Part shown: positions 1 through 64,000 of the stretch, piece by piece | How the letters are laid out: each line of letters begins with the position of its first letter | Numbering within the stretch: the first letter of the stretch is position 1 | Assembly (NCBI GenBank): GCA_021414025.1 | Contig: JAIOPG010000005.1 | Location: 1 to 64,000, forward strand | Direction of reading: 5' to 3' | DNA: 64,000 nt | From: Planctomycetota bacterium | GTDB taxonomy: Bacteria > Planctomycetota > Phycisphaerae > Phycisphaerales > SM1A02 | Program-made: the position numbers and the translations under genes | The notes under the pieces: model-generated | Seen by the model: only the letters and a program-made list of their open reading frames with translations | Told to the model about the DNA's origin: nothing | Databases searched by the model: none

Positions 1-559
1 GCGGCCGCATTTGAAGCATCCGTCGCAGCCGCCGGTGACAGCCGAGGAAAGCGCCTGGATCGAAAAGATGAAGGCGTGGTGGCGCCAAGAAGAAGGCTAT
101 CGCTCGATCCAGTCGACGAAGCCGATGGCGCTGGCGTTCGGGTTGATGGATTCGCCCGTGGGGTTGGCCGGGTGGCTCGCCGACAAGTATTGGCGGCTCG
201 GCGATACGCGTAAGGATCATCCGTATGACGGCATGGAGGCGCGCTTTCCGATGCACACGATGTGCACGCAGCTTTCGATCTATTGGTATTCGGGCACGAT
301 CAATTCGGCGAACATGCTCTATCGTGCCGGTCCCGCCGAACGCAGCGCGTTGCTCAAACCCGGCGAGCGCGTGAGCGTGCCGACCGCCTATTCCGATTAT
401 CCCATGGACGACCTGCCGCCGACGCCGGAGAGCTGGGGCCGGCGCGGTTACAACATCGTGCGATGGCGCGAGATGAAAGCCGGCGGGCACTTCGCGGCGA
501 TGGAAGAGCCGAAACTGTTTGCCGACGACGTGCGGGAGCATTTTCGCAGCGTTCGCTAA
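1..559 (+). CDS. Epoxide hydrolase-like alpha/beta hydrolase, 5' partial
   Basis: Only the C-terminal part (about 185 residues, read in frame from base 2) is inside the window, so the real start lies upstream; the TTG at 11 is only the first possible start codon. The remaining part matches the C-terminal half of alpha/beta hydrolases of the epoxide hydrolase (EHN) family: a SPVGLAGWLADK segment of the cap region and, near the end, GGHFAAMEEP, whose histidine (codon 488-490) would be the catalytic base. The nucleophile Asp and the oxyanion region are outside the window. Such enzymes open epoxides to diols in the cytoplasm. It converges on accA with a large inverted repeat between them. Confidence 0.75.
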   Translation, partial: RPHLKHPSQPPVTAEESAWIEKMKAWWRQEEGYRSIQSTKPMALAFGLMDSPVGLAGWLADKYWRLGDTRKDHPYDGMEARFPMHTMCTQLSIYWYSGTINSANMLYRAGPAERSALLKPGERVSVPTAYSDYPMDDLPPTPESWGRRGYNIVRWREMKAGGHFAAMEEPKLFADDVREHFRSVR

Positions 560-658
560 GTCTGGGAGCGCGGGCGTCCCGCCCGCTCTTTCTGAATCTC
601 CACGGCTTTCGCGTCGGCGATGTGCTTAAGGGCGGGCGGGACGCCCGCGCTCCCAGAC
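560..658. repeat. Large perfect inverted repeat (REP-like / bidirectional terminator)
   Basis: Two 27-base arms, 560-586 and 632-658, are exact reverse complements separated by a 45-base spacer. The arms are very GC-rich; their core reads GGGAGCGCGGGCGTCCCGCC. The element lies exactly between the convergent ends of the hydrolase gene and accA, so it could stop transcription from both sides. Translated, it gives GARASRP and GRDARAPR type peptides, which I recall as common spurious ORFs from dispersed intergenic repeats in Verrucomicrobia and relatives; that link is from memory. Confidence 0.85.
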
Positions 659-780
659 TGCGCTCGGGTACAACGTCGTGCGCTGGCGAGAGATCTTTAG
701 ATGAGCGGAAGGCGCAATTGACGTTAGGTCCAAACGTCCGCGCAGAGTGCAACGAGCAAAGCACGGCGCATGGACTTACC

Positions 781-1743
781 TCACGCCAACCCCACGCGGC
801 CCATCGCCAGGTATTTGTCCCAGCGTGTTTTTTTCAGAAGCTCGGGCGGCATGCGGTCGAGTTCGGTGAGGGCTAGATCGATGGCGTCGCCGGCGTCTTC
901 CATGGCGCGTTCGCGGCCACGATGGGCGCCGCCGACGGGTTCGGGCACGATCGAGTCGATGATGCGCAGTTGGAAGAGGTCTTGGGCCGTGATCTTCAAC
1001 GCGGCGGCGGCTTCTTGCGCCTTGGCGCCGCTGCGCCAGAGGATCGACGAGCAGCCTTCGGGCGTGATCACCGAGTAGATCGAGTGTTCCAGCATAATGA
1101 CGCGGTCGCCGGCGGCAATCGCGATGGCGCCGCCCGACATGCCTTCGCCGATGATCAGCGAAATCAACGGCACGGCGAGCGTGAGGCAGCGTTCCGTGCC
1201 GCGGGCGATGGCCTCGCCTTGGCCGCGTTCTTCGGCGCTGATGCCGGGATAGGCGCCGGCGCTGTCGATGAGCGTAATCACGGGGATGCCGAAGCGTTCG
1301 GCGAGCGTCATTAGACGTACAGCCTTGCGGTAACCGTCGGGCATCGCCATGCCGAAATTGTGGCGCAGGCGCGATTTGGTATCGTTGCCCTTTTCATGAC
1401 CGATCAACATGACCGGGCGGCCGCGAAAATTTCCGAGACCGCCGAGAATCGCCTTGTCGTCGGCGTAGGCGCGGTCGCCCGCAAGCGGCGTGAAATCTTG
1501 GATCAGCGCGTGCGCATAGTCGAGAAAGTGCGGGCGTTCGGGGTGGCGGGCGACTTGCGTCTTTTGCCACGGGGTGAGCTTCGCGTAGGTGTCGCGCAGC
1601 AGCTGTTGGGCCTTGGCCTCAAGACGCGAGACTTCTTCGTCGATGGAGACCGCATGCTCGCCTTGAGCGGCGACGCGGCGCAGTTCTTCGACTTTGCCTT
1701 CAAGGTCGGCAATGGGTTTTTCGAAATCGAGATAGGCAGTCAT
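781..1743 (-). CDS. accA: Acetyl-CoA carboxylase carboxyltransferase subunit alpha
   Basis: 320 residues, the normal length for AccA. It forms the carboxyltransferase of acetyl-CoA carboxylase with AccD and makes malonyl-CoA for fatty acid synthesis in the cytoplasm. The protein has the typical N-terminal helical stretch starting MTAYLDFEKPIADLE, then the crotonase-fold core with FGMAMPDGYRKAVRLM, LIDSAGAYPG and EGMSGGAIAIA, the oxyanion-hole segments of the family. A longer reading frame begins 14 codons upstream, but the ATG at 1743 gives the family N-terminus and has a GAGGG stretch ahead of it. It stands alone; accD is not in the window. Confidence 0.95.
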   Translation of the reverse strand: MTAYLDFEKPIADLEGKVEELRRVAAQGEHAVSIDEEVSRLEAKAQQLLRDTYAKLTPWQKTQVARHPERPHFLDYAHALIQDFTPLAGDRAYADDKAILGGLGNFRGRPVMLIGHEKGNDTKSRLRHNFGMAMPDGYRKAVRLMTLAERFGIPVITLIDSAGAYPGISAEERGQGEAIARGTERCLTLAVPLISLIIGEGMSGGAIAIAAGDRVIMLEHSIYSVITPEGCSSILWRSGAKAQEAAAALKITAQDLFQLRIIDSIVPEPVGGAHRGRERAMEDAGDAIDLALTELDRMPPELLKKTRWDKYLAMGRVGLA

Positions 1744-1919
1744 GGGGTCGCCCTCAGCGGCGCTGCGAGCAGAAAGAAGAAGCAATCCAAGGCTTTAACC
1801 CAGTCGTTGCGGCGTTGTGTCGCGAGAGTTGCCCGATAAAGTCTAGGGTTGTCAACTTTCGTGCCCTGTCACATTGGCCGGGCGAGATGCGTCATATGGC
1901 AAAGGAGGCAAGAAGTCCC

Positions 1920-2291
1920 ATGAGAATCCTGACTTTTGTCCTTGCCGCGCTGATGGCCGGGAACGGCGTCTATATGTTTTTGGAACCTCCCGCCTGGTAC
2001 GCGGCGGTGCCCGGCGTGCCGGACACGGGGCCGCTTAACCTTCATTTCGTGCGCGATATTGGCCTCGCCTATTTGACCGCCGGGGCGGCGCTGGCGTGGA
2101 GCGAGTTGGGTGCCGGGTGGCGGGCGAGCGCCTTGGGCGCGATGTTTATCGGGCTGCATTCGCTGCTGCATGTCGGCGAGACGTTCATGGGACATCATCA
2201 CGATGTGATTTTGAACGAACTTGCGGCGGTGCATTTGCCGGCGGCGCTCGCGATTGCGATTTCCATTTTGCAACGCCGCGCTCAGGCGTAG
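1920..2291 (+). CDS. Small membrane protein in the ECF41 sigma factor module
   Basis: 123 residues with about four hydrophobic segments (starting MRILTFVLAALMAGNGVY and ending in a helix before QRRAQA), so an inner-membrane protein. The start at 1920 is set by a strong AAAGGAGG ribosome binding site; the open frame upstream lacks one. I recognise no specific family with certainty. It lies 10 bases before the CxxC carboxymuconolactone-decarboxylase-like gene and is probably co-transcribed with it and the sigma factor. A His-rich stretch (HSLLHVGETFMGHHHD) sits between two helices and could bind metal, which is inference only. Confidence 0.7.
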   Translation: MRILTFVLAALMAGNGVYMFLEPPAWYAAVPGVPDTGPLNLHFVRDIGLAYLTAGAALAWSELGAGWRASALGAMFIGLHSLLHVGETFMGHHHDVILNELAAVHLPAALAIAISILQRRAQA

Positions 2292-2301
2292 GGGGCAACT
2301 C

Positions 2302-2844
2302 ATGAACCGTTGGCTTTTGACCAAAATGCTCGCGTGGGGGGAGACGCAGATCGGCGACGTGAATATGGACTTCGCCTATCATCTGCGCGATGTCGCGCCG
2401 TCGTGGCTGTGGCGGTTCTCAATGATCAAGCTCGTCGAAGGCCAACGTAAGTATACGCCGGCTGAGGTCTATCACTCCGCGGGGATGGCGGCGGCGATGG
2501 TGGAAGATTGCGGGCCGTGCGTGCAGATCCACGTGAACCTGGCGCTCAAAGACGGTGTGAAGGGCGACGTGCTTCGGCTGCTGGCAGCGCGGAGGTTGGA
2601 AAGCGTGCCGCCGCAAGTGGCGCTCGCGTTTCGATATGGCGAAGCGGTCGCGAAGGGCGAGAGGACGGACGACATGCGCGAGCTGATTCGCAAGTTGTGG
2701 GGCGAGAAAGGCTTGATCGAACTTGCGTTCCTGATTGCCACGGCGCGGTTCTATCCGGGACTGAAGCGCGGGCTTGGCTTTGCGCACACCTGCGAGCGCG
2801 TCGTGGTCGAAGACCGCGTGACGGCGACGGCGAAGGCTGCATGA
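2302..2844 (+). CDS. Carboxymuconolactone decarboxylase/AhpD-like protein with CxxC motif
   Basis: 180 residues, all-helical in appearance, with EDCGPCVQIHVN at about residues 68-79. A CxxC followed by a histidine is the redox-active site of AhpD-like members of the carboxymuconolactone decarboxylase superfamily. The start ATG at 2302 has GGGGG upstream, and the stop overlaps the sigma factor start (ATGA, 2841-2844), so translation is probably coupled. Carboxymuconolactone decarboxylase-like genes are one of the known neighbour types of ECF41 sigma factors, which supports both calls. Its substrate is unknown; a peroxide or thiol redox function is likely. Confidence 0.8.
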   Translation: MNRWLLTKMLAWGETQIGDVNMDFAYHLRDVAPSWLWRFSMIKLVEGQRKYTPAEVYHSAGMAAAMVEDCGPCVQIHVNLALKDGVKGDVLRLLAARRLESVPPQVALAFRYGEAVAKGERTDDMRELIRKLWGEKGLIELAFLIATARFYPGLKRGLGFAHTCERVVVEDRVTATAKAA

Positions 2845-3716
2845 GCGGCGGCACGTCCATATTCGAGACCGAGCGCAAGCGTTTGACGGGTGTCGCGTAT
2901 CGCATGCTGGGGCGCTGGTCGGAGGCTGAGGATGCGGTGCAGGACGCGTATTTGCGTTGGCAGGCGGCCGACCACGACGCGATCGAGACGCCGGCCGCGT
3001 GGTTGACAACTGTCGTCGTGCGGCTGTGCCTCGATCGCATGCGGCGGGCAAAGGCGGCGCGCGAAGTCTATGTCGGGCCCTGGCTGCCGGAACCGGTGCT
3101 AACGCCGGAAGGCGGCGAGCGGCGCGACGAAGACGTGGAATCCTTTGCAAACGACGTGTCGCTGGGTCTCATGGTCGTGCTCGAGCGTTTGGGGCCGGAA
3201 GAACGGGCTGCGTTCATTTTGCGCGAGGCCTTCGACAGTTCCTACGCCGAGATCGCGGCGGCGCTGGGCAAGAGCGAGGTGGCCGTGCGCCAGTTGATTT
3301 CGCGGGCGCGCGATCGCGTGCGGGCCGAGCGGCCGCGCTTTCGCGCCGAACCGGAAACGCATCAACGGTTGTTGACCTCGTTTATGTCGGCGGTCGCCGC
3401 GAACGATCCGTCGGCGCTGGTTTCGATGATGAAGAGCGACGTGCGCTTCGTCAGCGATGGCGGCGGCAAGGCACCGGCGGCGCTGCGGGTCGTGAACTCA
3501 CGCGAAGAGGTGGCGCAATTGATCTTGCATCTCGCCGGCGCCAAAGGCGGCCCGCGCGAGCTGCGCTTCGTGACGTTGAGCGGCGTGCCGTCGCTGTGGT
3601 CGGTCGACGGTCAGGGCTTCGAAACCGTCACGCAATTCGAAATCGACGACGGAAGAATCCAGTCGATCTTTATCGTGCGCAATCCGGAGAAGCTTGCGCA
3701 TCTGCGCCTGCACTAA
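2841..3716 (+). CDS. ECF41-family RNA polymerase sigma factor
   Basis: 291 residues, longer than ordinary ECF sigma factors because of a C-terminal SnoaL-like domain. Region 2 is at about residues 8-72 (AYRMLGRWSEAEDAVQDAY), the linker contains WLPEPV at 81-86, and region 4 is at about 105-160 (LGPEERAAFILREAF, then the SYAEIAAALGKSEVAVRQ helix-turn-helix). The C-terminal domain has DGGGK at 206-210 and NPEKL at 281-285. WLPEPV, DGGGK and an NPxKL-type ending are hallmarks of ECF41, in which the C-terminal extension controls activity in place of an anti-sigma factor. ECF41 proteins usually drive their own neighbouring operon, here the two upstream genes. Confidence 0.92.
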   Translation: MSGGTSIFETERKRLTGVAYRMLGRWSEAEDAVQDAYLRWQAADHDAIETPAAWLTTVVVRLCLDRMRRAKAAREVYVGPWLPEPVLTPEGGERRDEDVESFANDVSLGLMVVLERLGPEERAAFILREAFDSSYAEIAAALGKSEVAVRQLISRARDRVRAERPRFRAEPETHQRLLTSFMSAVAANDPSALVSMMKSDVRFVSDGGGKAPAALRVVNSREEVAQLILHLAGAKGGPRELRFVTLSGVPSLWSVDGQGFETVTQFEIDDGRIQSIFIVRNPEKLAHLRLH

Positions 3717-5632
3717 AGCTCGACCTGGGTGCCCATTTCGACGACGCGGTTGGCGGGGATGCGGAAGAAGCGCGTCGCCGACAGCGCGGTGCCTTGCATG
3801 GCGATGAAGAGTTGCGCTTGCCAGCGGCGGAGTTCCGAGCGGCTTGCCGGGATGATCGTTTCGCGGCCGAGGAAGAACGTCGTTTGCATCAAATCGAACG
3901 AGAGGCCGTATTGGCGGCAGAGTTCGAGCGCGCGGGGCACGTCGGGCCGTTCCATGAAACCGTAACGCACGGTGACCATGTAGAAGCCCTTGCCGAGCTT
4001 TTCGACCGCGATGCGCTTTTCGTCGGACATGCGCGGGAAATCGTCGAAGTCCACCTTCATCAGCACCACGCGCTCGTGCACGACGTGATTGTGCTTGAGG
4101 TTGTGCAGAAACGCGGTGGGTACGACGGCGAGGTTCGAGGTCATGAACACGGCCGTGCCGCTGACGCGCTCCGTCGTGCGATCCCAGTGGTCGAGGAATT
4201 CGCGGATCGGCATGGCGTCGCGATAGAGCTTGCCGATCAGGGCTTCGCGGCCGCGGTTCCATACCGAAAATGCGGTGTAGGCCGCCATGGCGACAACGAT
4301 CGGCAGCCAACCGCCGGTCGGGATTTTCAGCATGTTGGACGATAGGAAGGCGACGTCGACGACGAGGAAGCCGCCGAAGACGGCAAACGTTACCCAACGG
4401 TTCCAGCCCCACAGCCAACGGGCGACAATGATGGCGAGGATCGTGTCGATCGTCATGGCGCCGGTCACGGCGAGGCCGTAGGCGTGGGTCAACGCACTCG
4501 ACGAACCGAACCAGACGACGATGAACGCAACGCCGATCATAAGGAACCAATTGATCTGAGGGATGTAGATTTGGCCCATCTCGGTCGCCGAGGTGTGGCG
4601 GATGTCCATGCGCGGCAGGTAGCCCAACTGAATCGCTTGGCGGGTGAGCGAAAAAACGCCAGAGATCACAGCTTGCGACGCGATTACGGTGGCGCAGGTG
4701 GCGAGCGCCACCAACGGATACAACGCCCAACCCGGCGCCAGCAAAAAGAACGGGTTGCTCAGCGTGCGCGGGTTGTTGAGCAACAAGGCGCCTTGTCCGA
4801 AATAGTTCAGCACCAAGCAGACCGCGACGCCGATCCACGCGGTCCGGATGGGACCTTTGCCGAAATGGCCCATGTCGGCGTAGAGCGCTTCGGCGCCGGT
4901 GACGCACAGCACTATCGAACCAAGGGCTACGAACGCGGCCCAGGGTTGGACGCCGATCATTTGGAACGCGTAATGCGGGCTGATCGCCATCAAAACTTGC
5001 GGACGTTCGAAAATCTCGACCAGGCCGAGTGCGCCGATCGTGGCGAACCAGAGCAACATCACGGGTCCGAAAAGCCTGCCGACCGTATGCGTGCCGCGGC
5101 TTTGAAAGAAAAAAAGCGCGATCAGAATCATGGTCGCCAACGGGACAACGAAATCGTTGAACGCCGACGTCGCCACTTTGAGGCCTTCTACCGCCGAGAG
5201 AACCGAGACCGACGGCGTGATGAGGGCGTCGCCATAAAACAATGCGAGACCCGCGAGGGCGAGGAACCAAATCATCCGGCGGCGGCGCGGTGCGGCGTGA
5301 CCGGTGCGCAACGCGAGCGAGGCGAGAGAGAGCACGCCGCCCTCGCCTTTATTGTCGGCCCGCATGATGAACCAGCAATATTTGATCGACACCACGATTA
5401 TCAGCGACCAGAAGGCGAGCGACAAGACGCCGTAAACCGACGTCTCGTTCAGGCCCATCGAGCCGCTGCCGCCGAAGGTTTCCTTCATCATGTAAAGCGG
5501 GCTGGTGCCGATGTCGCCGAAGACGACTCCCAGCGCCGTCACGGAGAGCGCCGCGGTGCGCTTCGAAAGCAGCTTTTTTGGCGGCTCCGCATGGAGCGCT
5601 GGCGGAGGGGATGGTGCGGGGATGGCCTGCAT
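3713..5632 (-). CDS. kup: Low-affinity potassium transporter Kup
   Basis: 639 residues, normal for Kup/HAK/KT transporters. The hallmark GVVFGDIGTSPLY is at residues 35-47, followed by about twelve membrane helices and a C-terminal cytoplasmic domain of about 180 residues (ending VEMGTQVEL). It takes up potassium together with protons across the inner membrane. The stop codon overlaps the convergent sigma factor stop by four bases. It begins 24 bases after holA on the same strand without a clear ribosome binding site. This is where codon use changes, so the adjacency to holA may be recent or artificial. Confidence 0.95.
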   Translation of the reverse strand: MQAIPAPSPPPALHAEPPKKLLSKRTAALSVTALGVVFGDIGTSPLYMMKETFGGSGSMGLNETSVYGVLSLAFWSLIIVVSIKYCWFIMRADNKGEGGVLSLASLALRTGHAAPRRRRMIWFLALAGLALFYGDALITPSVSVLSAVEGLKVATSAFNDFVVPLATMILIALFFFQSRGTHTVGRLFGPVMLLWFATIGALGLVEIFERPQVLMAISPHYAFQMIGVQPWAAFVALGSIVLCVTGAEALYADMGHFGKGPIRTAWIGVAVCLVLNYFGQGALLLNNPRTLSNPFFLLAPGWALYPLVALATCATVIASQAVISGVFSLTRQAIQLGYLPRMDIRHTSATEMGQIYIPQINWFLMIGVAFIVVWFGSSSALTHAYGLAVTGAMTIDTILAIIVARWLWGWNRWVTFAVFGGFLVVDVAFLSSNMLKIPTGGWLPIVVAMAAYTAFSVWNRGREALIGKLYRDAMPIREFLDHWDRTTERVSGTAVFMTSNLAVVPTAFLHNLKHNHVVHERVVLMKVDFDDFPRMSDEKRIAVEKLGKGFYMVTVRYGFMERPDVPRALELCRQYGLSFDLMQTTFFLGRETIIPASRSELRRWQAQLFIAMQGTALSATRFFRIPANRVVEMGTQVEL

Positions 5633-5656
5633 GGTGGGGCCGAAGGATGGAGGATT

Positions 5657-6682
5657 CTACCGGGCGATCTGTCCGGCCACCTGCGCGGCGAACATCTCGA
5701 AGGTGCGCGCCGGGTCGAGCGACGTTCCATTCTTGGTCGACTGGTCCGCGTTGATGGCGGCCGCGAACATCCGCGCCGCGACGCGCGGGCTCAGCTTGCG
5801 GGCGGTCCGCGTCAAGGTGCTCGCGCCGGGTCCCCACAACTTCAGCGCGCGGGCGACATCGCCCTCGTTCCTTCCCGCGGCCAGCAGCCGGCTCGCGTCG
5901 TGGAGTTTGCGGGTGAGGTCCACCAGGCTCCAGCCGATCATCACCTCGGGAACGCGGCTCACCGTCAGCAGCTCGTGCAGCAGGCGCAGCGCCCCCGCTG
6001 CGTCGCCCGCCAGCACCGGCTGCTGGATTTCCCACGCCTGCTCCTCGCGGCTGAGGCCGGTGAATTCCTGAACCAGCTTTCGGGTGATGGCCGCCCCGCT
6101 CTCGCCGGGCTTGGCCGCGGCGGCGGAGAGTTTGCCCAGCTCGGCGTCCAGGCGGGCGAGGTCGCATCCGATCTTCTCCACCAGCAGCGCCGCAGCTCCC
6201 TCCTCGAGGTCCGCTCCGTGCGTCTGCGTGGCGCGCCTCAGGCACCAGGCGAGGGCCTCCTCCTCGCCGGGCGAGTCGCACTTGATGACGGCGCCGACCT
6301 TGGCCACGATCTTGTCGAAATTGCCGGGCCGCCAGCCCGAGGCGCTGCGCATCAGCAGGGTCGATTCCCCCTGCGGCTGCTCCGCGTAGCGCTCCATGGC
6401 GCGGCGGCGCTCCTCGGCGCCCATGAAGGCCTCGGCCTGGTCGACGACCACCAGCTTGTGCACGGCCAGCAGCCCGAACATCCGCAGCTCGTCCAGCACC
6501 GTGGCGAGCGACACCGTGGCACCATCGAAGTCGAAGCGGTCGACGCTGCCGAATTTTTCCTTCAGTCCCGCCTCCAGCGCGTGCGAGCGCTCGAGCCGGA
6601 GCAGGGAATCCTTCCCGGTCAGCACCACCACGCGCATCTCTGCGTCGACCGGGCTGGAGTCCGCATTCGCGCGCTTGGCCAT
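5657..6682 (-). CDS. holA: DNA polymerase III subunit delta
   Basis: 341 residues, the usual size for HolA. Delta is the wrench subunit of the clamp loader that opens the beta clamp. The protein begins MAKRANADSSPVDAEMRVVV, contains the AAA+-like first domain without a Walker A motif, LLAVHKLVVVDQAEAF at about residues 70-85, and the helical collar domain in the second half (LLHELLTVSRVPEVMIGW). The ATG at 6682 is preferred; a longer frame reaching 6826 would overlap the divergent astB. Divergent from astB, with the shared promoter region at 6683-6755. Confidence 0.85.
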   Translation of the reverse strand: MAKRANADSSPVDAEMRVVVLTGKDSLLRLERSHALEAGLKEKFGSVDRFDFDGATVSLATVLDELRMFGLLAVHKLVVVDQAEAFMGAEERRRAMERYAEQPQGESTLLMRSASGWRPGNFDKIVAKVGAVIKCDSPGEEEALAWCLRRATQTHGADLEEGAAALLVEKIGCDLARLDAELGKLSAAAAKPGESGAAITRKLVQEFTGLSREEQAWEIQQPVLAGDAAGALRLLHELLTVSRVPEVMIGWSLVDLTRKLHDASRLLAAGRNEGDVARALKLWGPGASTLTRTARKLSPRVAARMFAAAINADQSTKNGTSLDPARTFEMFAAQVAGQIAR

Positions 6683-6755
6683 GGGCGAAAGAGTAACCGT
6701 TGATCCGGAGGGCGCCGCGGGACAACGGGCCGCGCCATCGCTTACTCTCCGGCGC

Positions 6756-8129
6756 GTGAGCGCCGCGCCAACCCATTCCATTCCGGCCGAAGCCAACTTC
6801 GACGGCCTGGTCGGCATGACCCACAACTACGCCGGACTTTCCGCGGGAAACATGGCGAGCCAGAGCAACGCGGGTCGCCTATCGAGGCCAAAATCCGCGG
6901 CGTTGCAGGGGATCGCCAAGATGGAGGCGGTGGCGGCGCTGGGCATGCCGCAAGGCTTTCTTCCCCCCCATGAGCGCCCCGCGATCTGGGCGCTGCGCGC
7001 CCACGGATTCACCGGCGGCGACGAGCAGGTGCTGGCCCGCGCCGGCGCCGAGCAACCGCACCTGCTGGCGCAGTGCTGCAGTTCCAGCTTCATGTGGAGC
7101 GCCAACGCCGCGACGGTGGCGCCGGCGGCCGACGCCCGCGACGGACGCACGCACCTGGTGGTCGCCAATCTGAAGTCGATGCCCCACCGCGCCATCGAGC
7201 CCGCGAGCACGCATCGCATCCTGAGCGCCGTCTTTCCCGATCGCGCGCGATTCGCGGTGCACAAGGCGCTGCCCGCCGCCGCGGACCTGGGCGACGAGGG
7301 AGCCGCCAACCACACCCGGCTTTTCGATCCGGCGGATCCCGCGCGGCCGGCCGCGCATTTTTTTGTGTTCGGCGCCGACGCGGAGCATGCGGAGGTCCGG
7401 CCGAAGATCCACCCGGCGCGGCAGACGCTCCAGGCGAGCCGGGGCGTCGCCGAATTGCTTCAACTGGATCCCGCCCGCTGCGTCTTCGCCCAGCAGCATC
7501 CCGACGCCATCGACCAGGGAGTCTTTCACAACGATGTCGCCGCCGTGGGCAACGCGTCGACGCTGCTCCACCACCAGGATGCGTGGCTCGATCGCGAGCG
7601 CGTGATCGCCGCGCTCGCCGAGAGCGTGGGGAATTCATTCTGCCCGATCGCCGTTTGTCGAGACGAGCTCACCATCGCGGAAGCCGTCTCGACCTACCTC
7701 TTCAACTCGCAGCTGCTTTCGACTCCGGAGGACGGGATGACGCTGGTCTGTCCGCTCGAGGTGCGCGACCAAGCCCGGGCGCGGGCCTTCGCCGATCGCA
7801 TCGTGCGCGATCCGGCCAATCCGATCCGGCGCGTCCTTTATCTGGACGTGCGCGAGAGCATGCGCAACGGCGGCGGTCCGGCCTGCCTGCGCCTGCGCGT
7901 GCCGCTGGGCGCGGATGGACTCGCGGGCGTGCACCCGGGCTGCGTCCTCACCGCGGCGCGGGCCGTCGAGCTCCGCGCCTGGATCGAGCGCTGGTATCCG
8001 GACGAACTCGCGCCCGAAGATCTTGCCGATCCGAAACTTCTGGCCCGCAATCGCGACGCGCTCGACGCGCTCACGCGGCTGCTCGGCCTTCCCGCGATCT
8101 ATCCTTTTCAAGGCGTTTCACCGGAGTAA
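6756..8129 (+). CDS. astB: N-succinylarginine dihydrolase
   Basis: 457 residues from a GTG start ([20 protein letters not shown]); AstB proteins are close to 445. It hydrolyses N2-succinylarginine to succinylornithine, CO2 and ammonia, the second step of the AST arginine degradation pathway. Seen in the sequence: [11 protein letters not shown] near the N-terminus, [16 protein letters not shown] with the catalytic histidine, and [14 protein letters not shown], where the cysteine is the nucleophile of the amidinotransferase (pentein) fold. The GTG is chosen because it gives the family N-terminus. None of astA, astC, astD or astE is nearby. Confidence 0.93.
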
Positions 8130-8197
8130 TCGTCGGTTTTCAAAGCGGGACTCCTCCGCGTCACAAGTGCCGCGTCGTCGTTATCATCCGACTCTCT

Positions 8198-8833
8198 ATG
8201 TCGAGCCCATCGATCCAACTCCCGCACGAAGTTCTTTCGCTCCTCCGGCCCAACACAAATTCCACCAGCTACCAGCGCACCCGCGAGATGACGATCGACG
8301 AGCTGCTGCTGGAGAACCGCATCGTCTTCCTGATCGGGGAGATCGGCTACTCCAGCGCCGCCCGCGTCATGATGCAGATGCTCTACCTGGACAGCCAGAA
8401 GCGCGGACAGGACATCAATTTCTACATCAACACCCCCGGCGGCAACGTGGACGACACGCTGGCGATCTACGACACCATGCAGTACCTCTCCTGCGAGGTC
8501 TCCACCACCTGCATCGGCCGCGCCTACTCCGGCGGCGCCCTGCTGCTGGCCGCGGGCCAGACCAAGAAGCGGTTCATCCTGCCCAACGCCAAGGTGATGA
8601 TCCACCAGCCCTCCGGCGGCGTCGGCGGCCAGACCTCCGACATTCAGATCCAGGCCGAGCAGATCATCAAGGACAAGCGCTCGCTCAACGAGATCCTGGC
8701 CCGCCACACCGGCAAGCCGGTGGAGCAGATCGCCAAGGACGGCGAGCGCGACAAGTTCTTCACCGCGGCCGAAGCCAAGGCCTACGGACTCGTCGACGAG
8801 ATCGCCGTGTTCCCCGACAAGTCCAAGAAGTAA
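8198..8833 (+). CDS. clpP: ATP-dependent Clp protease proteolytic subunit, first of a pair
   Basis: 211 residues. Serine peptidase that forms the heptameric chamber of the Clp protease. The catalytic triad is complete: Ser111 in [11 protein letters not shown], His136 in MIHQPSGG and Asp185 in GERDKFF. The nucleophile context GRAYSGG differs from the usual GQAASMG, so this is the divergent member of the pair. The start ATG at 8198 precedes [12 protein letters not shown]; longer frames are shadows of astB. A second clpP follows after 41 bases, an arrangement that suggests a mixed ClpP1P2 complex. No clpX is adjacent. Confidence 0.93.
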
Positions 8834-8874
8834 TTGAATTCGACCGCTCATCCCACCCACGAGACCCACCGACC

Positions 8875-9483
8875 ATGACTCTTGTCCCCATCGTGATTGA
8901 AAAGACCGGCCGCGGCGAGCGCGCCTACGACATCTACAGCCGGCTGCTCAACGACCGCATCATCTTCGTGGGCGGCCAGGTCAGCGACATGATGGCCAAC
9001 CTGGTCGTCGCCCAGCTGCTCTTCCTCGCCAACGAGGATCAGAAGTCCGACATCCACCTCTACGTCAACAGTCCCGGCGGCAGCGTGACCGCGGGACTGG
9101 CGATCGTGGACACCATGAAGTTCGTCCCCTGCAACATCTGCACCTACATCATCGGCCAGGCTGCGAGCATGGGCTCGGTCATCGCCTGCAGCGGCACCAA
9201 GGGCAAGCGCTTCGCCCTGCCCAACGCGGAGAACCTGATGCACCAGCCGCTGATCGCCGGCGTGCTCGAGGGGCAGGCCACCGACCTTGAGATCGAGGCG
9301 CGGCACATTCTCCGCATGCGCGACCAGCTCTACGAGATCTACTCCAAGGCGACCGGCCGCACCGTGGCCCAGATCGCCGAGGATTGCGAGCGCAACAACT
9401 GGCTGACCGCCAAGGAAATGGTCAACTACGGATTGATCGACGGCGTGCTGGAAAAGCTGCAGATCAAGCCGCCCGTGGTCTGA
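8875..9483 (+). CDS. clpP: ATP-dependent Clp protease proteolytic subunit, second of a pair
   Basis: 202 residues. The nucleophile Ser98 lies in the canonical GQAASMGS and His123 in LMHQPL. The position that is Asp185 in the upstream paralogue is Asn174 here (CERNNWLT against GERDKFF). Listeria ClpP1 also has Asn at this triad position, so the subunit may still work, especially as a partner in a mixed ring. Probably co-transcribed with the preceding clpP. The start ATG at 8875 begins [20 protein letters not shown], the expected ClpP N-terminus. Confidence 0.93.
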
Positions 9484-9522
9484 GCCGGGCCGTTCGCCAT
9501 TGAGCATTCGATCGCCGCGCCG

Positions 9523-10203
9523 TCAGCGCAAACCCGCAAACGTGTGGGGCTGGTACCGCCACCAGCACCATTCAATCGCCAGCGTGGAAATGAGGCCGAG
9601 GATCAGGCCGACGATCACGTCGGTCGGATAGTGATTGAGCGAGACGATCCGGTTCACGCAGACCATCACGACCAGCGCCGCGGCGGCCGGCGCCAGTTTG
9701 GGCCAGCGCAGGACGCAGACCATCGCGATCGCCCCGACCGTCACCGAGTGCCCGGATGGGAAGGAGAAGCTGCCGCCCTCGGGCACCACCCCCTGCCAGT
9801 TCGGCCGCGTCCGCAGAAAGATGAATTTCACCAAGTTGACCACGATGCCGCTGGCGGCGATCGACAGGATCAAGAAGACCGCCCAACTGGCGATGTCGCG
9901 GCGCTTGCCGAAGAATCCGATGAGCCAGAGGACGGCGCTGAGCAGAATCCACGGGAGGGCGTCGCCCAGCATGCCCAGCTCGCGGAAGAAAAAGAAACTC
10001 TTGAAAGTCTCCTCGTTCGACTTGCTGGCGAACTGCGGGTCGAAGGCGAGCCACACCACCATCACCACCGGGATCAGCCCCACGACCACGCCGGCCGCGA
10101 GCACGCGGCCCCACGCTGTCGCCAGCAGCGGACGGTAGCCGGCGGGATCGGCCCGCCGCGCCGCGCTCGCCTTGCGGGATCCGAGGGTTTGGATGAAGTT
10201 CAT
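9523..10203 (-). CDS. PAP2-family membrane phosphatase
   Basis: 226 residues with about five or six membrane helices. All three motifs of the type 2 phosphatidic acid phosphatase family are present: Lys126-x6-Arg133-Pro134 (KFIFLRTRP), PSGHS at 149-153, and Arg185-x5-His191-x3-Asp195 (RIVSLNHYPTD). Such enzymes remove phosphate from lipid phosphates such as undecaprenyl diphosphate or phosphatidic acid on the outer side of the inner membrane. The exact substrate cannot be told from sequence. It is convergent with clpP2 and divergent from moxR. Confidence 0.88.
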   Translation of the reverse strand: MNFIQTLGSRKASAARRADPAGYRPLLATAWGRVLAAGVVVGLIPVVMVVWLAFDPQFASKSNEETFKSFFFFRELGMLGDALPWILLSAVLWLIGFFGKRRDIASWAVFLILSIAASGIVVNLVKFIFLRTRPNWQGVVPEGGSFSFPSGHSVTVGAIAMVCVLRWPKLAPAAAALVVMVCVNRIVSLNHYPTDVIVGLILGLISTLAIEWCWWRYQPHTFAGLR

Positions 10204-10294
10204 GGTGGATTCGCCGGGATTCGGATGGGCGCGTCCGCCGGCGCCTGCCGCCGATCATACAAATGATTTTTTTATTCCCGACTATGATGAGGCG

Positions 10295-11323
10295 ATGAGT
10301 GATCCCAAGGACGCCGAGCGGGCGATCGAGTCATTTCGAAACGACTTCGCCCGGGTCCGGTCCGAGGTCCAGAAGGTCATCGTGGGGCAGGCGAACGTGG
10401 TCGACGGCGTGCTGGTCGCCCTCTTCGCCGGAGGTCACGTGCTGCTCGAAGGCGTGCCGGGGCTGGGCAAAACCCTGCTCATCCGCACGTTGAGCCAGTC
10501 GCTCCAGCTCAAATTCGGCAGGATCCAGTTCACCCCCGATCTGATGCCCGCGGATGTCACCGGCACCACCATCGTCGTGGAGGGCGAACATGGCCGCGAC
10601 TTCCAGTTCCGCAAGGGGCCGATCTTTGCCCAGATCCTGCTGGCCGACGAAATCAACCGCGCCACCCCCAAGACGCAGAGCTCGCTGCTCGAAGCCATGC
10701 AGGAGCGCAGCGTGACCGTCGGCGGCGTCACTCATCCCTTGCAGCCGCCCTTCCTGGTCATGGCCACGCAGAATCCGATCGAACAAGAGGGAACCTATCC
10801 CCTGCCCGAGGCCCAGTTGGACCGCTTCTTCTTCAAGCTGCTCGTGGGCTACAGCTCGCGCGAAGAGCTCACCACCATCCTCGAGCGCACCACCGCGGGG
10901 ACGGAGTCCAAGGTCGAAGCGGTGCTCGGTGCCGAACAGATCATTGCCTATCAAAAGTTGGTGCGCCGGGTGCGCGTGGATCCCGCCGTGCAGGATTTCG
11001 CGGTCCGCCTCACCCTGGCCACGCATCCCAAGAGCGAGTTCGCCACGCCGCTGGTCAACCAGTACGTGCGCTTCGGCGCCAGTCCGCGGGCGGCGCAGGC
11101 CCTGATCCTGGCGGGAAAGGTGCACGCGCTGCTTGCGGGCCGCGCCCATGTCGCCTTCGACGACGTGAAGCAGGCCCTGCTCCCGGCGATGCGCCACCGT
11201 GTGCTGCTCAACTTCGAGGCCGAGGCCGAGGGCCGCACCACGGATGGCATCCTTGAGAATCTGCTCGAGACCACGCCCGCGGACCTGCGCACGCTCCACC
11301 GCGCCGCGGAGAGCAGGAAATGA
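10295..11323 (+). CDS. MoxR-family AAA+ ATPase
   Basis: 342 residues. Walker A GVPGLGKT at 53-60, Walker B ILLADE at 113-118, the sensor region MATQNPIEQEGTYPLPEAQ and the C-terminal lid domain of MoxR/RavA chaperones are all present. MoxR ATPases act as chaperones in assembly of complexes, usually beside DUF58 and von Willebrand factor A genes. Here the next gene is instead a secreted barrel protein whose ATG overlaps this stop codon (ATGA, 11320-11323). The ATG at 10295 is chosen over upstream in-frame starts because it gives a normal MoxR N-terminus. Confidence 0.92.
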   Translation: MSDPKDAERAIESFRNDFARVRSEVQKVIVGQANVVDGVLVALFAGGHVLLEGVPGLGKTLLIRTLSQSLQLKFGRIQFTPDLMPADVTGTTIVVEGEHGRDFQFRKGPIFAQILLADEINRATPKTQSSLLEAMQERSVTVGGVTHPLQPPFLVMATQNPIEQEGTYPLPEAQLDRFFFKLLVGYSSREELTTILERTTAGTESKVEAVLGAEQIIAYQKLVRRVRVDPAVQDFAVRLTLATHPKSEFATPLVNQYVRFGASPRAAQALILAGKVHALLAGRAHVAFDDVKQALLPAMRHRVLLNFEAEAEGRTTDGILENLLETTPADLRTLHRAAESRK

Positions 11324-12297
11324 AGCGCGGAACCATGGCCCTCGCCGCCTTCGCGCTCCTGGCCGGCTCAGCGTTCGCGCAGAATGTCGGAGCCGACGCG
11401 AAGCCGGCGCCCTCCAAGACGATGGACACACCCGCGGTTGCGACCGCGCCGGCGCCGCCGGACACCGAGAAGCCCGCGAGCACCATGAAGGTTTCCGGCG
11501 GTTACATCCATCAATTCGACACCTCCATCTCCCCCAACGGTTCCTACACCTCCGACCGTGTCTACGGCGGGTTTTCCAGCGCGTACACCCTGGCCGACAA
11601 CCTGAGCCTCTCGGTCGGCATCGGCTACGAATACGACTACTACAACTTCTCGGGCACCAGCGCCTTCGCCATGACCGCGTGGAACAACGTGAACTCGCTG
11701 GGCATCGTGCCGCGGTTCGACATCCGCCTCGATCCCCATTGGTCGGTGGGCGCGGCGCCGGTGCTGCAGTTCTCCGGCGAGGCGAACGCGGACGCGGGCA
11801 AGACCATCACCGGCGGCGGTCTGGCGAATTTCCGCTACGCCTTCGACGAGACGCACATCCTGGGCTTGGGCATGCTGGTCAAGGGTCAGCTGGACAATTC
11901 GGTTCTGGTGGTGCCGGTTCCGCTGGTCGACTGGGAGATCACCAAGGGATTGCGCATCTCGAACCTGCGCGGCCCCGAGGCGAATCCCTTCGTCGGCATC
12001 GAGCTGGTGCAGGAGCTCGGGCCGCAGATCAACGCGGCCCTGGGCGGCGCCTGGGAATACCGGATGTTCCGGCTGGACAACAGCGGGCCCAATCCCAACG
12101 GGGTCGGCCAGGAGCAGCAGGTCAGCCTCTATGGTCGCTTCGAGTGGCGTCCCGCGCCGCAATTCCGGATTGACTTCGTGGTGGGGGCGGCGCTGTTCAA
12201 CCAGCTCAAGCTGCGCACCAGCTCCAACAACCTGGTGGCCAGCGAGGATGGCGGCACGGCGCTGATGCTCGGCGTCTTTGCCAGCTTCCGCTTCTAG
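11320..12297 (+). CDS. Outer-membrane beta-barrel-like protein
   Basis: 325 residues. A signal peptide is clear (MKRGTMALAAFALLAGSAFA, cleavage after residue 20), followed by a Pro/Ala/Thr-rich spacer to about residue 50. The rest alternates aromatic and polar strands of beta-barrel type (for example VSGGYIHQFDTSI) and ends in FASFRF, a terminal-Phe pattern typical of outer-membrane barrels. Function unknown. It is translationally coupled to moxR by a 4-base overlap, which makes a link between the ATPase and envelope assembly plausible but unproven. Confidence 0.75.
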   Translation: MKRGTMALAAFALLAGSAFAQNVGADAKPAPSKTMDTPAVATAPAPPDTEKPASTMKVSGGYIHQFDTSISPNGSYTSDRVYGGFSSAYTLADNLSLSVGIGYEYDYYNFSGTSAFAMTAWNNVNSLGIVPRFDIRLDPHWSVGAAPVLQFSGEANADAGKTITGGGLANFRYAFDETHILGLGMLVKGQLDNSVLVVPVPLVDWEITKGLRISNLRGPEANPFVGIELVQELGPQINAALGGAWEYRMFRLDNSGPNPNGVGQEQQVSLYGRFEWRPAPQFRIDFVVGAALFNQLKLRTSSNNLVASEDGGTALMLGVFASFRF

Positions 12298-12310
12298 TCG
12301 GGCTGGTCGC

Positions 12311-13561
12311 TCAGCGGCTCGATGCGGCTGAGGTCAACAGGGCAAGCCGCCGGCCCGCCTCCTCGACGTTCGCCCGGGAATTGAAGGCGCTCACCCGCAG
12401 GAAACCCTCGCCGCAATTGCCGAAACCGGCGCCGGGCGTGGTGACCAACTGCGCCTCGCGCAGCAGCAGATCGAAGGCGTCCCAGCTCGAAAGTCCCACC
12501 GGGCATTTCAGCCACACGTAGGGCGCGTTTTCGCCTCCCCACACTTGGAGCCCCTGGTCCGCAACCGCCTTGCGCAGGATCGCCGCGTTGGCCAGATAGA
12601 AGTCGCACAGCGCCTTCATCTGCTTCTGGCCCTCGGGCGTGCCCAGCGCCGCGGCCGCCTTCTGCACCGGCCAACTCACTCCGTTGCTGCACGTGCTCCA
12701 TCGCCTCGACCAGAGGCCGTGGAATGGAATCGATCTTCCGTCGCGCGTGCGCCCGGAGACATCCTTGGGCACCACGGTGAAGCCGCAGCGCAGTCCGGTG
12801 AAGCCGCCGTTCTTGGAGAAGCTGCGGAACTCGACCGCGCATTGCCGGGCGCCGGGAATCTCGAAGATGCTCCGCGGAATCGCTGGATCGCGGATGTAGG
12901 CCTCGTACGCCGCGTCGTACAGAATCAAGGTGCCGTGCTTCAGCGCCCACTCCACCCAGCGCGTCAGCGCCGCGCGGCTGATGACGGATCCGGTCGGATT
13001 GTTCGGAAAGCAGAGATACGCCACATCGACGGACTGGGCCGGCGGTTCCGGGACAAATCCGTTGGCGGGCGTGCCATCCATGTAGACCAGGCCCTCGTAG
13101 CGGCCGTTCTTCAGGGCGCCGGTGTTGCCGGCCATGACGTTGGTGTCGACGTAGACCGGATAGACCGGATCGGGAACCGCGATCGTGTTGCCGTCGCCGA
13201 GCATCTGGAGAAAGTGGCTGGCGTCGGGCTTGCTTCCATCCGAGAGGAAGATTTCGTCGTCCTGGATGTCGACGCCGCGGTCGCGAAAGGCGCTCTTGGC
13301 GATCGACGCGCGGACGAATTCATGCCCGGTCGGCGGGCCGTAGCCCTGAAACCGCTCCCGGCGAGCGAGGTCCTCGACTCCTTCGCGCAGCGCCTTCACC
13401 GCCGCCTCCGGGAGCGGCTCGGTCACGTCTCCGATGCCGCAGCGGACCACCCGGGCCGCGAGGGCGGGGTTGGCCTCGGTGTAGGCCTTCACACGGCGCG
13501 CGATCTCGGGAAAGAGATAGCCCGCGCCGAGCTTGAGAAAATGTTCGTTGATCCACGCCAC
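12311..13561 (-). CDS. dapL: LL-diaminopimelate aminotransferase
   Basis: 416 residues, the usual length for DapL. It converts tetrahydrodipicolinate directly to LL-diaminopimelate with glutamate as amino donor, a shortcut in lysine and peptidoglycan synthesis. The fold type I aminotransferase motifs are present: GYGPPTGHEFVR, FPNNPTGSVIS, YDAAYEAYI and the PLP lysine Lys250 in SFSKNGGFTGLRCG, followed by the DapL-type NGVSWPVQKAA. DapL occurs in Planctomycetes, Chlamydiae and plants, which fits the assignment of the host. It lies 9 bases downstream of the methyltransferase gene on the same strand. Confidence 0.94.
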   Translation of the reverse strand: MAWINEHFLKLGAGYLFPEIARRVKAYTEANPALAARVVRCGIGDVTEPLPEAAVKALREGVEDLARRERFQGYGPPTGHEFVRASIAKSAFRDRGVDIQDDEIFLSDGSKPDASHFLQMLGDGNTIAVPDPVYPVYVDTNVMAGNTGALKNGRYEGLVYMDGTPANGFVPEPPAQSVDVAYLCFPNNPTGSVISRAALTRWVEWALKHGTLILYDAAYEAYIRDPAIPRSIFEIPGARQCAVEFRSFSKNGGFTGLRCGFTVVPKDVSGRTRDGRSIPFHGLWSRRWSTCSNGVSWPVQKAAAALGTPEGQKQMKALCDFYLANAAILRKAVADQGLQVWGGENAPYVWLKCPVGLSSWDAFDLLLREAQLVTTPGAGFGNCGEGFLRVSAFNSRANVEEAGRRLALLTSAASSR

Positions 13562-13570
13562 CGTGCGAAC

Positions 13571-14233
13571 CTACCGGCTCTTGGCCGCCGTGCGGGCGTG
13601 CACCGCGGCCGTCTTGGATTTGCGCAGCCGGACCGCGTAGGCCGGGGGAATGTTGGCGAGCACGAGCTGCTCGCGACCGTCGTGCGCCCGGAAGAGTTCG
13701 CGCCGGATGCCGCGGATCTCCTTCAGCTGCCGCTTCCCCTTGGAGCCGACCAGCGATCCCTTGATCACCCGCACCCCGGCGTATTCAAAGTAGACCAGTT
13801 CGCCGCCCTCGCCGAGCAATTCCAGCAGCGCCGCGAAGATGGAGCGGACCAGCGCCGGCGGGAAATTGTTGAAGGGCAGGCCGCACACAATCACGTCGTA
13901 GTTGCCCTCGAGCTTGGCGTCCTCGATCCGGCCGCGATGCAGCCGCACCTGGATGTCCGGATGCGCCCGTCGAAAAGGCGCCAGCAGCCCCTTCTCCAGC
14001 GCGTCGCAGAAGAGCTCGTTCAGCTCGACCACGTCAAGGTGGTCCCCGCCGCGCAGATCCTTGAGCAATCTCTTGGTGAAGGGCCCCGTGCCCGGCCCCA
14101 CTTCCAGCACCCGCCGCGTTCCGGCGCGGGAGGCCAGGTCGCGGGTCATCGCCCTGGCGAGCGCGACGCTGCTTGGCCACACACTGCCGGTGTTTTTGAT
14201 GTCTCGAAGCGCCTCGCGTACAAATTTCAACAT
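13571..14233 (-). CDS. Class I SAM methyltransferase, phospholipid N-methyltransferase-like
   Basis: 220 residues. SAM-binding motif I is VLEVGPGTGPFTK at about residues 42-54, and CGLPFNNFPP stands where PmtA-type phospholipid N-methyltransferases and KsgA-like enzymes have their post-II motif. The N-terminus LKFVREALRDIKNTGSVWPSS is also typical of the PmtA group (COG3963). A role in methylating phosphatidylethanolamine is a reasonable guess, but rRNA or other lipid substrates cannot be excluded. The C-terminus is basic (KSKTAAVHARTAAKSR). Same direction as the M42 peptidase and dapL. Confidence 0.75.
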   Translation of the reverse strand: MLKFVREALRDIKNTGSVWPSSVALARAMTRDLASRAGTRRVLEVGPGTGPFTKRLLKDLRGGDHLDVVELNELFCDALEKGLLAPFRRAHPDIQVRLHRGRIEDAKLEGNYDVIVCGLPFNNFPPALVRSIFAALLELLGEGGELVYFEYAGVRVIKGSLVGSKGKRQLKEIRGIRRELFRAHDGREQLVLANIPPAYAVRLRKSKTAAVHARTAAKSR

Positions 14234-14263
14234 GCGGGTTCCAGTCTACCGAAAGTGCCCGCT

Positions 14264-15382
14264 TCAAAGCTGCGGAGCAAAGACCTCGTCGCCGGCGAGC
14301 CCCAGCGCGAAGCCCGCGAAGATCTCGGCGATCTGCTCGAGATCCTTCAGGGCCGTCATCTCGACGGTGGTGTGCATGTAGCGGATCGGCAGGCTGACGA
14401 GCCCGCTGGGGATGCCGCCGCTTTTCACGAAGATGGCGTCGGTGTCCGTGCCCGTGCGACCCGCGGCGCCGCCGCGCTGGACCACGATGTTCCGGGCCTT
14501 GGCCACCTCGAAGATCCGGGCCGACACCTCGGGCTGCGCCGCCCCGCCGACCGAGACTTTGGGCCCGCCGCCGAGCTTGAAGTGGCCGTGCTGCGGATGG
14601 TTGATGCCGGGGCTGTCCGTCGCATGGCCGACATCGGTGACCAGCGCGACGGTGGGATGGAGCGATGCTGCGATCATGCTCGCCCCGTGCAAGCCGACTT
14701 CCTCCTGCACGGTGCTCACCGCCACCACGCGCACTTTCAGATTTGCCCGCTGCTCCGCGATCAGTCGCAGTCCCTCGGCGGCCGCGAAGGTGCCCACGCG
14801 GTTGTCCAGGCCCCGCGCCACAATCAATCCGTCGCCCATCAGCATGCTCTGGTCCATGAAGACGCCGGGGTCGCCGATGTTCAGCAGGGCCTGCGCCGAC
14901 GCCTGGTCCTTGGCCCCGATGTCCACGTAGAGCTCGTGCAGCTTGCGCATCTTGCCCTCGTTGGCCTTGTCCTGGAGATGGATCGCGGTCGCGCCGATCA
15001 GGCCCGCCACTGGCTGGGCGACTCCGGCGACGGAGCTCATGAACTGGACGCGCTTGCCGACGATGCTGCCGGCGTCGATGCCGCCGATCGACTTGCAGTA
15101 GACGAACCCGTTGGGGTCGATGAAGTTCACCATCAGGCCGATCTCGTCGGCGTGCCCGCAGAGTGCGAGTGTGAAGGGGTTCTTGGTTTTCTGGGAAGGC
15201 TCGACGCTGGCGAAGCAGTTGCCGTAGGCGTCGTTCCAGCAGCGGTCGGCAAAGGGTCGGACGTAGGAGAGCCAGACTTGCTGGCCGGCTCGCTCAAATC
15301 CCGACGGGCTGGGAGTGTCAAGCAAAGTCCGAAGGAAGGTCAAGGAGTCTGGGCGCATGGGGAACGGAATGTACTCGTTCAT
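14264..15382 (-). CDS. M42-family metalloaminopeptidase
   Basis: 372 residues. A cytoplasmic di-metal aminopeptidase of the M42 (glutamyl aminopeptidase/FrvX/PepA-like) family, which forms tetrahedral dodecamers that trim peptides. The metal-site motifs are visible: GHADEIG at 76-82, RGLDNRVG with the bridging Asp, VQEEVGLHG with the catalytic Glu pair, TDVGHATD, and YMHTTVE with the last His ligand. The start MNEYIPFPMRPDSLTFLRTL is plausible; an internal Met at residue 9 is an alternative. It is followed on the same strand by the methyltransferase and dapL. Confidence 0.92.
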   Translation of the reverse strand: MNEYIPFPMRPDSLTFLRTLLDTPSPSGFERAGQQVWLSYVRPFADRCWNDAYGNCFASVEPSQKTKNPFTLALCGHADEIGLMVNFIDPNGFVYCKSIGGIDAGSIVGKRVQFMSSVAGVAQPVAGLIGATAIHLQDKANEGKMRKLHELYVDIGAKDQASAQALLNIGDPGVFMDQSMLMGDGLIVARGLDNRVGTFAAAEGLRLIAEQRANLKVRVVAVSTVQEEVGLHGASMIAASLHPTVALVTDVGHATDSPGINHPQHGHFKLGGGPKVSVGGAAQPEVSARIFEVAKARNIVVQRGGAAGRTGTDTDAIFVKSGGIPSGLVSLPIRYMHTTVEMTALKDLEQIAEIFAGFALGLAGDEVFAPQL

Positions 15383-15433
15383 GCCTACGCCGCGACTGGA
15401 TGACCCCCCTTCGGATTGCCCTTGAATGCTCGG

Positions 15434-15706
15434 TTAACTGGCCTGCCGGCTGGTGAGTCGGGCGAAGGCGGCTTCGAAATCGCTCAGCGACTTGGGTGTC
15501 GCCCGCGGCTTGCCGCTGCCCGTGGTGGTTGTGGCCGGTTTCGGGAATGCAATGTTGGTCACGACCTGCACCGGAGCCTTCCGGCCCAGTCTTTCATCGC
15601 GACGGTTTTCCATGGCTTGCTGAAGCTTCGACAAAATGCCCCGCAGATGCTCCAGCTTGGATGGCTGCGGTCCGGTTTCGTTCGTCGGTCCATTGATATT
15701 TTCCAT
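15434..15706 (-). CDS. Small hypothetical protein
   Basis: 90 residues (MENINGPTNETGPQPSKLEH...). The start at 15706 is well supported by an AAGGAGAGGGAG ribosome binding site. The protein is soluble and polar, with one probable helix (LRGILSKLQQAMENRR) and a Thr/Pro/Lys-rich middle; no signal peptide, membrane helix or known motif is seen. It is divergent from the tricorn-like protease gene at 15888 and 51 bases upstream of the M42 gene. It could be real on ribosome binding site strength and codon use, but no function can be inferred. Confidence 0.6.
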   Translation of the reverse strand: MENINGPTNETGPQPSKLEHLRGILSKLQQAMENRRDERLGRKAPVQVVTNIAFPKPATTTTGSGKPRATPKSLSDFEAAFARLTSRQAS

Positions 15707-15887
15707 GACTCCCTCTCCTTTTTGTCGGGTGCTGCGGATTGCAGGCGCCCCTCCTACGCGGTCCAATGTCGAATATGAACTGTTGATAAGCAAGAAATCG
15801 GAGGAAAATGAATGGACTATTTCGTCTCAAGAGGCCTCCCAAGTCGGTAACTTGGCTTTTCCTCCATATTTCCAAAGGCGCCATTCC

Positions 15888-18800
15888 ATGAGAAACCGCA
15901 TTCCCTGTGCCCTGCTCCTGCTTGCCGCGTTCCTCAATGCCCGGGCGACGGCCTCCGGCGTCGATCTTCCTCGGTGGCCTTCGATCAGCCCCGATGGCCA
16001 AAGCATCCTTTTCTCGTGGCAGGGCGACCTCTGGCTCGCACCAACCAACGGGGGCAACGCCAGCCGCGTCACCAACCACCCTTCCGACGACACCCGCTCT
16101 GAGTGGAGCCCGGACGGTGCGACGATCGCTTTTGAAAGCACGCGCGACGGCTATCGAAACATCTGGACCATGCCCATCAAGGGGGGCGACGCGACGCAAA
16201 TCACCTTCGGCGAGTCTCCCTGCACGCTCTCCGCTTTTGCGTTGGACGCTTCCGGAGTCCCGACGATCTATTTCGATTCGACCCGCGAATCGGATTTCTA
16301 CCGGGTGCCGCGCAGCTACAAGGTGGCTGCGGGCGGGGGAAGATTGGAGCGCGTGAACCAGGCCTACGGCGCGCATCCGGCGCCCAACGGACGCGGCCAA
16401 TACCTGATCGAGCGCGGCGGAAGCGCCTGGTCGCGCCGTGGTTACCGCGGTTCGGATCAGCGCGATGTCTGGCTCTTCGACGCCAGCAAACCCATGGAAC
16501 AGGCTTACACCCGGCTCACGGCATTCCAGGGAAACGACGGTCAGGCGCTCTGGTGCGGTCCGGACTCCTACCTCATGGTTTCGGAGCGCGATGGCGTTGC
16601 CAACCTGTATCGCCGCAAGCTCTCCGATGCTCCCGACGCCCCCGGCGAGAAGCTGACCGACTTCGCGGATGACATCACCTCTTTCGATGTCTCGGCGGAT
16701 GGCAAAACGGCGGTGATCGCCTCCTGGAACAAGCTCTACCGCCTCGATCTGGCGGCGCCGCACGCGACGCCGAAGGCCATCGAGCTCACCGCCGCGGCGG
16801 ATGTCCTCGATCCGGTTGAGGTGCGCCACGTGGGCAAGGACGTCACCGAAGCAGCGCTGAGCCCGGACGGCAAGACCATGGCCTTCGTCGCCTATGGGGA
16901 TGTCTTCGTCCGCAGCATGGACGAGAAGTCCCCTGTGGTGCGCGTCACCTCGCCCCCGTCGCGCGAGCGCGACATCGCCTGGAGCGCCGATGGAAGCCGG
17001 CTCTACTTCGTGACCGACGCCAGCGGCAACGAGGACATCGTCGAGGCCATCGTCTCGCGCACCCGCAGCGAGCTGCGCAAAGAGGCCAAGAGCGCGACGG
17101 AGCCCGCCAAGCCGGCACCCGCCGAAGTGCCCGCGAAGGAGGACGCGAAGGCCGGGGAGAAGCCCGACGCGAACAAGACCACGGAAGAAAAGAGCGATGC
17201 GCCCAAAGGCGAGCCGTCCGACAAGCCAGCGGCGAAGGCGGACGAAAAGGATGACGCCGCGAAGGCGGACGAAGCTCCCAAACCCCCCGCGGATCACCGC
17301 CTGGATCCGGCGCGGTGGACCGAGGCGGTGGCCTTCGAGATTCGTCCTGTGGTCCAGTCGGACCTGCCCGACCGCGAGCCCGCGCCGAGCCCCGACGGAA
17401 AATGGATCGCCTATCGACAGGGCAACGACTTGATGATCTTCAACCTGACCACGAACGAAAGCGTGACCTTCCGCGACGGCTGGGATCCAGAACTCGAATT
17501 CCAGTGGAGCCCGGACTCGAAGTGGATCGCCTTCGCGCAAGACGACCGCGACTTCAACCGCGACATCTGGCTGGCTCCGGTCGACGGCTCCAAGCCGGCA
17601 ATCAACATCACGCGCCATCCCGACAACGACCGCTCGCCGCGCTTCAGCGCCGACGGCAAGCTGCTGGCTTTCCTTTCGGACCGGGTCAACAACGAATCGG
17701 ATGTCTGGGGCGTCGACCTGGACAAGTCGATCGAGGGTTATTCCGCCGCGGAGCTCGAGGCGTACTTCAAGGACGCCAACGACGCGGCGAAGAAGCGCAA
17801 GCCCCCCGAGGCTCCCGGCGCCAAGAAGAAGTCCAAGAAGGACGCGAAGAAAGCTGGCGCCGCCAAGAAGGACGCGCCGGAGGGCGAGGGCGACGAGAAG
17901 GACGCCGCCAAGGACAAGGACGACGATGCGAAATCCAAGGGCGAGGAGTCGGCAGGCGATGCCAAGGAGGCACTGGCCTACGACTTGGACGACGCCTACC
18001 TGCGAGTGCGCCGCTTGACTCGCCTGGCTGGCGATGAAACCGGTTTGAACATGACTCCGGGCGGCGAGCGCGTCATTTTCAGCGGAAACGACGGCGGCCC
18101 CGGAGTGTTCAGCGTGAAATGGGATGGCACCGACCAGAAGAAGGTGGCGCCGGCAGGCCGAGTCATCCAGGTCAACCTCGCCGGCGACAAGGTGGTGCTC
18201 TTCAACGCCAGCAAGGTGAGCACCACTGGCGTGTCGGGCGGCGAGTCGAAGAGCGTCGACTTCGAGGCGGACACCCTGATCGATCCCGCCGTCTGGAGCG
18301 ACCATCGCTTCCAGGAAGCCGCCCGCGTGGTGGGCGAGATTTTCTACGACCCGGCAATGAAGGGCCTCGACTGGGAAACGCTCTCCAAGCGCTACCAGTC
18401 GCTGGCCCGCTCGGCGCGCACGGACGGCGAGTTTGAGTGGATCATGGCCCGCCTGCTGGGCGAGCTCAACGCGAGCCACCTGGGCGTCTCGCTGCCGTCG
18501 GACAAGCCGAACCCGAGCCGCCAGCCCGTGGGTCGACTGGGCGTTCGCACCCGCTCCGTGCCGGAGGGCTTCGAAGTGATGGAGGTTCTGGCGAAATCCC
18601 CCGCCGCGATCAGCCAGACTCCCCTTCGCGTCGGCGACGTCATCGTGGCCATCGGCGGCGAGCCAATCGCGGCCAACGAAACACTGGAGCAGAAACTTCG
18701 CGGCAGGGTCGGGCTGGAAACCCTCGTGTCGGTCCGGCGCAACAAGGCCGACGGCACTCCGGTCAACATCGATTGCCTGATCACCCCCTGCACCAATGCG

Positions 18801-19499
18801 CAGGAATCGGAGCTGGCCTACCAGGCGGCGACCCTGAAAAACGCGGCGCTGGTGAACGAGTGGAGCGGCGGGCGCATCGGCTACCTGCACATCCAGAGCA
18901 TGAGCCAGGCCAGCCTGGACGAATTCGAACGCGACCTCTGCGCCGCGGCGCAGGGCAGGGATGGGCTGCTGGTCGATGTGCGCAACAACGGCGGCGGCAG
19001 CACCGCCGACCGGGTGCTGGCGAGCCTGATGGCGCCGGTGCACGCCTATACGGTTCCGCGCGGGGCCGACCGCTCCTACACCCACGGCTATCCACAAGAC
19101 CGCCTCTTCATCCAGCGCTGGACGCTGCCGGCGAACATGCTCTGCAACGAGAAGAGTTTTTCCAATGCCGAGATCGTCAGCCACGCCTTCAAGAACTTGA
19201 AGCGCGGCTCGCTGGTCGGCGAACAGACCTACGGCGGCGTGATCTCGACCGGCTCCACCTCGCTGACCGACGGCACCACCATCCGCACGCCCTTCCGCGG
19301 CTGGTACACCCCCGAGGGCACCGACATGGAGAATCACGGAGCGATGCCCAATGTCCGCGTGCCGGCGAATCCAATCGACGAGTCGAACAACTTCGACGCG
19401 CAGCTGCGCGCGGCGGTCGACGACTTGATGAAGCGGCTTCCTGCGGACTCCGACGCCGCCGCGGCGGCACCGGCTCAGCCTGGAAACGCCTCGCGGTAG
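15888..19499 (+). CDS. Tricorn-like protease with signal peptide and S41 core
   Basis: 1203 residues. Signal peptide at about 1-24 ([18 protein letters not shown]), so exported. Next come WD40/TolB-like propeller repeats ([50 protein letters not shown]), then a PDZ domain at about 895-945 ([15 protein letters not shown]) and an S41 protease domain with [11 protein letters not shown] and [14 protein letters not shown], where the nucleophile should be Ser1090 or Ser1092. This is the tricorn domain order. Two highly charged Lys/Ala/Asp/Glu/Pro-rich insertions (about 397-470 and 633-696) interrupt the propeller. It ends inside the convergent pyrophosphatase gene (25-base overlap). Confidence 0.9.
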
Positions 19500-20080
19500 T
19501 CCTCCATCGCAGCGGCGACGACGGAACGGGCCTGCTCGACGCCGTAGAGCGCGCCCACCTGCACGGTGGCCTTCTCGCCGGGGCGCATCTTGTAGGTGAG
19601 GAAGTAGTGCCGCAGGCGCTCGACGAGGCGCGGCGGCAGGTCACCGATGTCACGGGCCTCGGACCAGATCGCATCGTCCTTGAGCACGGCGACGATCTTG
19701 TCATCGGCTTGGCCGGTGTCCTCCATCAGCAGCCCGCCCAGGACGCGCGTTTCCAGAATCACCTCCACGCGGTCGATCGGCCGCTCGGAGAGCACGCAGA
19801 TGTCCAGGGGATCGCCGTCTCCGGTCGCGATGCCGCCGACCTTGGCGACCCGGGCTCCGCAGAGCGTCCGGGGAATGAATCCGTAGAGTGTCGGTGGCGT
19901 GCTGCTGGTGCGCTGCGGCCGGTCGACGCGGAGAAATCCGCTGCGCTTGTCGACCTCGTACTTCACCAGGTCGAAGGGCGTGATCTCGATGTAGGCGTTC
20001 ACCAGGTCGGGCGGCGATGTTCCGGCGTCGAGCCCATGCCAGGGATGGGGCCGATAGCGCTGGTGGGGAGGCTGTGTCAC
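19475..20080 (-). CDS. ppa: Inorganic pyrophosphatase, family I
   Basis: 201 residues. Hydrolyses diphosphate to phosphate and so pulls biosynthetic reactions forward in the cytoplasm. The family I signature is visible as [13 protein letters not shown], with three acidic metal ligands, preceded by [15 protein letters not shown] and [10 protein letters not shown]. The chosen start is GTG at 20080, which overlaps the upstream SWIM gene stop (GTGA); the longer frame to 20275 is a shadow of that gene. It is the third gene of the overlapping SNF2-SWIM-ppa operon and converges on the tricorn-like gene. Confidence 0.9.
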
Positions 20081-20970
20081 GGGGTTCCGTCTTCGATGCG
20101 CTGTCGAAGCTCGATGACCTTGGCGCGCAGGCTGTCCTGCACGCTGGCCAGCAGTCCGACCAGCGGAAACTTTCCGCCCAGCGGGCTGGCACCAAGGCGG
20201 CGCAGCACCGCGTGGGGAATGTGCTCCTGCGCCGGCAGCGCCTCGAACTCGGCCAGCTTGCGGCCCGGGCGCCAATAGTCGTTCAGGCAGGACTCCAGCG
20301 GGGGCAGCTTGGCCTTCTGCGAGGGCAGCTGCGCGCTCTGGTGGCTCTGGCTCACGCCCGCCGAGTGCACGTTGCGGGCCTCCTGCAGGCGCTCAAGCAG
20401 CTTGGTCCCCGGCAATCCGCGCAACGCGAAGAGAACCAACGGGTCGACCTCGATGCGCTCGACCAGCAGATAGGTCACGGCGACGATGTGCTTGCAGGGG
20501 TTCTTCTCGCCGCAGTCGCACTCCACCTTCAGGTCCTTCCAGCCGCGCGGCAGCAGTTGCACCTCGCGCTCCTCGAAGACCTCCTCGATGTCGATGGGCA
20601 TCTCGCCCACAAGCAGCTTGGCCGCAAAGACCGCCTCCTTCGCCATCAATTGCACCACCTCGGCCCACTGCTCGGGGGTCAGGTGCTTCAGGGAGATGCG
20701 GACGGTGTAGGGCTTGAAGGCCCGCCCCTGCACCAGCGCCTCCACCGCACCTGTGTCGACGGAGAAACTCGCCGCCTGCCCGCTGAGCGCGTACTCCATA
20801 CCCAGCACCTGCGCGCCGAGGGAGGCCTTCTCCTGGACCGACTGGACAAAGGTCCGCGCAGTCCAGGGCAATTCCTCCAGGCCGTTCTTGCGGCGGAACT
20901 TGATGCCATGACGGACGCGCCGCGGCGCGTCGGGTTTCTTGGGCTGACCGGCGGCGGGATTCACGCTCAT
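20077..20970 (-). CDS. SWIM zinc finger protein
   Basis: 297 residues. The SWIM motif is [15 protein letters not shown], a CxCx(n)CxH zinc site at about residues 150-164. SWIM domains bind DNA or proteins and are often found next to or fused with SNF2 helicases in bacteria. The N-terminus is basic ([19 protein letters not shown]). The start ATG overlaps the SNF2 gene stop (ATGA, 20967-20970), and the stop overlaps the ppa start, so the three genes form one transcript with coupled translation. It probably forms a two-protein DNA-remodelling unit with the upstream helicase. Confidence 0.9.
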
Positions 20971-23900
20971 GCGTCCTCCAATGCCGTGGTCCGGAGCGAA
21001 AGAATTTCGCGCAGCTGCCCGGTGCTGAGCTCGGTGAGCCATGCCTCGCCGCTGGAGATGATCTGCGTGGCCAGCTCCATCTTCTGCTGGATCATCTGGT
21101 CGATGCGCTCCTCGAGCGTTCCCTCGGAGATCATCTTGTGCACGTTCACGGTCCGCAGCTGGCCGATGCGGAAGGCACGGTCGGTGGCCTGGTTCTCGAC
21201 CGCCGGATTCCACCAGCGGTCGTAGTGGAACACGTGGTTGGCCGCGGTCAGATTCAGTCCGACGCCGCCGGCCTTCAGGCTCAGAACGAAGATCGGGGCG
21301 GTGCCCTGCGGATCCTGGAAGCGGTCCACAAACTGGTCGCGCTTGGCCTGCGGCGTGCCGCCATGCAGGAAGAGTGATTCCGTGTCGAGCTCGCGGCGGA
21401 TCATGGTCACCAGCAGGTGGCCCATCTGCCGGTACTGCGTGAAGATGAGGGCGCGATCTCCGGCCGCGATCACCTCCTCGAGCATCTCGATCAGGCGCGT
21501 GCTCTTGCCGCTGCGGCTGGAGAGCAGGCGGTCACTCCCGCTCTCGGGAATCTCGATCACGGCCTCGTTGACATCATCCGATTCCGCCTGTTTCAGCGCC
21601 TCCTCGGGCGCCACCTCGGGAAGCTGGGTCTGCCGCAGGAAGTGCAGCGGGTGGTTGCAGATCTGCTTGAGCTTGACCAGGGCGCTGAGCACCAGGCCGC
21701 GGCGGCGCAGGCCTTCGGCGCGATCGACCTTGGAGAGCATCTCCTCGACGACCTGGTCGTAGAGGGTGATCTGCTCGTTGGTCAGCGGCACATGCTCGCG
21801 CGATTCGATCAAGGGCGGCAGGTCGCTGATCACATTCAAGTCGGTCTTCAGGCGCCGCAGCACGAAGGGCCGCACCAGGTTGCGCAATTTCTCGGCGCGG
21901 TTGCGGTCGCGGTGCCGCTCGATGGGGACGGCGAAGCGCCGCTTGAAATCCGCCAGCGTTCCCAGGTAACCGGGCGTGCAGAACTCCATGATCGACCAGA
22001 GCTCGGTCAGGCGGTTCTCCACCGGCGTGCCCGTGAGCGCGATGCGGTGATCCGACTGGATGGCGCGGATCGCGGCGGTTTGCTTGGTCGGCGGATTCTT
22101 GATGTGCTGGGCCTCGTCCAGGGCCACGCGGCGCCAGGCAATCTTCTCCAGACTTTCCTGGTCGCGGGCCACCAGCGCGTAGGTGGTGACCACCACGTCG
22201 GACTTCTCGGCGACTTCCTTCAGCTTCTCGCCTTGCGGCCGGTCGAGCCCGTGGTGGATGTGCACGGTGAGCTCGGGGGCGAAGCGGGTGAGCTCGCGGT
22301 TCCAGTTGCCCAGCACGCTCATCGGCGCCACCAAAAGCGTGGGCCCGACTTTCTCCCCTTCCGGAGCATCCTGCCGCTCGATTTGAAGCAGGGCGATCAA
22401 CTGGATTGTCTTGCCAAGTCCCATGTCGTCCGCCAGGCACGCGCCCAGGCCATAGCGCCCCAGGAAGGCGAGCCAACGAAGGCCTGAAAGCTGATAGGGA
22501 CGGAGCGATCCCTGGAAAAGAAGGGGCTGCTCCAGCTGCGGCATGCGGTCGACCGCATCCACCGGCCCGAACACCTCCGCGACCCAGCCCTTGGCGTCCA
22601 TGCCGAGCACGGGAATTCCCGTGGTGTCGTCGGCGGCCCCGTGCGCCAGGCGCAGCGCCTCAAGCAGGGACATTTGTCCGCCTGGGTGCTGCTTCAGGAA
22701 TTTTAGGCCCGCTTCAAGATCCTCCTTGCGCATCTCGACCCACCGATTGTTGATGCGCACCAGGGGAGTGCCCTTCCGCGCCAGGGCCTCGAAGGCCTCC
22801 ATGGTCAGGGGTTGGTCCCCGAGGGCGATCTGCCATGAGTAGTTCACCACGCTGTGAAGTCCGAAACCACCCTTGCGACCCGCGGCGAGCGAGTTGGTCA
22901 GCATCTCCGGGCTCGGGCCGTCGCCTTCGATGAACAGCTTGGCGCCGATGCGCGTGCTCGATGAGCCCCACCACTCGGGAACCGTGCATTGCACACCGCT
23001 CTCTTCAAGCAGCGGCTTGATGTCGCGCAAGAAAACGTACGCCTCGGCAGTGGTCAGATCGAGTCCCGTTGGGGAGGTTTCCTCGAGCGCGTCCTCGAAC
23101 TTGGGCCAGATGCGCGAGACGCGGGCGAGTTCGCCCAGGAGAAGCTCGGCGGTTTTTTCAGCGGCCTGATTGGCGCCGCCACGCCCCGAGGCTTGCGCCC
23201 AAATGGTCTCGGCTTCGAGAATGGAAGGCGGATCCTCGATGGTGATCAATTGGAACGAGAGGCGCCAGGTGTGCTTTTCCTCCTCGCCCTCCTGCTTCGT
23301 GTAGAGCGTGCTCGGAGGCTCCTCCAACCTCAGCAGCAGGTGCATGGGCCGTCCCTCGCCGATGTCCTCGAGGATCGCGAGCCACTGCCGCACGCCGCGG
23401 ACCAGGCTGACATCCCCCACCGCCAGATGCTTCACCTCGATGTCGTTGCCCAGCAGCGCACCGAGCCACGCCACGTGCGGATCGCTCGTGGGATCGCGGT
23501 CCTCGATCGCCTCGGCGTAATTTTCGACCACCATCACCTGCCGCAGAAACGAGTCCACGCAGGCATTCAGAAAGGATTCCAGCACGAGCCAGCCGTCGCC
23601 GGAATGCGCGTCGGCCACGGCCCTGCAGATCGGAGGCATGCCGGACAGGAGCATGCCGGCGCGTTCGGCGATCGCCGTGTCATGCAGCCAGGGCCGCCAA
23701 TGCGCCTTCACGGCGCCGCTTCGATCCTGCTGCACCGTGGGCACGACGCGCTGATCCTCCATCAACTCCATCGCAAAGCGCGCGGCCGAGCACCAGAACT
23801 GAAACTCATGCCCGGTGTGCTCGTGGTTCAATCCGCCCGCGGTTTCAAAAGCCAGGAGCCTCTCCTGGACCCCGCCCGGCGGAACCGCAATCGTCGGAAC

Positions 23901-24251
23901 CTGCACGGCGTCCAGATGCAGATCCTCTCCGTTGTCCGCATCCGTTCCCATGGCGACCGCCAGTCGATCGCTCGGTGCCGGAACGAGATGGTCGAAGGGC
24001 AGCACAAGTTGTATGGAGCCGGCCCTTGAATTGTCCCCGACCTGAAATCCCGCCGCCCCAGCGAGTTGCCGCAGCTCGGCTTCGCCGCAGGCGAAGGGAT
24101 GATGCGGGATCGTCTCCGATTTCAAGTGATCCAGAGGATCGGAACTCGTGGCGGCCGTGCGACTCGCCTGGGCGTGCTTGGTGAATAGGGCGCTCGACTC
24201 TCCCCAGAGATGGAGATGATCACCGTGCCAATTTGCGTGCAATACGAACAT
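20967..24251 (-). CDS. SNF2-family DEAD/DEAH-like helicase
   Basis: 1094 residues. The C-terminal half is a full Swi2/Snf2 ATPase: motif I DDMGLGKT, LLVAPMSVLGNW, motif II DEAQ (VALDEAQHIKN), motif III ALTGTPVENR, then RecA domain 2 with ALIFTQYRQMGHLL, SLKAGGVGLNLT and motif VI QATDRAFRIGQ. The N-terminal ~600 residues include the SNF2-helicase-associated region found in bacterial members. It should move on double-stranded DNA or strip proteins from it. The 1094-residue length is typical for the bacterial SNF2 group that pairs with SWIM proteins. Confidence 0.93.
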   Translation of the reverse strand: MFVLHANWHGDHLHLWGESSALFTKHAQASRTAATSSDPLDHLKSETIPHHPFACGEAELRQLAGAAGFQVGDNSRAGSIQLVLPFDHLVPAPSDRLAVAMGTDADNGEDLHLDAVQVPTIAVPPGGVQERLLAFETAGGLNHEHTGHEFQFWCSAARFAMELMEDQRVVPTVQQDRSGAVKAHWRPWLHDTAIAERAGMLLSGMPPICRAVADAHSGDGWLVLESFLNACVDSFLRQVMVVENYAEAIEDRDPTSDPHVAWLGALLGNDIEVKHLAVGDVSLVRGVRQWLAILEDIGEGRPMHLLLRLEEPPSTLYTKQEGEEEKHTWRLSFQLITIEDPPSILEAETIWAQASGRGGANQAAEKTAELLLGELARVSRIWPKFEDALEETSPTGLDLTTAEAYVFLRDIKPLLEESGVQCTVPEWWGSSSTRIGAKLFIEGDGPSPEMLTNSLAAGRKGGFGLHSVVNYSWQIALGDQPLTMEAFEALARKGTPLVRINNRWVEMRKEDLEAGLKFLKQHPGGQMSLLEALRLAHGAADDTTGIPVLGMDAKGWVAEVFGPVDAVDRMPQLEQPLLFQGSLRPYQLSGLRWLAFLGRYGLGACLADDMGLGKTIQLIALLQIERQDAPEGEKVGPTLLVAPMSVLGNWNRELTRFAPELTVHIHHGLDRPQGEKLKEVAEKSDVVVTTYALVARDQESLEKIAWRRVALDEAQHIKNPPTKQTAAIRAIQSDHRIALTGTPVENRLTELWSIMEFCTPGYLGTLADFKRRFAVPIERHRDRNRAEKLRNLVRPFVLRRLKTDLNVISDLPPLIESREHVPLTNEQITLYDQVVEEMLSKVDRAEGLRRRGLVLSALVKLKQICNHPLHFLRQTQLPEVAPEEALKQAESDDVNEAVIEIPESGSDRLLSSRSGKSTRLIEMLEEVIAAGDRALIFTQYRQMGHLLVTMIRRELDTESLFLHGGTPQAKRDQFVDRFQDPQGTAPIFVLSLKAGGVGLNLTAANHVFHYDRWWNPAVENQATDRAFRIGQLRTVNVHKMISEGTLEERIDQMIQQKMELATQIISSGEAWLTELSTGQLREILSLRTTALEDA

Positions 24252-24292
24252 CAGGGATGCGGATTCTTTAAATGGGAACAGTCAAACAGAAG

Positions 24293-24365
24293 TGATTGCG
24301 CTGGGACTCGAACCCAGAACATGCTGGTTAAAAGCCGGCTGCTCTACCAATTGAGCTACGCAATC
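24293..24365 (-). tRNA. tRNA-Lys (UUU)
   Basis: A complete cloverleaf can be drawn on the minus strand: acceptor stem GATTGCG paired with CGCAATC (7 perfect pairs), TA, D-arm GCTC-AATTGGTA-GAGC, anticodon loop CTTTTAA with anticodon TTT (24330-24332), T-arm CTGGG-TTCGAGT-CCCAG and discriminator A. CCA is not encoded. The anticodon stem GCCGG/CCAGC has one C-A mismatch in its middle. The gene stands alone between the SNF2 gene and a Xer-type recombinase, in a locally AT-rich stretch. Confidence 0.97.
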
Positions 24366-24421
24366 TCGAACGAACAAGGATACCTTGATATCCCCCTGAC
24401 CTTTTAGGGCATTTTTTGGAA

Positions 24422-24452
24422 TATTCTCGGACTTTGCTAAAGTCCGAGAATA
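24422..24452. promoter_or_regulatory. Perfect 14-base inverted repeat in AT-rich gap before recombinase
   Basis: Arms 24422-24435 and 24439-24452 (TATTCTCGGACTTT and its complement) surround a 3-base loop. It lies in the 265-base gene-free gap between tRNA-Lys and the recombinase, which is clearly more AT-rich than its surroundings. No run of T follows on either strand, so an ordinary Rho-independent terminator is unlikely. It could be an operator, a site bound by the adjacent recombinase or an RNA hairpin. It does not resemble a dif site (11-6-11 layout). Confidence 0.6.
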
Positions 24453-24630
24453 GAGTCTCCCGATCAAGTGTTATCAAACAAATGGATTCGAGAGAAGTAC
24501 GTCCCTAAATATTTGAAATTGGATTTGGAGTTCTTGAAGTTGTATCGGACTGTGTCCGAAGACTTGTTGCGGTTTGACTGGACGGATCCTCTCGAAGGCA
24601 AGCCGGAGCAAGAATAAAAGGAGTGATGTC

Positions 24631-25623
24631 ATGCAAGCAAATCTTCCCATAGTAGACCGTTTCGTTGCGTACCTCGGAGATGAAAGGCACTTCAGCCCTT
24701 ACACCGGGCGCTGCTACGCATTGGATCTCAGCCAATACGCGGATTACCTTTCCACCAAGGGAAAAATTTCCATCGACATGAATGTTGAGAAGGCGGCGCT
24801 GGAATCGCGCAAGGCCGATCTTCAGGGCCGCAGCGTCACCGCGCGGATGCTCTGCTGCGACGTGGAGACCATTCGAAGTTTCCTGGCCACGCTAAGCGAG
24901 AAGAAGTATTCGCTCGCCACCATGGCCCGGAAGATCGCCACCCTGCGCTCCTTCCACAAGTGGATGGAGCGAACGGGCCTGACCTCGAGCAATCCCATGA
25001 CCATGATCCGCTCGCCGAAGCAGCCCAAGCGGCTGCCCAAGGCGATCTCGGTCGATCAGATCGAGCGGCTGCTCTCGGCGCCCGATCCCGAGGACCTGCT
25101 CGGCGCGCGCGACCGCGCCATCCTGGAATCCCTCTATGCCACCGGCATGCGCGTCAGCGAAGTGGTCGGATTGAACCGCGGCGACGTGGTCTTCGATGCC
25201 GGCTCTGAAAGCGTCAGCCTTCGGGGCAAGGGCAAGCGCGAACGCGTCGTGCCCCTCAATCCGAAGGCCGTGGAATCCATTCAAAAGTACATCGCGATGC
25301 TGGACTCCGAGCGCAATGTGAGCCGCGCCCCAGGCGCCCCGCTCTTCGTCAACAAGAACGGAACCCGACTGAGCACCCGCTCGGTCCGCCGCAAGGTCGC
25401 CAAATACCTGCTGCAGGCGGGACTCGATCCGGACATCAGTCCGCACACCATCCGCCACTCTTTCGCCACGCATCTGCTGATGAGCGACGGGGTCAATCTG
25501 CGCGAAGTCCAGGAGCTGTTGGGGCATCAGAGCCTGAGCAGCACCCAGATCTACACGCATCTCACCTCGGCGCGCACCCGCGAGGTGTACGACAAGGCGC
25601 ATCCCCGCGCCGAAGCGAGCTGA
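24631..25623 (+). CDS. Tyrosine recombinase of the XerC/XerD type
   Basis: 330 residues. Site-specific recombinase with the N-terminal core-binding SAM-like domain (about 1-125) and the catalytic domain. Catalytic residues are all present: Arg174 (TGMRVSEV), a Lys in GKGKRERVVPL, His272 and Arg275 (PHTIRHSFATHL), His299 (LGHQSLSSTQIYTH) and nucleophile Tyr308. Length and motifs fit XerC/XerD, which resolve chromosome dimers, rather than phage integrases. The ATG at 24631 has an AAAAGGAG site upstream. Codon use matches the host, and no mobile-element genes are near. Confidence 0.9.
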   Translation: MQANLPIVDRFVAYLGDERHFSPYTGRCYALDLSQYADYLSTKGKISIDMNVEKAALESRKADLQGRSVTARMLCCDVETIRSFLATLSEKKYSLATMARKIATLRSFHKWMERTGLTSSNPMTMIRSPKQPKRLPKAISVDQIERLLSAPDPEDLLGARDRAILESLYATGMRVSEVVGLNRGDVVFDAGSESVSLRGKGKRERVVPLNPKAVESIQKYIAMLDSERNVSRAPGAPLFVNKNGTRLSTRSVRRKVAKYLLQAGLDPDISPHTIRHSFATHLLMSDGVNLREVQELLGHQSLSSTQIYTHLTSARTREVYDKAHPRAEAS

Positions 25624-26721
25624 TCAGGATCCGTTGAAGGCGAACTCCACCAGTCGATGGGCGTCCGCGCCCACGGCGGTGATGTGGCCCAGCTTTCGGC
25701 CGGCCCGCGGGGACTTGCCGTAGAGGTGCACGTGCGCGTTCGCCGGCCGCTCCAGCGGCGAGGGAACGGCGCCGACCAGATTGATCATGACCGACGCGCC
25801 CCTGAGCGCTGTCGAGCCGAGCGGCTGGCGGGTGATCGCTTTGATGTGGTTGGTGAACTGGCTGGTCTCGGCTCCCTCAATCGACCAGTGGCCGCTGTTG
25901 TGGACGCGCGGCGCCATTTCATTGGCCACCAGGATCTGGCCCGCGCCGCTGCTCTGCACGAAAAACTCGACGCACAGGACGCCCTCGTAGTCCAGGGTCT
26001 CCATCATGGCGCGGATTGCGGACTGGGCTTGTTCCAGAATCGCGGGCGACACCCCTTCGGCCGGCACGACCGTCCGGCGCAGGATGCCCTCGACATGCCG
26101 ATTGCGGCAGGCCGGATAGAAGAGGATCGCCGGCGCATCGACGGGTTGGACCCTGCCGCGCACGGCGATGAGGCTGATCTCAAAATCGAATGGAACAAAC
26201 GCCTCGAGAATGCACGGAACACTTCCGAGTCGCTCGAATGCGGCCCTGGCCGAGGAGCGCTCGTCGATCTTCTGCTGGCCCTTGCCGTCGTATCCCAACC
26301 CGCGAGTTTTCAACATCGCCGGCAAGCCGACACCTTCGAGCGCCTGGGATAGCTCGGCCGCGCTGGACACCGCCGCGTGCTTCTGCACGTGCAGGCCATG
26401 GCGCTGAAAGAGCTGCTTCTCCCGGATTCGATCCTTCGCGATGGCGGCACACTGGGGCGAGGGACGCATGGGAGCGAATCGAGCCAGCGCTTCGAGGGTC
26501 TCCAGCGGCACGTTCTCCCACTCGAAGGTGAACACATCAACGCCCCGCGCAAAATCGGCGAGCGCCTGCGGATCCGCGAAATCGCTTCGAACCACCTCGC
26601 CGAGCGACTCCACGCAGCACTCCCCGGGCGGTACGAGAAACTTGAAGGAGTGACCCAGAGGCTTTCCGGCCTGGGCGAGCATCTGTCCGAGCTGGCCGCC
26701 GCCGACGATGCCGATCTTCAC
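25624..26721 (-). CDS. purK: 5-(carboxyamino)imidazole ribonucleotide synthase
   Basis: 365 residues from a GTG start ([19 protein letters not shown]). ATP-grasp enzyme that carboxylates AIR with bicarbonate and ATP to N5-CAIR in purine synthesis. The N-terminal Rossmann-like GGGQLGQML, the ATP-grasp segment [19 protein letters not shown] and [16 protein letters not shown] are characteristic. The start overlaps the purE stop (GTGA, 26718-26721), so purE and purK are translated as a coupled pair. Its stop is immediately next to the convergent recombinase stop. Confidence 0.95.
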
Positions 26722-27257
26722 CGACCGCCATCCTTGGAGGCGTGGCGTGAAGGATCGGGCTGGCTCAACACCGCCTGGGTCCGCGCGGCCCGGTCGGCGG
26801 CGAGCGCCTGGCGAATGTTCGGATGGTCGTGGGCTAGGATCGCCGCGGCGAGAAGCCCGGCATTTTCCGCGCCGGCGCGGCCGATGGCGAGCGTGCCGAC
26901 CGGAACTCCCGCGGGCATCTGGATGATTGAAAGCAACGAGTCCAGCCCCTGAAGCGCGGCCGTGTTCACGGGGACGCCCAGCACCGGCAGCAGCGTCTTG
27001 CTCGCGCACATGCCGGGAAGGTGGGCGGCGCCGCCCGCGCCGGCGATGATCACGCGCAGCCCTCGCCCGGCGGCGGTCGATGCGTATTCAAATAGAAGAT
27101 CGGGTGTGCGATGCGCACTCACCACCCGGCATTCATGCGGCACGCCCAGCTTGGCCAGCATCGCGGAGGCGTGCGTCATCGTCTCCCAATCGCTTTGGCT
27201 GCCCATGATGACGCCGACCAGCGGGTTGGGATGCGAGGTCACTTCCATTGGGGCCAT
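26718..27257 (-). CDS. purE: 5-(carboxyamino)imidazole ribonucleotide mutase
   Basis: 179 residues if started at 27257 (MAPMEV); an ATG nine bases later is an equal choice. Class I PurE moves the carboxyl group of N5-CAIR to give CAIR. Signatures: [35 protein letters not shown] and [14 protein letters not shown]. Longer frames to 27422 are shadows of the esterase gene upstream. It forms a pair with purK, as in most bacteria; the esterase gene ends 16 bases before it and may be co-transcribed. Confidence 0.94.
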
Positions 27258-27273
27258 CCTACGAAAGGGCGAA

Positions 27274-28842
27274 TCACTCGCTGAACCCGTGCTTTTTGAG
27301 GTAGTCGCGCATCGAAAGAGCGAATCGGCCGCGGGCGATGACGGCCGCGGTGTCGTGGGTGGCGCCGGGAATGATCTCGATGAATCCGCCTCCCGCGGGC
27401 GGCGCGGCTCCGGCCCGAACATCGGCTTCCTGCAGCGCCGCGACTTGCTTTCGCAGCTTCTCGACGGCGCGCTCCAGGTAGAAGGAGTCGCGCGATCCGA
27501 CCAGCAGGTGGACTTTGTCCGCGAAGACCGGCGCCAGCTCCTTCCAGCGCTTCGCGACCATGCGCGCGATGTCGTAGGGGCTCCAGTATTTTTCGATCAC
27601 CTCGTGGTCGATCCGGCCGGTCACGGGATCGAATGCGTTGCGCGGAAGGTCCTGCCGGATTCCCGGGGCGCCGAAGCAGGCGTTCCAGGAATCCCACTGC
27701 TCGCCGGATCCGCCTTCCGGATCGAGCGCCCGCTCCATGCCAACCTCCTGCTGGACCGTCATGAGCACCTGATCATCGTTGGGACCGATGGGCCGGCGGT
27801 AGGAGCCCTGCGGTTTTCCCTGCGCATCGGTGAACATGTTTTCGTCGTGGTACATGTCGCTGAGCTGGAAGCAGGTGAAGTCCACCGGATCGGGCGAGCT
27901 CGACCAGCACCCTCCGAACGCCTCCGGATGCGTCAGCTGCAGCCAAAGCGTGCTCCAGCCGCCGCTGGAATGGCCGGTGAGCAGGCGCGCTTGAGGATCC
28001 CGGATCAGGCGGAAGCGCTCCTCCAGCAGCGGGATCAGCTCCTTCACCAGCGCGGCGCCGCGCGGCCCGTTGAGCTTCGAGTCGGCGAAAGCGTGATGGC
28101 CCAGCGGGGACTCCGGATCGAGAATGACCCAGACGGCCTGAGGCACGCCGCCCGTGTTTGAGGCGCCCAGCATGCGCACACAAGCGTCAACGTCGACGAA
28201 GCGCCCGCCGAAACCGGGGACGACATAGATGGTCGGCCAGACGCGCCGCGGGAAATTGATGTTGTTGTAGCCGTGCGGCAGGACGACGGCGGCGCGGTGG
28301 CGCGTCGGCCGGCCGGTGGCCTGGGTCAGCATCGGGCTGATCTCGTCGATCCAGACCACGTTGTCGTGTTTCGGCAGCGCGATGTCGGGGACGACTTCGG
28401 TGAGCTCGATGACTCTCGTGTCTCGTGAATGCGGATCGAACGTCATGGTGACGGGCTTGGAAAAGAGGTTCCCGGGACTGTGGTGCCCGCGCTCGGCGTG
28501 GTGGTTGTCGAACACGGCCTGCAGCTCGTACTCGCCGGAGAGTTGGTCGATCGGCACGGGCCAGCCGGTGGCGGAAGCATCGATCACGATGGGCTGGCCC
28601 GCCTTGAGGGATTGGACGGGGACGCTGTAGATGGGCTGCGGATCCTCGAAGAAGGGGCCGTCGGCCGGATCGGCGCGGTTCTTGGAATGGGTGGCGTTGA
28701 GGAAAAGTTTCAGGCGGCCCGAGGCCGGACCTTTCGCCAGCAGCTCCTGGGACTCCGCGGGAACGACGACTTCGATGCGGTCGCCTTCCGGCGCGGCGCC
28801 GGCGACTCCTGCGAGCAACGAGAGAAGTGCGATCGCGATCAT
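27274..28842 (-). CDS. Secreted alpha/beta-fold esterase (esterase D/Fes-like)
   Basis: 522 residues. Signal peptide at about 1-16 ([16 protein letters not shown]). An N-terminal beta domain (about 20-180) is followed by an alpha/beta hydrolase domain with [11 protein letters not shown], the nucleophile elbow GHSSGGW (Ser292) and a late ATHDTAAV histidine. This layout matches the putative esterase family that includes enterochelin esterase-like and feruloyl esterase-like enzymes. The substrate is unknown; a periplasmic or extracellular ester is likely. It is divergent from the lipoprotein gene at 28871. Confidence 0.8.
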
Positions 28843-28870
28843 CGCCCCATGCTATCGGTAGACTCCTGCG

Positions 28871-29707
28871 GTGCGACGGCGGACGACATCCATCCTTCTG
28901 TGCGCGGCGCTCGCCGCGGCCGCCGCGTGCCATGGAACCAGCGGGCCGGAACGCCTGACCAACCGGGTGCTCAGCGGCTCGCGCGACGGACTCGCCGGTG
29001 CGGTCGACAGCCCGATCAATCTGGAGTTTCCAGACCAGCCCGGACTGCTGGACGTGAAGATCAAGAACGCCTCCGGCGACGTACTGGTCCTCGGCCGGGC
29101 CGAGGAGGCCACGGGCGACACCAAGGTGCGCATCGAGCCGCGCATCGAGGTTCGCGCCGCCGGCGACTCCAAGATGCAGCTGGAGAAGATCAAGTGGGTG
29201 GCGCGCGTCGACCCCAACGACCATGGCGGGCACACGCTTTTCATCGAGGTCGGCAGCACGGACATCGACGCGTGGTTCGTGGGCTCGGACATTGAGGTCG
29301 AGGTGCCGCGGCTGGGGGCGGTGACCGTGGACACCAAGCGCGGCAAGATCATGGTCGACGACAACCGCGGCCCCGTCGACCTCAGCACCGTCAGGGGCGA
29401 GATCCGCATGCGCACCCCATGGCCGATCACGCAGCCCTGCGCGATGGTGACCAAGGACGCCGACATTGTCTGGATCTCGCGCGGCCAGAGCTCGGGCGAG
29501 TTCGACTGCGAGACCATCGGCGGCAACATCGTGGCCTACTGCCGCATGGGGCGATGGAACATCGCCGACCACCGCAACGACAAGAACTCGCTTCACGCCA
29601 TCCTGAACTCGGGGTCGAATCCGGTCGTGATGCGCAACGTGGATGGCGACATCCGGATCACCATCGTCGAGGATCCGCACGACACCGGATCCTTCCATTG
29701 GCCGTGA
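28871..29707 (+). CDS. Lipoprotein with repetitive beta structure
   Basis: 278 residues from a GTG start (MRRRTTSILLCAALAAAAAC); the Cys at residue 20 after a hydrophobic stretch suggests a lipoprotein signal. The body consists of short beta-strand repeats with alternating hydrophobic and Asp/Gly/Asn residues (GAVTVDTKRGKIMVDDNRGP, VDLSTVRGEIRM), similar in style to putative adhesin/DUF4097-like beta-helix proteins; this family link is tentative. Probably outer-membrane anchored. rlmE follows 31 bases later on the same strand. Confidence 0.65.
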   Translation: MRRRTTSILLCAALAAAAACHGTSGPERLTNRVLSGSRDGLAGAVDSPINLEFPDQPGLLDVKIKNASGDVLVLGRAEEATGDTKVRIEPRIEVRAAGDSKMQLEKIKWVARVDPNDHGGHTLFIEVGSTDIDAWFVGSDIEVEVPRLGAVTVDTKRGKIMVDDNRGPVDLSTVRGEIRMRTPWPITQPCAMVTKDADIVWISRGQSSGEFDCETIGGNIVAYCRMGRWNIADHRNDKNSLHAILNSGSNPVVMRNVDGDIRITIVEDPHDTGSFHWP

Positions 29708-29738
29708 GCCGCTGCCGGCCCGATTGCGTGCAACGCCC

Positions 29739-30386
29739 ATGAAGGAAGTCCAGGACTTTTGGTTCCGCAAGGCGAAGGAGGAGGGCTATCGCGCACGCAG
29801 CGCCTACAAGCTGCTGGCGATCGACGAGCGATTCCGCCTGCTGAAGCGCGGCATGCGGGTGCTTGACGCGGGCGCGGCGCCGGGATCCTGGACACAGGTC
29901 GCCTCGAAACTGGTCGGCGAGCGCGGCGAGGTCGTCTCGGTCGACCTGAAGCCGATCGATCCGCGGGGGCTTGCCAAGAATGTGCGGCTGATCTGCGGGG
30001 ATTTCCGCACGGTCGCGCGGGAGGAGTTCGGCGGCACTTTTGACGCAATCATCTCCGACATGGCGCCGGACACCTCCGGCGTGCCGATCGCCGACGCCGC
30101 GATCAGCGTCCGGCTCTGCCACACGCTGCTGGATCGCGCCCGCGATTTCCTGGCCGTCGGCGGCAGCCTGGCAATGAAAGTCTTCGAGGGTGGCGACTAT
30201 CCGGAACTGCTCCTGCGGGCGAAGAATGTCTTTCACGAGGCCCGCGGCTTCAAGCCCGCGTCGAGCCGGGTGGAGAGCGTGGAAATGTTCATCGTCTGCA
30301 CCAAGTATAAGGGCGCGAAGAACGACCCCGCAACGCCGACGGGGCGCGTGAAGCCCCCGCCCGCTCCCGGTTGGAAGAGCGGCTGA
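29739..30386 (+). CDS. rlmE: 23S rRNA (uridine-2'-O-)-methyltransferase RlmE (FtsJ)
   Basis: 215 residues, normal for RlmE. It methylates the ribose of U2552 in 23S rRNA during large-subunit maturation. The K-D-K-E tetrad is visible: Lys in RSAYKLLAID, Asp in IISDMAPDTSG, Lys in LAMKVFEGGDY and Glu in VESVEMFIV. The SAM motif is VLDAGAAPGSWTQ. A 15 to 20 residue Pro-rich tail follows the core. The ATG at 29739 gives the usual MKEVQDFWFRKAKEEGYRAR start; frames reaching further upstream overlap the lipoprotein gene. Confidence 0.95.
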   Translation: MKEVQDFWFRKAKEEGYRARSAYKLLAIDERFRLLKRGMRVLDAGAAPGSWTQVASKLVGERGEVVSVDLKPIDPRGLAKNVRLICGDFRTVAREEFGGTFDAIISDMAPDTSGVPIADAAISVRLCHTLLDRARDFLAVGGSLAMKVFEGGDYPELLLRAKNVFHEARGFKPASSRVESVEMFIVCTKYKGAKNDPATPTGRVKPPPAPGWKSG

Positions 30387-30424
30387 GCGGTTCAGCGGTT
30401 CGGTTCACCTACAATCCTGCGGAC

Positions 30425-31561
30425 ATGAACCCGCGCGATCCATCCAAGGAAACTCCCCCCCGGAGCGAGCCGGTGATTGCGATCACCATGGGCGATCCCA
30501 TGGGCATCGGTCCCGAGGTCGTGGCCAAGGCGCTCTGCGATCCGGCGATTCTGCGGCTGGCGCGATTCGTGGTCTACGGGCAGAACCAGCCGCTGGTGGA
30601 CGCGGCGGACCGCGCGGGGTTGCGGCCCTTCTGGTTCCGCATCGCGAAGGAAAATATCCCGGCGACGCGCGGCATGGCCGCCGAGCCGGTGGTGGTGGAC
30701 TACGGCCATGAGGATTCGCTGGAGCAGGCGCACGCCCCCAGCCGCGCCGGCGGGCTGCTCTCCAAGGCGTTCGTCGAAGACGCCATCGCCGACGCTCTTC
30801 GCCCCGTCGGCGACGCGCGGCGCGTGGACGCGGTCGTGACCGGTCCCATCTCGAAGGAGAGCTGGTCGAACGCCGGCTTCAAATGGCCGGGGCACACGGA
30901 GCTCTTCGCGGCGCGGTGCAAGGCGGCGCGACACGCGATGCTCTTCGAGAGTCCAAGATTGCGCGTGGTGCTGGCCACGGCGCATGTGCCGCTGATGGAC
31001 ATCCGCAATCTGCTCACCATCGGACGGGTCTTCGATCCGATCGACCTGGGCTACAACTACTGCCGGCAGCTGGGCATCGAGAAGCCCGCGATCGCCGTGT
31101 GCGGATTGAACCCGCACGCCGGCGAAAATGGCCTCTTCGGCGACGAGGAGGAGCGCGTCATCGCCCCGGCGATCGAGATCGCCCGGCGCAACGGCATCGA
31201 CGCCCGCGGCCCCTTCCCCGGCGACACGATTTTCATCGACGCCGCCGCCGGCAAGTGGGACCTGGTCGTCGCGATGTACCACGATCAGGGACTGATCCCG
31301 GTGAAGCTGCTGGGCTTCGACCGCGCCGTGAACACCACGATCGGCCTTCCGATTGTGCGCACCAGCCCGGATCACGGCACCGCGTTCAACATCGCGGGAA
31401 AGAACACCGCCAGCCCGAACAGCTTCAAGGCCGCGATCGAGCTGGCGGTGCGTCTGGCCCGAAGCGCCGAGCCGGGCGCCTCCTCGGTTCAGAACCGGGA
31501 GACGCCCCCCAAGGACGCGGCCCTGGATGCGATCGGTTTCGAGGACACGGACGCCGAATAG
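30425..31561 (+). CDS. pdxA: 4-hydroxythreonine-4-phosphate dehydrogenase
   Basis: 378 residues. It oxidises 4-phosphohydroxy-L-threonine with NAD+ in the DXP-dependent route to pyridoxal phosphate. Family marks: ITMGDPMGIGPEV at the N-terminus, TGPISKES, the zinc-site histidines in WPGHTELFA and TAHVPLMD, GLNPHAGENGLFG, and MYHDQGLIPVK. The start ATG at 30425 follows a poor ribosome binding site; an extended frame to 30371 is less likely. The last 35 residues (SSVQNRETPPKDAALDAIG) are a polar tail beyond the usual end. It converges on the PEP-CTERM-like gene. Confidence 0.94.
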   Translation: MNPRDPSKETPPRSEPVIAITMGDPMGIGPEVVAKALCDPAILRLARFVVYGQNQPLVDAADRAGLRPFWFRIAKENIPATRGMAAEPVVVDYGHEDSLEQAHAPSRAGGLLSKAFVEDAIADALRPVGDARRVDAVVTGPISKESWSNAGFKWPGHTELFAARCKAARHAMLFESPRLRVVLATAHVPLMDIRNLLTIGRVFDPIDLGYNYCRQLGIEKPAIAVCGLNPHAGENGLFGDEEERVIAPAIEIARRNGIDARGPFPGDTIFIDAAAGKWDLVVAMYHDQGLIPVKLLGFDRAVNTTIGLPIVRTSPDHGTAFNIAGKNTASPNSFKAAIELAVRLARSAEPGASSVQNRETPPKDAALDAIGFEDTDAE

Positions 31562-31568
31562 ACCCGCT

Positions 31569-32321
31569 TCAGCGCGGATCCTTCGCCGGCTTTTTCCCGG
31601 GCTTTCGACCGCGTGATTTCGCCGGCTCAGAGGACGGATCGTTGGCGGCCTGCTTGTCGCCATCCTTGCCGACTTCCTCCTTGTCGAGCGTGCGGGCGCC
31701 TCGCCGCGCTCCCGCCGCAGCGGCACCGGCGGCCGCCAGCACCCCAGGCGCTGGAACGATCGTGCCGTCCACGCGAAGATTGTCCAGCCGCGCGTTGCCG
31801 CTGGCGCCCGTGGCCCCCGAGAGCTGGATGCGGAGCCGGAGCGAGCCGTTGTCGGCGAAGGTGAACGCGGAAAGGTCCATCGCGTGGCGCACCCACTGCG
31901 TGGTACTCGCCGAGATCGTCCCGACATCCAGCCACGACTGGCCGTTCCAGATCTGGACCAGCATGCCCGCAAATCCGCTGGTGCTGCGCCGCGCCGCCAC
32001 GCTCAATTGAAGCTGCTGCATCCCCTGCGTGTCGACGTCGATGACCATCGACTTGGAATTCTGCGACGAGCCGGTGACGGTGAGCCCCTGCCCAGCGGCG
32101 ACTCCGCTGACCGCGTTGATGTCCGTTCCCGACAGCACGCTCAGGCCGCCGGTGAATTCCGCCAGCGACAGACCGCCGTGGCCCGTGTCCGCCACGAGCG
32201 TCGCGGGCACCGTGCCCGTCAATGCATTGAAATCCCAGGCCGAGACCACGTCCGCACCCGCGCCCCGGGCGCAGCACAACACCATCGCCATCGAGGCGAG
32301 CCAATTCTTCCCATTCGACAT
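31569..32321 (-). CDS. Secreted PEP-CTERM-like protein with basic tail
   Basis: 250 residues with a signal peptide (MSNGKNWLASMAMVLCCARGAGA) and a strong AAGGAG ribosome binding site 5' of 32321. The body resembles carbohydrate-binding-like jelly-roll proteins (NGQSWLDVGTISASTTQWVR, NARLDNLRVDGTI). Near the end comes [22 protein letters not shown], which looks like a PEP-CTERM-like anchor (Pro motif, small hydrophobic helix, Arg cluster). Unusually, about 42 further charged residues rich in Lys, Asp, Pro and Ser follow. Function unknown; probably surface or periplasmic. Confidence 0.7.
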   Translation of the reverse strand: MSNGKNWLASMAMVLCCARGAGADVVSAWDFNALTGTVPATLVADTGHGGLSLAEFTGGLSVLSGTDINAVSGVAAGQGLTVTGSSQNSKSMVIDVDTQGMQQLQLSVAARRSTSGFAGMLVQIWNGQSWLDVGTISASTTQWVRHAMDLSAFTFADNGSLRLRIQLSGATGASGNARLDNLRVDGTIVPAPGVLAAAGAAAAGARRGARTLDKEEVGKDGDKQAANDPSSEPAKSRGRKPGKKPAKDPR

Positions 32322-32488
32322 TTTCCTGCTCCTTGTTTGGCGGGCCCATTCCCGCGTGGGGCACTTGTACGACATGCCCGCGGCGTTTCGCGACCACGCC
32401 CCTCTTTTTCCAAAAGTATTTTTGCGACCAGCGTCACGACGCCGCGGTCGCGCGCCGCGAGGGAAACGTGCCCAATCGAAGTTCTTGC

Positions 32489-33550
32489 CTACAGCCCGGA
32501 GCTTCGGAAGTGGTTCGGGTCGATCAGCCAGAGCCAGTCGTCGAAGAGGAACTCCACCCGCGCCGCCAGCAGAGCGATGCGACCCATGACCGTGTAGCCG
32601 AACGCCGCGCCGAAGGTGATCATCAGGAACCAGATACCCACGCGAGCCGCGCCGCCGATCGCGCCCTTGTGCTCGACGCTGAAGAAGAAATAGACCAGGC
32701 AGCAGATCACGCCGGTCACCAGGATGATGTTGGCCACGCTCGCCCAGAGGCTGGCCCAGAGGTCGGTGGCTCCACCGCTTCCGGCGACCGTCACAATCAG
32801 CGGCTTCATGGTGGCCTGCGCCTGTGCCATCAGGTCGCTTTCGATGTGGCTGACGATCTTCAATCCGGCGGTGACGCCCACGATGAAAGCCAGCGGCCAG
32901 GCGCTGATCCATCCGCCCTTGGGCATCAGGCGCCACAGCATCATCACGCCCAGGATCAGGGCGAGGGCCATGCTGATTTTCTGCGACATCACCGGGTCGA
33001 CCAGCGATGGCTGCACCATCGATTTCACCAGCCCGGGTGTGAGTGCGCCGAACATTTTCGGCACCAGCGTGTCCCAGAAACCGATCACGCCCCAGTACGC
33101 CGCACTGACGCCGACCACCGTCGCCTCGGCGACCTTGTAGAAGGGATTGTCGGCGTAGAGGAAGCTGAAAACCGCGAGCGTGAAGAAGGCGGCGAGCCAA
33201 AGTCCGATGGTGCGCGGCCAGGAAAGCGTGATGGCGCTCTGGGAGGGATTGGCCTGCTGTGCGGCCGCGAATGCCCGCGGCGGAACTTCCTTCCACTCCG
33301 CCCACACGACTGTTTCTCCCGCGGCTGCGACGACCTTGGCGTCCTTGGAACCGGCGCCCTGACCCGGCACCGTCGGATTCGTGCCGGGCGCCGCGGCCTT
33401 CGTGCCGTCACCCGCACCGGGCATGGTCGCGGTGACCTCCGAGCGCTGCACATAGATGCGCCCCAGCCCCTGCCCGGTCATGCCCCGCACCACCAGCAAG
33501 GCCAGGAAGATCGCCCCGATGACGAGCCATGTCTTGCGCTGGCGGCTCAT
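32489..33550 (-). CDS. Polytopic membrane protein, last gene of the GlmL-like operon
   Basis: 353 residues. One N-terminal membrane helix (WLVIGAIFLALLVVRGM), then a Pro/Gly/Ala-rich exported stretch, and about six more helices (IGLWLAAFFTLAVFSFLYA, ISMALALILGVMML and others). A conserved-looking segment NPFYKVAEATVVGVSAAYW sits before the third helix. I recognise no characterised family. The start overlaps the previous stop (ATGA, 33547-33550). Being last in the run of overlapping genes, it is probably a membrane subunit of the same complex. It ends 168 bases before the start of the next gene, at 32321, which has its own ribosome binding site. Confidence 0.85.
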   Translation of the reverse strand: MSRQRKTWLVIGAIFLALLVVRGMTGQGLGRIYVQRSEVTATMPGAGDGTKAAAPGTNPTVPGQGAGSKDAKVVAAAGETVVWAEWKEVPPRAFAAAQQANPSQSAITLSWPRTIGLWLAAFFTLAVFSFLYADNPFYKVAEATVVGVSAAYWGVIGFWDTLVPKMFGALTPGLVKSMVQPSLVDPVMSQKISMALALILGVMMLWRLMPKGGWISAWPLAFIVGVTAGLKIVSHIESDLMAQAQATMKPLIVTVAGSGGATDLWASLWASVANIILVTGVICCLVYFFFSVEHKGAIGGAARVGIWFLMITFGAAFGYTVMGRIALLAARVEFLFDDWLWLIDPNHFRSSGL

Positions 33551-34434
33551 GCGGCACCTCGGTGTCGGCGGGCGAAGAAGATCGTGTTGCCGGCGATGAT
33601 CAGTCCCACCATCAGCAGATGGCCGACCAGCTGCGGTGCCATGCGGCGCTGTGCCTGCTGGTATTTCGGCGAGATCTCCCCGCCGATCGACGAGTTGACC
33701 ATGGACTCATACTCCGCCGCGCCCTTGATGGCGGCCAGGAGACCCGCAATCTGCTGCGGAAAGTAGGGATAGAGCTGCGAGGCGCTGACGCCGGTGCAAC
33801 CCGCGATGAAATTGAGCTTGTCGTTGCGGGCGCTCACCACGTACTGCACCCACTCCTTGCTTCCGGGGTAGCCGGCGCTGACCGAGATGAGCAGCGGAAA
33901 ATCACCGACTGACTTCACTCCCTTGAGGATCGGGATGGTGCTGGTCGCCTCGCCGCGCGAATCCTTGGGGAAGGCGATGGCGAAATCCGTGAGCAGCAGC
34001 TTCATCACCGCCTCGTTGCCCGCCTGGAAGCCCATGTTGACGAAGTCCTCACCCTCGCGCATCGCCGGATAGTCGGTGCGGATGACCTCCTGGATGGTCT
34101 GCTGCGCCATCTGGTTGCCCAGCGGCCAGAGCGCGATGAAGACGATGCGCAGCCCCTTTTGGGCACATTGATGCATCAGGGCCGTGGCCATCGGCTGCAG
34201 CTCGCCGGAGCTCGCCGGGTCGTAATCGAAGGAGAAAAGCACCAGGCTCTTCGCGGGCAGCTTGTCGATCTCGTCGAAGGCGGCCTTGGCGGCGAGCGTC
34301 GGCGCCTCGGGCAGGGTCTTGCCGGTGATGCCGATCCAGAGGATCGGGCCGGACACAGCGAGGAACATCAGCAGAAAGATCCAGCGCCGGTCGATCCGGT
34401 CCAGCCGCTCGAACCAGGAATTGCTTGGGCTCAT
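33547..34434 (-). CDS. Membrane-anchored protein with FDYDP/GELQPM motifs, GlmL-like operon
   Basis: 295 residues. An N-terminal helix (about 18-38), an exported Rossmann-like alpha/beta domain (about 60-260) and a C-terminal helix. Striking motifs are SFDYDPASSGELQPMATAL (68-86), an ALWPLGNQMAQQ segment, FVNMGFQAGNEAVM, GCTGVSASQLYPYF and GLLAAIKGAAEYE. I recall uncharacterised proteins with the same motif set in Chloroflexi and other deep-branching phyla; this is memory, not a search. Start and stop both overlap neighbours by 4 bases. Likely the extracytoplasmic sensing or binding subunit of the complex, which is inference. Confidence 0.85.
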   Translation of the reverse strand: MSPSNSWFERLDRIDRRWIFLLMFLAVSGPILWIGITGKTLPEAPTLAAKAAFDEIDKLPAKSLVLFSFDYDPASSGELQPMATALMHQCAQKGLRIVFIALWPLGNQMAQQTIQEVIRTDYPAMREGEDFVNMGFQAGNEAVMKLLLTDFAIAFPKDSRGEATSTIPILKGVKSVGDFPLLISVSAGYPGSKEWVQYVVSARNDKLNFIAGCTGVSASQLYPYFPQQIAGLLAAIKGAAEYESMVNSSIGGEISPKYQQAQRRMAPQLVGHLLMVGLIIAGNTIFFARRHRGAA

Positions 34435-35129
34435 GCGTCACCCCCGCCCAGCCAGCTGCGGTCGAGGCCGAAGAGGATGCGCAGGCCTGTGGCGGCCACG
34501 CCCAGCGCGATGCCGATCATGATGGCGCGGCTGCCCGCCGTGTTGAAGACCTGCATCACATAGACGCTGAGATTCTCCAGGCGCAGCCCCGAGGCCCAAT
34601 CGGGAAGCCAGCCGGTCAGCAGGACTCCGGCAAAGGTGCGCCCGAGCAGAATGATGAACGCGGTGATCAGCAGCAGCACGGCCTCGGTGTTCTTGGCCCG
34701 GAAGGCGCGGAAGGCGGCGCTGGCCACGAAGAACGCCAGCAGGGCAAACATCGTGCTGGTCAGCGGGGTCATCACATACTCGTACATCCACATGAAGGCG
34801 GAACCCTCGGTGTCGTTGCCGCCGCTGTACGGCGCCTGCGGATATTGCGTGTTGGGATGGATGCCGATCTTGCTCATGCCGATGAAGAGCATGGCGATGA
34901 AGGTGCCAAAGGTGATGATGCTGTAGCCCCAGCCCGCCTCGCGCCGGCTGAGCTTGCCCAGATGCTGCTTGGCCAGGCTGAGGGCGCCGAGAATGAATGC
35001 GATGGCGGCGATCACGCTGAAGATGTCGGCGAACATTTCGCCGGCGCGCTCGGCCACGGGAATGAAGGAACTGAAGAGGATGCCAAAGCCGGCGATGACC
35101 GCGATCCAGAGTGGAATGACGCGCTTCAT
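34431..35129 (-). CDS. Polytopic membrane protein, GlmL-like operon
   Basis: 232 residues with about six membrane helices (VIPLWIAVIAGFGILFSSF, FADIFSVIAAIAFILGALSL, YSIITFGTFIAMLFIGMS and later ones). Segment ending SRAIMIGIALGVAATGLRILFGLDRSWLG is typical of the C-terminus of an inner-membrane subunit. No characterised family recognised. It begins 3 bases after the DUF6754-like gene and its stop overlaps the next start (ATGA, 34431-34434), so it is clearly part of the operon. A permease-like role is possible but nothing in the sequence names a substrate. Confidence 0.85.
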   Translation of the reverse strand: MKRVIPLWIAVIAGFGILFSSFIPVAERAGEMFADIFSVIAAIAFILGALSLAKQHLGKLSRREAGWGYSIITFGTFIAMLFIGMSKIGIHPNTQYPQAPYSGGNDTEGSAFMWMYEYVMTPLTSTMFALLAFFVASAAFRAFRAKNTEAVLLLITAFIILLGRTFAGVLLTGWLPDWASGLRLENLSVYVMQVFNTAGSRAIMIGIALGVAATGLRILFGLDRSWLGGGDA

Positions 35130-35132
35130 GCC

Positions 35133-36140
35133 TTAGCCGCCCACCATCTTGTAGAGAAAATCGAGAACGCCGGCGGCGCCGGTGGAATCCGGCGAGCGTG
35201 CCACGATGGTGGCAACAATGGCACCCAGCACCACCATCACCATGACGGCGAGCTTGCCCGCGTCCTGACCGCGCAGGGTTCCAAGTTGTGCGGGCTCGCC
35301 GCTCAGATAGGCGCTCGCCGCGAAGAACTCCTCGCCGATCAGCGTGTAGTCGCACGCCGCGACGAAGAAAGGAAGCTGGCTGCTCTCGGCGGTACCGGCG
35401 ATCTGGATGGCGCCGATCGCGTTGCCGGTCTCGGCGAAGATCAGGCTCTCGGCGTAGAAGCAGCCCATGTAGAAGCAGGTCGCGGGCTTCTCGCGGACCA
35501 TGTAGCCGGCGACGTGGGCCACATAGCCGAACTGCTCGTCGGTGATGTAGTTGATCCGGTCGTTGGAGAAGCCGTCGGGCCGCCCCGCCGAGAGGTAGCT
35601 GGCCCGCACCACGTCGCGGGCGGCCTCCATCACCAGCGAGCGGCTGGTGGGCACTTCGATCGTGGCGTCATATTCGGCGGCGGTCTTGGCCACGCGCCCA
35701 AGCATGGTCAGGCCCGCGACCGTCTGGATGTTGTCCATGTCCTGAATGCCGGGCACGAAGAGGATCGCGCGACCCATTTCGGTGGCGCGGCCGACGGCGT
35801 TGTCGACGGCCTCGAGTGCGGCGATGCGGCGGATCTTCATCGGGCGGCCACGCTTGGCCATGGCCACGGAGACGGTGACCGCCAGGCCGACGAAGATGAT
35901 CCAGAGGAAAAGTGCGGTTTTGCCCTGATTAAACCAGCCATTTTCAGGCTCGGGCGCCTTCGCATCCGCCGCTTGAGGCGGGTCTGAGGCCAGAACCGCG
36001 GCGGCTTCGAGCGAGGCCATGTGCGTCAAGGACGAGGCCTGCGACGCCTTGGCGAAACCGATCGAAATGAAAAGGAAGGCGACACACATCCACGAATGAA
36101 TCGTGAAACGCCGGGAAGGGATCACTCGCGTGCTCCGCAT
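35133..36140 (-). CDS. DUF6754-like membrane protein, GlmL-like operon
   Basis: 335 residues started at 36140 (MRSTRVIPSRRFTIHSWMCV). A signal-like helix is followed by a second helix (ALFLWIIFVGLAVTVSVAMA), a long cytoplasmic or periplasmic domain with VPGIQDMDNIQTVAGLTMLG, SYLSAGRPDGFSNDRINYIT and CDYTLIGEEFFAASAYLSGE, and a C-terminal helix (LAVMVMVVLGAIVATIVA). I recall these motifs as DUF6754, a family without known function. It is 22 bases downstream of the barrel/KOW gene and 3 bases upstream of the next membrane gene. Probably a core subunit of the complex. Confidence 0.8.
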   Translation of the reverse strand: MRSTRVIPSRRFTIHSWMCVAFLFISIGFAKASQASSLTHMASLEAAAVLASDPPQAADAKAPEPENGWFNQGKTALFLWIIFVGLAVTVSVAMAKRGRPMKIRRIAALEAVDNAVGRATEMGRAILFVPGIQDMDNIQTVAGLTMLGRVAKTAAEYDATIEVPTSRSLVMEAARDVVRASYLSAGRPDGFSNDRINYITDEQFGYVAHVAGYMVREKPATCFYMGCFYAESLIFAETGNAIGAIQIAGTAESSQLPFFVAACDYTLIGEEFFAASAYLSGEPAQLGTLRGQDAGKLAVMVMVVLGAIVATIVARSPDSTGAAGVLDFLYKMVGG

Positions 36141-36162
36141 GGCGGGCACTGTAACCAAAAAT

Positions 36163-37290
36163 TTACGTTTCGATGCGCTCGACATTGGCCCGGGGGACGG
36201 TCACGGTGCCGCCGCGCTCCAGCGCCACTTCCAGCACCCGGGCCTTGCCGCCGGAGTCCAGCATCGCCGGCTTTGAGGGCAGCGCCGACACCGTGCCCAG
36301 CAGCCCGAAGTGGGGGTCGCGGATGATGCGGACCCAAACGCCCGGAGCCAGTTCCCCGCCTGTGTCGGGCGCCGACTCGGCAGCGCCGGGCGCGGCGGCA
36401 TCCAGGGGAATGACGATCTCCGGCCGCATCACGCCTGCGCGGATCTGGGTGGCGCCATTCACGCTCGCCTCGCGGCCCTTGTGGGAGGCCAGCAGATCGA
36501 AGGTGCGCCGCGCCATGGCGATCTCGCCGAAGCCCTCGGTCAAAATCAGTGTGAGCCCGCACTTTTCGCTGCCGGTGATGGCCACGCCAAGGTCGTAGCC
36601 GAGGAAGTCGCGCAGGTCAGCGTCATCCATGCCGCCCGAGACGATCGCGGCCACGCCGATCGACTTCGCCTTGGCGATCGAGGCGGCGGTCATGCGCGCA
36701 CCGCCGATGACGACGCAGCCTTTCATCTCGGGGCGGATCAGATCCTCGTGCAGCTCTTCTTCGGCGGCCTTGCAGGCCAACATGATCGGTCCGCGCGCCT
36801 CGCCACCCACGCCGAAGATGCCCTGCACCAGCGCCGCGTCGGTCTCGATCACGGCGCCTTCATTGGCCATCACCTCGACCACGCGGCCCGGCACGTGGGC
36901 CATGATCTGGATCGGCAGCGGCGCGCCACGCAGCAGCACCATGCCGCTGGAATCGCTCACGCTCTCGATCGTCCCGGTGGCCGCGGCCTTCACCTCGGTC
37001 TTCATCATGCCGAAGACGCCCTTGCTGCGGGCGATGGGCTCATCCTGCTTCACGCTGTCGCCGACTTTCTTGAGCATCAGGCCGGGCAGATCCTTGGGCG
37101 GGCAGGCGAGAAGGCTCGCCACCTTCATTGGGGTGACGTCGCCTTCGAGCTGCGTGTAGGCGACCACTGTCGAGCCCTGCACGCGGTCGCCCATCGCAAC
37201 CTGCACCTTGCCCGCCGTGGGCAGCGCGCGGCGCGTGCGGTAGACGCTGCGCGAGCTGACTCGAAGACCTGGTGTGTATGCCTTAGCCAT
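36163..37290 (-). CDS. Soluble adaptor with biotinyl/lipoyl-like barrel and KOW-like end, GlmL-like operon
   Basis: 375 residues, no membrane helix. Residues about 60-140 look like a barrel-sandwich hybrid domain as in biotinyl/lipoyl carriers (KVGDSVKQDEPIA, then GVFGMMKTEVKAAATGTIES), but no obvious modified-lysine MKM motif is present; MMKTE is the nearest. A second region has VIGGARMTAASIAKAKSIG, a possible nucleotide-fold element. The C-terminus (VWVRIIRDPHFGLLGTVSAL) looks like a KOW motif. It overlaps the GlmL-like stop by 8 bases. It could bridge the ATPase and the membrane subunits. Confidence 0.8.
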   Translation of the reverse strand: MAKAYTPGLRVSSRSVYRTRRALPTAGKVQVAMGDRVQGSTVVAYTQLEGDVTPMKVASLLACPPKDLPGLMLKKVGDSVKQDEPIARSKGVFGMMKTEVKAAATGTIESVSDSSGMVLLRGAPLPIQIMAHVPGRVVEVMANEGAVIETDAALVQGIFGVGGEARGPIMLACKAAEEELHEDLIRPEMKGCVVIGGARMTAASIAKAKSIGVAAIVSGGMDDADLRDFLGYDLGVAITGSEKCGLTLILTEGFGEIAMARRTFDLLASHKGREASVNGATQIRAGVMRPEIVIPLDAAAPGAAESAPDTGGELAPGVWVRIIRDPHFGLLGTVSALPSKPAMLDSGGKARVLEVALERGGTVTVPRANVERIET

Positions 37291-39130
37291 AGACGTGGAG
37301 AGCCTTGATCCATTTGTTCAGACTGGCGCGGCGCTCGGCGGGATCCTTTGGCAACTCAAGCGGCCGGCCGCGCGCATCCAGCACCACACCCAACGGACCG
37401 CCGCGCACCTTGCGCGTCACGGGCTTTCCGGGGCCCTGCCCGAAGTCGAAGCCTCGCTCGGGCTTGGCTTCGATTTCCGCTTCCGCTCCGGCGGAAAGTT
37501 GAATCTGTGCGATGTCGCCGCAGTTCAGGCTGCCGCTCGCGTCGGCGTCCTTCGTCGGGCCATCGCCCTGCTTGACGACCTTCATGGTCCACGCGAAGCA
37601 TGGCTTGCCGGTCTTGCCCTGGCCCTTGGCGCAGACCGCGCTGCCCAGCACGACCAGGCAATCCTTGACCACCACCTCGAAGGCCGCCTGCGTGTGCACG
37701 CTGGCGAAGACGCCCAAGTGCGGCATCATGAAGATGCTGTCCTTGGCGAGTTCGGTGAAGCCCTCGGGCTCGAAGCTGTCCAGCAACATCGCTGCGGTTT
37801 GTTCAAGGCGCGGCGCGTGGCTGAGCACGCCGCCGGATGCAATCAGCAAGTCCATGCGCATGCGATCGACTAGGCTGGAGCCCGCCTCCTGCTGCGAGAA
37901 AACGTCGCCGACCGTGCGCTGCTGCTGCACGCCTTTGAGATTGGTGGCGAAGGCGCGGTGCTGAATGAACGCCAGACGCAGCGCTTCGCGGGCCACCGCC
38001 TGCTCGAAGATCAGGGCCTCGAGCGTCTGCGGAATCGTGGTCGGGCGGATCATCTTGTTCTTGACGCGATTGCGCAGCTCGCGCTCATCCATGTCCACGT
38101 GCACCCAGCGCAGCACTTGATCGAGGCCGGCCTCCGCGCAGACATTGGAGATGGAGTAGCTCATTCCCAAATTGGCGCTGACTGTTCTATTAAAGACGCC
38201 GTCGTAGACGCTGAAGACGTCGGTGGTGGCGCCCCCAATGTCGACGCAGACCGCGTTGATGCCGCGGCGCTTGGCGATTTCCTGCAGGATGTCGCCGACG
38301 GCGCCGGGCGTTGGCATGATCGGCGCGTCGGCCCAGCCGATGAGCTTGTCGTAGCCGGGGGCGTGGGCCATCACATGCTCAAGGAAAACGTCGTGGATCT
38401 TTTCGCGGGCGGGGCCGAGGTTCTCTCGCTCCAGCGTGGGGCGCAGGTTGTCGACCACGGAAAGGTCGAAGCCGGGCGCGTCGAAGACCTTGCGGATGGC
38501 CGCGGTGGCGTCGCGGTTGCCCGCGTAGATCAGGGGAAGCTGGTACTCGCCGCCGAAGCGCGGGCGCGGCTTGGCCGGCGCGATCAGCTCGGCGATTTCC
38601 ACCACCTTGCGCTGGTCGCCGCCGTCGGTGCCGCCGGAAATCAGCACCATGTCGGGGCGCAGTTCGCGGATGCGCTGGATCTGCTCGTGCGGCTTGCGCT
38701 TGTCATTGCCGGCGATGGTGTCCATCACGATGGCGCCGGCACCCAGTGCGGCGCGCTTGGCGCTCTCGGCAGTCATCTCTTTCACGACGCCCGCGACCAT
38801 CATCTGCAGGCCGCCGCCGGCGCTGGAGGTGCTGACGTAGATGTCGCAGCCGTTGGGGTCGCTGCGCGAAGTGCGGCGGATGATCTTGCCGTCGTTGTCG
38901 ATCAGCTTGCGGCCGGAAAGCTCCTGCAGCTCGGTGACGGAGTTGACCACGCCCATGGTGACGTCCGCCAGCGGCTCCTCGACGGTGGTCGGCGCCTCGC
39001 CGCGGAAAGTCTGGCGCCAGTGGCCATCCTTCTTCTCCAGCATGATTGCCTTGGTGGTCGTGCTGCCGCAGTCGGTGACGACGACGATTTCGAGATCTTC
39101 TTTTTGAATTCCTGCTTTCACGAGGGTCAC
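37283..39130 (-). CDS. MutL/GlmL-like ASKHA ATPase, core of the seven-gene operon
   Basis: 615 residues. ASKHA-fold ATPase of the glutamate mutase L (GlmL/MutL) family: phosphate-1 loop VTDCGSTTTKA (18-28), phosphate-2 loop VDIGGATTDVFS (296-307) and adenosine motif ASGGVLSHAPR (431-441). The last 100 residues form an extra domain ending in GGPLGVVLDARGRPLELP. GlmL proteins are thought to reactivate cobalamin-dependent glutamate mutase, but no GlmS or GlmE gene is in the window. Instead, soluble and membrane partners overlap it. It is therefore more likely an ATPase of a separate membrane-linked system. Confidence 0.85.
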   Translation of the reverse strand: MTLVKAGIQKEDLEIVVVTDCGSTTTKAIMLEKKDGHWRQTFRGEAPTTVEEPLADVTMGVVNSVTELQELSGRKLIDNDGKIIRRTSRSDPNGCDIYVSTSSAGGGLQMMVAGVVKEMTAESAKRAALGAGAIVMDTIAGNDKRKPHEQIQRIRELRPDMVLISGGTDGGDQRKVVEIAELIAPAKPRPRFGGEYQLPLIYAGNRDATAAIRKVFDAPGFDLSVVDNLRPTLERENLGPAREKIHDVFLEHVMAHAPGYDKLIGWADAPIMPTPGAVGDILQEIAKRRGINAVCVDIGGATTDVFSVYDGVFNRTVSANLGMSYSISNVCAEAGLDQVLRWVHVDMDERELRNRVKNKMIRPTTIPQTLEALIFEQAVAREALRLAFIQHRAFATNLKGVQQQRTVGDVFSQQEAGSSLVDRMRMDLLIASGGVLSHAPRLEQTAAMLLDSFEPEGFTELAKDSIFMMPHLGVFASVHTQAAFEVVVKDCLVVLGSAVCAKGQGKTGKPCFAWTMKVVKQGDGPTKDADASGSLNCGDIAQIQLSAGAEAEIEAKPERGFDFGQGPGKPVTRKVRGGPLGVVLDARGRPLELPKDPAERRASLNKWIKALHVYG

Positions 39131-39148
39131 CGTTTGGAGGGTTGGAGC

Positions 39149-39583
39149 CTACACGCCCGGCGAAGGGGGTTGCGGTGCTTTCGTTGCGGGATTCTCCGCA
39201 CCCGAATCGCCTGTCTTGCGCCTTCCCGCCTCGCGCTGCGCTTCCAGTTCATCCAGCCGGGCGAGCATCCAGGGGATCGCGCCGCGCCGATCGAGATAGT
39301 TCGCCACTTCCTTCCAAGCTGCGGGATCCATCACGATTCCGGCGAAGGGCGCAAGCGCCTGCATGCCCTGCCCCGTCAGCACGCCCATCGGCCGCCAGCT
39401 TTCCAGAAAGATGCCTGCGGGCTGTGCCATGCCACGGGCCACAATTTTGCCCAGCAGATTTTCCACGACCTCACGCTGCGCCTCCGTCGGTTCGGCCGGG
39501 CCGGGCGGATCGACCGCGAAGGCGTGGCGGATTTTCTCTCGCCATGTTTTTGGTCCGGCATTTTGCGGGTCGGTGGTCATCAT
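39149..39583 (-). CDS. Small conserved-looking protein, first gene of the GlmL-like operon
   Basis: 144 residues (start at 39583; a second ATG follows directly). The central part GMAQPAGIFLESWRPMGVLT and GMQALAPFAGIVM is amphipathic to hydrophobic and could lie on a membrane or on a partner protein; the ends are charged and low in complexity. I recall short proteins with similar LES..P and G.QA..F.P.. patterns near GlmL-like genes in other phyla, unverified. It lies 18 bases before the ATPase gene, so it is probably the first gene of the operon. The ribosome binding site is weak. Confidence 0.65.
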   Translation of the reverse strand: MMTTDPQNAGPKTWREKIRHAFAVDPPGPAEPTEAQREVVENLLGKIVARGMAQPAGIFLESWRPMGVLTGQGMQALAPFAGIVMDPAAWKEVANYLDRRGAIPWMLARLDELEAQREAGRRKTGDSGAENPATKAPQPPSPGV

Positions 39584-39623
39584 GGTGCTTCGGTGCGTAT
39601 CGGTTCCGCAGTCATGGCAAACT

Positions 39624-40079
39624 TTACCCGCCTCGCCCGCTTGCGATAGGCGGCTGTCCATCGGCAAGAGGCGTCTGTGCGCCAGCATGAGCGACATGCG
39701 CATAAATGCTTCTCTTGCGGTCGACGACCGATTCACCGCGGCCCAGCGGAACCTGCATGCTTCCGCGAAATGATCGACGCGACCGAGTCACGGTCAACAG
39801 AACTGCGTCGCCACCATCGCGACATGATCGGACGGATTTCCACGGCATGGTGCGCACCCGAAGCGGCTCGCGCAGCGTGATCTTCTCATCCGTTAACTCC
39901 ACATCGCTGGGCAGAAAGAATCGGATTAGTGCGAGAAACATTCCCAGCAGCGCGAGTGCTCCCCACATCCAGTCGCCCGAAGTCAGGGCGACGCCCGCGG
40001 TGAGAAGGAGCAGCGCTCCGCACGCTCCCGTCGCGGCAAGCGGCCGCTCTTTCGCGGGCCAGGAGCGCCATCGCATCAT
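39624..40079 (-). CDS. Small membrane protein with possible PH-like domain
   Basis: 151 residues. Two hydrophobic helices (GACGALLLLTAGVALTS and WGALALLGMFLALIRFF) are followed by a beta-rich stretch (DVELTDEKITLREPLRVRTM then PWKSVRSC) like the bacterial PH-like domains of YdbT/YdbS-type membrane proteins; this is a pattern-level guess. The ATG at 40079 overlaps the cupredoxin gene stop (ATGA, 40076-40079), so the two are co-translated. Forty bases separate it from the next gene on the same strand, so the operon may continue. Confidence 0.65.
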   Translation of the reverse strand: MMRWRSWPAKERPLAATGACGALLLLTAGVALTSGDWMWGALALLGMFLALIRFFLPSDVELTDEKITLREPLRVRTMPWKSVRSCRDGGDAVLLTVTRSRRSFRGSMQVPLGRGESVVDRKRSIYAHVAHAGAQTPLADGQPPIASGRGG

Positions 40080-40939
40080 TGCACCTTCAGCTTGCCGTTC
40101 ATCATCCGCCAGTGGCCCGGATAGGTGCAGATCAGCGGATAGGTGCCGGGCTTCGTCGGCGCGATGAACCAGAGCTCTCCCGTGGTGTTGGGTGCGGTGA
40201 GCCCCATGATTTCAAGCACTTTCGGCGAGTCGGGCACATATTGCCGCTGCTTGCCGATCGCGCCCTCGCCGAGCTTGTCCGCAGCGACCCCGATCTCGCT
40301 GAGCGATCCCGGCGTGCACACTAGCAAGTTGTGCTGCATGGAATCTGGGTTCGTCATTACGACCGCGACGACCGCATCATGCGACACCGTGAACTCCTTC
40401 GGGTCCCACGCCATTTTCCCGGGCACGGTCGTGGTCTTCAGAACGACCGGTTTCCAACTCGCAGCTTCGCTTGGTCGATCGCTTTCCGGAAGCATGAAGA
40501 GCGCACGGATGCAGGCGGCCTTCACGATGCGGCTCGGTGAATCTTTTGCTTTGGCGACAAGTGTTGGGGCAAGCGCCTTCAAATCAGCCACGGGTTGTGC
40601 GGCGAGAATCATGGTGAGATCGTTGCGACCCAGGCAGGCGTCGCATGCCTCGATTTCGGCGAGCGTGGCCGCGGCGAGAGAGGTGGAAGCGCTCTTGGCC
40701 TTGGCGCTGATTGCGGCGATGCGCTCTCCTTGCGGAACGCCTGCATCCCGCAGCGGATCAAGCGCGGGACTTTCGGTTTGCGCCGCGCCGGTTGCCGTTC
40801 CCGAAGATGGAGCGGAACCTGCCGCCGGCGCATGCGAATGTCCGGAATGGTCTTGGGTCTCGCCGGTGTTCTGGGCCGCCGCTCTCCCGCAAAGGAGCGA
40901 CATCAGGGGCAGCGCTACCAATAATTTTGCGAATTGCAT
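40076..40939 (-). CDS. Exported cupredoxin-domain (azurin/auracyanin-like) protein
   Basis: 287 residues. Signal peptide at about 1-23 (MQFAKLLVALPLMSLLCGRAA), then a His/Ser/Ala-rich linker (DHSGHSHAPAAGS). The middle is helical and may be HEAT-like. The C-terminal ~120 residues form a type I copper domain with DSMQHNLLVCTPGS supplying one His, and PLICTYPGHWRMMNGKL supplying Cys, His and a Met. That is the full blue-copper ligand set. It is likely a periplasmic electron carrier or copper sensor. Divergent from eboD; the shared regulatory region is 40940-41036. Confidence 0.85.
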   Translation of the reverse strand: MQFAKLLVALPLMSLLCGRAAAQNTGETQDHSGHSHAPAAGSAPSSGTATGAAQTESPALDPLRDAGVPQGERIAAISAKAKSASTSLAAATLAEIEACDACLGRNDLTMILAAQPVADLKALAPTLVAKAKDSPSRIVKAACIRALFMLPESDRPSEAASWKPVVLKTTTVPGKMAWDPKEFTVSHDAVVAVVMTNPDSMQHNLLVCTPGSLSEIGVAADKLGEGAIGKQRQYVPDSPKVLEIMGLTAPNTTGELWFIAPTKPGTYPLICTYPGHWRMMNGKLKVQ

Positions 40940-41036
40940 GCGTTCACGATAGCGGAGCCGCTTGGATTTCGTCACGCTTCCATGGCCACGCTTTGGCCGC
41001 TGTTCAACGGCGGTCGACGCCCTACTCTTCATTGTG

Positions 41037-42206
41037 ATGTCCAATCCGTGGATCTCATCCCAGTCGCAGTCGGAGCACGCCTGGACCACGCAGGTCGGCA
41101 CCGTGCTGGATCACCGCGTCTGGTGGTCGGACCAAATTCTGTCGCCGGGAAATGCCGCGTTCGCCGCGGCGATGGAAGGGATCCACCGAAACTGCGTCGC
41201 GTTCATCGACTCGGGCGTCGCCGAACACTGGCCGGAGCTGGGCGGACAACTTCTGGGAGCCTTCGCCGCGTTGCCGGGTCCCGCACCCAAGCTCGCGCAC
41301 ATCGAGACCATTCCCGGCGGCGAGGCTTGCAAAGATGGCTTGAAATTCACCGAGCATGTCGCCAAGAGCATTTTTGATCATGGTGTCAGCCGCCACGGCG
41401 CGGTGATCGCAATCGGCGGCGGCGCCGTGCTCGACGCGGTCGGCTTCGGCGCGGCGATCGCCCACCGCGGCGTGAGGCTGGTTCGCGTCCCCACCACCAC
41501 GCTGTCGCAGGACGATTCCGCGATGGGCGTGAAGTGCGGCGTGAACGCGTTCGGGCAGAAAAACTCGCTGGGCTCCTTTGCCGCACCATGGGCGGTGCTC
41601 TGCGATGGACACTTTCTCGCCACCCTGCCGATCGAACATTGGCTGGGCGGATTCAGCGAGGCGGTCAAGATCGCGCTGCTGAAGGATCCCGAGCTCTTCG
41701 AGCAAATCCATTCGCACGCCTCGGCCATCGTCTCACGCGACCTGAACCTGGCGCAGTCCGTCATTCGCCGCAGCGCGTGGCTTCATCGGCAGCACATCCT
41801 TGAGGGGGGCGATCCCTTCGAGCTGGGCACCGCGCGGCCGCTGGACCACGGCCATTGGAGCGCGCACCGACTCGAAGCCATGAGCGGCTTCGCCGTACCG
41901 CACGGGCAGGCGGTGAGCATCGGCATCGCGCTGGACGCGCTGCTGGCGGTTGAAATGAAAATGCTTGAGCCCTCCGTCGCCACGCGCATCATCGCCACGC
42001 TGACATCGCTCGAACTTCCGATCTGGCATCCGCGGCTCGCCAACGGGGACGAACTGGAGGAGGGTCTCGAGCACTTTCGGCAGCACCTGGGCGGCATGTT
42101 CTCCATTCCGCTGCTCACCGCGATCGGATCGGCGGAGGAAGTTGCGGTCGTCGACCCACAGCACATCCGCAAAGCCGTCGCTTCGCTTCGTACACTGGCT
42201 TCATGA
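41037..42206 (+). CDS. eboD: EboD-like sugar-phosphate cyclase (3-dehydroquinate synthase-like)
   Basis: 389 residues. Dehydroquinate synthase fold: nucleotide-binding AIGGGAVLDAVGFGAAI (125-141), RVPTTTLSQDDSAMGVKCGV with substrate and metal residues, GGFSEAVKIALL, and GHWSAHRLEAMSGFAVPHGQ with zinc-ligand histidines. It is clearly not the shikimate AroB but the divergent type found in ebo (eustigmatophyte bacterial operon) clusters, where a cyclase probably acts on a sugar phosphate. First gene of the cluster; a possible promoter lies before 41037. Its stop overlaps the next start (ATGA, 42203-42206). Confidence 0.85.
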   Translation: MSNPWISSQSQSEHAWTTQVGTVLDHRVWWSDQILSPGNAAFAAAMEGIHRNCVAFIDSGVAEHWPELGGQLLGAFAALPGPAPKLAHIETIPGGEACKDGLKFTEHVAKSIFDHGVSRHGAVIAIGGGAVLDAVGFGAAIAHRGVRLVRVPTTTLSQDDSAMGVKCGVNAFGQKNSLGSFAAPWAVLCDGHFLATLPIEHWLGGFSEAVKIALLKDPELFEQIHSHASAIVSRDLNLAQSVIRRSAWLHRQHILEGGDPFELGTARPLDHGHWSAHRLEAMSGFAVPHGQAVSIGIALDALLAVEMKMLEPSVATRIIATLTSLELPIWHPRLANGDELEEGLEHFRQHLGGMFSIPLLTAIGSAEEVAVVDPQHIRKAVASLRTLAS

Positions 42207-42505
42207 GTACGCCCGCCGGCACGCCGCCCCTGGATCGCAAGGCTCTGATCGATCTCGGCTTCATCGAGGCCCGAGCAAAGGTCCTCGACATTGCGGCCTT
42301 TCTCGACCGGCTCGACCGCGCGGGTGGCGATGCAACACCGGATTTCCGCGTCGAGGCGATCCGCGCGGCGCTTCGGATCGCGCTGGAGACCTCCCCTGCC
42401 CGCGCCGAACGCATCTTGAAATCGTGGAGCGATCCCACCACCGAGCCCGCCGCCCGCGCCGACGGCAAGGCTGCCCGCGGCGTGCATCCAACTCCCAAGA
42501 CCTGA
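42203..42505 (+). CDS. Small protein coupled to eboD
   Basis: 100 residues, soluble and mainly helical: LGFIEARAKVLDIAAFLDRL then DFRVEAIRAALRIAL, and a Ser/Pro/Arg/Lys-rich tail with SDPTTEPAAR. It begins inside the eboD stop codon (ATGA), so it is part of the ebo operon. It is too short and different to be a standard EboA (around 200 residues). I recall a similar small protein beside TatD-like genes in other planctomycetes, unverified. No function can be assigned; an accessory subunit of EboD or EboB is possible. Confidence 0.75.
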   Translation: MSTPAGTPPLDRKALIDLGFIEARAKVLDIAAFLDRLDRAGGDATPDFRVEAIRAALRIALETSPARAERILKSWSDPTTEPAARADGKAARGVHPTPKT

Positions 42506-42531
42506 GCTCGAATACCAAGACCTGACCACGC

Positions 42532-43353
42532 ATGTACATCGATCCGCACATCCACATGGTCAGCCGCACCACCGACGACTATGCGCGGATGGCCGTGGCG
42601 GGCTGCGTGGCGGTGACCGAACCCGCCTTCTGGGCGGGCTTCGACCGCAGCAGCCCCGCGGGTTTCCAGGATTATTTCCGCCAGCTCACCGAGACCGAGC
42701 CTCGCCGTGCCGCCGCCTATGGCATCCGCCACCACTCCTGGATCTGCATCAACCCCAAGGAGGCGGAGGATCACGGATTCGCGCGCGAGGTGATGAGCAT
42801 GATCCCTGCGTTTCTGGAGCGGCCCAACGTGCTGGGCGTCGGCGAGATCGGCCTGAACCGCAACAGCAGGACGGAGCTCGCGGTGTTCGAGGAGCACCTC
42901 GAGATCGCCGCGAAGCACAACGCGCTGGTGCTCATCCACACGCCGCACCTGGAGGACAAGCTCAAGGGGACGCGGCTGATTCTTGACGCGATCCGCGCCC
43001 ACGGCAAGCTCGATCCCGCGCGGATCCTGGTCGACCATGTCGAGGAGCACACGGTGCGGCTGGTGCTGGAGCGCGGATTCTGGGCGGGCATGACGCTCTA
43101 TCCGGACACCAAGTGCACCGCGGCCCGTGCCGTCGACATCATCGAGATGCATGGGACCAACCGGATCTGGATCAACTCCGCCGGCGACTGGGGTCACAGC
43201 GATCCGCTGGCGGTGCCCAAGGCGGTCCTGTCGATGCGGGCCCGCGGCCACACCGCCGCCGACATCCACAAGATCAGCTTCGACAATCCGCGCGCCTTCC
43301 TCTCGCAGAGCAAGAACTTCAGCGCCGAACCCCTTCGTCCAACTGTTGCATGA
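42532..43353 (+). CDS. eboB: EboB-like TatD-family metal-dependent hydrolase
   Basis: 273 residues. Metal-dependent TIM-barrel hydrolase: YIDPHIHM at the N-terminus, VGEIGLNRN with the bridging Glu, LIHTPH, VDHVEE and NSAGDWGHSDP with the last Asp. The sequence GCVAVTEPAFWAGFDRSSP is typical of the ebo-type TatD-like proteins rather than of DNase TatD itself. 26 bases after the small protein gene, and its stop overlaps the MFS transporter start (ATGA, 43350-43353). Confidence 0.85.
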   Translation: MYIDPHIHMVSRTTDDYARMAVAGCVAVTEPAFWAGFDRSSPAGFQDYFRQLTETEPRRAAAYGIRHHSWICINPKEAEDHGFAREVMSMIPAFLERPNVLGVGEIGLNRNSRTELAVFEEHLEIAAKHNALVLIHTPHLEDKLKGTRLILDAIRAHGKLDPARILVDHVEEHTVRLVLERGFWAGMTLYPDTKCTAARAVDIIEMHGTNRIWINSAGDWGHSDPLAVPKAVLSMRARGHTAADIHKISFDNPRAFLSQSKNFSAEPLRPTVA

Positions 43354-44915
43354 CCACGCACGACCACGCCAATCCCGTCAACACGCGCAAGTGGCTCACG
43401 CTCTTCGCCATGACGGGAAGCCTGTGCATGATCCTGTTGGACACCACCGTGGTCGGCGTGGCTCTGCCGACCATCCAGGTCGACCTTGCCCTGACGCCAC
43501 TGCAATCGCAGTGGGTCATCAACTCCTATGTGCTGCTGCTGGCCAGTTGCGTGGCCCTGGGCGGCCGCGCCGCCGACGCCTTCGGACGCGTGCGCGTCTT
43601 TCTCTTCGGCGTCACGCTCTTTGCGGTGGCCAGCGTCTGGTGCGGATTCGCCTCCAGCGGCGGCGAACTGGTCCTGGCCCGCGCTTTGCAGGGACTCGCG
43701 GCGGCGATCATGCAGCCGGCCAGCGCCAGTCTGGTGGTCAACAGCTTCGCGCCGGGCGAGCGCGGCAAGGCGATGGCGGTCTATGCAGGCATTCCGATGC
43801 TTTTTCTCGCCGGCGGTCCCGTCATCGGCGGCGCGATCACGCAGTTCGCCAGCTGGCGCTGGAATTTCTGGCTCAACGTCCCGGTCGCCCTCGCCTCGAT
43901 CGCGCTCACCTTCGTGGCGCGGCCGGTCGATCATCCTGCCACCAAGCGCGGAACCGATTTCGTCGGCGCGCTGCTTCTGCTGACCGGACTTCCGCTGTTC
44001 GTTTGGGGACTCATGGAGGGAAGCGACCGCGGCTGGAGCCATCCCTGGGTCGCCGCCGCGCTGCTCGTGGGCCTGGTGCTGATTCCGATCTTCATCCTGT
44101 GGGAGCGCCGCCATCCCGCCCCGCTTCTGAACATCAACCTCTTCGCCGATCCCGCCATCGCCATCGATGCGTCGATTCTCTTCGCGACGCAGTTCGCCAT
44201 GACCGGACTGGTCATCTATGGAAGCATCTACGCGCAGAGCGTGCTGGGCTTCGATCCGCTCATGGCCGGCGCCAGTCTGCTGCCGATGCTGGCGCCGGTG
44301 ATCCTGGTCATTCATTTTGCGGGGCGACTCTACGACCGCGTCGGCGTGCGCCGCCCCGCCCTCATCGGCACGCTGCTCTGCACGATCGGCATGGCCACGC
44401 AGGCCTTCGCCGCGCCACTGGGCGCCTATCCACCGCTCTCCATCTATCCGCTGCTCGCCCTGGGCATGGCGATCCTCGGCACCGGCATCGGTTTCGTCAT
44501 GAGCCCGGTGAACACCGATTCGATGAGCCGCGTCGCCCCCGCGCAGCGCGGCCAGGTGAGCGGGCTGGTGCAGACGCTGCGGCAGATCGGCGGCACGCTC
44601 GGCGTGGCGGTGGTGGGTTCCACGATTCTTCTTGCCCACGAATCCGGCATCACCAACCGCGTGGCCAAGGCTGTGTCTGCGCCGCAGCAGGAGGCGGCCC
44701 GCGAACTGCTGCGCCGCGCCTCGCATGGAGATCGCGGCGCCATTCAGGAGCTGAGCGCGGACCAGCCGCTGCAGCAGCTCGAGCGCGAAGTGCTCTCGCA
44801 GAGCGTCGCCAAGGGATGGTGGATCTCGACCGCGGCGCTGGCCGCGGCCTTCGTCGCCTCCACTCGACTTCGCTCGATGCCCAAGCCGCAAGCCCCGCGC
44901 GACACCTCTGCGTAA
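43350..44915 (+). CDS. MFS transporter (14-helix DHA2/EmrB-like) inside ebo cluster
   Basis: 521 residues with about fourteen helices. The first helix has the DHA2 signature LLDTTVVGVALPTIQVDL, motif A-like ASCVALGGRAADAFGRVRVF follows, and motif C-like GGPVIGGAI lies at about residues 154-162. Such proton-driven transporters export drugs or small metabolites. The start ATG lies inside the eboB stop, so it is translated with the ebo genes. This position suggests it exports the ebo product or a precursor, but some DHA2 transporters are general drug pumps. The ebo clusters I know do not have it here. Confidence 0.88.
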   Translation: MTTHDHANPVNTRKWLTLFAMTGSLCMILLDTTVVGVALPTIQVDLALTPLQSQWVINSYVLLLASCVALGGRAADAFGRVRVFLFGVTLFAVASVWCGFASSGGELVLARALQGLAAAIMQPASASLVVNSFAPGERGKAMAVYAGIPMLFLAGGPVIGGAITQFASWRWNFWLNVPVALASIALTFVARPVDHPATKRGTDFVGALLLLTGLPLFVWGLMEGSDRGWSHPWVAAALLVGLVLIPIFILWERRHPAPLLNINLFADPAIAIDASILFATQFAMTGLVIYGSIYAQSVLGFDPLMAGASLLPMLAPVILVIHFAGRLYDRVGVRRPALIGTLLCTIGMATQAFAAPLGAYPPLSIYPLLALGMAILGTGIGFVMSPVNTDSMSRVAPAQRGQVSGLVQTLRQIGGTLGVAVVGSTILLAHESGITNRVAKAVSAPQQEAARELLRRASHGDRGAIQELSADQPLQQLEREVLSQSVAKGWWISTAALAAAFVASTRLRSMPKPQAPRDTSA

Positions 44916-44970
44916 CGGCCTCCGAAGCTGAAGCCGCGACGCCCGCGCTCGCTCTGCGTAAACTGGCCGC

Positions 44971-45645
44971 ATGCCGCGGCCCATCATCGGAATTTCCTGC
45001 AATGTGCGCGAGGAAAATGGCAAGACCTTCTATCTGCTGCACCGCGCCTATGTCGCCTCAGTCCGTGACGCGGGGGGCATTCCTTTCCTGATTCCGGCCG
45101 ATCCCGACCTGGCGACCGCGAAGGAAACCCTGGACGCACTCGACGGCGTGCTCTTCACCGGCGGCGATGACATCGACGTGCGACCGCTCGGCCAAGCGCT
45201 GCATCCCAAGGCGGAGACCATGCCGGCGCTTCGCCAGCGGAGCGAGTTCGCGCTGCTCAAGGCACTCGACCAGCGCCCGGACCTGCCGGTGCTGGGCATC
45301 TGCCTGGGCATGCAGCTCATGGGAGTGCATGGCGGCTGCCCGCTCATTCAGCATCTGCACGATGTCATCAAGGATGGCGACCGTCACGTCGGCAACAAGG
45401 TGCACGCCATCGCCGGCTCCATCGGCGCCGGCCCGGTGACCAGCAGCCACCATCAGGCGATCGGCGCCGCGGGTCCCTTTGAAACTCTGGCCTTGAGTGA
45501 CGACGGCGTGCTCGAGGCGATTCGGATGCCCGACCGCGCCTTCTACGTCGGCGTGCAATGGCACCCGGAGCGGACCGAGGACAAGGCTCTCGGTCTCGGC
45601 ATCGTCAAAATGCTCGTCGATGCCGCAAAAATCCACGCTTTGTGA
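44971..45645 (+). CDS. Class I glutamine amidotransferase-like C26 hydrolase (PuuD-like)
   Basis: 224 residues. Peptidase C26 family: catalytic Cys111 in LGICLGMQLM, His198 and Glu200 in GVQWHPE; TGGDDIDVRPLG is typical of gamma-glutamyl-GABA hydrolases such as PuuD. It should release glutamate from a gamma-glutamyl conjugate in the cytoplasm. The spacing to the MFS gene is 55 bases and the next gene follows after 57 bases on the same strand. It may belong to the ebo metabolite pathway or be an insertion; no other polyamine genes are nearby. Confidence 0.85.
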   Translation: MPRPIIGISCNVREENGKTFYLLHRAYVASVRDAGGIPFLIPADPDLATAKETLDALDGVLFTGGDDIDVRPLGQALHPKAETMPALRQRSEFALLKALDQRPDLPVLGICLGMQLMGVHGGCPLIQHLHDVIKDGDRHVGNKVHAIAGSIGAGPVTSSHHQAIGAAGPFETLALSDDGVLEAIRMPDRAFYVGVQWHPERTEDKALGLGIVKMLVDAAKIHAL

Positions 45646-45702
45646 AAGTCCCGGCTTCTCCCGATTCGGGCTCATTGCTAGGATCATGGCCAGGAGATTT
45701 CC

Positions 45703-46407
45703 ATGCCCATCGCAACGCTCGTCTCACTTTTGCTCGCCTTCAACGCGCCGCCCGCTGCCCCGGCCGCATCGCCGCCCGTCGCCTCGCCCTCCACCGCGCC
45801 TCCCGCCACCGGCCCTGTGCTCGTCGCCGGAGCGCTCCCGCCCGCGCTCACCATCGACACCTGGGTGAAAGGCGAGGAGGTCAAGGAATTCGATCCTGAA
45901 AAAGTCTATGTGGTCGAGTTCTGGGCGACCTGGTGCGGCCCCTGCCTCGCCTCCATTCCCAAACTCACCGCGGATCAGAACGAGAATCCCAAGGACCTCG
46001 TGGTGATCGGCGTCGCCGCCTCCGAGAGGCCCGATGCAAAGGCGGATCCCGCCGAAGCGTCCGACCCGAAGGCCGTGGCCGCGAAGATGCTCGCCAAGGT
46101 GCAGACCTTCGTGACCAAGCAGGGCGACAAGATGAACTACCGCATCGCCTTCGACTCCGACGGCACCATGAGCCGCGATTGGATGCGCGCCGCGAAGCAG
46201 AACACCATTCCCTGCGCCTTCATCGTCGGCAAGGGCGGCAAGCTCGCCTGGATCGGCAATCCCCAGGACATGGAAGCGCCGCTGGCCAAGGCGCTGGGCA
46301 AGGAAGTGCCTCACAAAAAGAAGAAGGTCAAGGAGAAGGGTCCCGATCTCAGAGGTGGAAGCGATTCGGGCTCCAAGCCACCCGCGCCTCCCAAGGGCGT
46401 GGAATAA
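45703..46407 (+). CDS. Thioredoxin-like (TlpA/ResA-type) protein
   Basis: 234 residues. Short hydrophobic start (MPIATLVSLLLAFNAPP), then a Pro/Ala/Ser-rich linker to about residue 45, a thioredoxin fold with WATWCGPCLASIP (active-site Cys78 and Cys81) and the cis-Pro loop TIPCAFIVG. The C-terminus is a basic tail of Lys and Gly/Pro/Ser. It is probably exported and acts as a thiol-disulfide reductant. Position between the C26 hydrolase and EboE suggests co-expression with the ebo genes. Confidence 0.85.
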   Translation: MPIATLVSLLLAFNAPPAAPAASPPVASPSTAPPATGPVLVAGALPPALTIDTWVKGEEVKEFDPEKVYVVEFWATWCGPCLASIPKLTADQNENPKDLVVIGVAASERPDAKADPAEASDPKAVAAKMLAKVQTFVTKQGDKMNYRIAFDSDGTMSRDWMRAAKQNTIPCAFIVGKGGKLAWIGNPQDMEAPLAKALGKEVPHKKKKVKEKGPDLRGGSDSGSKPPAPPKGVE

Positions 46408-46441
46408 TTCCTCGCTCTTCCACGGCGCCGGTCGCAAGGTC

Positions 46442-47644
46442 ATGACGCCGATCGGCTACTGCGCCAACGTTCATCCCGGCCGCAACCTTGAGCAGTTGCG
46501 CGAGTCCCTCACGGGAGCGATGGCCCGCATCGCCGCACGATTGGGTCAGCACACGCTTCCCGTGTCGCTCTGGCTTTCGGCCGAGACCATTCGCGAGCTC
46601 GCGGAGGAGCCGCGCCGGGCCGCCCATCTGCGCGACGAGGCCCGCGACCTCGGCCTTTCGTTCGTCGCCATCAACGCCTTTCCCTACGGCAATTTCCACG
46701 CCAGCCGCGTGAAGCGCGCGGTCTACGAGCCCGACTGGACCGACGGCCGCCGCGCCCACTACACCTTGGCGGTCGCGGAACTTCTGCCTTCGCTGGTGGC
46801 CGAGGGCGCCGAGCGCGTCAGCATCAGCACCCTGCCGCTGGGGTGGCGCTCGACTTTTTCCGCGCGCGGCAGCGGCGCCTCGGTGGGCATCGCCTCCGCG
46901 GCGCTGGAGCAGATCGCCGCGCGACTTCACGCCATCGAGAAGAGCACCGGGCTCCACATCACGCTTGACCTCGAGCCGGAGCCGGGCTGCGCCATCCAGA
47001 CCAGCGAGGAGCTCGTCGGATTCTTTGCCCACTGCCTTCCGACCACCACGAAATCATCCGCGCCGCTGCGCCGACACATCGGGGCGTGCGTGGACGTCTG
47101 CCATGGCGCGGTCATGGGCGAGCCCCCCTACGAATTCTTCGAGCGCTGCGCCAAGGCCGGCGTCACCATCAATCGCGTCCAGCTCTCGAGCGCCATCAAG
47201 GGATCGCGCTCGGAGCATGACCTCGCCGCGCTGGCCCAGTTCGACGAGCCGCGCTATCTGCACCAGGTCGCGACCGGGTTCGGCGCCGCGCGGCGTCTCT
47301 GGGAGGACATCCCGAATTTCCTCGCCGACGCGCCCGTCGAGATGAGCGCCGCCCCGGGCGCCGCCACCGAGGAGTGGCGCTGCCACTGGCACGTGCCCAT
47401 CCACCACGCCATGATCAACGGGCTTGAGACCACCTCGGCTGCGATCGCCGGAACACTGGAGGCGGCCGCGCGGCTTGCCGAAGCGCCGCTGATCGAGGTC
47501 GAAACCTACGCCTGGACCCAGCTTCCCCATGAGGCCGGCGACTCCGTCGAGGAAAAACTTGAGGAGGGAATCGTGCAGGAAATCCGATACGCTCAGGCCT
47601 GTGCGGTGAACATCGCCGAGCCGCGGGAATCCATGCATGGTTGA
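46442..47644 (+). CDS. eboE: EboE-like TIM-barrel protein
   Basis: 400 residues. Xylose isomerase-like TIM barrel as in EboE: IGYCANVHPGRNLEQLRESL at the start, NAFPYGNFHASRVKRAVYEP, ITLDLEPEPGCAI, ACVDVCHGAVMGEPPY and WRCHWHVPIHH with likely metal-binding His and Glu/Asp residues. EboE is part of every ebo cluster I know and is needed for export of the scytonemin monomer in cyanobacteria; its exact chemistry is unknown. ATG at 46442 lies 34 bases after the thioredoxin-like gene. Confidence 0.85.
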   Translation: MTPIGYCANVHPGRNLEQLRESLTGAMARIAARLGQHTLPVSLWLSAETIRELAEEPRRAAHLRDEARDLGLSFVAINAFPYGNFHASRVKRAVYEPDWTDGRRAHYTLAVAELLPSLVAEGAERVSISTLPLGWRSTFSARGSGASVGIASAALEQIAARLHAIEKSTGLHITLDLEPEPGCAIQTSEELVGFFAHCLPTTTKSSAPLRRHIGACVDVCHGAVMGEPPYEFFERCAKAGVTINRVQLSSAIKGSRSEHDLAALAQFDEPRYLHQVATGFGAARRLWEDIPNFLADAPVEMSAAPGAATEEWRCHWHVPIHHAMINGLETTSAAIAGTLEAAARLAEAPLIEVETYAWTQLPHEAGDSVEEKLEEGIVQEIRYAQACAVNIAEPRESMHG

Positions 47645-47686
47645 CGACACAACGACATCGGGCGCCGCGGCCGACCGCCTCAGAGC

Positions 47687-48658
47687 ATGAGCGACAAAGC
47701 GACTCCATCCCTTGCCTTGGCCGCCGAAGGCCGCAACAGCATCGGGGCGTTTCTCAAGCTGTTCCGGATCTCCAATGTCCCCACCGTCGTCACCAACTCG
47801 CTGGTGGGCGCCTCGATCGCGGCGGCCATGGAACCGGGCACTTTTCCAAACCTCGCGCACCTGGCCGCGGTGACGCTTGGCGTGCTGATGATCTACATCG
47901 CCGGCATGGCGATCAACGACTACCTCGACCAGGTCGTCGACGCGCGCGAGCGACCCGACCGGCCGATCCCCTCCGCGCAGATCTCCTCCAACACCGCGCT
48001 CTTCATCGGCGTCGGGCTGCTGGCGATGGGCATGTTCGCCTGCACGCTGATGCTGCCGGTGATGGTGCCGTGGGTTCTGCTCCTGGGCAGCGCCGTGCTG
48101 GCCTACAACATGCTGCACCTGGCGAAGTTCTCCGGGCCGCTGCTCATGGGCGTCTGCCGGGGGCTGGTGCCGGTCATCACGGCGATCGCGCTTGCGCCCA
48201 ACCAGTCGCCCGACTGGACCATCCTGGTGTTCTTCGCAATGCCGCTCGGGCTGGCGACCGGTGGCATCTCGCTGGCGGCGCGCAATGAAATGTCGCGAAA
48301 CGACGGAAGGCCCGCGTGGCGGCGGAACCTTCGCACCATGGGCGCCACCGCTTTCATCGCAGTGGCCGCGGTCGCTCCGCTCGGGGCCATCGCCATGCGC
48401 GTCCTGCCGCCGATGGACACCTTCATGGCCGCCACCTATCTGGTGTCGCTGGCACTGACCGGCTTCGCGATCTACCGCGGCCTGGTCCGCATCGTCCGTC
48501 CCAAGGCGACGCACGCCGGAGTGATGCACTGGATTGCGGCGCTCTCATTGATGGACGCCGCCAACCTCTGCATCCTCAACCAGCCCGGACTGGCCTACGC
48601 GGCGATCGGCTGCTTCATCCTCACCACGCTGATGCAGCGCCGCATCGCGGGCAGTTGA
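47687..48658 (+). CDS. eboC: EboC-like UbiA-family prenyltransferase
   Basis: 323 residues with about eight or nine membrane helices. The first Asp-rich motif NDYLDQVVDARERPDRPIPS (77-96) binds prenyl diphosphate through magnesium. A second Asp-rich region is replaced by ARNEMSRNDGRPAW, as is common in the EboC-like group. It attaches a prenyl chain to a polar acceptor in the membrane. It follows eboE by 42 bases and precedes eboF by 53 bases. The head group is not known. Confidence 0.85.
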   Translation: MSDKATPSLALAAEGRNSIGAFLKLFRISNVPTVVTNSLVGASIAAAMEPGTFPNLAHLAAVTLGVLMIYIAGMAINDYLDQVVDARERPDRPIPSAQISSNTALFIGVGLLAMGMFACTLMLPVMVPWVLLLGSAVLAYNMLHLAKFSGPLLMGVCRGLVPVITAIALAPNQSPDWTILVFFAMPLGLATGGISLAARNEMSRNDGRPAWRRNLRTMGATAFIAVAAVAPLGAIAMRVLPPMDTFMAATYLVSLALTGFAIYRGLVRIVRPKATHAGVMHWIAALSLMDAANLCILNQPGLAYAAIGCFILTTLMQRRIAGS

Positions 48659-48711
48659 TCGACGTATGACCTCACCGCTTGGATCGAGGTTGATTCCCTA
48701 CTCTTGCGGAC

Positions 48712-50133
48712 ATGCCCTCGACTGCGACCACTGAACACGCTTCCGGCTGCACGCGCACGGTCGTCATCAATGTCGTCGGGCTTTCGGCGCGGCACATCGG
48801 CGCCCACACCCCGCGGCTGAAGGAATTGGCGAGGTCGCTCGGCGGGACGCGGCCGCTGCGTCCGGACTTTCCCGCGGTCACTTGTGTCTCGCAGGCGAGC
48901 ATGCTCACCGGCCTTTCGCCGCGCGATCATGGCGTGGTCGCCAACGGCTGGTACGACCGCGAGCAGGGCGAAGCGCGCCTGTGGCGGCAATCCAACGCGC
49001 TGATGCATGGCGAGAAGGTGTGGGAGGCGGCCAAGGCTCGCAACGCCAAGTGCACCACCGCCAATCTCTTCTGGTGGTTCAATATGAATTCCACCTGCGA
49101 CTGGTCGGTCACGCCGCGGCCGATCTACACGCATGATGGGCGGAAGATTCCCGATGTGTCCACAGAGCCGCCGCAGCTTCGGGAGTCGCTGCAACAGGCT
49201 TTCGGCCGCTTTCCGCTCTTCGATTTCTGGGGACCGCGGGCCGGCATCCGCTCCAGCGACTGGATCGCGCAGGCGGCGTTGCGGGTGATGCGCGACCACG
49301 ATCCCGCGCTCACGCTGATCTATCTGCCGCATCTGGACTATGTGCTGCAGCGCGAGGGGCCGCAGGCGCCTTCGCTGAACAAGGAGCTGCGCGAGGTCGA
49401 TCGGATCGTCGGCGCGCTGCTGGATGCTTGCGCGGAGCGCAAGGCGCGGCCGATCGTCTTGAGTGAATATGGAATCGAGGCGGCGACGCAGCAGGTCCAT
49501 CCCAATCGGGCGCTGCGGCAGGCTGGACTGGTGGAGGTGCGCGACGAGCTGGGCCGGGACATGCTCGAGCCGATGTCCTCTCCCGCGTTCGCCTTGTGCG
49601 ACCATCAGGTTGCGCATGTCTATGTGCGGAATGCGAAGTACATTCCCGAGGCGGCGAAGGTGCTCGCTTCGCTTGAAGGAGTGGAGAGGGTGCTCGATCG
49701 AAAGGCGCAGGCTGAACTGAGTCTTGACCACTCGCGCGGCGGCGACTTGGTGCTGGTCGCCAAACCCGGCGCCTGGTTCGCCTATCCGTGGTGGCTTGAT
49801 GATGCGCGTGCGCCGGACTTCGCCCGCTGCGTCGACATCCACAAGAAGCCCGGCTTCGACCCCTGCGAGTTGCTCGTCGATCCGGAGATCTCGCTCCCGG
49901 CGCTGCGCGTGGCGAAATTCAAACTGGCTCGTGCCTTGGGCTTTCGCTCGTCGCTGCGGCTCACGCCGCTGGATGCGTCGCTGGTCAAGGGCACCCACGG
50001 ACGCGCGCAGGTTGCTCAGGGGCTCGAACCGGTTGTGCTCGCGGAAAATGCCCTGATGCCCGAATCCGATTTCATTTCGTGCCGGGACATTTCCGGCCTA
50101 ATCTTGCGGCATCTCTTTGAGACGCGCGCGTGA
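48712..50133 (+). CDS. eboF: EboF-like type I phosphodiesterase/nucleotide pyrophosphatase
   Basis: 473 residues. Alkaline-phosphatase-superfamily enzyme: nucleophile Thr57 in FPAVTCVSQASMLTG, then ANGWYDREQGEARLW, LIYLPHLDYVLQREGP and LCDHQVAHVYVR with metal ligands. This is the ebo-type nucleotide pyrophosphatase/phosphodiesterase. No signal peptide is visible, so it acts in the cytoplasm. It would cleave a phosphodiester of the ebo product or remove a phosphate. Its stop overlaps the GTG start of the next gene (GTGA, 50130-50133). Confidence 0.85.
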   Translation: MPSTATTEHASGCTRTVVINVVGLSARHIGAHTPRLKELARSLGGTRPLRPDFPAVTCVSQASMLTGLSPRDHGVVANGWYDREQGEARLWRQSNALMHGEKVWEAAKARNAKCTTANLFWWFNMNSTCDWSVTPRPIYTHDGRKIPDVSTEPPQLRESLQQAFGRFPLFDFWGPRAGIRSSDWIAQAALRVMRDHDPALTLIYLPHLDYVLQREGPQAPSLNKELREVDRIVGALLDACAERKARPIVLSEYGIEAATQQVHPNRALRQAGLVEVRDELGRDMLEPMSSPAFALCDHQVAHVYVRNAKYIPEAAKVLASLEGVERVLDRKAQAELSLDHSRGGDLVLVAKPGAWFAYPWWLDDARAPDFARCVDIHKKPGFDPCELLVDPEISLPALRVAKFKLARALGFRSSLRLTPLDASLVKGTHGRAQVAQGLEPVVLAENALMPESDFISCRDISGLILRHLFETRA

Positions 50134-50828
50134 AGCTCTTCATCTCCATTCTTGTCCTTGCCATAGCAATCGGCGCGGCGGCCGCATTCTGGCCGCACAG
50201 CGCCAAGAAATTCGATACCGAAATATCCGTGAATGAAGGGGTCGAGACGAGGACTCCGCTCGCGACAACGCAACCCACGGCGCCGCTTGCGACGCCGACC
50301 ACGCCAGTCGCGCAACCTTCAACCCCCGCTTCCTCCGCACCAACGGCGCCGGTCACGGAGCTCAAGCGTGTCAACGGCGATCAACTCGAAATCGACGGCA
50401 AATACACCGTGCTCGGTTCCGGCACCGAGCTCGATCCCTATCGCATCACCTGGGAATTGCTCAAGAGCGCCCATGAAACCATGGACCTCAACGGACCGCG
50501 CGACATACCGCCCAAGCGGCTGTCGATGCTCAACGGAACATGGGTGCAGATCAGCGGATATCTGGCGCCGCCGCTGTGGGGCCAGGAAACCATCGAACTG
50601 CTGGTCATGCAGAATCGTTGGGACGGGTGCTGCGTCGGGCTGCCGCCGACGCCCTTTGATTGCATCGAGGCGGAGCTGGTCACGCCCATGCGGCTCGGAG
50701 CGAAGCACTCGATCAGCTTCGGAACCATCCGCGGAAGATTCATCGTCGAGCCCTACCGTGCCGGTTCTTTTCTCATCGGTCTCTACCGGCTTGAGAGTGC
50801 GCAGACTGACGACCCCAAGGATCGGTGA
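50130..50828 (+). CDS. Exported protein of unknown function coupled to eboF
   Basis: 232 residues from a GTG start. One N-terminal helix (KLFISILVLAIAIGAAAAFW), a Pro/Thr/Ala-rich linker to about residue 75, then a small domain with ISGYLAPPLWGQETIELLVM and NRWDGCCVGLPPTPFDCIEA. The Cys-Cys and PPTP pattern looks like the DUF3299 type of exported protein, but this is a loose match. Translation is coupled to eboF, so it may work with the ebo product outside the inner membrane. The end overlaps the convergent M14 gene by 46 bases. Confidence 0.7.
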   Translation: MKLFISILVLAIAIGAAAAFWPHSAKKFDTEISVNEGVETRTPLATTQPTAPLATPTTPVAQPSTPASSAPTAPVTELKRVNGDQLEIDGKYTVLGSGTELDPYRITWELLKSAHETMDLNGPRDIPPKRLSMLNGTWVQISGYLAPPLWGQETIELLVMQNRWDGCCVGLPPTPFDCIEAELVTPMRLGAKHSISFGTIRGRFIVEPYRAGSFLIGLYRLESAQTDDPKDR

Positions 50829-51628
50829 CGCTCCTCGAGCGCGTTCGATCTCACTCGCTCATGCCGAATCGCTTCCAGAAGCATCGGCCCCCACTTCTTC
50901 CACATCGCTTCGTTGTCCAGCCGCGTCGTCGCGCCCGGCAACTCGACCGTGATGACGGGAATTCCCAAGTCATTGCCCGCGAATGAACCGAGCGAGCCGG
51001 ATTGGCCGCCAAGTCTTTTCACCGGCAGGCCCGACGCCGACGCCATCGCCCTGGCCAGCGATTCGCCGGGACCGTCGAAGTCGATGCACCCCAGCGGCTG
51101 ATGAATGCTGATGATGCGATCCGGTTTCCGCGACTCGATCAACACCCGCAACGCGGCGCTCTCAGGCTCCGACGAGGGCGACTTGCCTTGCCGATGTCGT
51201 TCCTCCCAATTCGTGGATGGGAAGTTTCGGTTGAGGTCGACGCCATGATTGTTGTGGCGCTTCTTCGCCTCCAGGCCATCGGGATTTGCCTGCGCGATCA
51301 CCAGCACGCGCCGACCCTTGAGCGATTCCGGCTGCTTTCGCAGTCGCAGCACGAGCTCGTTCAGCAGCGGCATCCCCGCGGGTTCGCTGCCATGAATCGA
51401 CGCGAGCAGAAGCACAGTCACGGGTCCGTCGCCCAGCGTGACGCACTCGATCGGCTTGCCTTTCACGGAAAACCCGATGACCTCGCCGGACACCTGCGGC
51501 GCGACGTCTTTGTCTTTCGCAGTGGATGTCTTTGCGAATTGCTGCGATGCGCATCCCGCCAGCGCGACGACCAGCATGGCCAGCGCAACGCGGGCAAGTG
51601 CGGAGATGTTGACCGGACATTGCTTCAT
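50783..51628 (-). CDS. Lipoprotein M14-family zinc carboxypeptidase
   Basis: 281 residues. Lipoprotein signal (LARVALAMLVVALAGC, Cys26). The M14 zinc site is complete: His79 and Glu82 in SIHGSEPAGM, NHGVDLNRNFP and SIHQPLG with the third ligand, and the general base Glu in VTVELPG. The short length and motif context resemble murein tripeptide amidase MpaA-like proteins, so cleavage of peptidoglycan peptides is likely. The start overlaps the methyltransferase stop (ATGA, 51625-51628). Confidence 0.88.
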   Translation of the reverse strand: MKQCPVNISALARVALAMLVVALAGCASQQFAKTSTAKDKDVAPQVSGEVIGFSVKGKPIECVTLGDGPVTVLLLASIHGSEPAGMPLLNELVLRLRKQPESLKGRRVLVIAQANPDGLEAKKRHNNHGVDLNRNFPSTNWEERHRQGKSPSSEPESAALRVLIESRKPDRIISIHQPLGCIDFDGPGESLARAMASASGLPVKRLGGQSGSLGSFAGNDLGIPVITVELPGATTRLDNEAMWKKWGPMLLEAIRHERVRSNALEERHRSLGSSVCALSSR

Positions 51629-52392
51629 TTTTTCGCCGGCACCACAAAAAGATAGAGGCCGAATCCGAGCGTGTCGCGTCCCCATCGCATGTAGGCCTCG
51701 CGCCAGGATTTGATTCGGTCCGCCATCGCCGGTCCGTCGGGATCCTCCGGATGCGCGGCGACGTAGGCATCGATCGCGCCGCCATAGTTTGATTCGTATC
51801 GATTGAAATCCTCGACGGATGTCTCCACAGCATGAACGCACTTGAGTCCCGCCTCCGCGCCGAGCCTTTGGTTGCCCGCGTGATCGGCGAAGTTGTCGCG
51901 CGCCGCTCCGAGCGCGGAGAGATATTCCCGATCGGGCTCACGGCGCCAGTAGCCCTCGCCCAGCAAAAGCGAGCCGCCCGGCTTGAGCAGCTTCGCCAAG
52001 ATCGCCGGCGCCTCACGCGGCGAGCCAACGGCGTGGCTCGCGCCGATGCAGAGCACTGCGTCGAAGAGCGCGTCGCCCGGATTGCGATGGGCAAGGAATT
52101 CCGCATAGGAGTGCTGGCGCAGTTCGAGTGCGCAACCACGAAGCTTTGCCTGTGCCCTCGCCTCCGCAAGAAAAGCAGGATTGATGTCCACGCCGATCGC
52201 GGCGATCTTTCTTCGCTCCATCAAGCGCAGCAGCAGCTCGGCCTTGCCGCAGCCGACATCGATCGCACGTGCACCAACCGTCGGCAGGCGCGACACGATC
52301 GCATCAAGCGCGTCCCGAAGCGCCGCTTCGCCAAGCGGATTGCAGATCGCCATGCCGCCATGCCCGATGGTGGTGAATTTCAACGGATCCAT
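51625..52392 (-). CDS. Class I SAM-dependent methyltransferase
   Basis: 255 residues. SAM-binding motif I is AIDVGCGKAELLLRL (about 43-57), then IGVDINPAFLAEAR and VLCIGASHAVGSP. It resembles small-molecule methyltransferases of the UbiE/cyclopropane type; the substrate cannot be told. Its C-terminal third (MRWGRDTLGFGLYLFVVP) is typical of ASKHA-unrelated metabolite methyltransferases. Translationally coupled to the M14 lipoprotein gene, which may be chance clustering. Confidence 0.8.
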   Translation of the reverse strand: MDPLKFTTIGHGGMAICNPLGEAALRDALDAIVSRLPTVGARAIDVGCGKAELLLRLMERRKIAAIGVDINPAFLAEARAQAKLRGCALELRQHSYAEFLAHRNPGDALFDAVLCIGASHAVGSPREAPAILAKLLKPGGSLLLGEGYWRREPDREYLSALGAARDNFADHAGNQRLGAEAGLKCVHAVETSVEDFNRYESNYGGAIDAYVAAHPEDPDGPAMADRIKSWREAYMRWGRDTLGFGLYLFVVPAKK

Positions 52393-52499
52393 TGCGTCTG
52401 CGGCGACGACTTCGCGTGGCGGTGCATTGCGCGCAGTGTAGTCCGCACACGCTATTCTTCACGGTTCGCATTGGACTACCACTTACAAAAGGACACAAC

Positions 52500-52850
52500 A
52501 TGAAAATGCACGCACTGATTCTCGCCCTCGTCGCCGCCTGCTCCATCACCCTCTTTGGCTGCGATGGATCCGGCAGCATCGACACCACGCAACTGCAGCA
52601 CAGCTTCGCCAACGCCGAGGCCGGACTGAAGTCCGCGGCCGACACCGCCGTTACCGCGATCAAGAAAGCCGACTACAGCGGCGCCTTGGCCGACCTCCAG
52701 AAGATCGCCGGCGACGCAAAGCTCACACCCGAGCAGAAGACGGCCGTCAACAATGTCATCGAGCAGGTCAAGAAGATGATCTCCGACATGGCCGCCAAGG
52801 CGCAGGGCGACGCCTCGAAGGCACTCGGCGGTGTGCCGAAGGCCCCCTGA
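52500..52850 (+). CDS. Small lipoprotein
   Basis: 116 residues. Signal peptide with lipobox (ALVAACSITLFGC, Cys21). The mature part is an Ala/Lys/Gln-rich helical region (NAEAGLKSAADTAVTAIKKA, EQKTAVNNVIEQVKKMI), probably a three-helix bundle. No known family. A clear AAAAGGA site precedes the ATG at 52500, and a strong terminator follows, so it is a single-gene unit. It may be an envelope-associated structural lipoprotein. Confidence 0.8.
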   Translation: MKMHALILALVAACSITLFGCDGSGSIDTTQLQHSFANAEAGLKSAADTAVTAIKKADYSGALADLQKIAGDAKLTPEQKTAVNNVIEQVKKMISDMAAKAQGDASKALGGVPKAP

Positions 52851-52870
52851 TTCCAACACGATTGCATTCC

Positions 52871-52904
52871 AATCCGCCAGAGGCTTCCTCTGGCGGATTT
52901 TTTT
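52871..52904 (+). terminator. Rho-independent terminator after the small lipoprotein gene
   Basis: A perfect 13-base stem (52871-52883 with 52887-52899) with a 3-base loop is followed by a run of T through 52904. It sits 20 bases after the lipoprotein stop codon and before the convergent membrane gene. Confidence 0.92.
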
Positions 52905-52961
52905 GCGCTCATCCGGCGCGGCCGGGATGAAGGCGCTTCACTCGAACGCGGTTCGCACCTC

Positions 52962-53474
52962 TCAGGCGACCGCCTCCGGAGCAGGAGCAAGAAAGATCTC
53001 GCGCATCTTGGCGGCGCCCAGCCGGCGCCCCAGCTCGCGCATCGTGCAATAGATCAGCAGCAGCACCGCCATGAAAATGTGGATCGCCCAGAATTGCGGC
53101 CAGAGCATCTCGTCGAGAAGTTTCCGGTTGGCGGCCTCCAGGCTCCCCGCCTTGTCCCAAAGGCCGTACACATCCTCGCCATAGTGGATGACGGTTGCCG
53201 CGATCAGGTAGAGCAATGTCTTCCACAGGATGTTGTAGATGAGCGGCCTCCGGTGGTAGCGCTTGAGAATGGGCATCAAGTCGAGGATCAGCACCGTCTT
53301 GGCCAGCAGCAGCGCCGACACGGTCATGGCGAACCAGGATTGCACCTGCACACCGGTTCCATGCAGCGATAGGGATCGGACAAACGCCACCAGGTTGAGG
53401 GCGACGACGAAGAAGATCGTCGGCGGAATCAGCTCGAGAAATTCCTTCTTGATCTTCGTGGAAATGTTGCTCAT
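52962..53474 (-). CDS. Membrane protein of unknown function
   Basis: 170 residues with about four helices (IPPTIFFVVALNLVAFVRSL, SWFAMTVSALLLAKTVLILD, LLYLIAATVIHYGEDVYGL, FWAIHIFMAVLLLIYCTM). A cytoplasmic Lys-rich N-terminus and a short acidic/Ala C-tail. No family recognised with certainty; a conserved-looking HYGEDVYGLWDKAG loop could bind something. It is divergent from the CMD-like gene at 53513, separated by 38 bases, so the two may share regulatory sequence. Confidence 0.75.
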   Translation of the reverse strand: MSNISTKIKKEFLELIPPTIFFVVALNLVAFVRSLSLHGTGVQVQSWFAMTVSALLLAKTVLILDLMPILKRYHRRPLIYNILWKTLLYLIAATVIHYGEDVYGLWDKAGSLEAANRKLLDEMLWPQFWAIHIFMAVLLLIYCTMRELGRRLGAAKMREIFLAPAPEAVA

Positions 53475-53512
53475 GAACGGAACATATCATCGCGCACAAC
53501 AAGGAGGCGCGC

Positions 53513-53881
53513 ATGAGCAGGCTGACCGAATTCCGCACCGAACGCGAGAAAATGAACCGTCGAATCCTCGACCAGAAAGATCTGGTGACCAACCGCTTCT
53601 TCGCGCTGGACACCCAGACCTACGAGCCCGGCGCCCTGGATGCAAAAACCAAGGAGCTCGCCGGGCTGGCGGCCTCCATGGTGCTGCGCTGCGACGACTG
53701 CATCGCCTACCACACCATCCGCTGCAAGGAGCTGGGCTGCAGCGACGCGGAACTCTGGGAGATCTTCAACGTGGGTCTGATCGTGGGCGGCTCCATCGTC
53801 ATTCCCCATCTGCGCCGTGCCGTGGCGCTGCTGGACGAACTTGCGGCGGTGGCGGGCCCGGGCTCCGAGAAGCAAGGCTGA
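53513..53881 (+). CDS. Carboxymuconolactone decarboxylase-family protein (AhpD-like)
   Basis: 122 residues, the typical single-domain size. The redox motif is MVLRCDDCIAYHTIRCKELG, a CxxC followed by the His of the AhpD-like active site; VGLIVGGSIVIPHLRRAV matches the final helix. Such proteins are trimeric or hexameric thiol peroxidase-like enzymes, substrate unknown. The ATG at 53513 is preceded by AAGGAGG. It is different from the longer CMD-like protein near the sigma factor. It is divergent from the membrane gene at 52962. Confidence 0.85.
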   Translation: MSRLTEFRTEREKMNRRILDQKDLVTNRFFALDTQTYEPGALDAKTKELAGLAASMVLRCDDCIAYHTIRCKELGCSDAELWEIFNVGLIVGGSIVIPHLRRAVALLDELAAVAGPGSEKQG

Positions 53882-53934
53882 AACAAATCCAAGGTTGACG
53901 CGACTCACGTCTCCCGCTTCCAATGGAACACGCC

Positions 53935-55269
53935 ATGCCGCGAAACCTCCTGATCGTGATCGCGACGCTCGCCCTCGCGGGCTGCAGCGCCTTCGATCCG
54001 CCGCGACCCGCGCTGCCCGACACCGCGGTGCCCGCCATCGACTCCGTCATTGCCTCCGGTTCAAAGGAGGAACGGCTGCGCATGTGGCGCGAGGACATCG
54101 ACGCCTTCGAGAAGATCCTGCTCTCGCGCCACGCGGGGCTCTACGCGGTGCTGCCGCGAGAACGCTTCGAGGAGGAGTTCGCTTCGCTGCGCAAGGATCT
54201 GCCCGATCTGCGCGACGACCAGATCGTGGTGCGCCTGCAGGAGATCGCGGCGTCGATCGGCTCCGGCCACACCGCGGTCCACACCGAGCGGGGCCGGCTC
54301 ATTCCCGGGCGGCTGCCGATCGGCTGCGCCTGGCTCTCCGACGGCGTGCTGATTGCCGCGGCCGACGACGACAATGCTGCGATCCGCGGCGCCCGCGTGA
54401 TCGGCGTGGGCGACCACGGCATCGACGAAGTCCTCGTGGAGATCGCCAAGGTCACGCCGCATGAGAACGAGGCCTTCCTGCGGCTCAATTCCATGCAACC
54501 CCTCTGCGAGGCGCACACCCTCAGCGGCCTCGGGCTCATCGATGATCCCACCGCGGTCCCCTTCCATGTGCGCCTGCGCGGCGGCGGCGAGACCACGGTC
54601 CTCCTGTATCCGCGGCGCGGCGGCGAGTCCTTCACGATCACCAGCGGGATGGACCCGGGCAACATCTGCTTCACCCGCCTGCCCCGTCCGGGGAAGCGCA
54701 TCTACGGCACACAATATTTTGAGGACCGTCGCGCGCTCTACATCTGGTACGACTCCTGCAGCAACGCGCCGGATCAGAGCGTGGCGCAATTCGTCAAGGC
54801 CGCGCTCGAGGAGATCGACCGGCTTCGTCCGCGCGTCGTGGTCTTCGATCTGCGCCGCAACGGCGGCGGCAACAGCGGGCTGCTCGAGCCCTTCATCGAC
54901 GGGGTGCGCGAGCGCGAATGGCTGAACGATCACCAGCGCCTGGCGGTGCTCATCGGTCACGGCACCTTCTCCTCGGCGGGGATGAACGCCGAGGAATTCA
55001 GGAGCCGCACTCATGCGACGCTCATCGGTGAGCCCACCGGCCAGCGCCCCGACTCGTGGATGGAGTGCCGCTGGGACTGGCTGCCCAACTCCCTGCTGCG
55101 CGTGAACTACATGCTCTATGCGCCCTCCTTCGCCAAGGACAAGCCCGACTCCTGCAATCCGGACATCCTGGTGCCTGTGTCCTGCGACGACTGGCTCTCC
55201 GGCCGCGATCTCGCCTTCGAGCGGGCGCTGGAGCTTGTGCCTGCGGCAAGCCTGCCTTCCATCCCCTAG
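53935..55269 (+). CDS. Lipoprotein S41-family serine peptidase
   Basis: 444 residues. Lipoprotein signal (LLIVIATLALAGC, Cys17). The C-terminal half is a S41/tail-specific protease core: VVFDLRRNGGGNSGL, then GHGTFSSAGMNAEEF, where the second Ser is the likely nucleophile and the Glu pair fits the family. There is no PDZ domain; the N-terminal ~150 residues are a helical cap (DIDAFEKILLSRHAGLYAVL). It should cleave periplasmic proteins or peptides. ATG at 53935 is chosen; an ATG 12 bases earlier is possible. Confidence 0.85.
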   Translation: MPRNLLIVIATLALAGCSAFDPPRPALPDTAVPAIDSVIASGSKEERLRMWREDIDAFEKILLSRHAGLYAVLPRERFEEEFASLRKDLPDLRDDQIVVRLQEIAASIGSGHTAVHTERGRLIPGRLPIGCAWLSDGVLIAAADDDNAAIRGARVIGVGDHGIDEVLVEIAKVTPHENEAFLRLNSMQPLCEAHTLSGLGLIDDPTAVPFHVRLRGGGETTVLLYPRRGGESFTITSGMDPGNICFTRLPRPGKRIYGTQYFEDRRALYIWYDSCSNAPDQSVAQFVKAALEEIDRLRPRVVVFDLRRNGGGNSGLLEPFIDGVREREWLNDHQRLAVLIGHGTFSSAGMNAEEFRSRTHATLIGEPTGQRPDSWMECRWDWLPNSLLRVNYMLYAPSFAKDKPDSCNPDILVPVSCDDWLSGRDLAFERALELVPAASLPSIP

Positions 55270-55317
55270 CCCGGCCGAACGGCACGCCGGGCGCGGCTCT
55301 TCAAAATATTCTTCGGC

Positions 55318-56685
55318 TCAGGAGGGCTTCTTGGCCGCGGCGACTCGCGCCCGCGCCAGCTCCAGGGCTTTTTCCAGCGCCTGGTTCGCGGGGGCCTCGA
55401 CATCCGGCTTCACGCCCGTGCCCTCCCAGTTGGTGTGGGTCACCGGATTGTTGGCGCGAAGATGCGGCATGCGGATGATCATGCGGTCGTCCAGCCGCAC
55501 CGGCTTCACCGGATGCGCTCCGCCGCCGGTGGTCTGGCCGACGATGGTCGCGCGCTTGAGCGACTGCAGGTCGTAGGCGAACTCCTCCGCGCAGGAGAAG
55601 GTGCGCGGACCGGTGACCACGAACACCGGCAGATCCCGGGCGAAGCGCGTGCCCGCGATCTCCTCGTCGGAGTAACCCTCGCCGATCACCGATCCCGTGC
55701 GATCCATCATGGTGTTGAGCAGGGTCGGCTTGTCAAAGAGATATCCGGCGATGTAGTTGAGCAGCACCGGCGAGCCCCCGCCGTTGGCCCGGATGTCAAA
55801 GACGACCGCGTCGCACTGGGCGAGGAAGGCGAAGGAGGCGTCGACGACTTTCTTGGCCTCGTCGTCGGGCCGGAAGGCGTCGAAGCGCAGGACGCCGATG
55901 TTCCCCGGCGCCACCTCGCACGACTTGAACATCCAATTCTGCTGCCGAGCCTCGTCGTCGGACTCCCGGGCCATCGAATGCTCCCCTTCGTCGCTCGCCG
56001 GCGCAATGGAAACGCCCAGGTGCTTGTCGTGGGTCACTTCGCGCATGTCCCGGGTCAAACGCTCGGCCAGAGCCCGCTCGTCGGCAATCGCGTCATAGGC
56101 GCCTGCGGCATTGGCTTTCGCGATCGCATCGGCCATCGCGGCGCCCTTCTCGGGAAAGACGTACTCGTCGCGCAGGGCCGTGACGGCGGCATCCACCAGT
56201 TTTGTGCGACGCTCCGCATTGAGAGGCTGGCTCGCCACCATCGGGCCGCCGGAGGTGATCTGAATGGCGTCGAGCTTGCCCTGGTCGTCGAACTCGAACA
56301 CCACATCGATCGCGCCGCGAATCGATGAATTGATCTTCGTCGGCAGCGAGGACGCCGACGGCGGGCCGACCTCCATCAGCGTGAGTGCGCCGAATTCCTT
56401 GCGCAACTCGGGAAGCCTTGCAACGCGCTGTTCAAGCGGCGTCTCGGAGAGTCGCTTGGCAGCGCGCCAGTTTTTCTCAAAGGTGCGGGCCTCCTCCGGC
56501 CCGCCATCCTGGACCAGCTTGATCCAGGCGGCGGCGCAGCGGCCCTGCGGCGTGTCCGGAAGAATCGCCGAAGTTCCCGATGCGCGGATCGGCATGGCGA
56601 CTGGTTCCGTCGGCGCGATCATCGAAGTCGACGCGGAGAGACCGAGAAAGCAGACGCCGGCGAGGAGAAGCTGGATGGGTGACAT
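55318..56685 (-). CDS. Exported S41-family serine peptidase (IRBP-like)
   Basis: 455 residues. Signal peptide at about 1-20 (MSPIQLLLAGVCFLGLSAS). The S41 core is VVFDIRANGGGSPVLL and TGPRTFSCAEEFAYDL with nucleophile Ser364; QTTGGGAHPVKPVRLDD and GVKPDVEA are also typical. The N-terminal helical part (LVDAAVTALRDEYVFPEKGA) is that of the IRBP-like/tail-specific protease group without a PDZ domain. It converges on the other S41 gene at 53935, from which it differs in sequence. Confidence 0.9.
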   Translation of the reverse strand: MSPIQLLLAGVCFLGLSASTSMIAPTEPVAMPIRASGTSAILPDTPQGRCAAAWIKLVQDGGPEEARTFEKNWRAAKRLSETPLEQRVARLPELRKEFGALTLMEVGPPSASSLPTKINSSIRGAIDVVFEFDDQGKLDAIQITSGGPMVASQPLNAERRTKLVDAAVTALRDEYVFPEKGAAMADAIAKANAAGAYDAIADERALAERLTRDMREVTHDKHLGVSIAPASDEGEHSMARESDDEARQQNWMFKSCEVAPGNIGVLRFDAFRPDDEAKKVVDASFAFLAQCDAVVFDIRANGGGSPVLLNYIAGYLFDKPTLLNTMMDRTGSVIGEGYSDEEIAGTRFARDLPVFVVTGPRTFSCAEEFAYDLQSLKRATIVGQTTGGGAHPVKPVRLDDRMIIRMPHLRANNPVTHTNWEGTGVKPDVEAPANQALEKALELARARVAAAKKPS

Positions 56686-56915
56686 GCGGTGGACCTTTGT
56701 TTCGTTGGAGGGCGCGGCCTACGGGGAAGACACCGCAATTTCCTTCAAGTTGCAGCTCAAGCCCGCAATTCTTGAAAGACTTCGCAACACGGGTTCGATG
56801 TGACCAACTCGAATGGCGCGGGGAGGACGCATGGGGCTTCCATACCACGCACCGACCCCGCCGGAATTTGCCGGAAGGTTCAGATTCTGCGCCAAACTCG
56901 GTCAGCAGCCAATCG

Positions 56916-57725
56916 TCAAGCCGCTTCCGCAAGCCCGACCCGCCGCCGCCCACGGGCGACGGAGAGCAGGAATGCGGTAAAGCCTCCCAATGACGAGGGC
57001 TCTGGTGCCAGGTCAAAGTAGTACTGCGTGTCGGGGCAGAACGTCTTCTGTGAAGGCAGCACCCAGTCCTTGAAGTCCTGTTTCAATGCCTGATTAAAGT
57101 TGGTGAATCGGCCCAGTGCAATGGTCTCGGCGCTCAGCGCCTCCAGCGTCAGCAGCGTGTGTTTGCCGTCCTTGTCGACGTCGAATCCCCACTTCACCCC
57201 TCCGAGAGCCGCGAGCTGGTTGTCCGGCATGATGCCTACCACGAGCGTGATGAAGCTGAAATTGATCGGGTACTGGCCGACCTGCGCCCGCGGGTCGTCG
57301 CGCATGTATTTCCCGCTTCCATTGATCTTGATGTTGGTATTTCCTTGTGCGTCGCCAAGTGATGGATAGCTGAAGTCGTAGAACGGAAGACCGTCGCCCA
57401 CACCGTCGGGGTGCCCGGGAGCAATCTGGCCCTCTCGCAGATCAATGAACGGCCGGTTTGGCCGGGGCGTCACGCCTCCCACCGCGTCGCTGCAGGACAG
57501 GAGTTGCAGCCAGCGCAGGTTTGGCTCCGTGAAGCACATTTGATCGGCGAACGCCGCGTTCGTCTCCCAATGCATGATCATGTTGGCGCCGGGACCCTTG
57601 GTCCGGGTGCCGGAGGAAAGCTCGTATTTGTCGACCACGATTTTTCCGACATTGACGTAGCCCGCGGCGGCGCTGCCGGCGATCGCCATGGCGATGAAGA
57701 TCGCGAAGGACTTGAAGTGTTTCAT
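56916..57725 (-). CDS. Exported PEP-CTERM-type protein
   Basis: 269 residues. Signal peptide (MKHFKSFAIFIAMAIAGSAAA). The end LAPEPSSLGGFTAFLLSVARGRRRVG is a PEP-CTERM-like sorting signal: Pro-Glu-Pro, hydrophobic stretch and Arg-rich tail. The body is a soluble beta-type domain with VGKIVVDKYELSSGTRTKG and KWGFDVDKDGKHTLL; the DxDxDG-like DVDKDGK could bind calcium. The ATG at 57725 is followed by a typical signal sequence; a longer frame to 57896 lacks one. Divergent from dusB; shared promoter region 57726-57913. Confidence 0.82.
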   Translation of the reverse strand: MKHFKSFAIFIAMAIAGSAAAGYVNVGKIVVDKYELSSGTRTKGPGANMIMHWETNAAFADQMCFTEPNLRWLQLLSCSDAVGGVTPRPNRPFIDLREGQIAPGHPDGVGDGLPFYDFSYPSLGDAQGNTNIKINGSGKYMRDDPRAQVGQYPINFSFITLVVGIMPDNQLAALGGVKWGFDVDKDGKHTLLTLEALSAETIALGRFTNFNQALKQDFKDWVLPSQKTFCPDTQYYFDLAPEPSSLGGFTAFLLSVARGRRRVGLAEAA

Positions 57726-57913
57726 GGGAAGGGCTCCAACCAGGCCGCTGGTCAACGCGCGGCACGACGCCCCTTCACCGCATCTCCGACAGGGAATCAA
57801 AGTATCACGGCAACACTCGCCGGCAAATCGAGGAAATTGCTTTTTCCATGAAACCCGTGATTCCGCGACGAATCCCGCTTCGTCCCCGGGTCTCACCGCA
57901 ATAGACTCGCCCC

Positions 57914-58921
57914 ATGCTTCGCATTGGCGCCCTCACACTTCAAACGCCGGTTCTGCTCGCTCCCATGGCGGGCCACTGCGACCTCGCTTTTCGCATTCTC
58001 TGCCGCGAGCAGGGCGGCGTCGGCCTGGCAAGCACTGACTTGCTGAACAGCCACGCCCTGCTGCGCGGTGCGCGGCGCTCCCTGGAGCTCGCCGCGACCA
58101 ATGAATTCGATCAGCCCTGCGGCATGCAACTCTACGGCAACTGGTCCGACCCCCTGCCCGAAGCCGCCATCTGGGCCGTCGACCACGGCGCCCAGCTCAT
58201 CGACATCAACATGGGCTGCCCGGTGGACAAGGTCGCCAAGAAGCACGGCGGCTCGCTGCTGCTCTGCCAGGTGGGCGACACGGTGCAATTGGCCCAGCGC
58301 ATCGTCAAAGCAGTGGAAAAGCACACCAGCGGCCGCGTTCCTGTGACCGCAAAGATCCGACTTGGCTGGGATCCCGAGCGATTCGTCGGGCCAACCCTCG
58401 CTCGCCAGCTCGAAGATGTCGGCATCGCCGCAGTCACCGTGCATGGCCGCTTCACCTGCCAGTTTTTCGCCGGAACAGCCGACTGGAACAAGATCGGCGA
58501 AGTGGTCGCGGCCGTAAAGAGCATTCCCGTCATCGGCAACGGCGATGTCACCGAGCCCGAGCATGCGGTGGAACTCATGAAGCAGACTGGCTGCCGCGGT
58601 GTGATGATTGGCCGCGGATCGCTGCGCACCCCCTGGCTCTTTCGCCGCGCCGCCCATCTGATCGCCACCGGCGAGCTCCTTCCCGAGCCCACCACCGATG
58701 AAAAGTGCCTGGTCATCGACCGGCACCTCCAATTGCTCGATCTCTACAACCCCGGCCGCCATGCGGTGGAGTGCATGCGAAAGCGGATCAGCTGGTATGG
58801 CAAGAACATGGGGCACGTGAAGCCGCTCAAGGAAGGCATCCGCACCGCCGAGACCACCGCTCAAATGCGCCATGTCATCGCCGAGTGGCGAAATCGCAAC
58901 GCAGAAGCCGTTCTGCTGTGA
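57914..58921 (+). CDS. dusB: tRNA-dihydrouridine synthase
   Basis: 335 residues. FMN-dependent enzyme that reduces uridine in the tRNA D-loop. Dus marks: [40 protein letters not shown] with catalytic Cys102, [27 protein letters not shown] and [13 protein letters not shown]. The start ATG at 57914 gives [14 protein letters not shown], a normal DusB N-terminus; the DusB-type subgroup is a best fit. It is followed by an AT-rich gap with the first PEP-CTERM-like leader. Confidence 0.92.
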
Positions 58922-58940
58922 AATGAAATAAATATTTGAA

Positions 58941-58993
58941 ATATTTGGAACATTTCATTTGAAAGCGCAAAAATCCGGCGCATAAGTGTCCCC
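58941..58993 (+). promoter_or_regulatory. Repeated leader element, copy 1
   Basis: A block of about 50 bases that resembles 61281-61331 closely: GGAAC, then TTTCATTTGAAAG (58953-58965), then an A-rich stretch, GGCGCAT and GTGTCCCC. It contains the inverted repeat TTTCA-TT-TGAAA. It lies about 200 bases before the PEP-CTERM-like gene at 59149. It could be a promoter, an operator or the start of a leader RNA. Confidence 0.6.
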
Positions 58994-59148
58994 GCTCGCT
59001 CCATTTCGATGGCGCAGGCAGTGCAGGTAGGTTGAAAAGGATCTGAAAATATTGTTCTTCGAGATTGCAAGGCGATCGCTGTTTTTCTGCTTGTGCAGGA
59101 TTCGGTTTCTATGGGAAATTGGGCTCAAAACCCGGGAAAAGGTGGCAC

Positions 59149-59820
59149 GTGAAGCACATGAACACATTGGGAATGGTTTCGGGAATGGTTCTGACCACAG
59201 TCGTTTCGACCACTTCGGCGTCCATCATCACGAACGATCCCAATCTTCCACCTGACGGCGTCTACATGAGCGCGGAACAGGTTCACGCGATGTACGGCGC
59301 GGGCGCTCTCACAATCGTTCTGGGAAACATCCGGCATCACCCCTTCGCGGCCACAGCCATCCGTACCCCTATTGGGCCGGACGAGATGGAGCAATTCGAT
59401 TCGGAAGCCTTCGGAGACGTGGAGGTCTATGTGAACGGCGATTTTTCCGGTGCCGGGCCGATGACGGGACTGGGGCCGGTCACCACCATGGTTTTCGGCA
59501 AAATCGGCAACACCACAGGCACATTCGACACCGAAATGCTGGCCATGAATCTCAGCGGCAATTCGCTCTTTGGCCCGATGATGATCCGAGAGAGCCCCAC
59601 GCTGCAGTCCCTGGGTCGAACGACCATCACGGACATTGGCGGGGGCCTGTTCAAGATCGATTCCTTCTTCGATGTGTTCACGGAGCTCTCCATCGACGGC
59701 GGGCAGACCTGGATGCCCGACTTTGGGGGCCCGGTCCACATGGAGCTCGTGCCAGCACCAGGAGCCGCAGCCATGCTGGGTCTGCTTGGCCTGCTTTCAG
59801 GCCGTCGGCGCGGCGCGTGA
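59149..59820 (+). CDS. Exported PEP-CTERM-like protein, first of a tandem pair
   Basis: 223 residues if started at the GTG 59149, which has AAAAGGTGG directly upstream; an ATG nine bases later is possible. Signal peptide (MVSGMVLTTVVSTTSA), then a beta-type body (FGPMMIRESPTLQSLGRTTI, FKIDSFFDVFTELSIDGGQT) and a PEP-CTERM-like end (VPAPGAAAMLGLLGLLSGRR). Clearly paralogous to the gene at 59951. Function unknown; probably anchored to or released from the cell surface. Confidence 0.8.
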   Translation: MKHMNTLGMVSGMVLTTVVSTTSASIITNDPNLPPDGVYMSAEQVHAMYGAGALTIVLGNIRHHPFAATAIRTPIGPDEMEQFDSEAFGDVEVYVNGDFSGAGPMTGLGPVTTMVFGKIGNTTGTFDTEMLAMNLSGNSLFGPMMIRESPTLQSLGRTTITDIGGGLFKIDSFFDVFTELSIDGGQTWMPDFGGPVHMELVPAPGAAAMLGLLGLLSGRRRGA

Positions 59821-59950
59821 TCCGCCAAGTGCTTTGATCTGATTTCGTTTCTTCAAGATTCCCTTTGCGGTTGTTTCATCTTGATGGTCGGAGCCTCCAA
59901 TTGAGGCAAAAATGGGGCAAAAGCCCCGGAAAGTACTGGAGATGTTTCAA

Positions 59951-60610
59951 ATGAATTATCGCGTTGTTCCGATGGGTTTGGCTCTTGCAACCCTTGCCGC
60001 TTCAGCCTCGGCCTCGTTCATCACGACGAACCCCAACCTGCCCTCGGACGGCGTGTACATCGGGGCGTCGCCGGTCAACCCCAAATACGGCGGCTATTCG
60101 CTTCAGCTGGTGCTCTCCTGCATCAAGCAGATTCCCAATGCTTCGTTCACCACGCAGCAGGAGGGCGCGAACCAAGTTGGGCAGTTCGACTCGCAGGTCT
60201 TCGGTCATGTCAATGTCTTCCAGAACGGTGAATACTTCAGCCGGAGCGTCGTCTCGGGATTTGGGTCATTCACCACCCTGGCCTTCGACAAGCAGGAAAA
60301 TGCGATCGGCACCTTTGCCACCGAAATGGTTTCCCTGAGCATGTCCAGCGACACCGTCTTTGGCCCGCTGATGATCCGGGAAAGCCCGACCTTGCGATCT
60401 CTGGGATCGACGACCATCACGGACATCGGGGATGGTTTCTACGAGATCGATTCCTATTTTGACATTTACTCGGAACTCTCGATCGACGGCGGCCAAACCT
60501 GGATTCCGGACGCCAACGCCCCTTCGCGACTGGAACTCATTCCAGCCCCGGGTGCGGCGGCCCTGCTGGGAGTCGTCGGACTGCTGGCACGGCGACGGCG
60601 CGGCGATTGA
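59951..60610 (+). CDS. Exported PEP-CTERM-like protein, second of a tandem pair
   Basis: 219 residues from the ATG at 59951, which has GGAG at a good distance; an ATG nine bases earlier directly touches that site and is unlikely. Signal peptide (YRVVPMGLALATLAASASA). The body matches the preceding gene almost segment by segment (FGPLMIRESPTLRSLGSTTI, YEIDSYFDIYSELSIDGGQT), and the end is IPAPGAAALLGVVGLLARRR. A duplication is therefore clear. Followed by a terminator hairpin at 60653. Confidence 0.82.
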   Translation: MNYRVVPMGLALATLAASASASFITTNPNLPSDGVYIGASPVNPKYGGYSLQLVLSCIKQIPNASFTTQQEGANQVGQFDSQVFGHVNVFQNGEYFSRSVVSGFGSFTTLAFDKQENAIGTFATEMVSLSMSSDTVFGPLMIRESPTLRSLGSTTITDIGDGFYEIDSYFDIYSELSIDGGQTWIPDANAPSRLELIPAPGAAALLGVVGLLARRRRGD

Positions 60611-60652
60611 TCGACGCGCAATCCGCTGGGATTGCCAACTGAAATTTCACGG

Positions 60653-60681
60653 CCCCGGAGAAATCCGGGGTTGTTCTTTTT
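60653..60681 (+). terminator. Rho-independent terminator after the tandem pair
   Basis: A 7-base GC-rich stem (60653-60659 with 60664-60670), GAAA loop, then TTGTTCTTTTT. It follows the second paralogue and ends just before the convergent zinc-ribbon gene. Confidence 0.85.
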
Positions 60682-60693
60682 GTGAATTCGGGC

Positions 60694-61197
60694 TTATTTC
60701 AGCCGTATTCCGCACTCCGGACAATGGCTCGGCACGGGAGCCTCTGCATGCGCCGCCAACGCATGCCGGCATGCGGCGCAGCTTGGAGAGTGCGGCGGCG
60801 CACCGACCCGCCGAAAATTGCCCGCAATCAACGCCGCAATCACCGCCAGCACCGAGCAGCCAATCGCGGCGCCAACCAGGATCGGACTCGTGTGACTCTT
60901 CACGAATTCCATGTTCCAAGCCCAGGGTCTGAGATCGAAATGCATCATGCGAGCCAGAGTGAAACCCAAAACCACAAGAATTCCGCTTGCTGCCGCCGTT
61001 CGCAATTTGGGAAAGCAGGCCGCCATCACAACGGCAGCAGCCGGAAGCATGAGATTCACAGCAATCGCATTGCCAATGCCCGGCTTGCCGAAGAGCTGGA
61101 TCGCGAACTGCTGAAGCGGCGCCAACCCGATCAGAAGCCCGACCGCCAATGCGACCGCAAGGATCAGAGGCTCACGCGATGGTGAAATGCTTTGCAT
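60694..61197 (-). CDS. Membrane protein with C-terminal zinc ribbon
   Basis: 167 residues. About four helices (LILAVALAVGLLIGLAPLQ, IAVNLMLPAAAVVMAACF, ASGILVVLGFTLARMM, SPILVGAAIGCSVLAVIAAL) are followed by a zinc ribbon with Cys140-x2-Cys143 and Cys159-x2-Cys162 (SPSCAACRH and HCPECGIRL). CxxC ribbons of this type occur on many small planctomycete membrane proteins. Function unknown. It is convergent with the second PEP-CTERM-like gene and lies between members of that cluster without belonging to it. Confidence 0.75.
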   Translation of the reverse strand: MQSISPSREPLILAVALAVGLLIGLAPLQQFAIQLFGKPGIGNAIAVNLMLPAAAVVMAACFPKLRTAAASGILVVLGFTLARMMHFDLRPWAWNMEFVKSHTSPILVGAAIGCSVLAVIAALIAGNFRRVGAPPHSPSCAACRHALAAHAEAPVPSHCPECGIRLK

Positions 61198-61280
61198 CGT
61201 GAGCCATCCTATCGGTCCGGGTGGAACCGCCTTTTGCGACCCTCAGCTAGGGCCAATAACCATAATTCAAAAAATTTTAG

Positions 61281-61331
61281 AAATATGGAACCTTTCATTT
61301 GAAAGGGCAAAATTACAGCGCATTGTGCCCC
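61281..61331 (+). promoter_or_regulatory. Repeated leader element, copy 2
   Basis: About 80 percent like copy 1 by eye: GGAAC, TTTCATTTGAAAG (61293-61305), GCAAAATTAC, GCGCAT and GTGCCCC with the same spacing from the palindrome to GCGCAT (25 bases). It lies about 170 bases before the PEP-CTERM-like gene at 61464. The 61198-61463 gap holds nothing else coding. Confidence 0.6.
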
Positions 61332-61463
61332 TGTTGATCGTTTCATCCCCATGGGACGGTCAACCTAGGTAGGCGTCGGAAAAGGTCTCTTCAAACTTGT
61401 TTCTCTTCAGGATCCTCCCCGGGATCTGTGTCTTGATCTTCATTTTCTGGAAAAGGTGGCATC

Positions 61464-62063
61464 ATGCCAAAAGTAGAGGGAATTGGAAAAGGATTCGCCG
61501 CTGTGGCGTCTCTGGCATTGGGATTGGCAGCCTCAAACGCTGCCGCGGAAGTGGTGACCTTCTCGAAGGTCTTCACCAACACCACCAATGAGGCCAAGGA
61601 ATTTTATTACGAGAAATTCGTGACCCTGACCACGAGCTCCGGGTTTTTGTCGGGCTCGGGGCGTTTGACTCTTGGAGTCACCGACCTGCGATCGGATGGC
61701 GCCAGCGTCTCGTCGGTCGGATTCGACTCGATTTACACCGGCGGCTTCCAGCAGGGCGACTCCTTCCTTCCGATGCTGAAGTTCGCCAGTCCCACACCAA
61801 TTCCCGAAAGGGAACTCTGGGCTCCCTATGTGCTGACCGCGCTCGCCGCGAGCAATGCCAGCGCCTCATTTGCGGGCAGCTTCCCGGCGAGCGAGACATT
61901 CATCAATCTTGGCGACCAAATCTGCGTGAAAATCCGGCTCGTGGTTTCGGCGGGCGACCAAGCCGTGGTCTCGGGCAATTTCACCGTCGTGCCGATGTCC
62001 GGCACGCTGCCGCTCCTGACACTCGCCGGCATCATCGGCTCAAGCCGCCGAAGAGCCTTCTAA
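61464..62063 (+). CDS. Exported PEP-CTERM-like protein, third cluster member
   Basis: 199 residues. Signal peptide (GFAAVASLALGLAASNAAA), AAAAGGTGG ribosome binding site. The body has VTFSKVFTNTTNEAKEFYYE and KIRLVVSAGDQAVVSGNFTV, both shared in pattern with the gene at 63264. The tail is VPMSGTLPLLTLAGIIGSSR with no Pro-Glu-Pro; hydrophobic stretch and Arg-rich end remain. Probably the same kind of sorting signal in a worn-down form, or a free membrane anchor. Function unknown. Confidence 0.8.
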   Translation: MPKVEGIGKGFAAVASLALGLAASNAAAEVVTFSKVFTNTTNEAKEFYYEKFVTLTTSSGFLSGSGRLTLGVTDLRSDGASVSSVGFDSIYTGGFQQGDSFLPMLKFASPTPIPERELWAPYVLTALAASNASASFAGSFPASETFINLGDQICVKIRLVVSAGDQAVVSGNFTVVPMSGTLPLLTLAGIIGSSRRRAF

Positions 62064-62156
62064 GTCCGGCCATTCATCGTTCGATCAATTCATTCGTACA
62101 AATCTGTTGGATCCGCACACAAACTTCGGTTCATTCATTTGAAAGAGATGGGAATT

Positions 62157-62810
62157 ATGTTCAAGCAATCGTTCATCACAGCGGCGTCAATGATCCTGGC
62201 AAGCACGGCTTTTGCCGATCTGACCATCAACTACTCCGTCGATGGTTTGGCGGGCTCACCCGTGGTTTCGGCCGGAACCCTGACCGAGGCGGGCCTGAGT
62301 TTCATCGACTCGCGCAGCGGCGATGACTGGTCCATCCAGTGGGATCTTCTGGGCGATTCCGTCAGCACGCCCAGCCTCATTTCCAACGGATTCACCATCA
62401 CCAACACCAGCGCCTCCAGCAAAACCTTCGACATCCTGGTCGCCTTCGACATCTCCAATTGGGACGGCCCGACCTACTGCTTCGGCAACCTCTTTGGAGC
62501 CGTGAATGGAACCGTCACGTCGTCCACGCCGATGTGGCAGGGCTATCTGGGCGGTTTCGCGGTGGTGGACCTGTTCCCGGAGTACTCGGCGACCGACGGC
62601 GGATTCGGCGACACCATCCCCCCGTTTGAATTGCTGCAAGGCTCTGGCGGGACCCTGGGATACCACATGAAGTTCACCTTGGATGGAAATTCCGATGTCA
62701 GCTTCATCGGCGCCTGGAATGCCGGAGCCGGGGCGATTCCTTCGCCGGGAGCGCTGGCCTTGGTGCTGTGCGGCTGCGTCTGCGGCTTGAAGCAGCGACG
62801 CACCTGGTGA
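62157..62810 (+). CDS. Exported PEP-CTERM-like protein, fourth cluster member
   Basis: 217 residues from the ATG at 62157 (MFKQSFITAASMILASTAFA); a start nine bases upstream is possible. Signal peptide to about residue 20. The body is a beta-sandwich-like domain with INYSVDGLAGSPVVSA and FDILVAFDISNWDGPTY. End: IPSPGALALVLCGCVCGLKQ plus a short basic tail, a PEP-CTERM-like anchor with Ser in place of the first Ala-Pro pattern. The palindrome-like TTCATTTGAA lies directly before the start, at 62134. Followed by a terminator at 62842. Confidence 0.8.
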   Translation: MFKQSFITAASMILASTAFADLTINYSVDGLAGSPVVSAGTLTEAGLSFIDSRSGDDWSIQWDLLGDSVSTPSLISNGFTITNTSASSKTFDILVAFDISNWDGPTYCFGNLFGAVNGTVTSSTPMWQGYLGGFAVVDLFPEYSATDGGFGDTIPPFELLQGSGGTLGYHMKFTLDGNSDVSFIGAWNAGAGAIPSPGALALVLCGCVCGLKQRRTW

Positions 62811-63263
62811 GTTTGGATCCGAAATTCAATTGATTCACACGAAGCCCCGCTCCATGCGGGGCTTCTTTCTTTGATGCCGATGATCCATTCCTCCCGAATG
62901 CCCGGGGACTCCCTGGGACCCGCGCGAAGTCAATCGCAACATTCGTAGGCTTGGTCGAGCCTGATAACTCGGCGATTCTTCCCAATATCCAATCTCCCGC
63001 TTGGCAATGCAGGAAAGCAATTCCATGGTGTTTTTGACATGAAATTCGACGATCCCGCTGTTCGGCAGGGTCACGGGCGCTGAAATGTGTTCGCTCAAAG
63101 ACAGGAACCTTTCCAAAGCGCTGCAACAGGCAAGGGATTGAATCCGTAAGGGCCTTTGAAGAGACACCGGCAAGCGAAAGCGGGCCGGATATGGGGACAG
63201 AGGGAAAGTTGCCGTTCACGGCAACACGTTTCGGAAAAATGAAGATTCGAGGAAAGGGAAGTT
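62811..63263. other. Gene-free stretch with hairpin, before the fifth cluster member
   Basis: 453 bases without a supported gene. It includes the terminator at 62842 and a perfect 7-base hairpin with a TTCA loop at 63208-63225 (GTTGCCG and its complement), about 40 bases before the next start, where it could act on translation. A minus-strand frame of 112 codons at 62835-63173 has no ribosome binding site, signal or recognisable pattern, and runs through the terminator. I see no RNA gene here that I can name. Confidence 0.6.
62842..62872 (+). terminator. Rho-independent terminator after the fourth cluster member
   Basis: A perfect 9-base stem (62842-62850 with 62856-62864), 5-base loop, then CTTTCTTTG. 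It separates the fourth member from the fifth and ends the transcription unit. Confidence 0.88.
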
Positions 63264-63860
63264 ATGCATTTTCAAAGAGGGAATGGAAAAGGATTAGCGG
63301 TTGTGTCATGGCTCGGAACCATGCTTGCCGCGTCCGCGGCCAACGCCGCACTGGTGACCTTCACAACCGTGGTCACCAACAACACCCTGCAGGACAAGCT
63401 CTATGACTTCAGCAATTCGCTGGAGTTGACCAGCGCCCTGGGGAACACCGGCGGCTCGGGCTCGATTTCAATCGTGGTCTCGGATCTCCGGGGAGGCGGC
63501 GCCTACGTCAAGAGCGTCGGCTCGAGCTCCATCTATTCCAGCTTTGTCCGCACCAACATGGTGGCTCAGCTTGCGACGGCCGTTGCATTCGACGGATCGC
63601 CGCTGGTCATTTCCGCGGGGCATCGCAGCCAGGCGTCGTACGCACAATCGTTCACCCAGCCGAGCTTCGGCCTGGTGGGCAATGTCAACGACACCATCGC
63701 GATGGAATTGAAGTTTGTTCTTTCCGCCGGCGACCAGGCGGCCATCTCGGGCACGTTCGAGGTGATCTCGTCCGAGCCCATTCCTGCGCCCGGCGCGGCG
63801 GCTCTGGTCTGCATGGCGTGCGGAATCGGTCTGCGCGGCCGTCGTCGGGAACATAACTGA
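63264..63860 (+). CDS. Exported PEP-CTERM-like protein, fifth cluster member
   Basis: 198 residues. AGGAAAGGGA ribosome binding site, signal peptide (GLAVVSWLGTMLAASAANA), body with VTFTTVVTNNTLQDKLYDFS and ELKFVLSAGDQAAISGTFEV, matching the gene at 61464 in order and spacing. The end is IPAPGAAALVCMACGIGLRG with Arg-rich tail. So this and the 61464 gene are paralogues interrupted by the 62157 gene. Function unknown. Confidence 0.82.
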   Translation: MHFQRGNGKGLAVVSWLGTMLAASAANAALVTFTTVVTNNTLQDKLYDFSNSLELTSALGNTGGSGSISIVVSDLRGGGAYVKSVGSSSIYSSFVRTNMVAQLATAVAFDGSPLVISAGHRSQASYAQSFTQPSFGLVGNVNDTIAMELKFVLSAGDQAAISGTFEVISSEPIPAPGAAALVCMACGIGLRGRRREHN

Positions 63861-63927
63861 AACTTTTGTGAAAATATCCGTGCTCCCGTTTGAACGCGAG
63901 CACTTTGAAATGATGAGTGGAATCACG

Positions 63928-63960
63928 ATTTGAAAATTCCCGGCGCAGTGTCGGGAATCC
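63928..63960 (+). promoter_or_regulatory. Partial leader element, copy 3
   Basis: GATTTGAAAATTCCCGGCGC then GTGTCGGGAAT resembles the TTTGAAA...GGCGCA...GTGTC order of copy 1. A hairpin of 7 bases (ATTCCCG with CGGGAAT) can form. It lies about 55 bases before the next start codon at 63983. Weaker than copies 1 and 2. Confidence 0.4.
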
Positions 63961-63982
63961 ATACCAGGAGAGGGAAGACAAG

Positions 63983-64000
63983 ATGTTTAAGTTCGCAATG
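63983..64000 (+). CDS. Start of a further gene, cut by window end
   Basis: ATGTTTAAGTTCGCAATG begins 5 bases after GGGAAGACAAG, with AGGAGAGGG upstream as ribosome binding site. Only six codons (MFKFAM) are seen. The position, strand and MFK start (as in the gene at 62157) suggest another member of the PEP-CTERM-like cluster, but this cannot be tested here. Confidence 0.45.

Follow-up and report, generated by a model that had tools for sequence, protein, structure and literature searches.

A conserved operon in Planctomycetota and other phyla joins a MutL-type ATPase gene to four membrane protein genes: a candidate ATP-driven membrane system

All seven minus-strand reading frames (g1 to g7) that an earlier note had placed at positions 32489-39583 of the window, the 64,000-nucleotide stretch of Planctomycetota DNA analysed here, are present when checked against the ORF coordinates (Table 1). 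They are closely packed: from the coordinates, g1 and g2 are separated by 18 bases and g2 and g3 overlap by 8, g4 and g5 are 3 bases apart, and g5/g6 and g6/g7 each overlap by 4. At the g3/g4 junction, the first ATG of g4 gives a 23-base overlap and the ATG at codon 16 a 22-base gap; with the latter start, the spacing fits the original description of gaps of 22 bases or less and overlaps of 4-8 bases. The extent first proposed holds for g1 to g7 but not for the beginning of the set, as the operon has one more gene at its beginning, g0, which ends 40 bases before the g1 start used at the time. The listed ORF of g1 is longer than that version and runs on to 39736.

Table 1. Genes of the operon in order of transcription, with positions in the window
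Gene	Position	Strand	Length	Features
g0	39624..40079	-	151 aa	pair of hydrophobic helices (by eye) followed by a PH-like stretch
g1	39149..39583	-	144 aa from the start in the earlier note	small protein; family-less
g2	37283..39130	-	615 aa	MutL-family ASKHA ATPase
g3	36163..37290	-	375 aa	barrel-sandwich hybrid, middle RraA-like by eye, KOW-like C-terminal part
g4	35133..36185	-	350 aa	DUF6754; predicted Rossmann-type domain between two membrane helices
g5	34431..35129	-	232 aa	multi-helix membrane protein (hydropathy)
g6	33547..34434	-	295 aa	predicted Rossmann-type domain between two membrane helices; SFDYDP..ELQPM motif
g7	32489..33550	-	353 aa	multi-helix membrane protein (hydropathy)

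We assign g0 to the operon because all 32 of its profile matches in the fetched loci, the window copy counted, adjoin g1; before further loci were fetched, profiles from three seeds had returned an identical 31 matches, each next to g1. In Pfam, g0 matches bPH_6 below the cut-off (E = 0.0014), and no family is over the cut-off for the window copies of g1, g5, g6 and g7. The g1 protein has no Pfam or NCBIfam match at E up to 1, and its own profile yields 62 matches across 61 loci. Together, g0 and g1 adjoin the core genes in Planctomycetota and Latescibacterota, and in only two fetched Zixibacteria loci.

The product of g2 had been described as an ASKHA ATPase of the GlmL/MutL family with three nucleotide-binding motifs. 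The family is confirmed by the Pfam MutL model (PF13941; residues 16-491, E = 9.8e-127, 423.9 bits against a gathering cut-off of 27), beyond which g2 carries ~120 further residues. In a 22-row alignment, where g2 is 56-90% identical to its 21 relatives, TDCGSTTTK, VDIGGATTD and SGGVLSH, which we take to be the three ASKHA motifs, occupy almost wholly invariant columns. Membership of the same Pfam family would also be expected if g2 were an ordinary gene for GlmL, the methylaspartate mutase accessory ATPase, adjoining unrelated membrane genes. However, g2 scores below the cut-offs of all three GlmL-type NCBIfam models (233.4 bits against 475 for the GlmL equivalog NF040745, 167.1 against 204.05 for TIGR01319 and 214.1 against 600 for the ornithine Or-4 model), and in a MutL tree of 43 of 77 rows, from which L134 and L142, intended for the GlmL group, are absent, its clade is separate from that of GlmL. 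The glmL genes that we read encode ~460-470 aa and lie between glmS and glmE (in the example L133, GlmE was confirmed by a match and GlmS by eye), whereas the 615-residue g2 has its extra residues, lacks a mutase partner and is accompanied by g3 and the membrane quartet g4-g7. The lack of a mutase gene claimed for the window extends to its whole genome, in which GlmE has no match anywhere. Among 294 Planctomycetota genomes, GlmE is over the cut-off in five and matched at E 0.001 in nine; it has no match in any of the 76 genomes with g4, and all five genomes over the cut-off are without g4. Hence the ATPase does not invariably pair with GlmS/GlmE. On the sub-cut-off scores, the separate clade and the absence of GlmE from g4 genomes, we reject the GlmL reading, which we consider extremely improbable: g2 is an ASKHA ATPase of the MutL type that stands apart from glutamate mutase.

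The genes g2 and g3 are associated: in 65 of the 71 cases that allow the test, g3 lies directly 3' of g2, and in L145 one ORF holds both. A less clean fusion, with g3-like matches in two frames, is seen in L146; both fusion ORFs lie in loci lacking the quartet and may belong to another system. Of the soluble barrel-sandwich/KOW-like protein originally described, the barrel stands, with Biotin_lipoyl over the Pfam cut-off, whereas KOW is weak in the window protein. RnfC_N is also matched weakly there (15.4 bits, cut-off 25.6), and NQRA_N is not listed at E up to 1. At that same E, 35 g3 members match Biotin_lipoyl (32), RnfC_N (28), NQRA_N (15) and KOW (12), and RraA reaches 0.42 at best. The N-terminal barrel of g3 is thus like the barrel-sandwich domains of RnfC and NqrA (best member E = 2e-7 to RnfC_N), but the window g3 is below the RnfC_N cut-off and the Fe-S site is not conserved.

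Within the quartet, g4 is a member of DUF6754 (PF20539; E = 3.7e-119, 397 bits against a gathering cut-off of 27), a Pfam model whose name carries no function. An N-terminal hydrophobic segment precedes the two membrane helices that flank its domain. Across 65 rows, down to 41% identity, 35 columns are invariant, several just after predicted strands; E57, E167, E173, D200, E206, E207, Q139, Q182 and Q191 are identical in every row (alignment numbers, to which 79 is added for g4 residue numbers). Invariant residues of g5 are T126, S137, R141 and R144 (53 rows) and those of g7 are D134, N135, E142, R324 and R331 (50 rows). Over g2-g7 as a whole, the only invariant cysteines are C199 of g4 and C21 and C491 of g2, and the alignments contain no conserved cysteine cluster for Fe-S centres.

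The predicted models of g4 (residues 80-350, pLDDT 93.8) and g6 (pLDDT 95.3) appear to be Rossmann-type, nearest to sirtuins, transhydrogenase domain III and CODH epsilon, with the weaker resemblance for g6; this is a fold group that we take to be the DHS-like nucleotide-binding class. Among the folds listed by VIA-align, to which the comparison is limited, the best match of the g4 model is 1s7g_D (Z 12.5, 139 residues, 3.2 Å); sirtuin rows (Z 10.9-12.5) stand above the others (8.2-9.7), including transhydrogenase domain III (Z 9.7, 138 residues, 3.3 Å). Foldseek gave no match for g4 at E 0.001 or better (best 8.8e-3). Unlike these proteins, the g4 and g6 domains have membrane helices at both ends, and g4 has no GxGxxA loop. 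No sequence match was found in PDB searches: profiles of g2, g3, g4, g6 and g7 found nothing there better than E 0.1, and that of g5 gave a single sub-threshold match, to the cation/H+ antiporter subunit F 6cfw_B (E = 0.032). The g4 and g6 models are alike in the order of strands and helices; sequence homology between them was not found (hhalign probability 0.9%), nor was homology between g5 and g7.

Judging by flanking charges, the g4 domain is probably cytosolic and the g6 domain, which carries the FDYDP...GELQPM sequence and had been called exported, probably extracytosolic. Positive charge follows helix 1 of g4 in 64 of 65 rows and is found at the two ends of g6 in 56 and 60 of 61 rows; the residues ahead of helix 2 do not agree with this arrangement, with K+R above D+E in none of the 65 rows for g4 and, for g6, where that side is supposedly outside, in 39 of 61. 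This opposite sidedness of the two domains had been missed by the earlier note.

Profile searches and gene-order checks, as the earlier note had suggested, showed the core of the set conserved together in several phyla. Homologues are not scattered: in the 55 loci found with g4, wherever 3.6 kb or more of sequence follows a g4 gene, g5, g6 and g7 come next in that order (54 of 54). Some other genomes split the gene set. Within the 294 Planctomycetota genomes, g6 is present in 76 of the 76 with g4 and alone in one; g3 is found in 68 of the 76 against 3 of the 218 others, and MutL over the cut-off in 70 against 10, correlations that ignore relatedness, so that Fisher p values are descriptive only. 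The ten genomes with MutL and without g4 comprise the five with GlmE (G010, G040, G098, G235 and G290), one with another MutL type (G197) and four with the operon's own ATPase type (G053, G067, G073 and G153), of which G153 is 99% complete and lacks g6 along with g4. Conversely, six have g4 without MutL over the cut-off (G014, G037, G041, G050, G145 and G292). Outside this phylum, g4 occurs in 54 of 64 Latescibacterota genomes and in one of 194 Verrucomicrobiota genomes, whose ATPase falls among Planctomycetota rows, which suggests transfer or a misfiled genome. No DUF6754 was found on plasmids, and none of 12 pattern matches in IMG/VR was confirmed. The core of g2-g3 and g4-g5-g6-g7, plus g0-g1, very probably consists of modules inherited together.

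In Zixibacteria, all 60 sampled genomes have DUF6754, with 2-6 matches each, and 51 of the 60 have a single MutL match; two (G333 and G342) have DUF6754 and no MutL match. The G333 assembly is one 3.74 Mb contig, about its whole size, and this organism can probably do without the ATPase. Of the 35 Zixibacteria loci listed for their arrays, 25 contain three or four copies of g4, a tandem multiplication of the quartet that the first description had missed. Paralogue classes of g4, g5 and g7 agree closely at six groups, the best of four cuts (adjusted Rand 0.96-0.98), and those of g6 less so (0.55-0.58); with three or four groups, the values spread from 0.08 to 0.99. Mean-field coupling over 169 quartets (~59 effective at 62% identity) gave noise: among the top 174-208 pairs, 66-93 linked different proteins, which is close to chance level. 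Neighbouring genes, mostly named by eye, are PdxA-, RlmE- and PurE-like in Phycisphaerales loci and PPDK, MetK/AhcY and TolQ/TolR-like in Zixibacteria, where a gene for a secreted 250-aa protein also lies between g2 and g3. Clustering of neighbour ORFs for a ninth conserved gene, a weak test in that one run included antisense frames, revealed only local synteny.

The reading that we tentatively prefer, though with less than even confidence, is that g2 and g3 form an ATP-driven activator that acts on the quartet, with g3 as a possible adaptor in an ATP-driven membrane complex. Switching, reloading or reassembling soluble enzymes is the role usually ascribed to GlmL-like and reactivase ATPases. 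By analogy, g2 and g3 would make up a single cytosolic unit, docked on a conserved face of g4, and ATP binding and hydrolysis in g2 would switch, reload or reassemble the quartet, which most likely would bind a small ligand or ion and move or exchange it between the two sides. How GlmL itself acts is, to our knowledge, not settled, so the analogy is weak. One g2-g3 unit might serve several quartets in turn: the 2-6 DUF6754 copies against mostly one MutL in Zixibacteria are more readily explained by an activator that is shared and can dissociate than by a fixed subunit. The ten MutL genomes without g4 and the two Zixibacteria without MutL speak against a fixed machine. Those two, and the four Planctomycetota genomes with this ATPase type and no g4, also weigh against the activator reading, as do the helix 2 charges, the weaker agreement of the g6 classes and the position of the fusion ORFs away from any quartet. 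The clients of RACo-type activators are soluble corrinoid proteins, and the activators themselves contain a redox centre. The proposed resetting of a client protein resembles the ATP-dependent reactivation by corrinoid activators, RACo and relatives (PMC6739815). In g2-g7, no conserved cysteine cluster is seen. A fuller picture, of a two-sided, ATP-switched machine with a mutase-type activator ATPase, a barrel adaptor, a four-protein membrane unit and Rossmann-type domains on opposite faces, is somewhat more speculative still.

Other readings of the quartet appear less probable. An envelope-organising machine, in which g4 would be the assembly platform of g2-g3 while g6, facing outward, would hold an envelope partner, is unlikely in our estimation. 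An ASKHA protein beneath the membrane is a feature of PilM-PilN-PilO and FtsA-centred complexes, the domains of g4 and g6 are probably opposite-sided, and the tandem g4 arrays of Zixibacteria would suit such a role, as would eight loci there in which g2-x-g3 is followed by TolQ-/TolR-like genes (three genes Pfam-checked, the others called by eye or clustering) and L163, with Band_7 and NfeD genes between two quartets. However, no such neighbours were seen in the neighbour clusters, without a targeted search, outside Zixibacteria, g4-g7 have no over-cut-off link to Pil, Gsp or Fts families (PilM, PilN and PilO are absent among the families listed for the window proteins and for g5, g6 and g7 members), and most sampled Planctomycetota manage without g4. 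Slightly less likely is a complex of the Nqr, Rnf or transhydrogenase sort that handles ions or hydride with redox coupling, with a nicotinamide nucleotide on g4, g3 as peripheral barrel and an ion path through g5 and g7. The RnfC_N- and NQRA_N-like barrels of g3 members, the alignment of the g4 model with transhydrogenase domain III and sirtuins, and the g5 match to 6cfw_B all point that way; against it, the three invariant cysteines leave no conserved site for a cluster, VPGIQDM, which is the first g4 loop, lacks the GxGxxA pattern, and the Foldseek search was negative at E 0.001. Nor do we know of an ASKHA ATPase in Nqr, Rnf or transhydrogenase complexes, which also counts against this reading. 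Finally, g4 could be a membrane-tethered, Rossmann-type enzyme with a nucleotide or phosphosugar ligand, the rest being a regulated scaffold. Its many invariant columns, several just after predicted strands, would agree with this, but we recognise no catalytic motif in g4 and a crowded interface would also explain its conservation, and we regard an enzymatic role as a distant prospect.

At listing level, no paper turned up in our literature search that names DUF6754 or connects a MutL-type ATPase with membrane genes of this kind, in keeping with the original suggestion that this set of conserved genes is undescribed. The six-gene core, g2-g3 and the quartet, occurs together in at least three phyla; that it is kept together, that g4 is in every sampled Zixibacteria genome and that the ATPase is so highly conserved is what usually marks a basic process. 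The tight phylogenetic profile, along with cultured Planctomycetota members, which probably exist, opens the question to deletion and pull-down. If the activator reading is true, a helper ATPase of cobalamin enzymes has been re-used for a membrane complex. If the two-sided machine is real, it would belong to the core of whole phyla (Zixibacteria and most Latescibacterota), and one Zixibacteria ATPase would serve several quartets that are not interchangeable.

The seven minus-strand reading frames of the operon (g1 to g7, in order of transcription) lie where the earlier note had placed them, in a genome of 2.80 Mb that is 97% complete. In a Pfam search, g2 is a MutL-family ATPase (PF13941, 9.8e-127) and g4 a DUF6754 membrane protein (PF20539, 3.7e-119), each the single match to its family in this genome; g3 passes the Biotin_lipoyl cut-off (8.6e-6), and g1, g5, g6, and g7 have no Pfam or NCBIfam family over cut-off. 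All seven genes are present, but the operon is larger than first described, as an eighth gene, g0, precedes g1. When neighbouring genes were clustered, three loci (L168, L173, and L174) proved to encode a small hydrophobic protein ahead of g1; the window's g0 reading frame is similar to it. Profiles from three seeds converged on the same 31 matches, all adjoining g1, and 32 of 32 did so after further loci were fetched. A bacterial PH domain match in g0 is sub-threshold (E 0.0014). Both g0 and g1 are scarcer than the other operon genes, and among the fetched Zixibacteria loci they were seen only in L168 and L194.

Genes of the operon and its flanks in the window
Gene	Position	Strand	Remarks
secreted protein gene	about 31569-32300	-	downstream of g7
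g1-g7	32489-39583	-	seven-gene operon
g0	39624-40079	-	upstream of g1; small hydrophobic protein
further upstream gene	40076-41101	-	directly upstream of g0, 4-base overlap

The product of the gene preceding g0 has, by eye, a cupredoxin-like stretch at its end; since related ORFs, also judged by eye, stand upstream in the near relatives L003-L006, this gene may extend the transcript in the window's lineage only. At the other flank, the secreted protein has a short hydrophobic and basic C-terminal tail that by eye resembles a PEP-CTERM-type sorting signal.

Conserved gene order, as anticipated in the earlier note, was borne out by profiles: among the g4 genes of the 55 loci located through g4, all 54 that have 3.6 kb or more of downstream sequence are followed by g5, g6, and g7 in that order (g4-g5-g6-g7, the quartet). 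Where the sequence ahead of the first g4 gene spans 6 kb or more (27 cases), both g2 and g3 lie upstream in 21; among the six exceptions, L008 and L010 have g3 only, neither gene is present in L011, L036, and L049, and L031 is an exception solely through one read-through ORF. Across the fetched loci, g3 is directly downstream of g2 for 65 of 71 g2 genes with room. The order is altered to g1-g4-g5-g6-g7-g2-g3 in L129 and L127 and to g1-quartet-g2 in L123, and the quartet and g2-g3 are divergent in L050 and L051. The set is split in L088 and L089 (g4 without g5-g7 within 20 kb) and in L092 (g4 and g5 without g6 or g7 within 20 kb); the corresponding genomes, G024, G105, and G283, have g6 at another site. 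A single ORF matches both g2 and g3 in two loci without the quartet, L145 (824 aa) and, with a less clean match, L146 (702 aa). We also note a divergent second MutL lineage in L144, L145, L146, and L147, with the quartet absent nearby and, in L145 and L146, the MutL fused to a g3-like part; in the Zixibacteria, G332, G343, G345, and G355 also have a second MutL match, where the open frames are 933-982 aa long.

Among 294 Planctomycetota genomes searched with profiles, g4 is in 76, g6 in 77, g3 in 71, MutL over cut-off in 80 (86 at E 0.001), and the mutase subunit GlmE over cut-off in 5 (9 at E 0.001). Seventy-six genomes share g4 and g6 (g6 alone, 1), 68 share g4 and g3 (g4 alone, 8; g3 alone, 3), and 70 share g4 and MutL (g4 alone, 6; MutL alone, 10). 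The system is patchy within Planctomycetota, for g4 was not found in thirteen of the sampled genomes that belong to the same order as the window but not to its family. All 60 Zixibacteria genomes sampled, among them that of L050 (labelled Zixiibacteriota), carry g4, with 2-6 matches each; MutL occurs in 58 of the 60, and 51 have just one MutL match. Of 64 genomes from the phylum of L055 (labelled Latescibacterota), 54 carry g4, as does 1 of 194 from the phylum of L045 (labelled Verrucomicrobia); all 14 named control genomes lack it. These genome searches covered the phyla already represented by a locus, and the occurrence in Chloroflexi suggested in the earlier note is plausible.

The ATPase had been called GlmL-like. 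Its membership of the MutL family stands, but it is not GlmL: with the GlmL model, whose cut-off is 475 bits, g2 reaches 233.4, and it is also under the cut-offs of the ornithine Or-4 and general GlmL family models. In a tree of 43 MutL rows, a starred branch (96/96) has the 31 operon ATPases on one side, and five GlmL-assigned rows form another group (100/99), three ungrouped rows being left out of the count; these five are the named records L178, L179, and L180, together with L133 and L138, the last from a genome with GlmE. A long branch parts the operon ATPases from the GlmL rows, in a tree with long branches meeting in places. Unlike g2, the glmL-type genes of the named records sit between glmS and glmE, as does that of the planctomycete L133 (its GlmS by eye). 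Constant pairing of the ATPase with the mutase, which the earlier note had set as a refutation, was not seen: the five genomes with GlmE over cut-off all have MutL and lack g4, and 70 genomes combine g4 with MutL. A further MutL-family type has four matches in G197 (L135 9126-10535, L136 313-1737); the L135 gene adjoins, by eye, aconitase-like and PrpF-like genes, with no recognisable mutase beside it.

In the membrane unit, K+R exceed D+E after helix 1 of g4 in 64 of 65 rows and at the two ends of g6 in 56 and 60 of 61 rows. This part of the charges supports a predicted arrangement in which the domain of g4 is cytosolic and that of g6 lies outside; before helix 2, where K+R exceed D+E in 0 of 65 g4 rows and 39 of 61 g6 rows, they add no support for sidedness. 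Single-chain models of g4 (from residue 80; pLDDT 93.8, pTM 0.85) and g6 (pLDDT 95.3, pTM 0.91) have strands alternating with helices and two flanking membrane helices. With VIA-align, the nearest fold to g4 is the sirtuin 1s7g_D (Z 12.5, 3.2 Å, 139 residues), followed by transhydrogenase domain III, 2fsv_C (Z 9.7, 3.3 Å, 138 residues), and CODH epsilon, 9c0r_C (Z 9.7, 3.2 Å, 136 residues); for g6, 1kjn_A (Z 9.1, 3.6 Å, 140 residues) comes closest, ahead of CODH epsilon, 9c0t_C (Z 8.5, 3.4 Å, 147 residues), values little above the 7 to 8 typical of models without a clear match. With Foldseek, neither model had a match at or below E 0.001. In our reading, the modelled domains on the two membrane faces belong to one broad Rossmann-type class; sequence comparison gave no support for common descent of g4 and g6. 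Thirty-five columns of g4, several acids included, are invariant in 65 rows, and g7 has invariant D134, N135, and E142 directly after a hydrophobic segment.

Three or four g4 genes are present in 25 of the 35 Zixibacteria loci listed for arrays, some of the remaining 10 being cut by region ends, and separate copies at other genomic sites also have the order g4-g5-g6-g7. In L110 and L159, a single g5-g6-g7 follows two consecutive DUF6754 genes, a hint that g4 may form heteromers. When 52 Zixibacteria quartets were clustered at four cuts, the g4, g5, and g7 groupings agreed at the best cut (adjusted Rand 0.96-0.98, six groups), with less agreement for g6 at six groups (0.55-0.58); values were 0.50-0.92 at five groups and uneven, 0.08-0.99, at three or four. 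This is most simply read as duplication of whole quartets, which were then kept apart. In the Zixibacteria locus L163 (3325-5192), CBS, Band_7 (SPFH), and NfeD genes stand between two quartets, and L201 has, by eye, a similar CBS-like gene at the corresponding place. The order g2, a secreted 250-aa protein, g3, then TolQ-/TolR-like genes recurs in the Zixibacteria loci L160, L167, L171, L191, L192, L197, L198, and L200; Pfam was used to check three of these genes, two from L160 and one from L197.

DUF6754 was not found in the 5.39 million papers searched, and among the papers listed for MutL/GlmL with Chloroflexi, Zixibacteria, or Planctomycetes there was none on an operon of this kind; a description elsewhere is possible, since most subscription journals and all bioRxiv preprints lie outside this scope.

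Gene linkage and co-occurrence are shown, together with predicted folds, and a mechanism can be proposed. Because they are adjacent and in places fused, g2 and g3 would act together, and they may do so on the side of g4 predicted to face the cytosol. A lone ATPase copy can stand alongside as many as six g4 genes, so it would serve as a shared activator. Three genomes speak most against this scheme: G333 and G342 have DUF6754 and no MutL match (G333, the genome of L163, has a 3.74 Mb contig, about whole genome size), while G153 carries g1-g2-g3 but lacks both g4 and g6.
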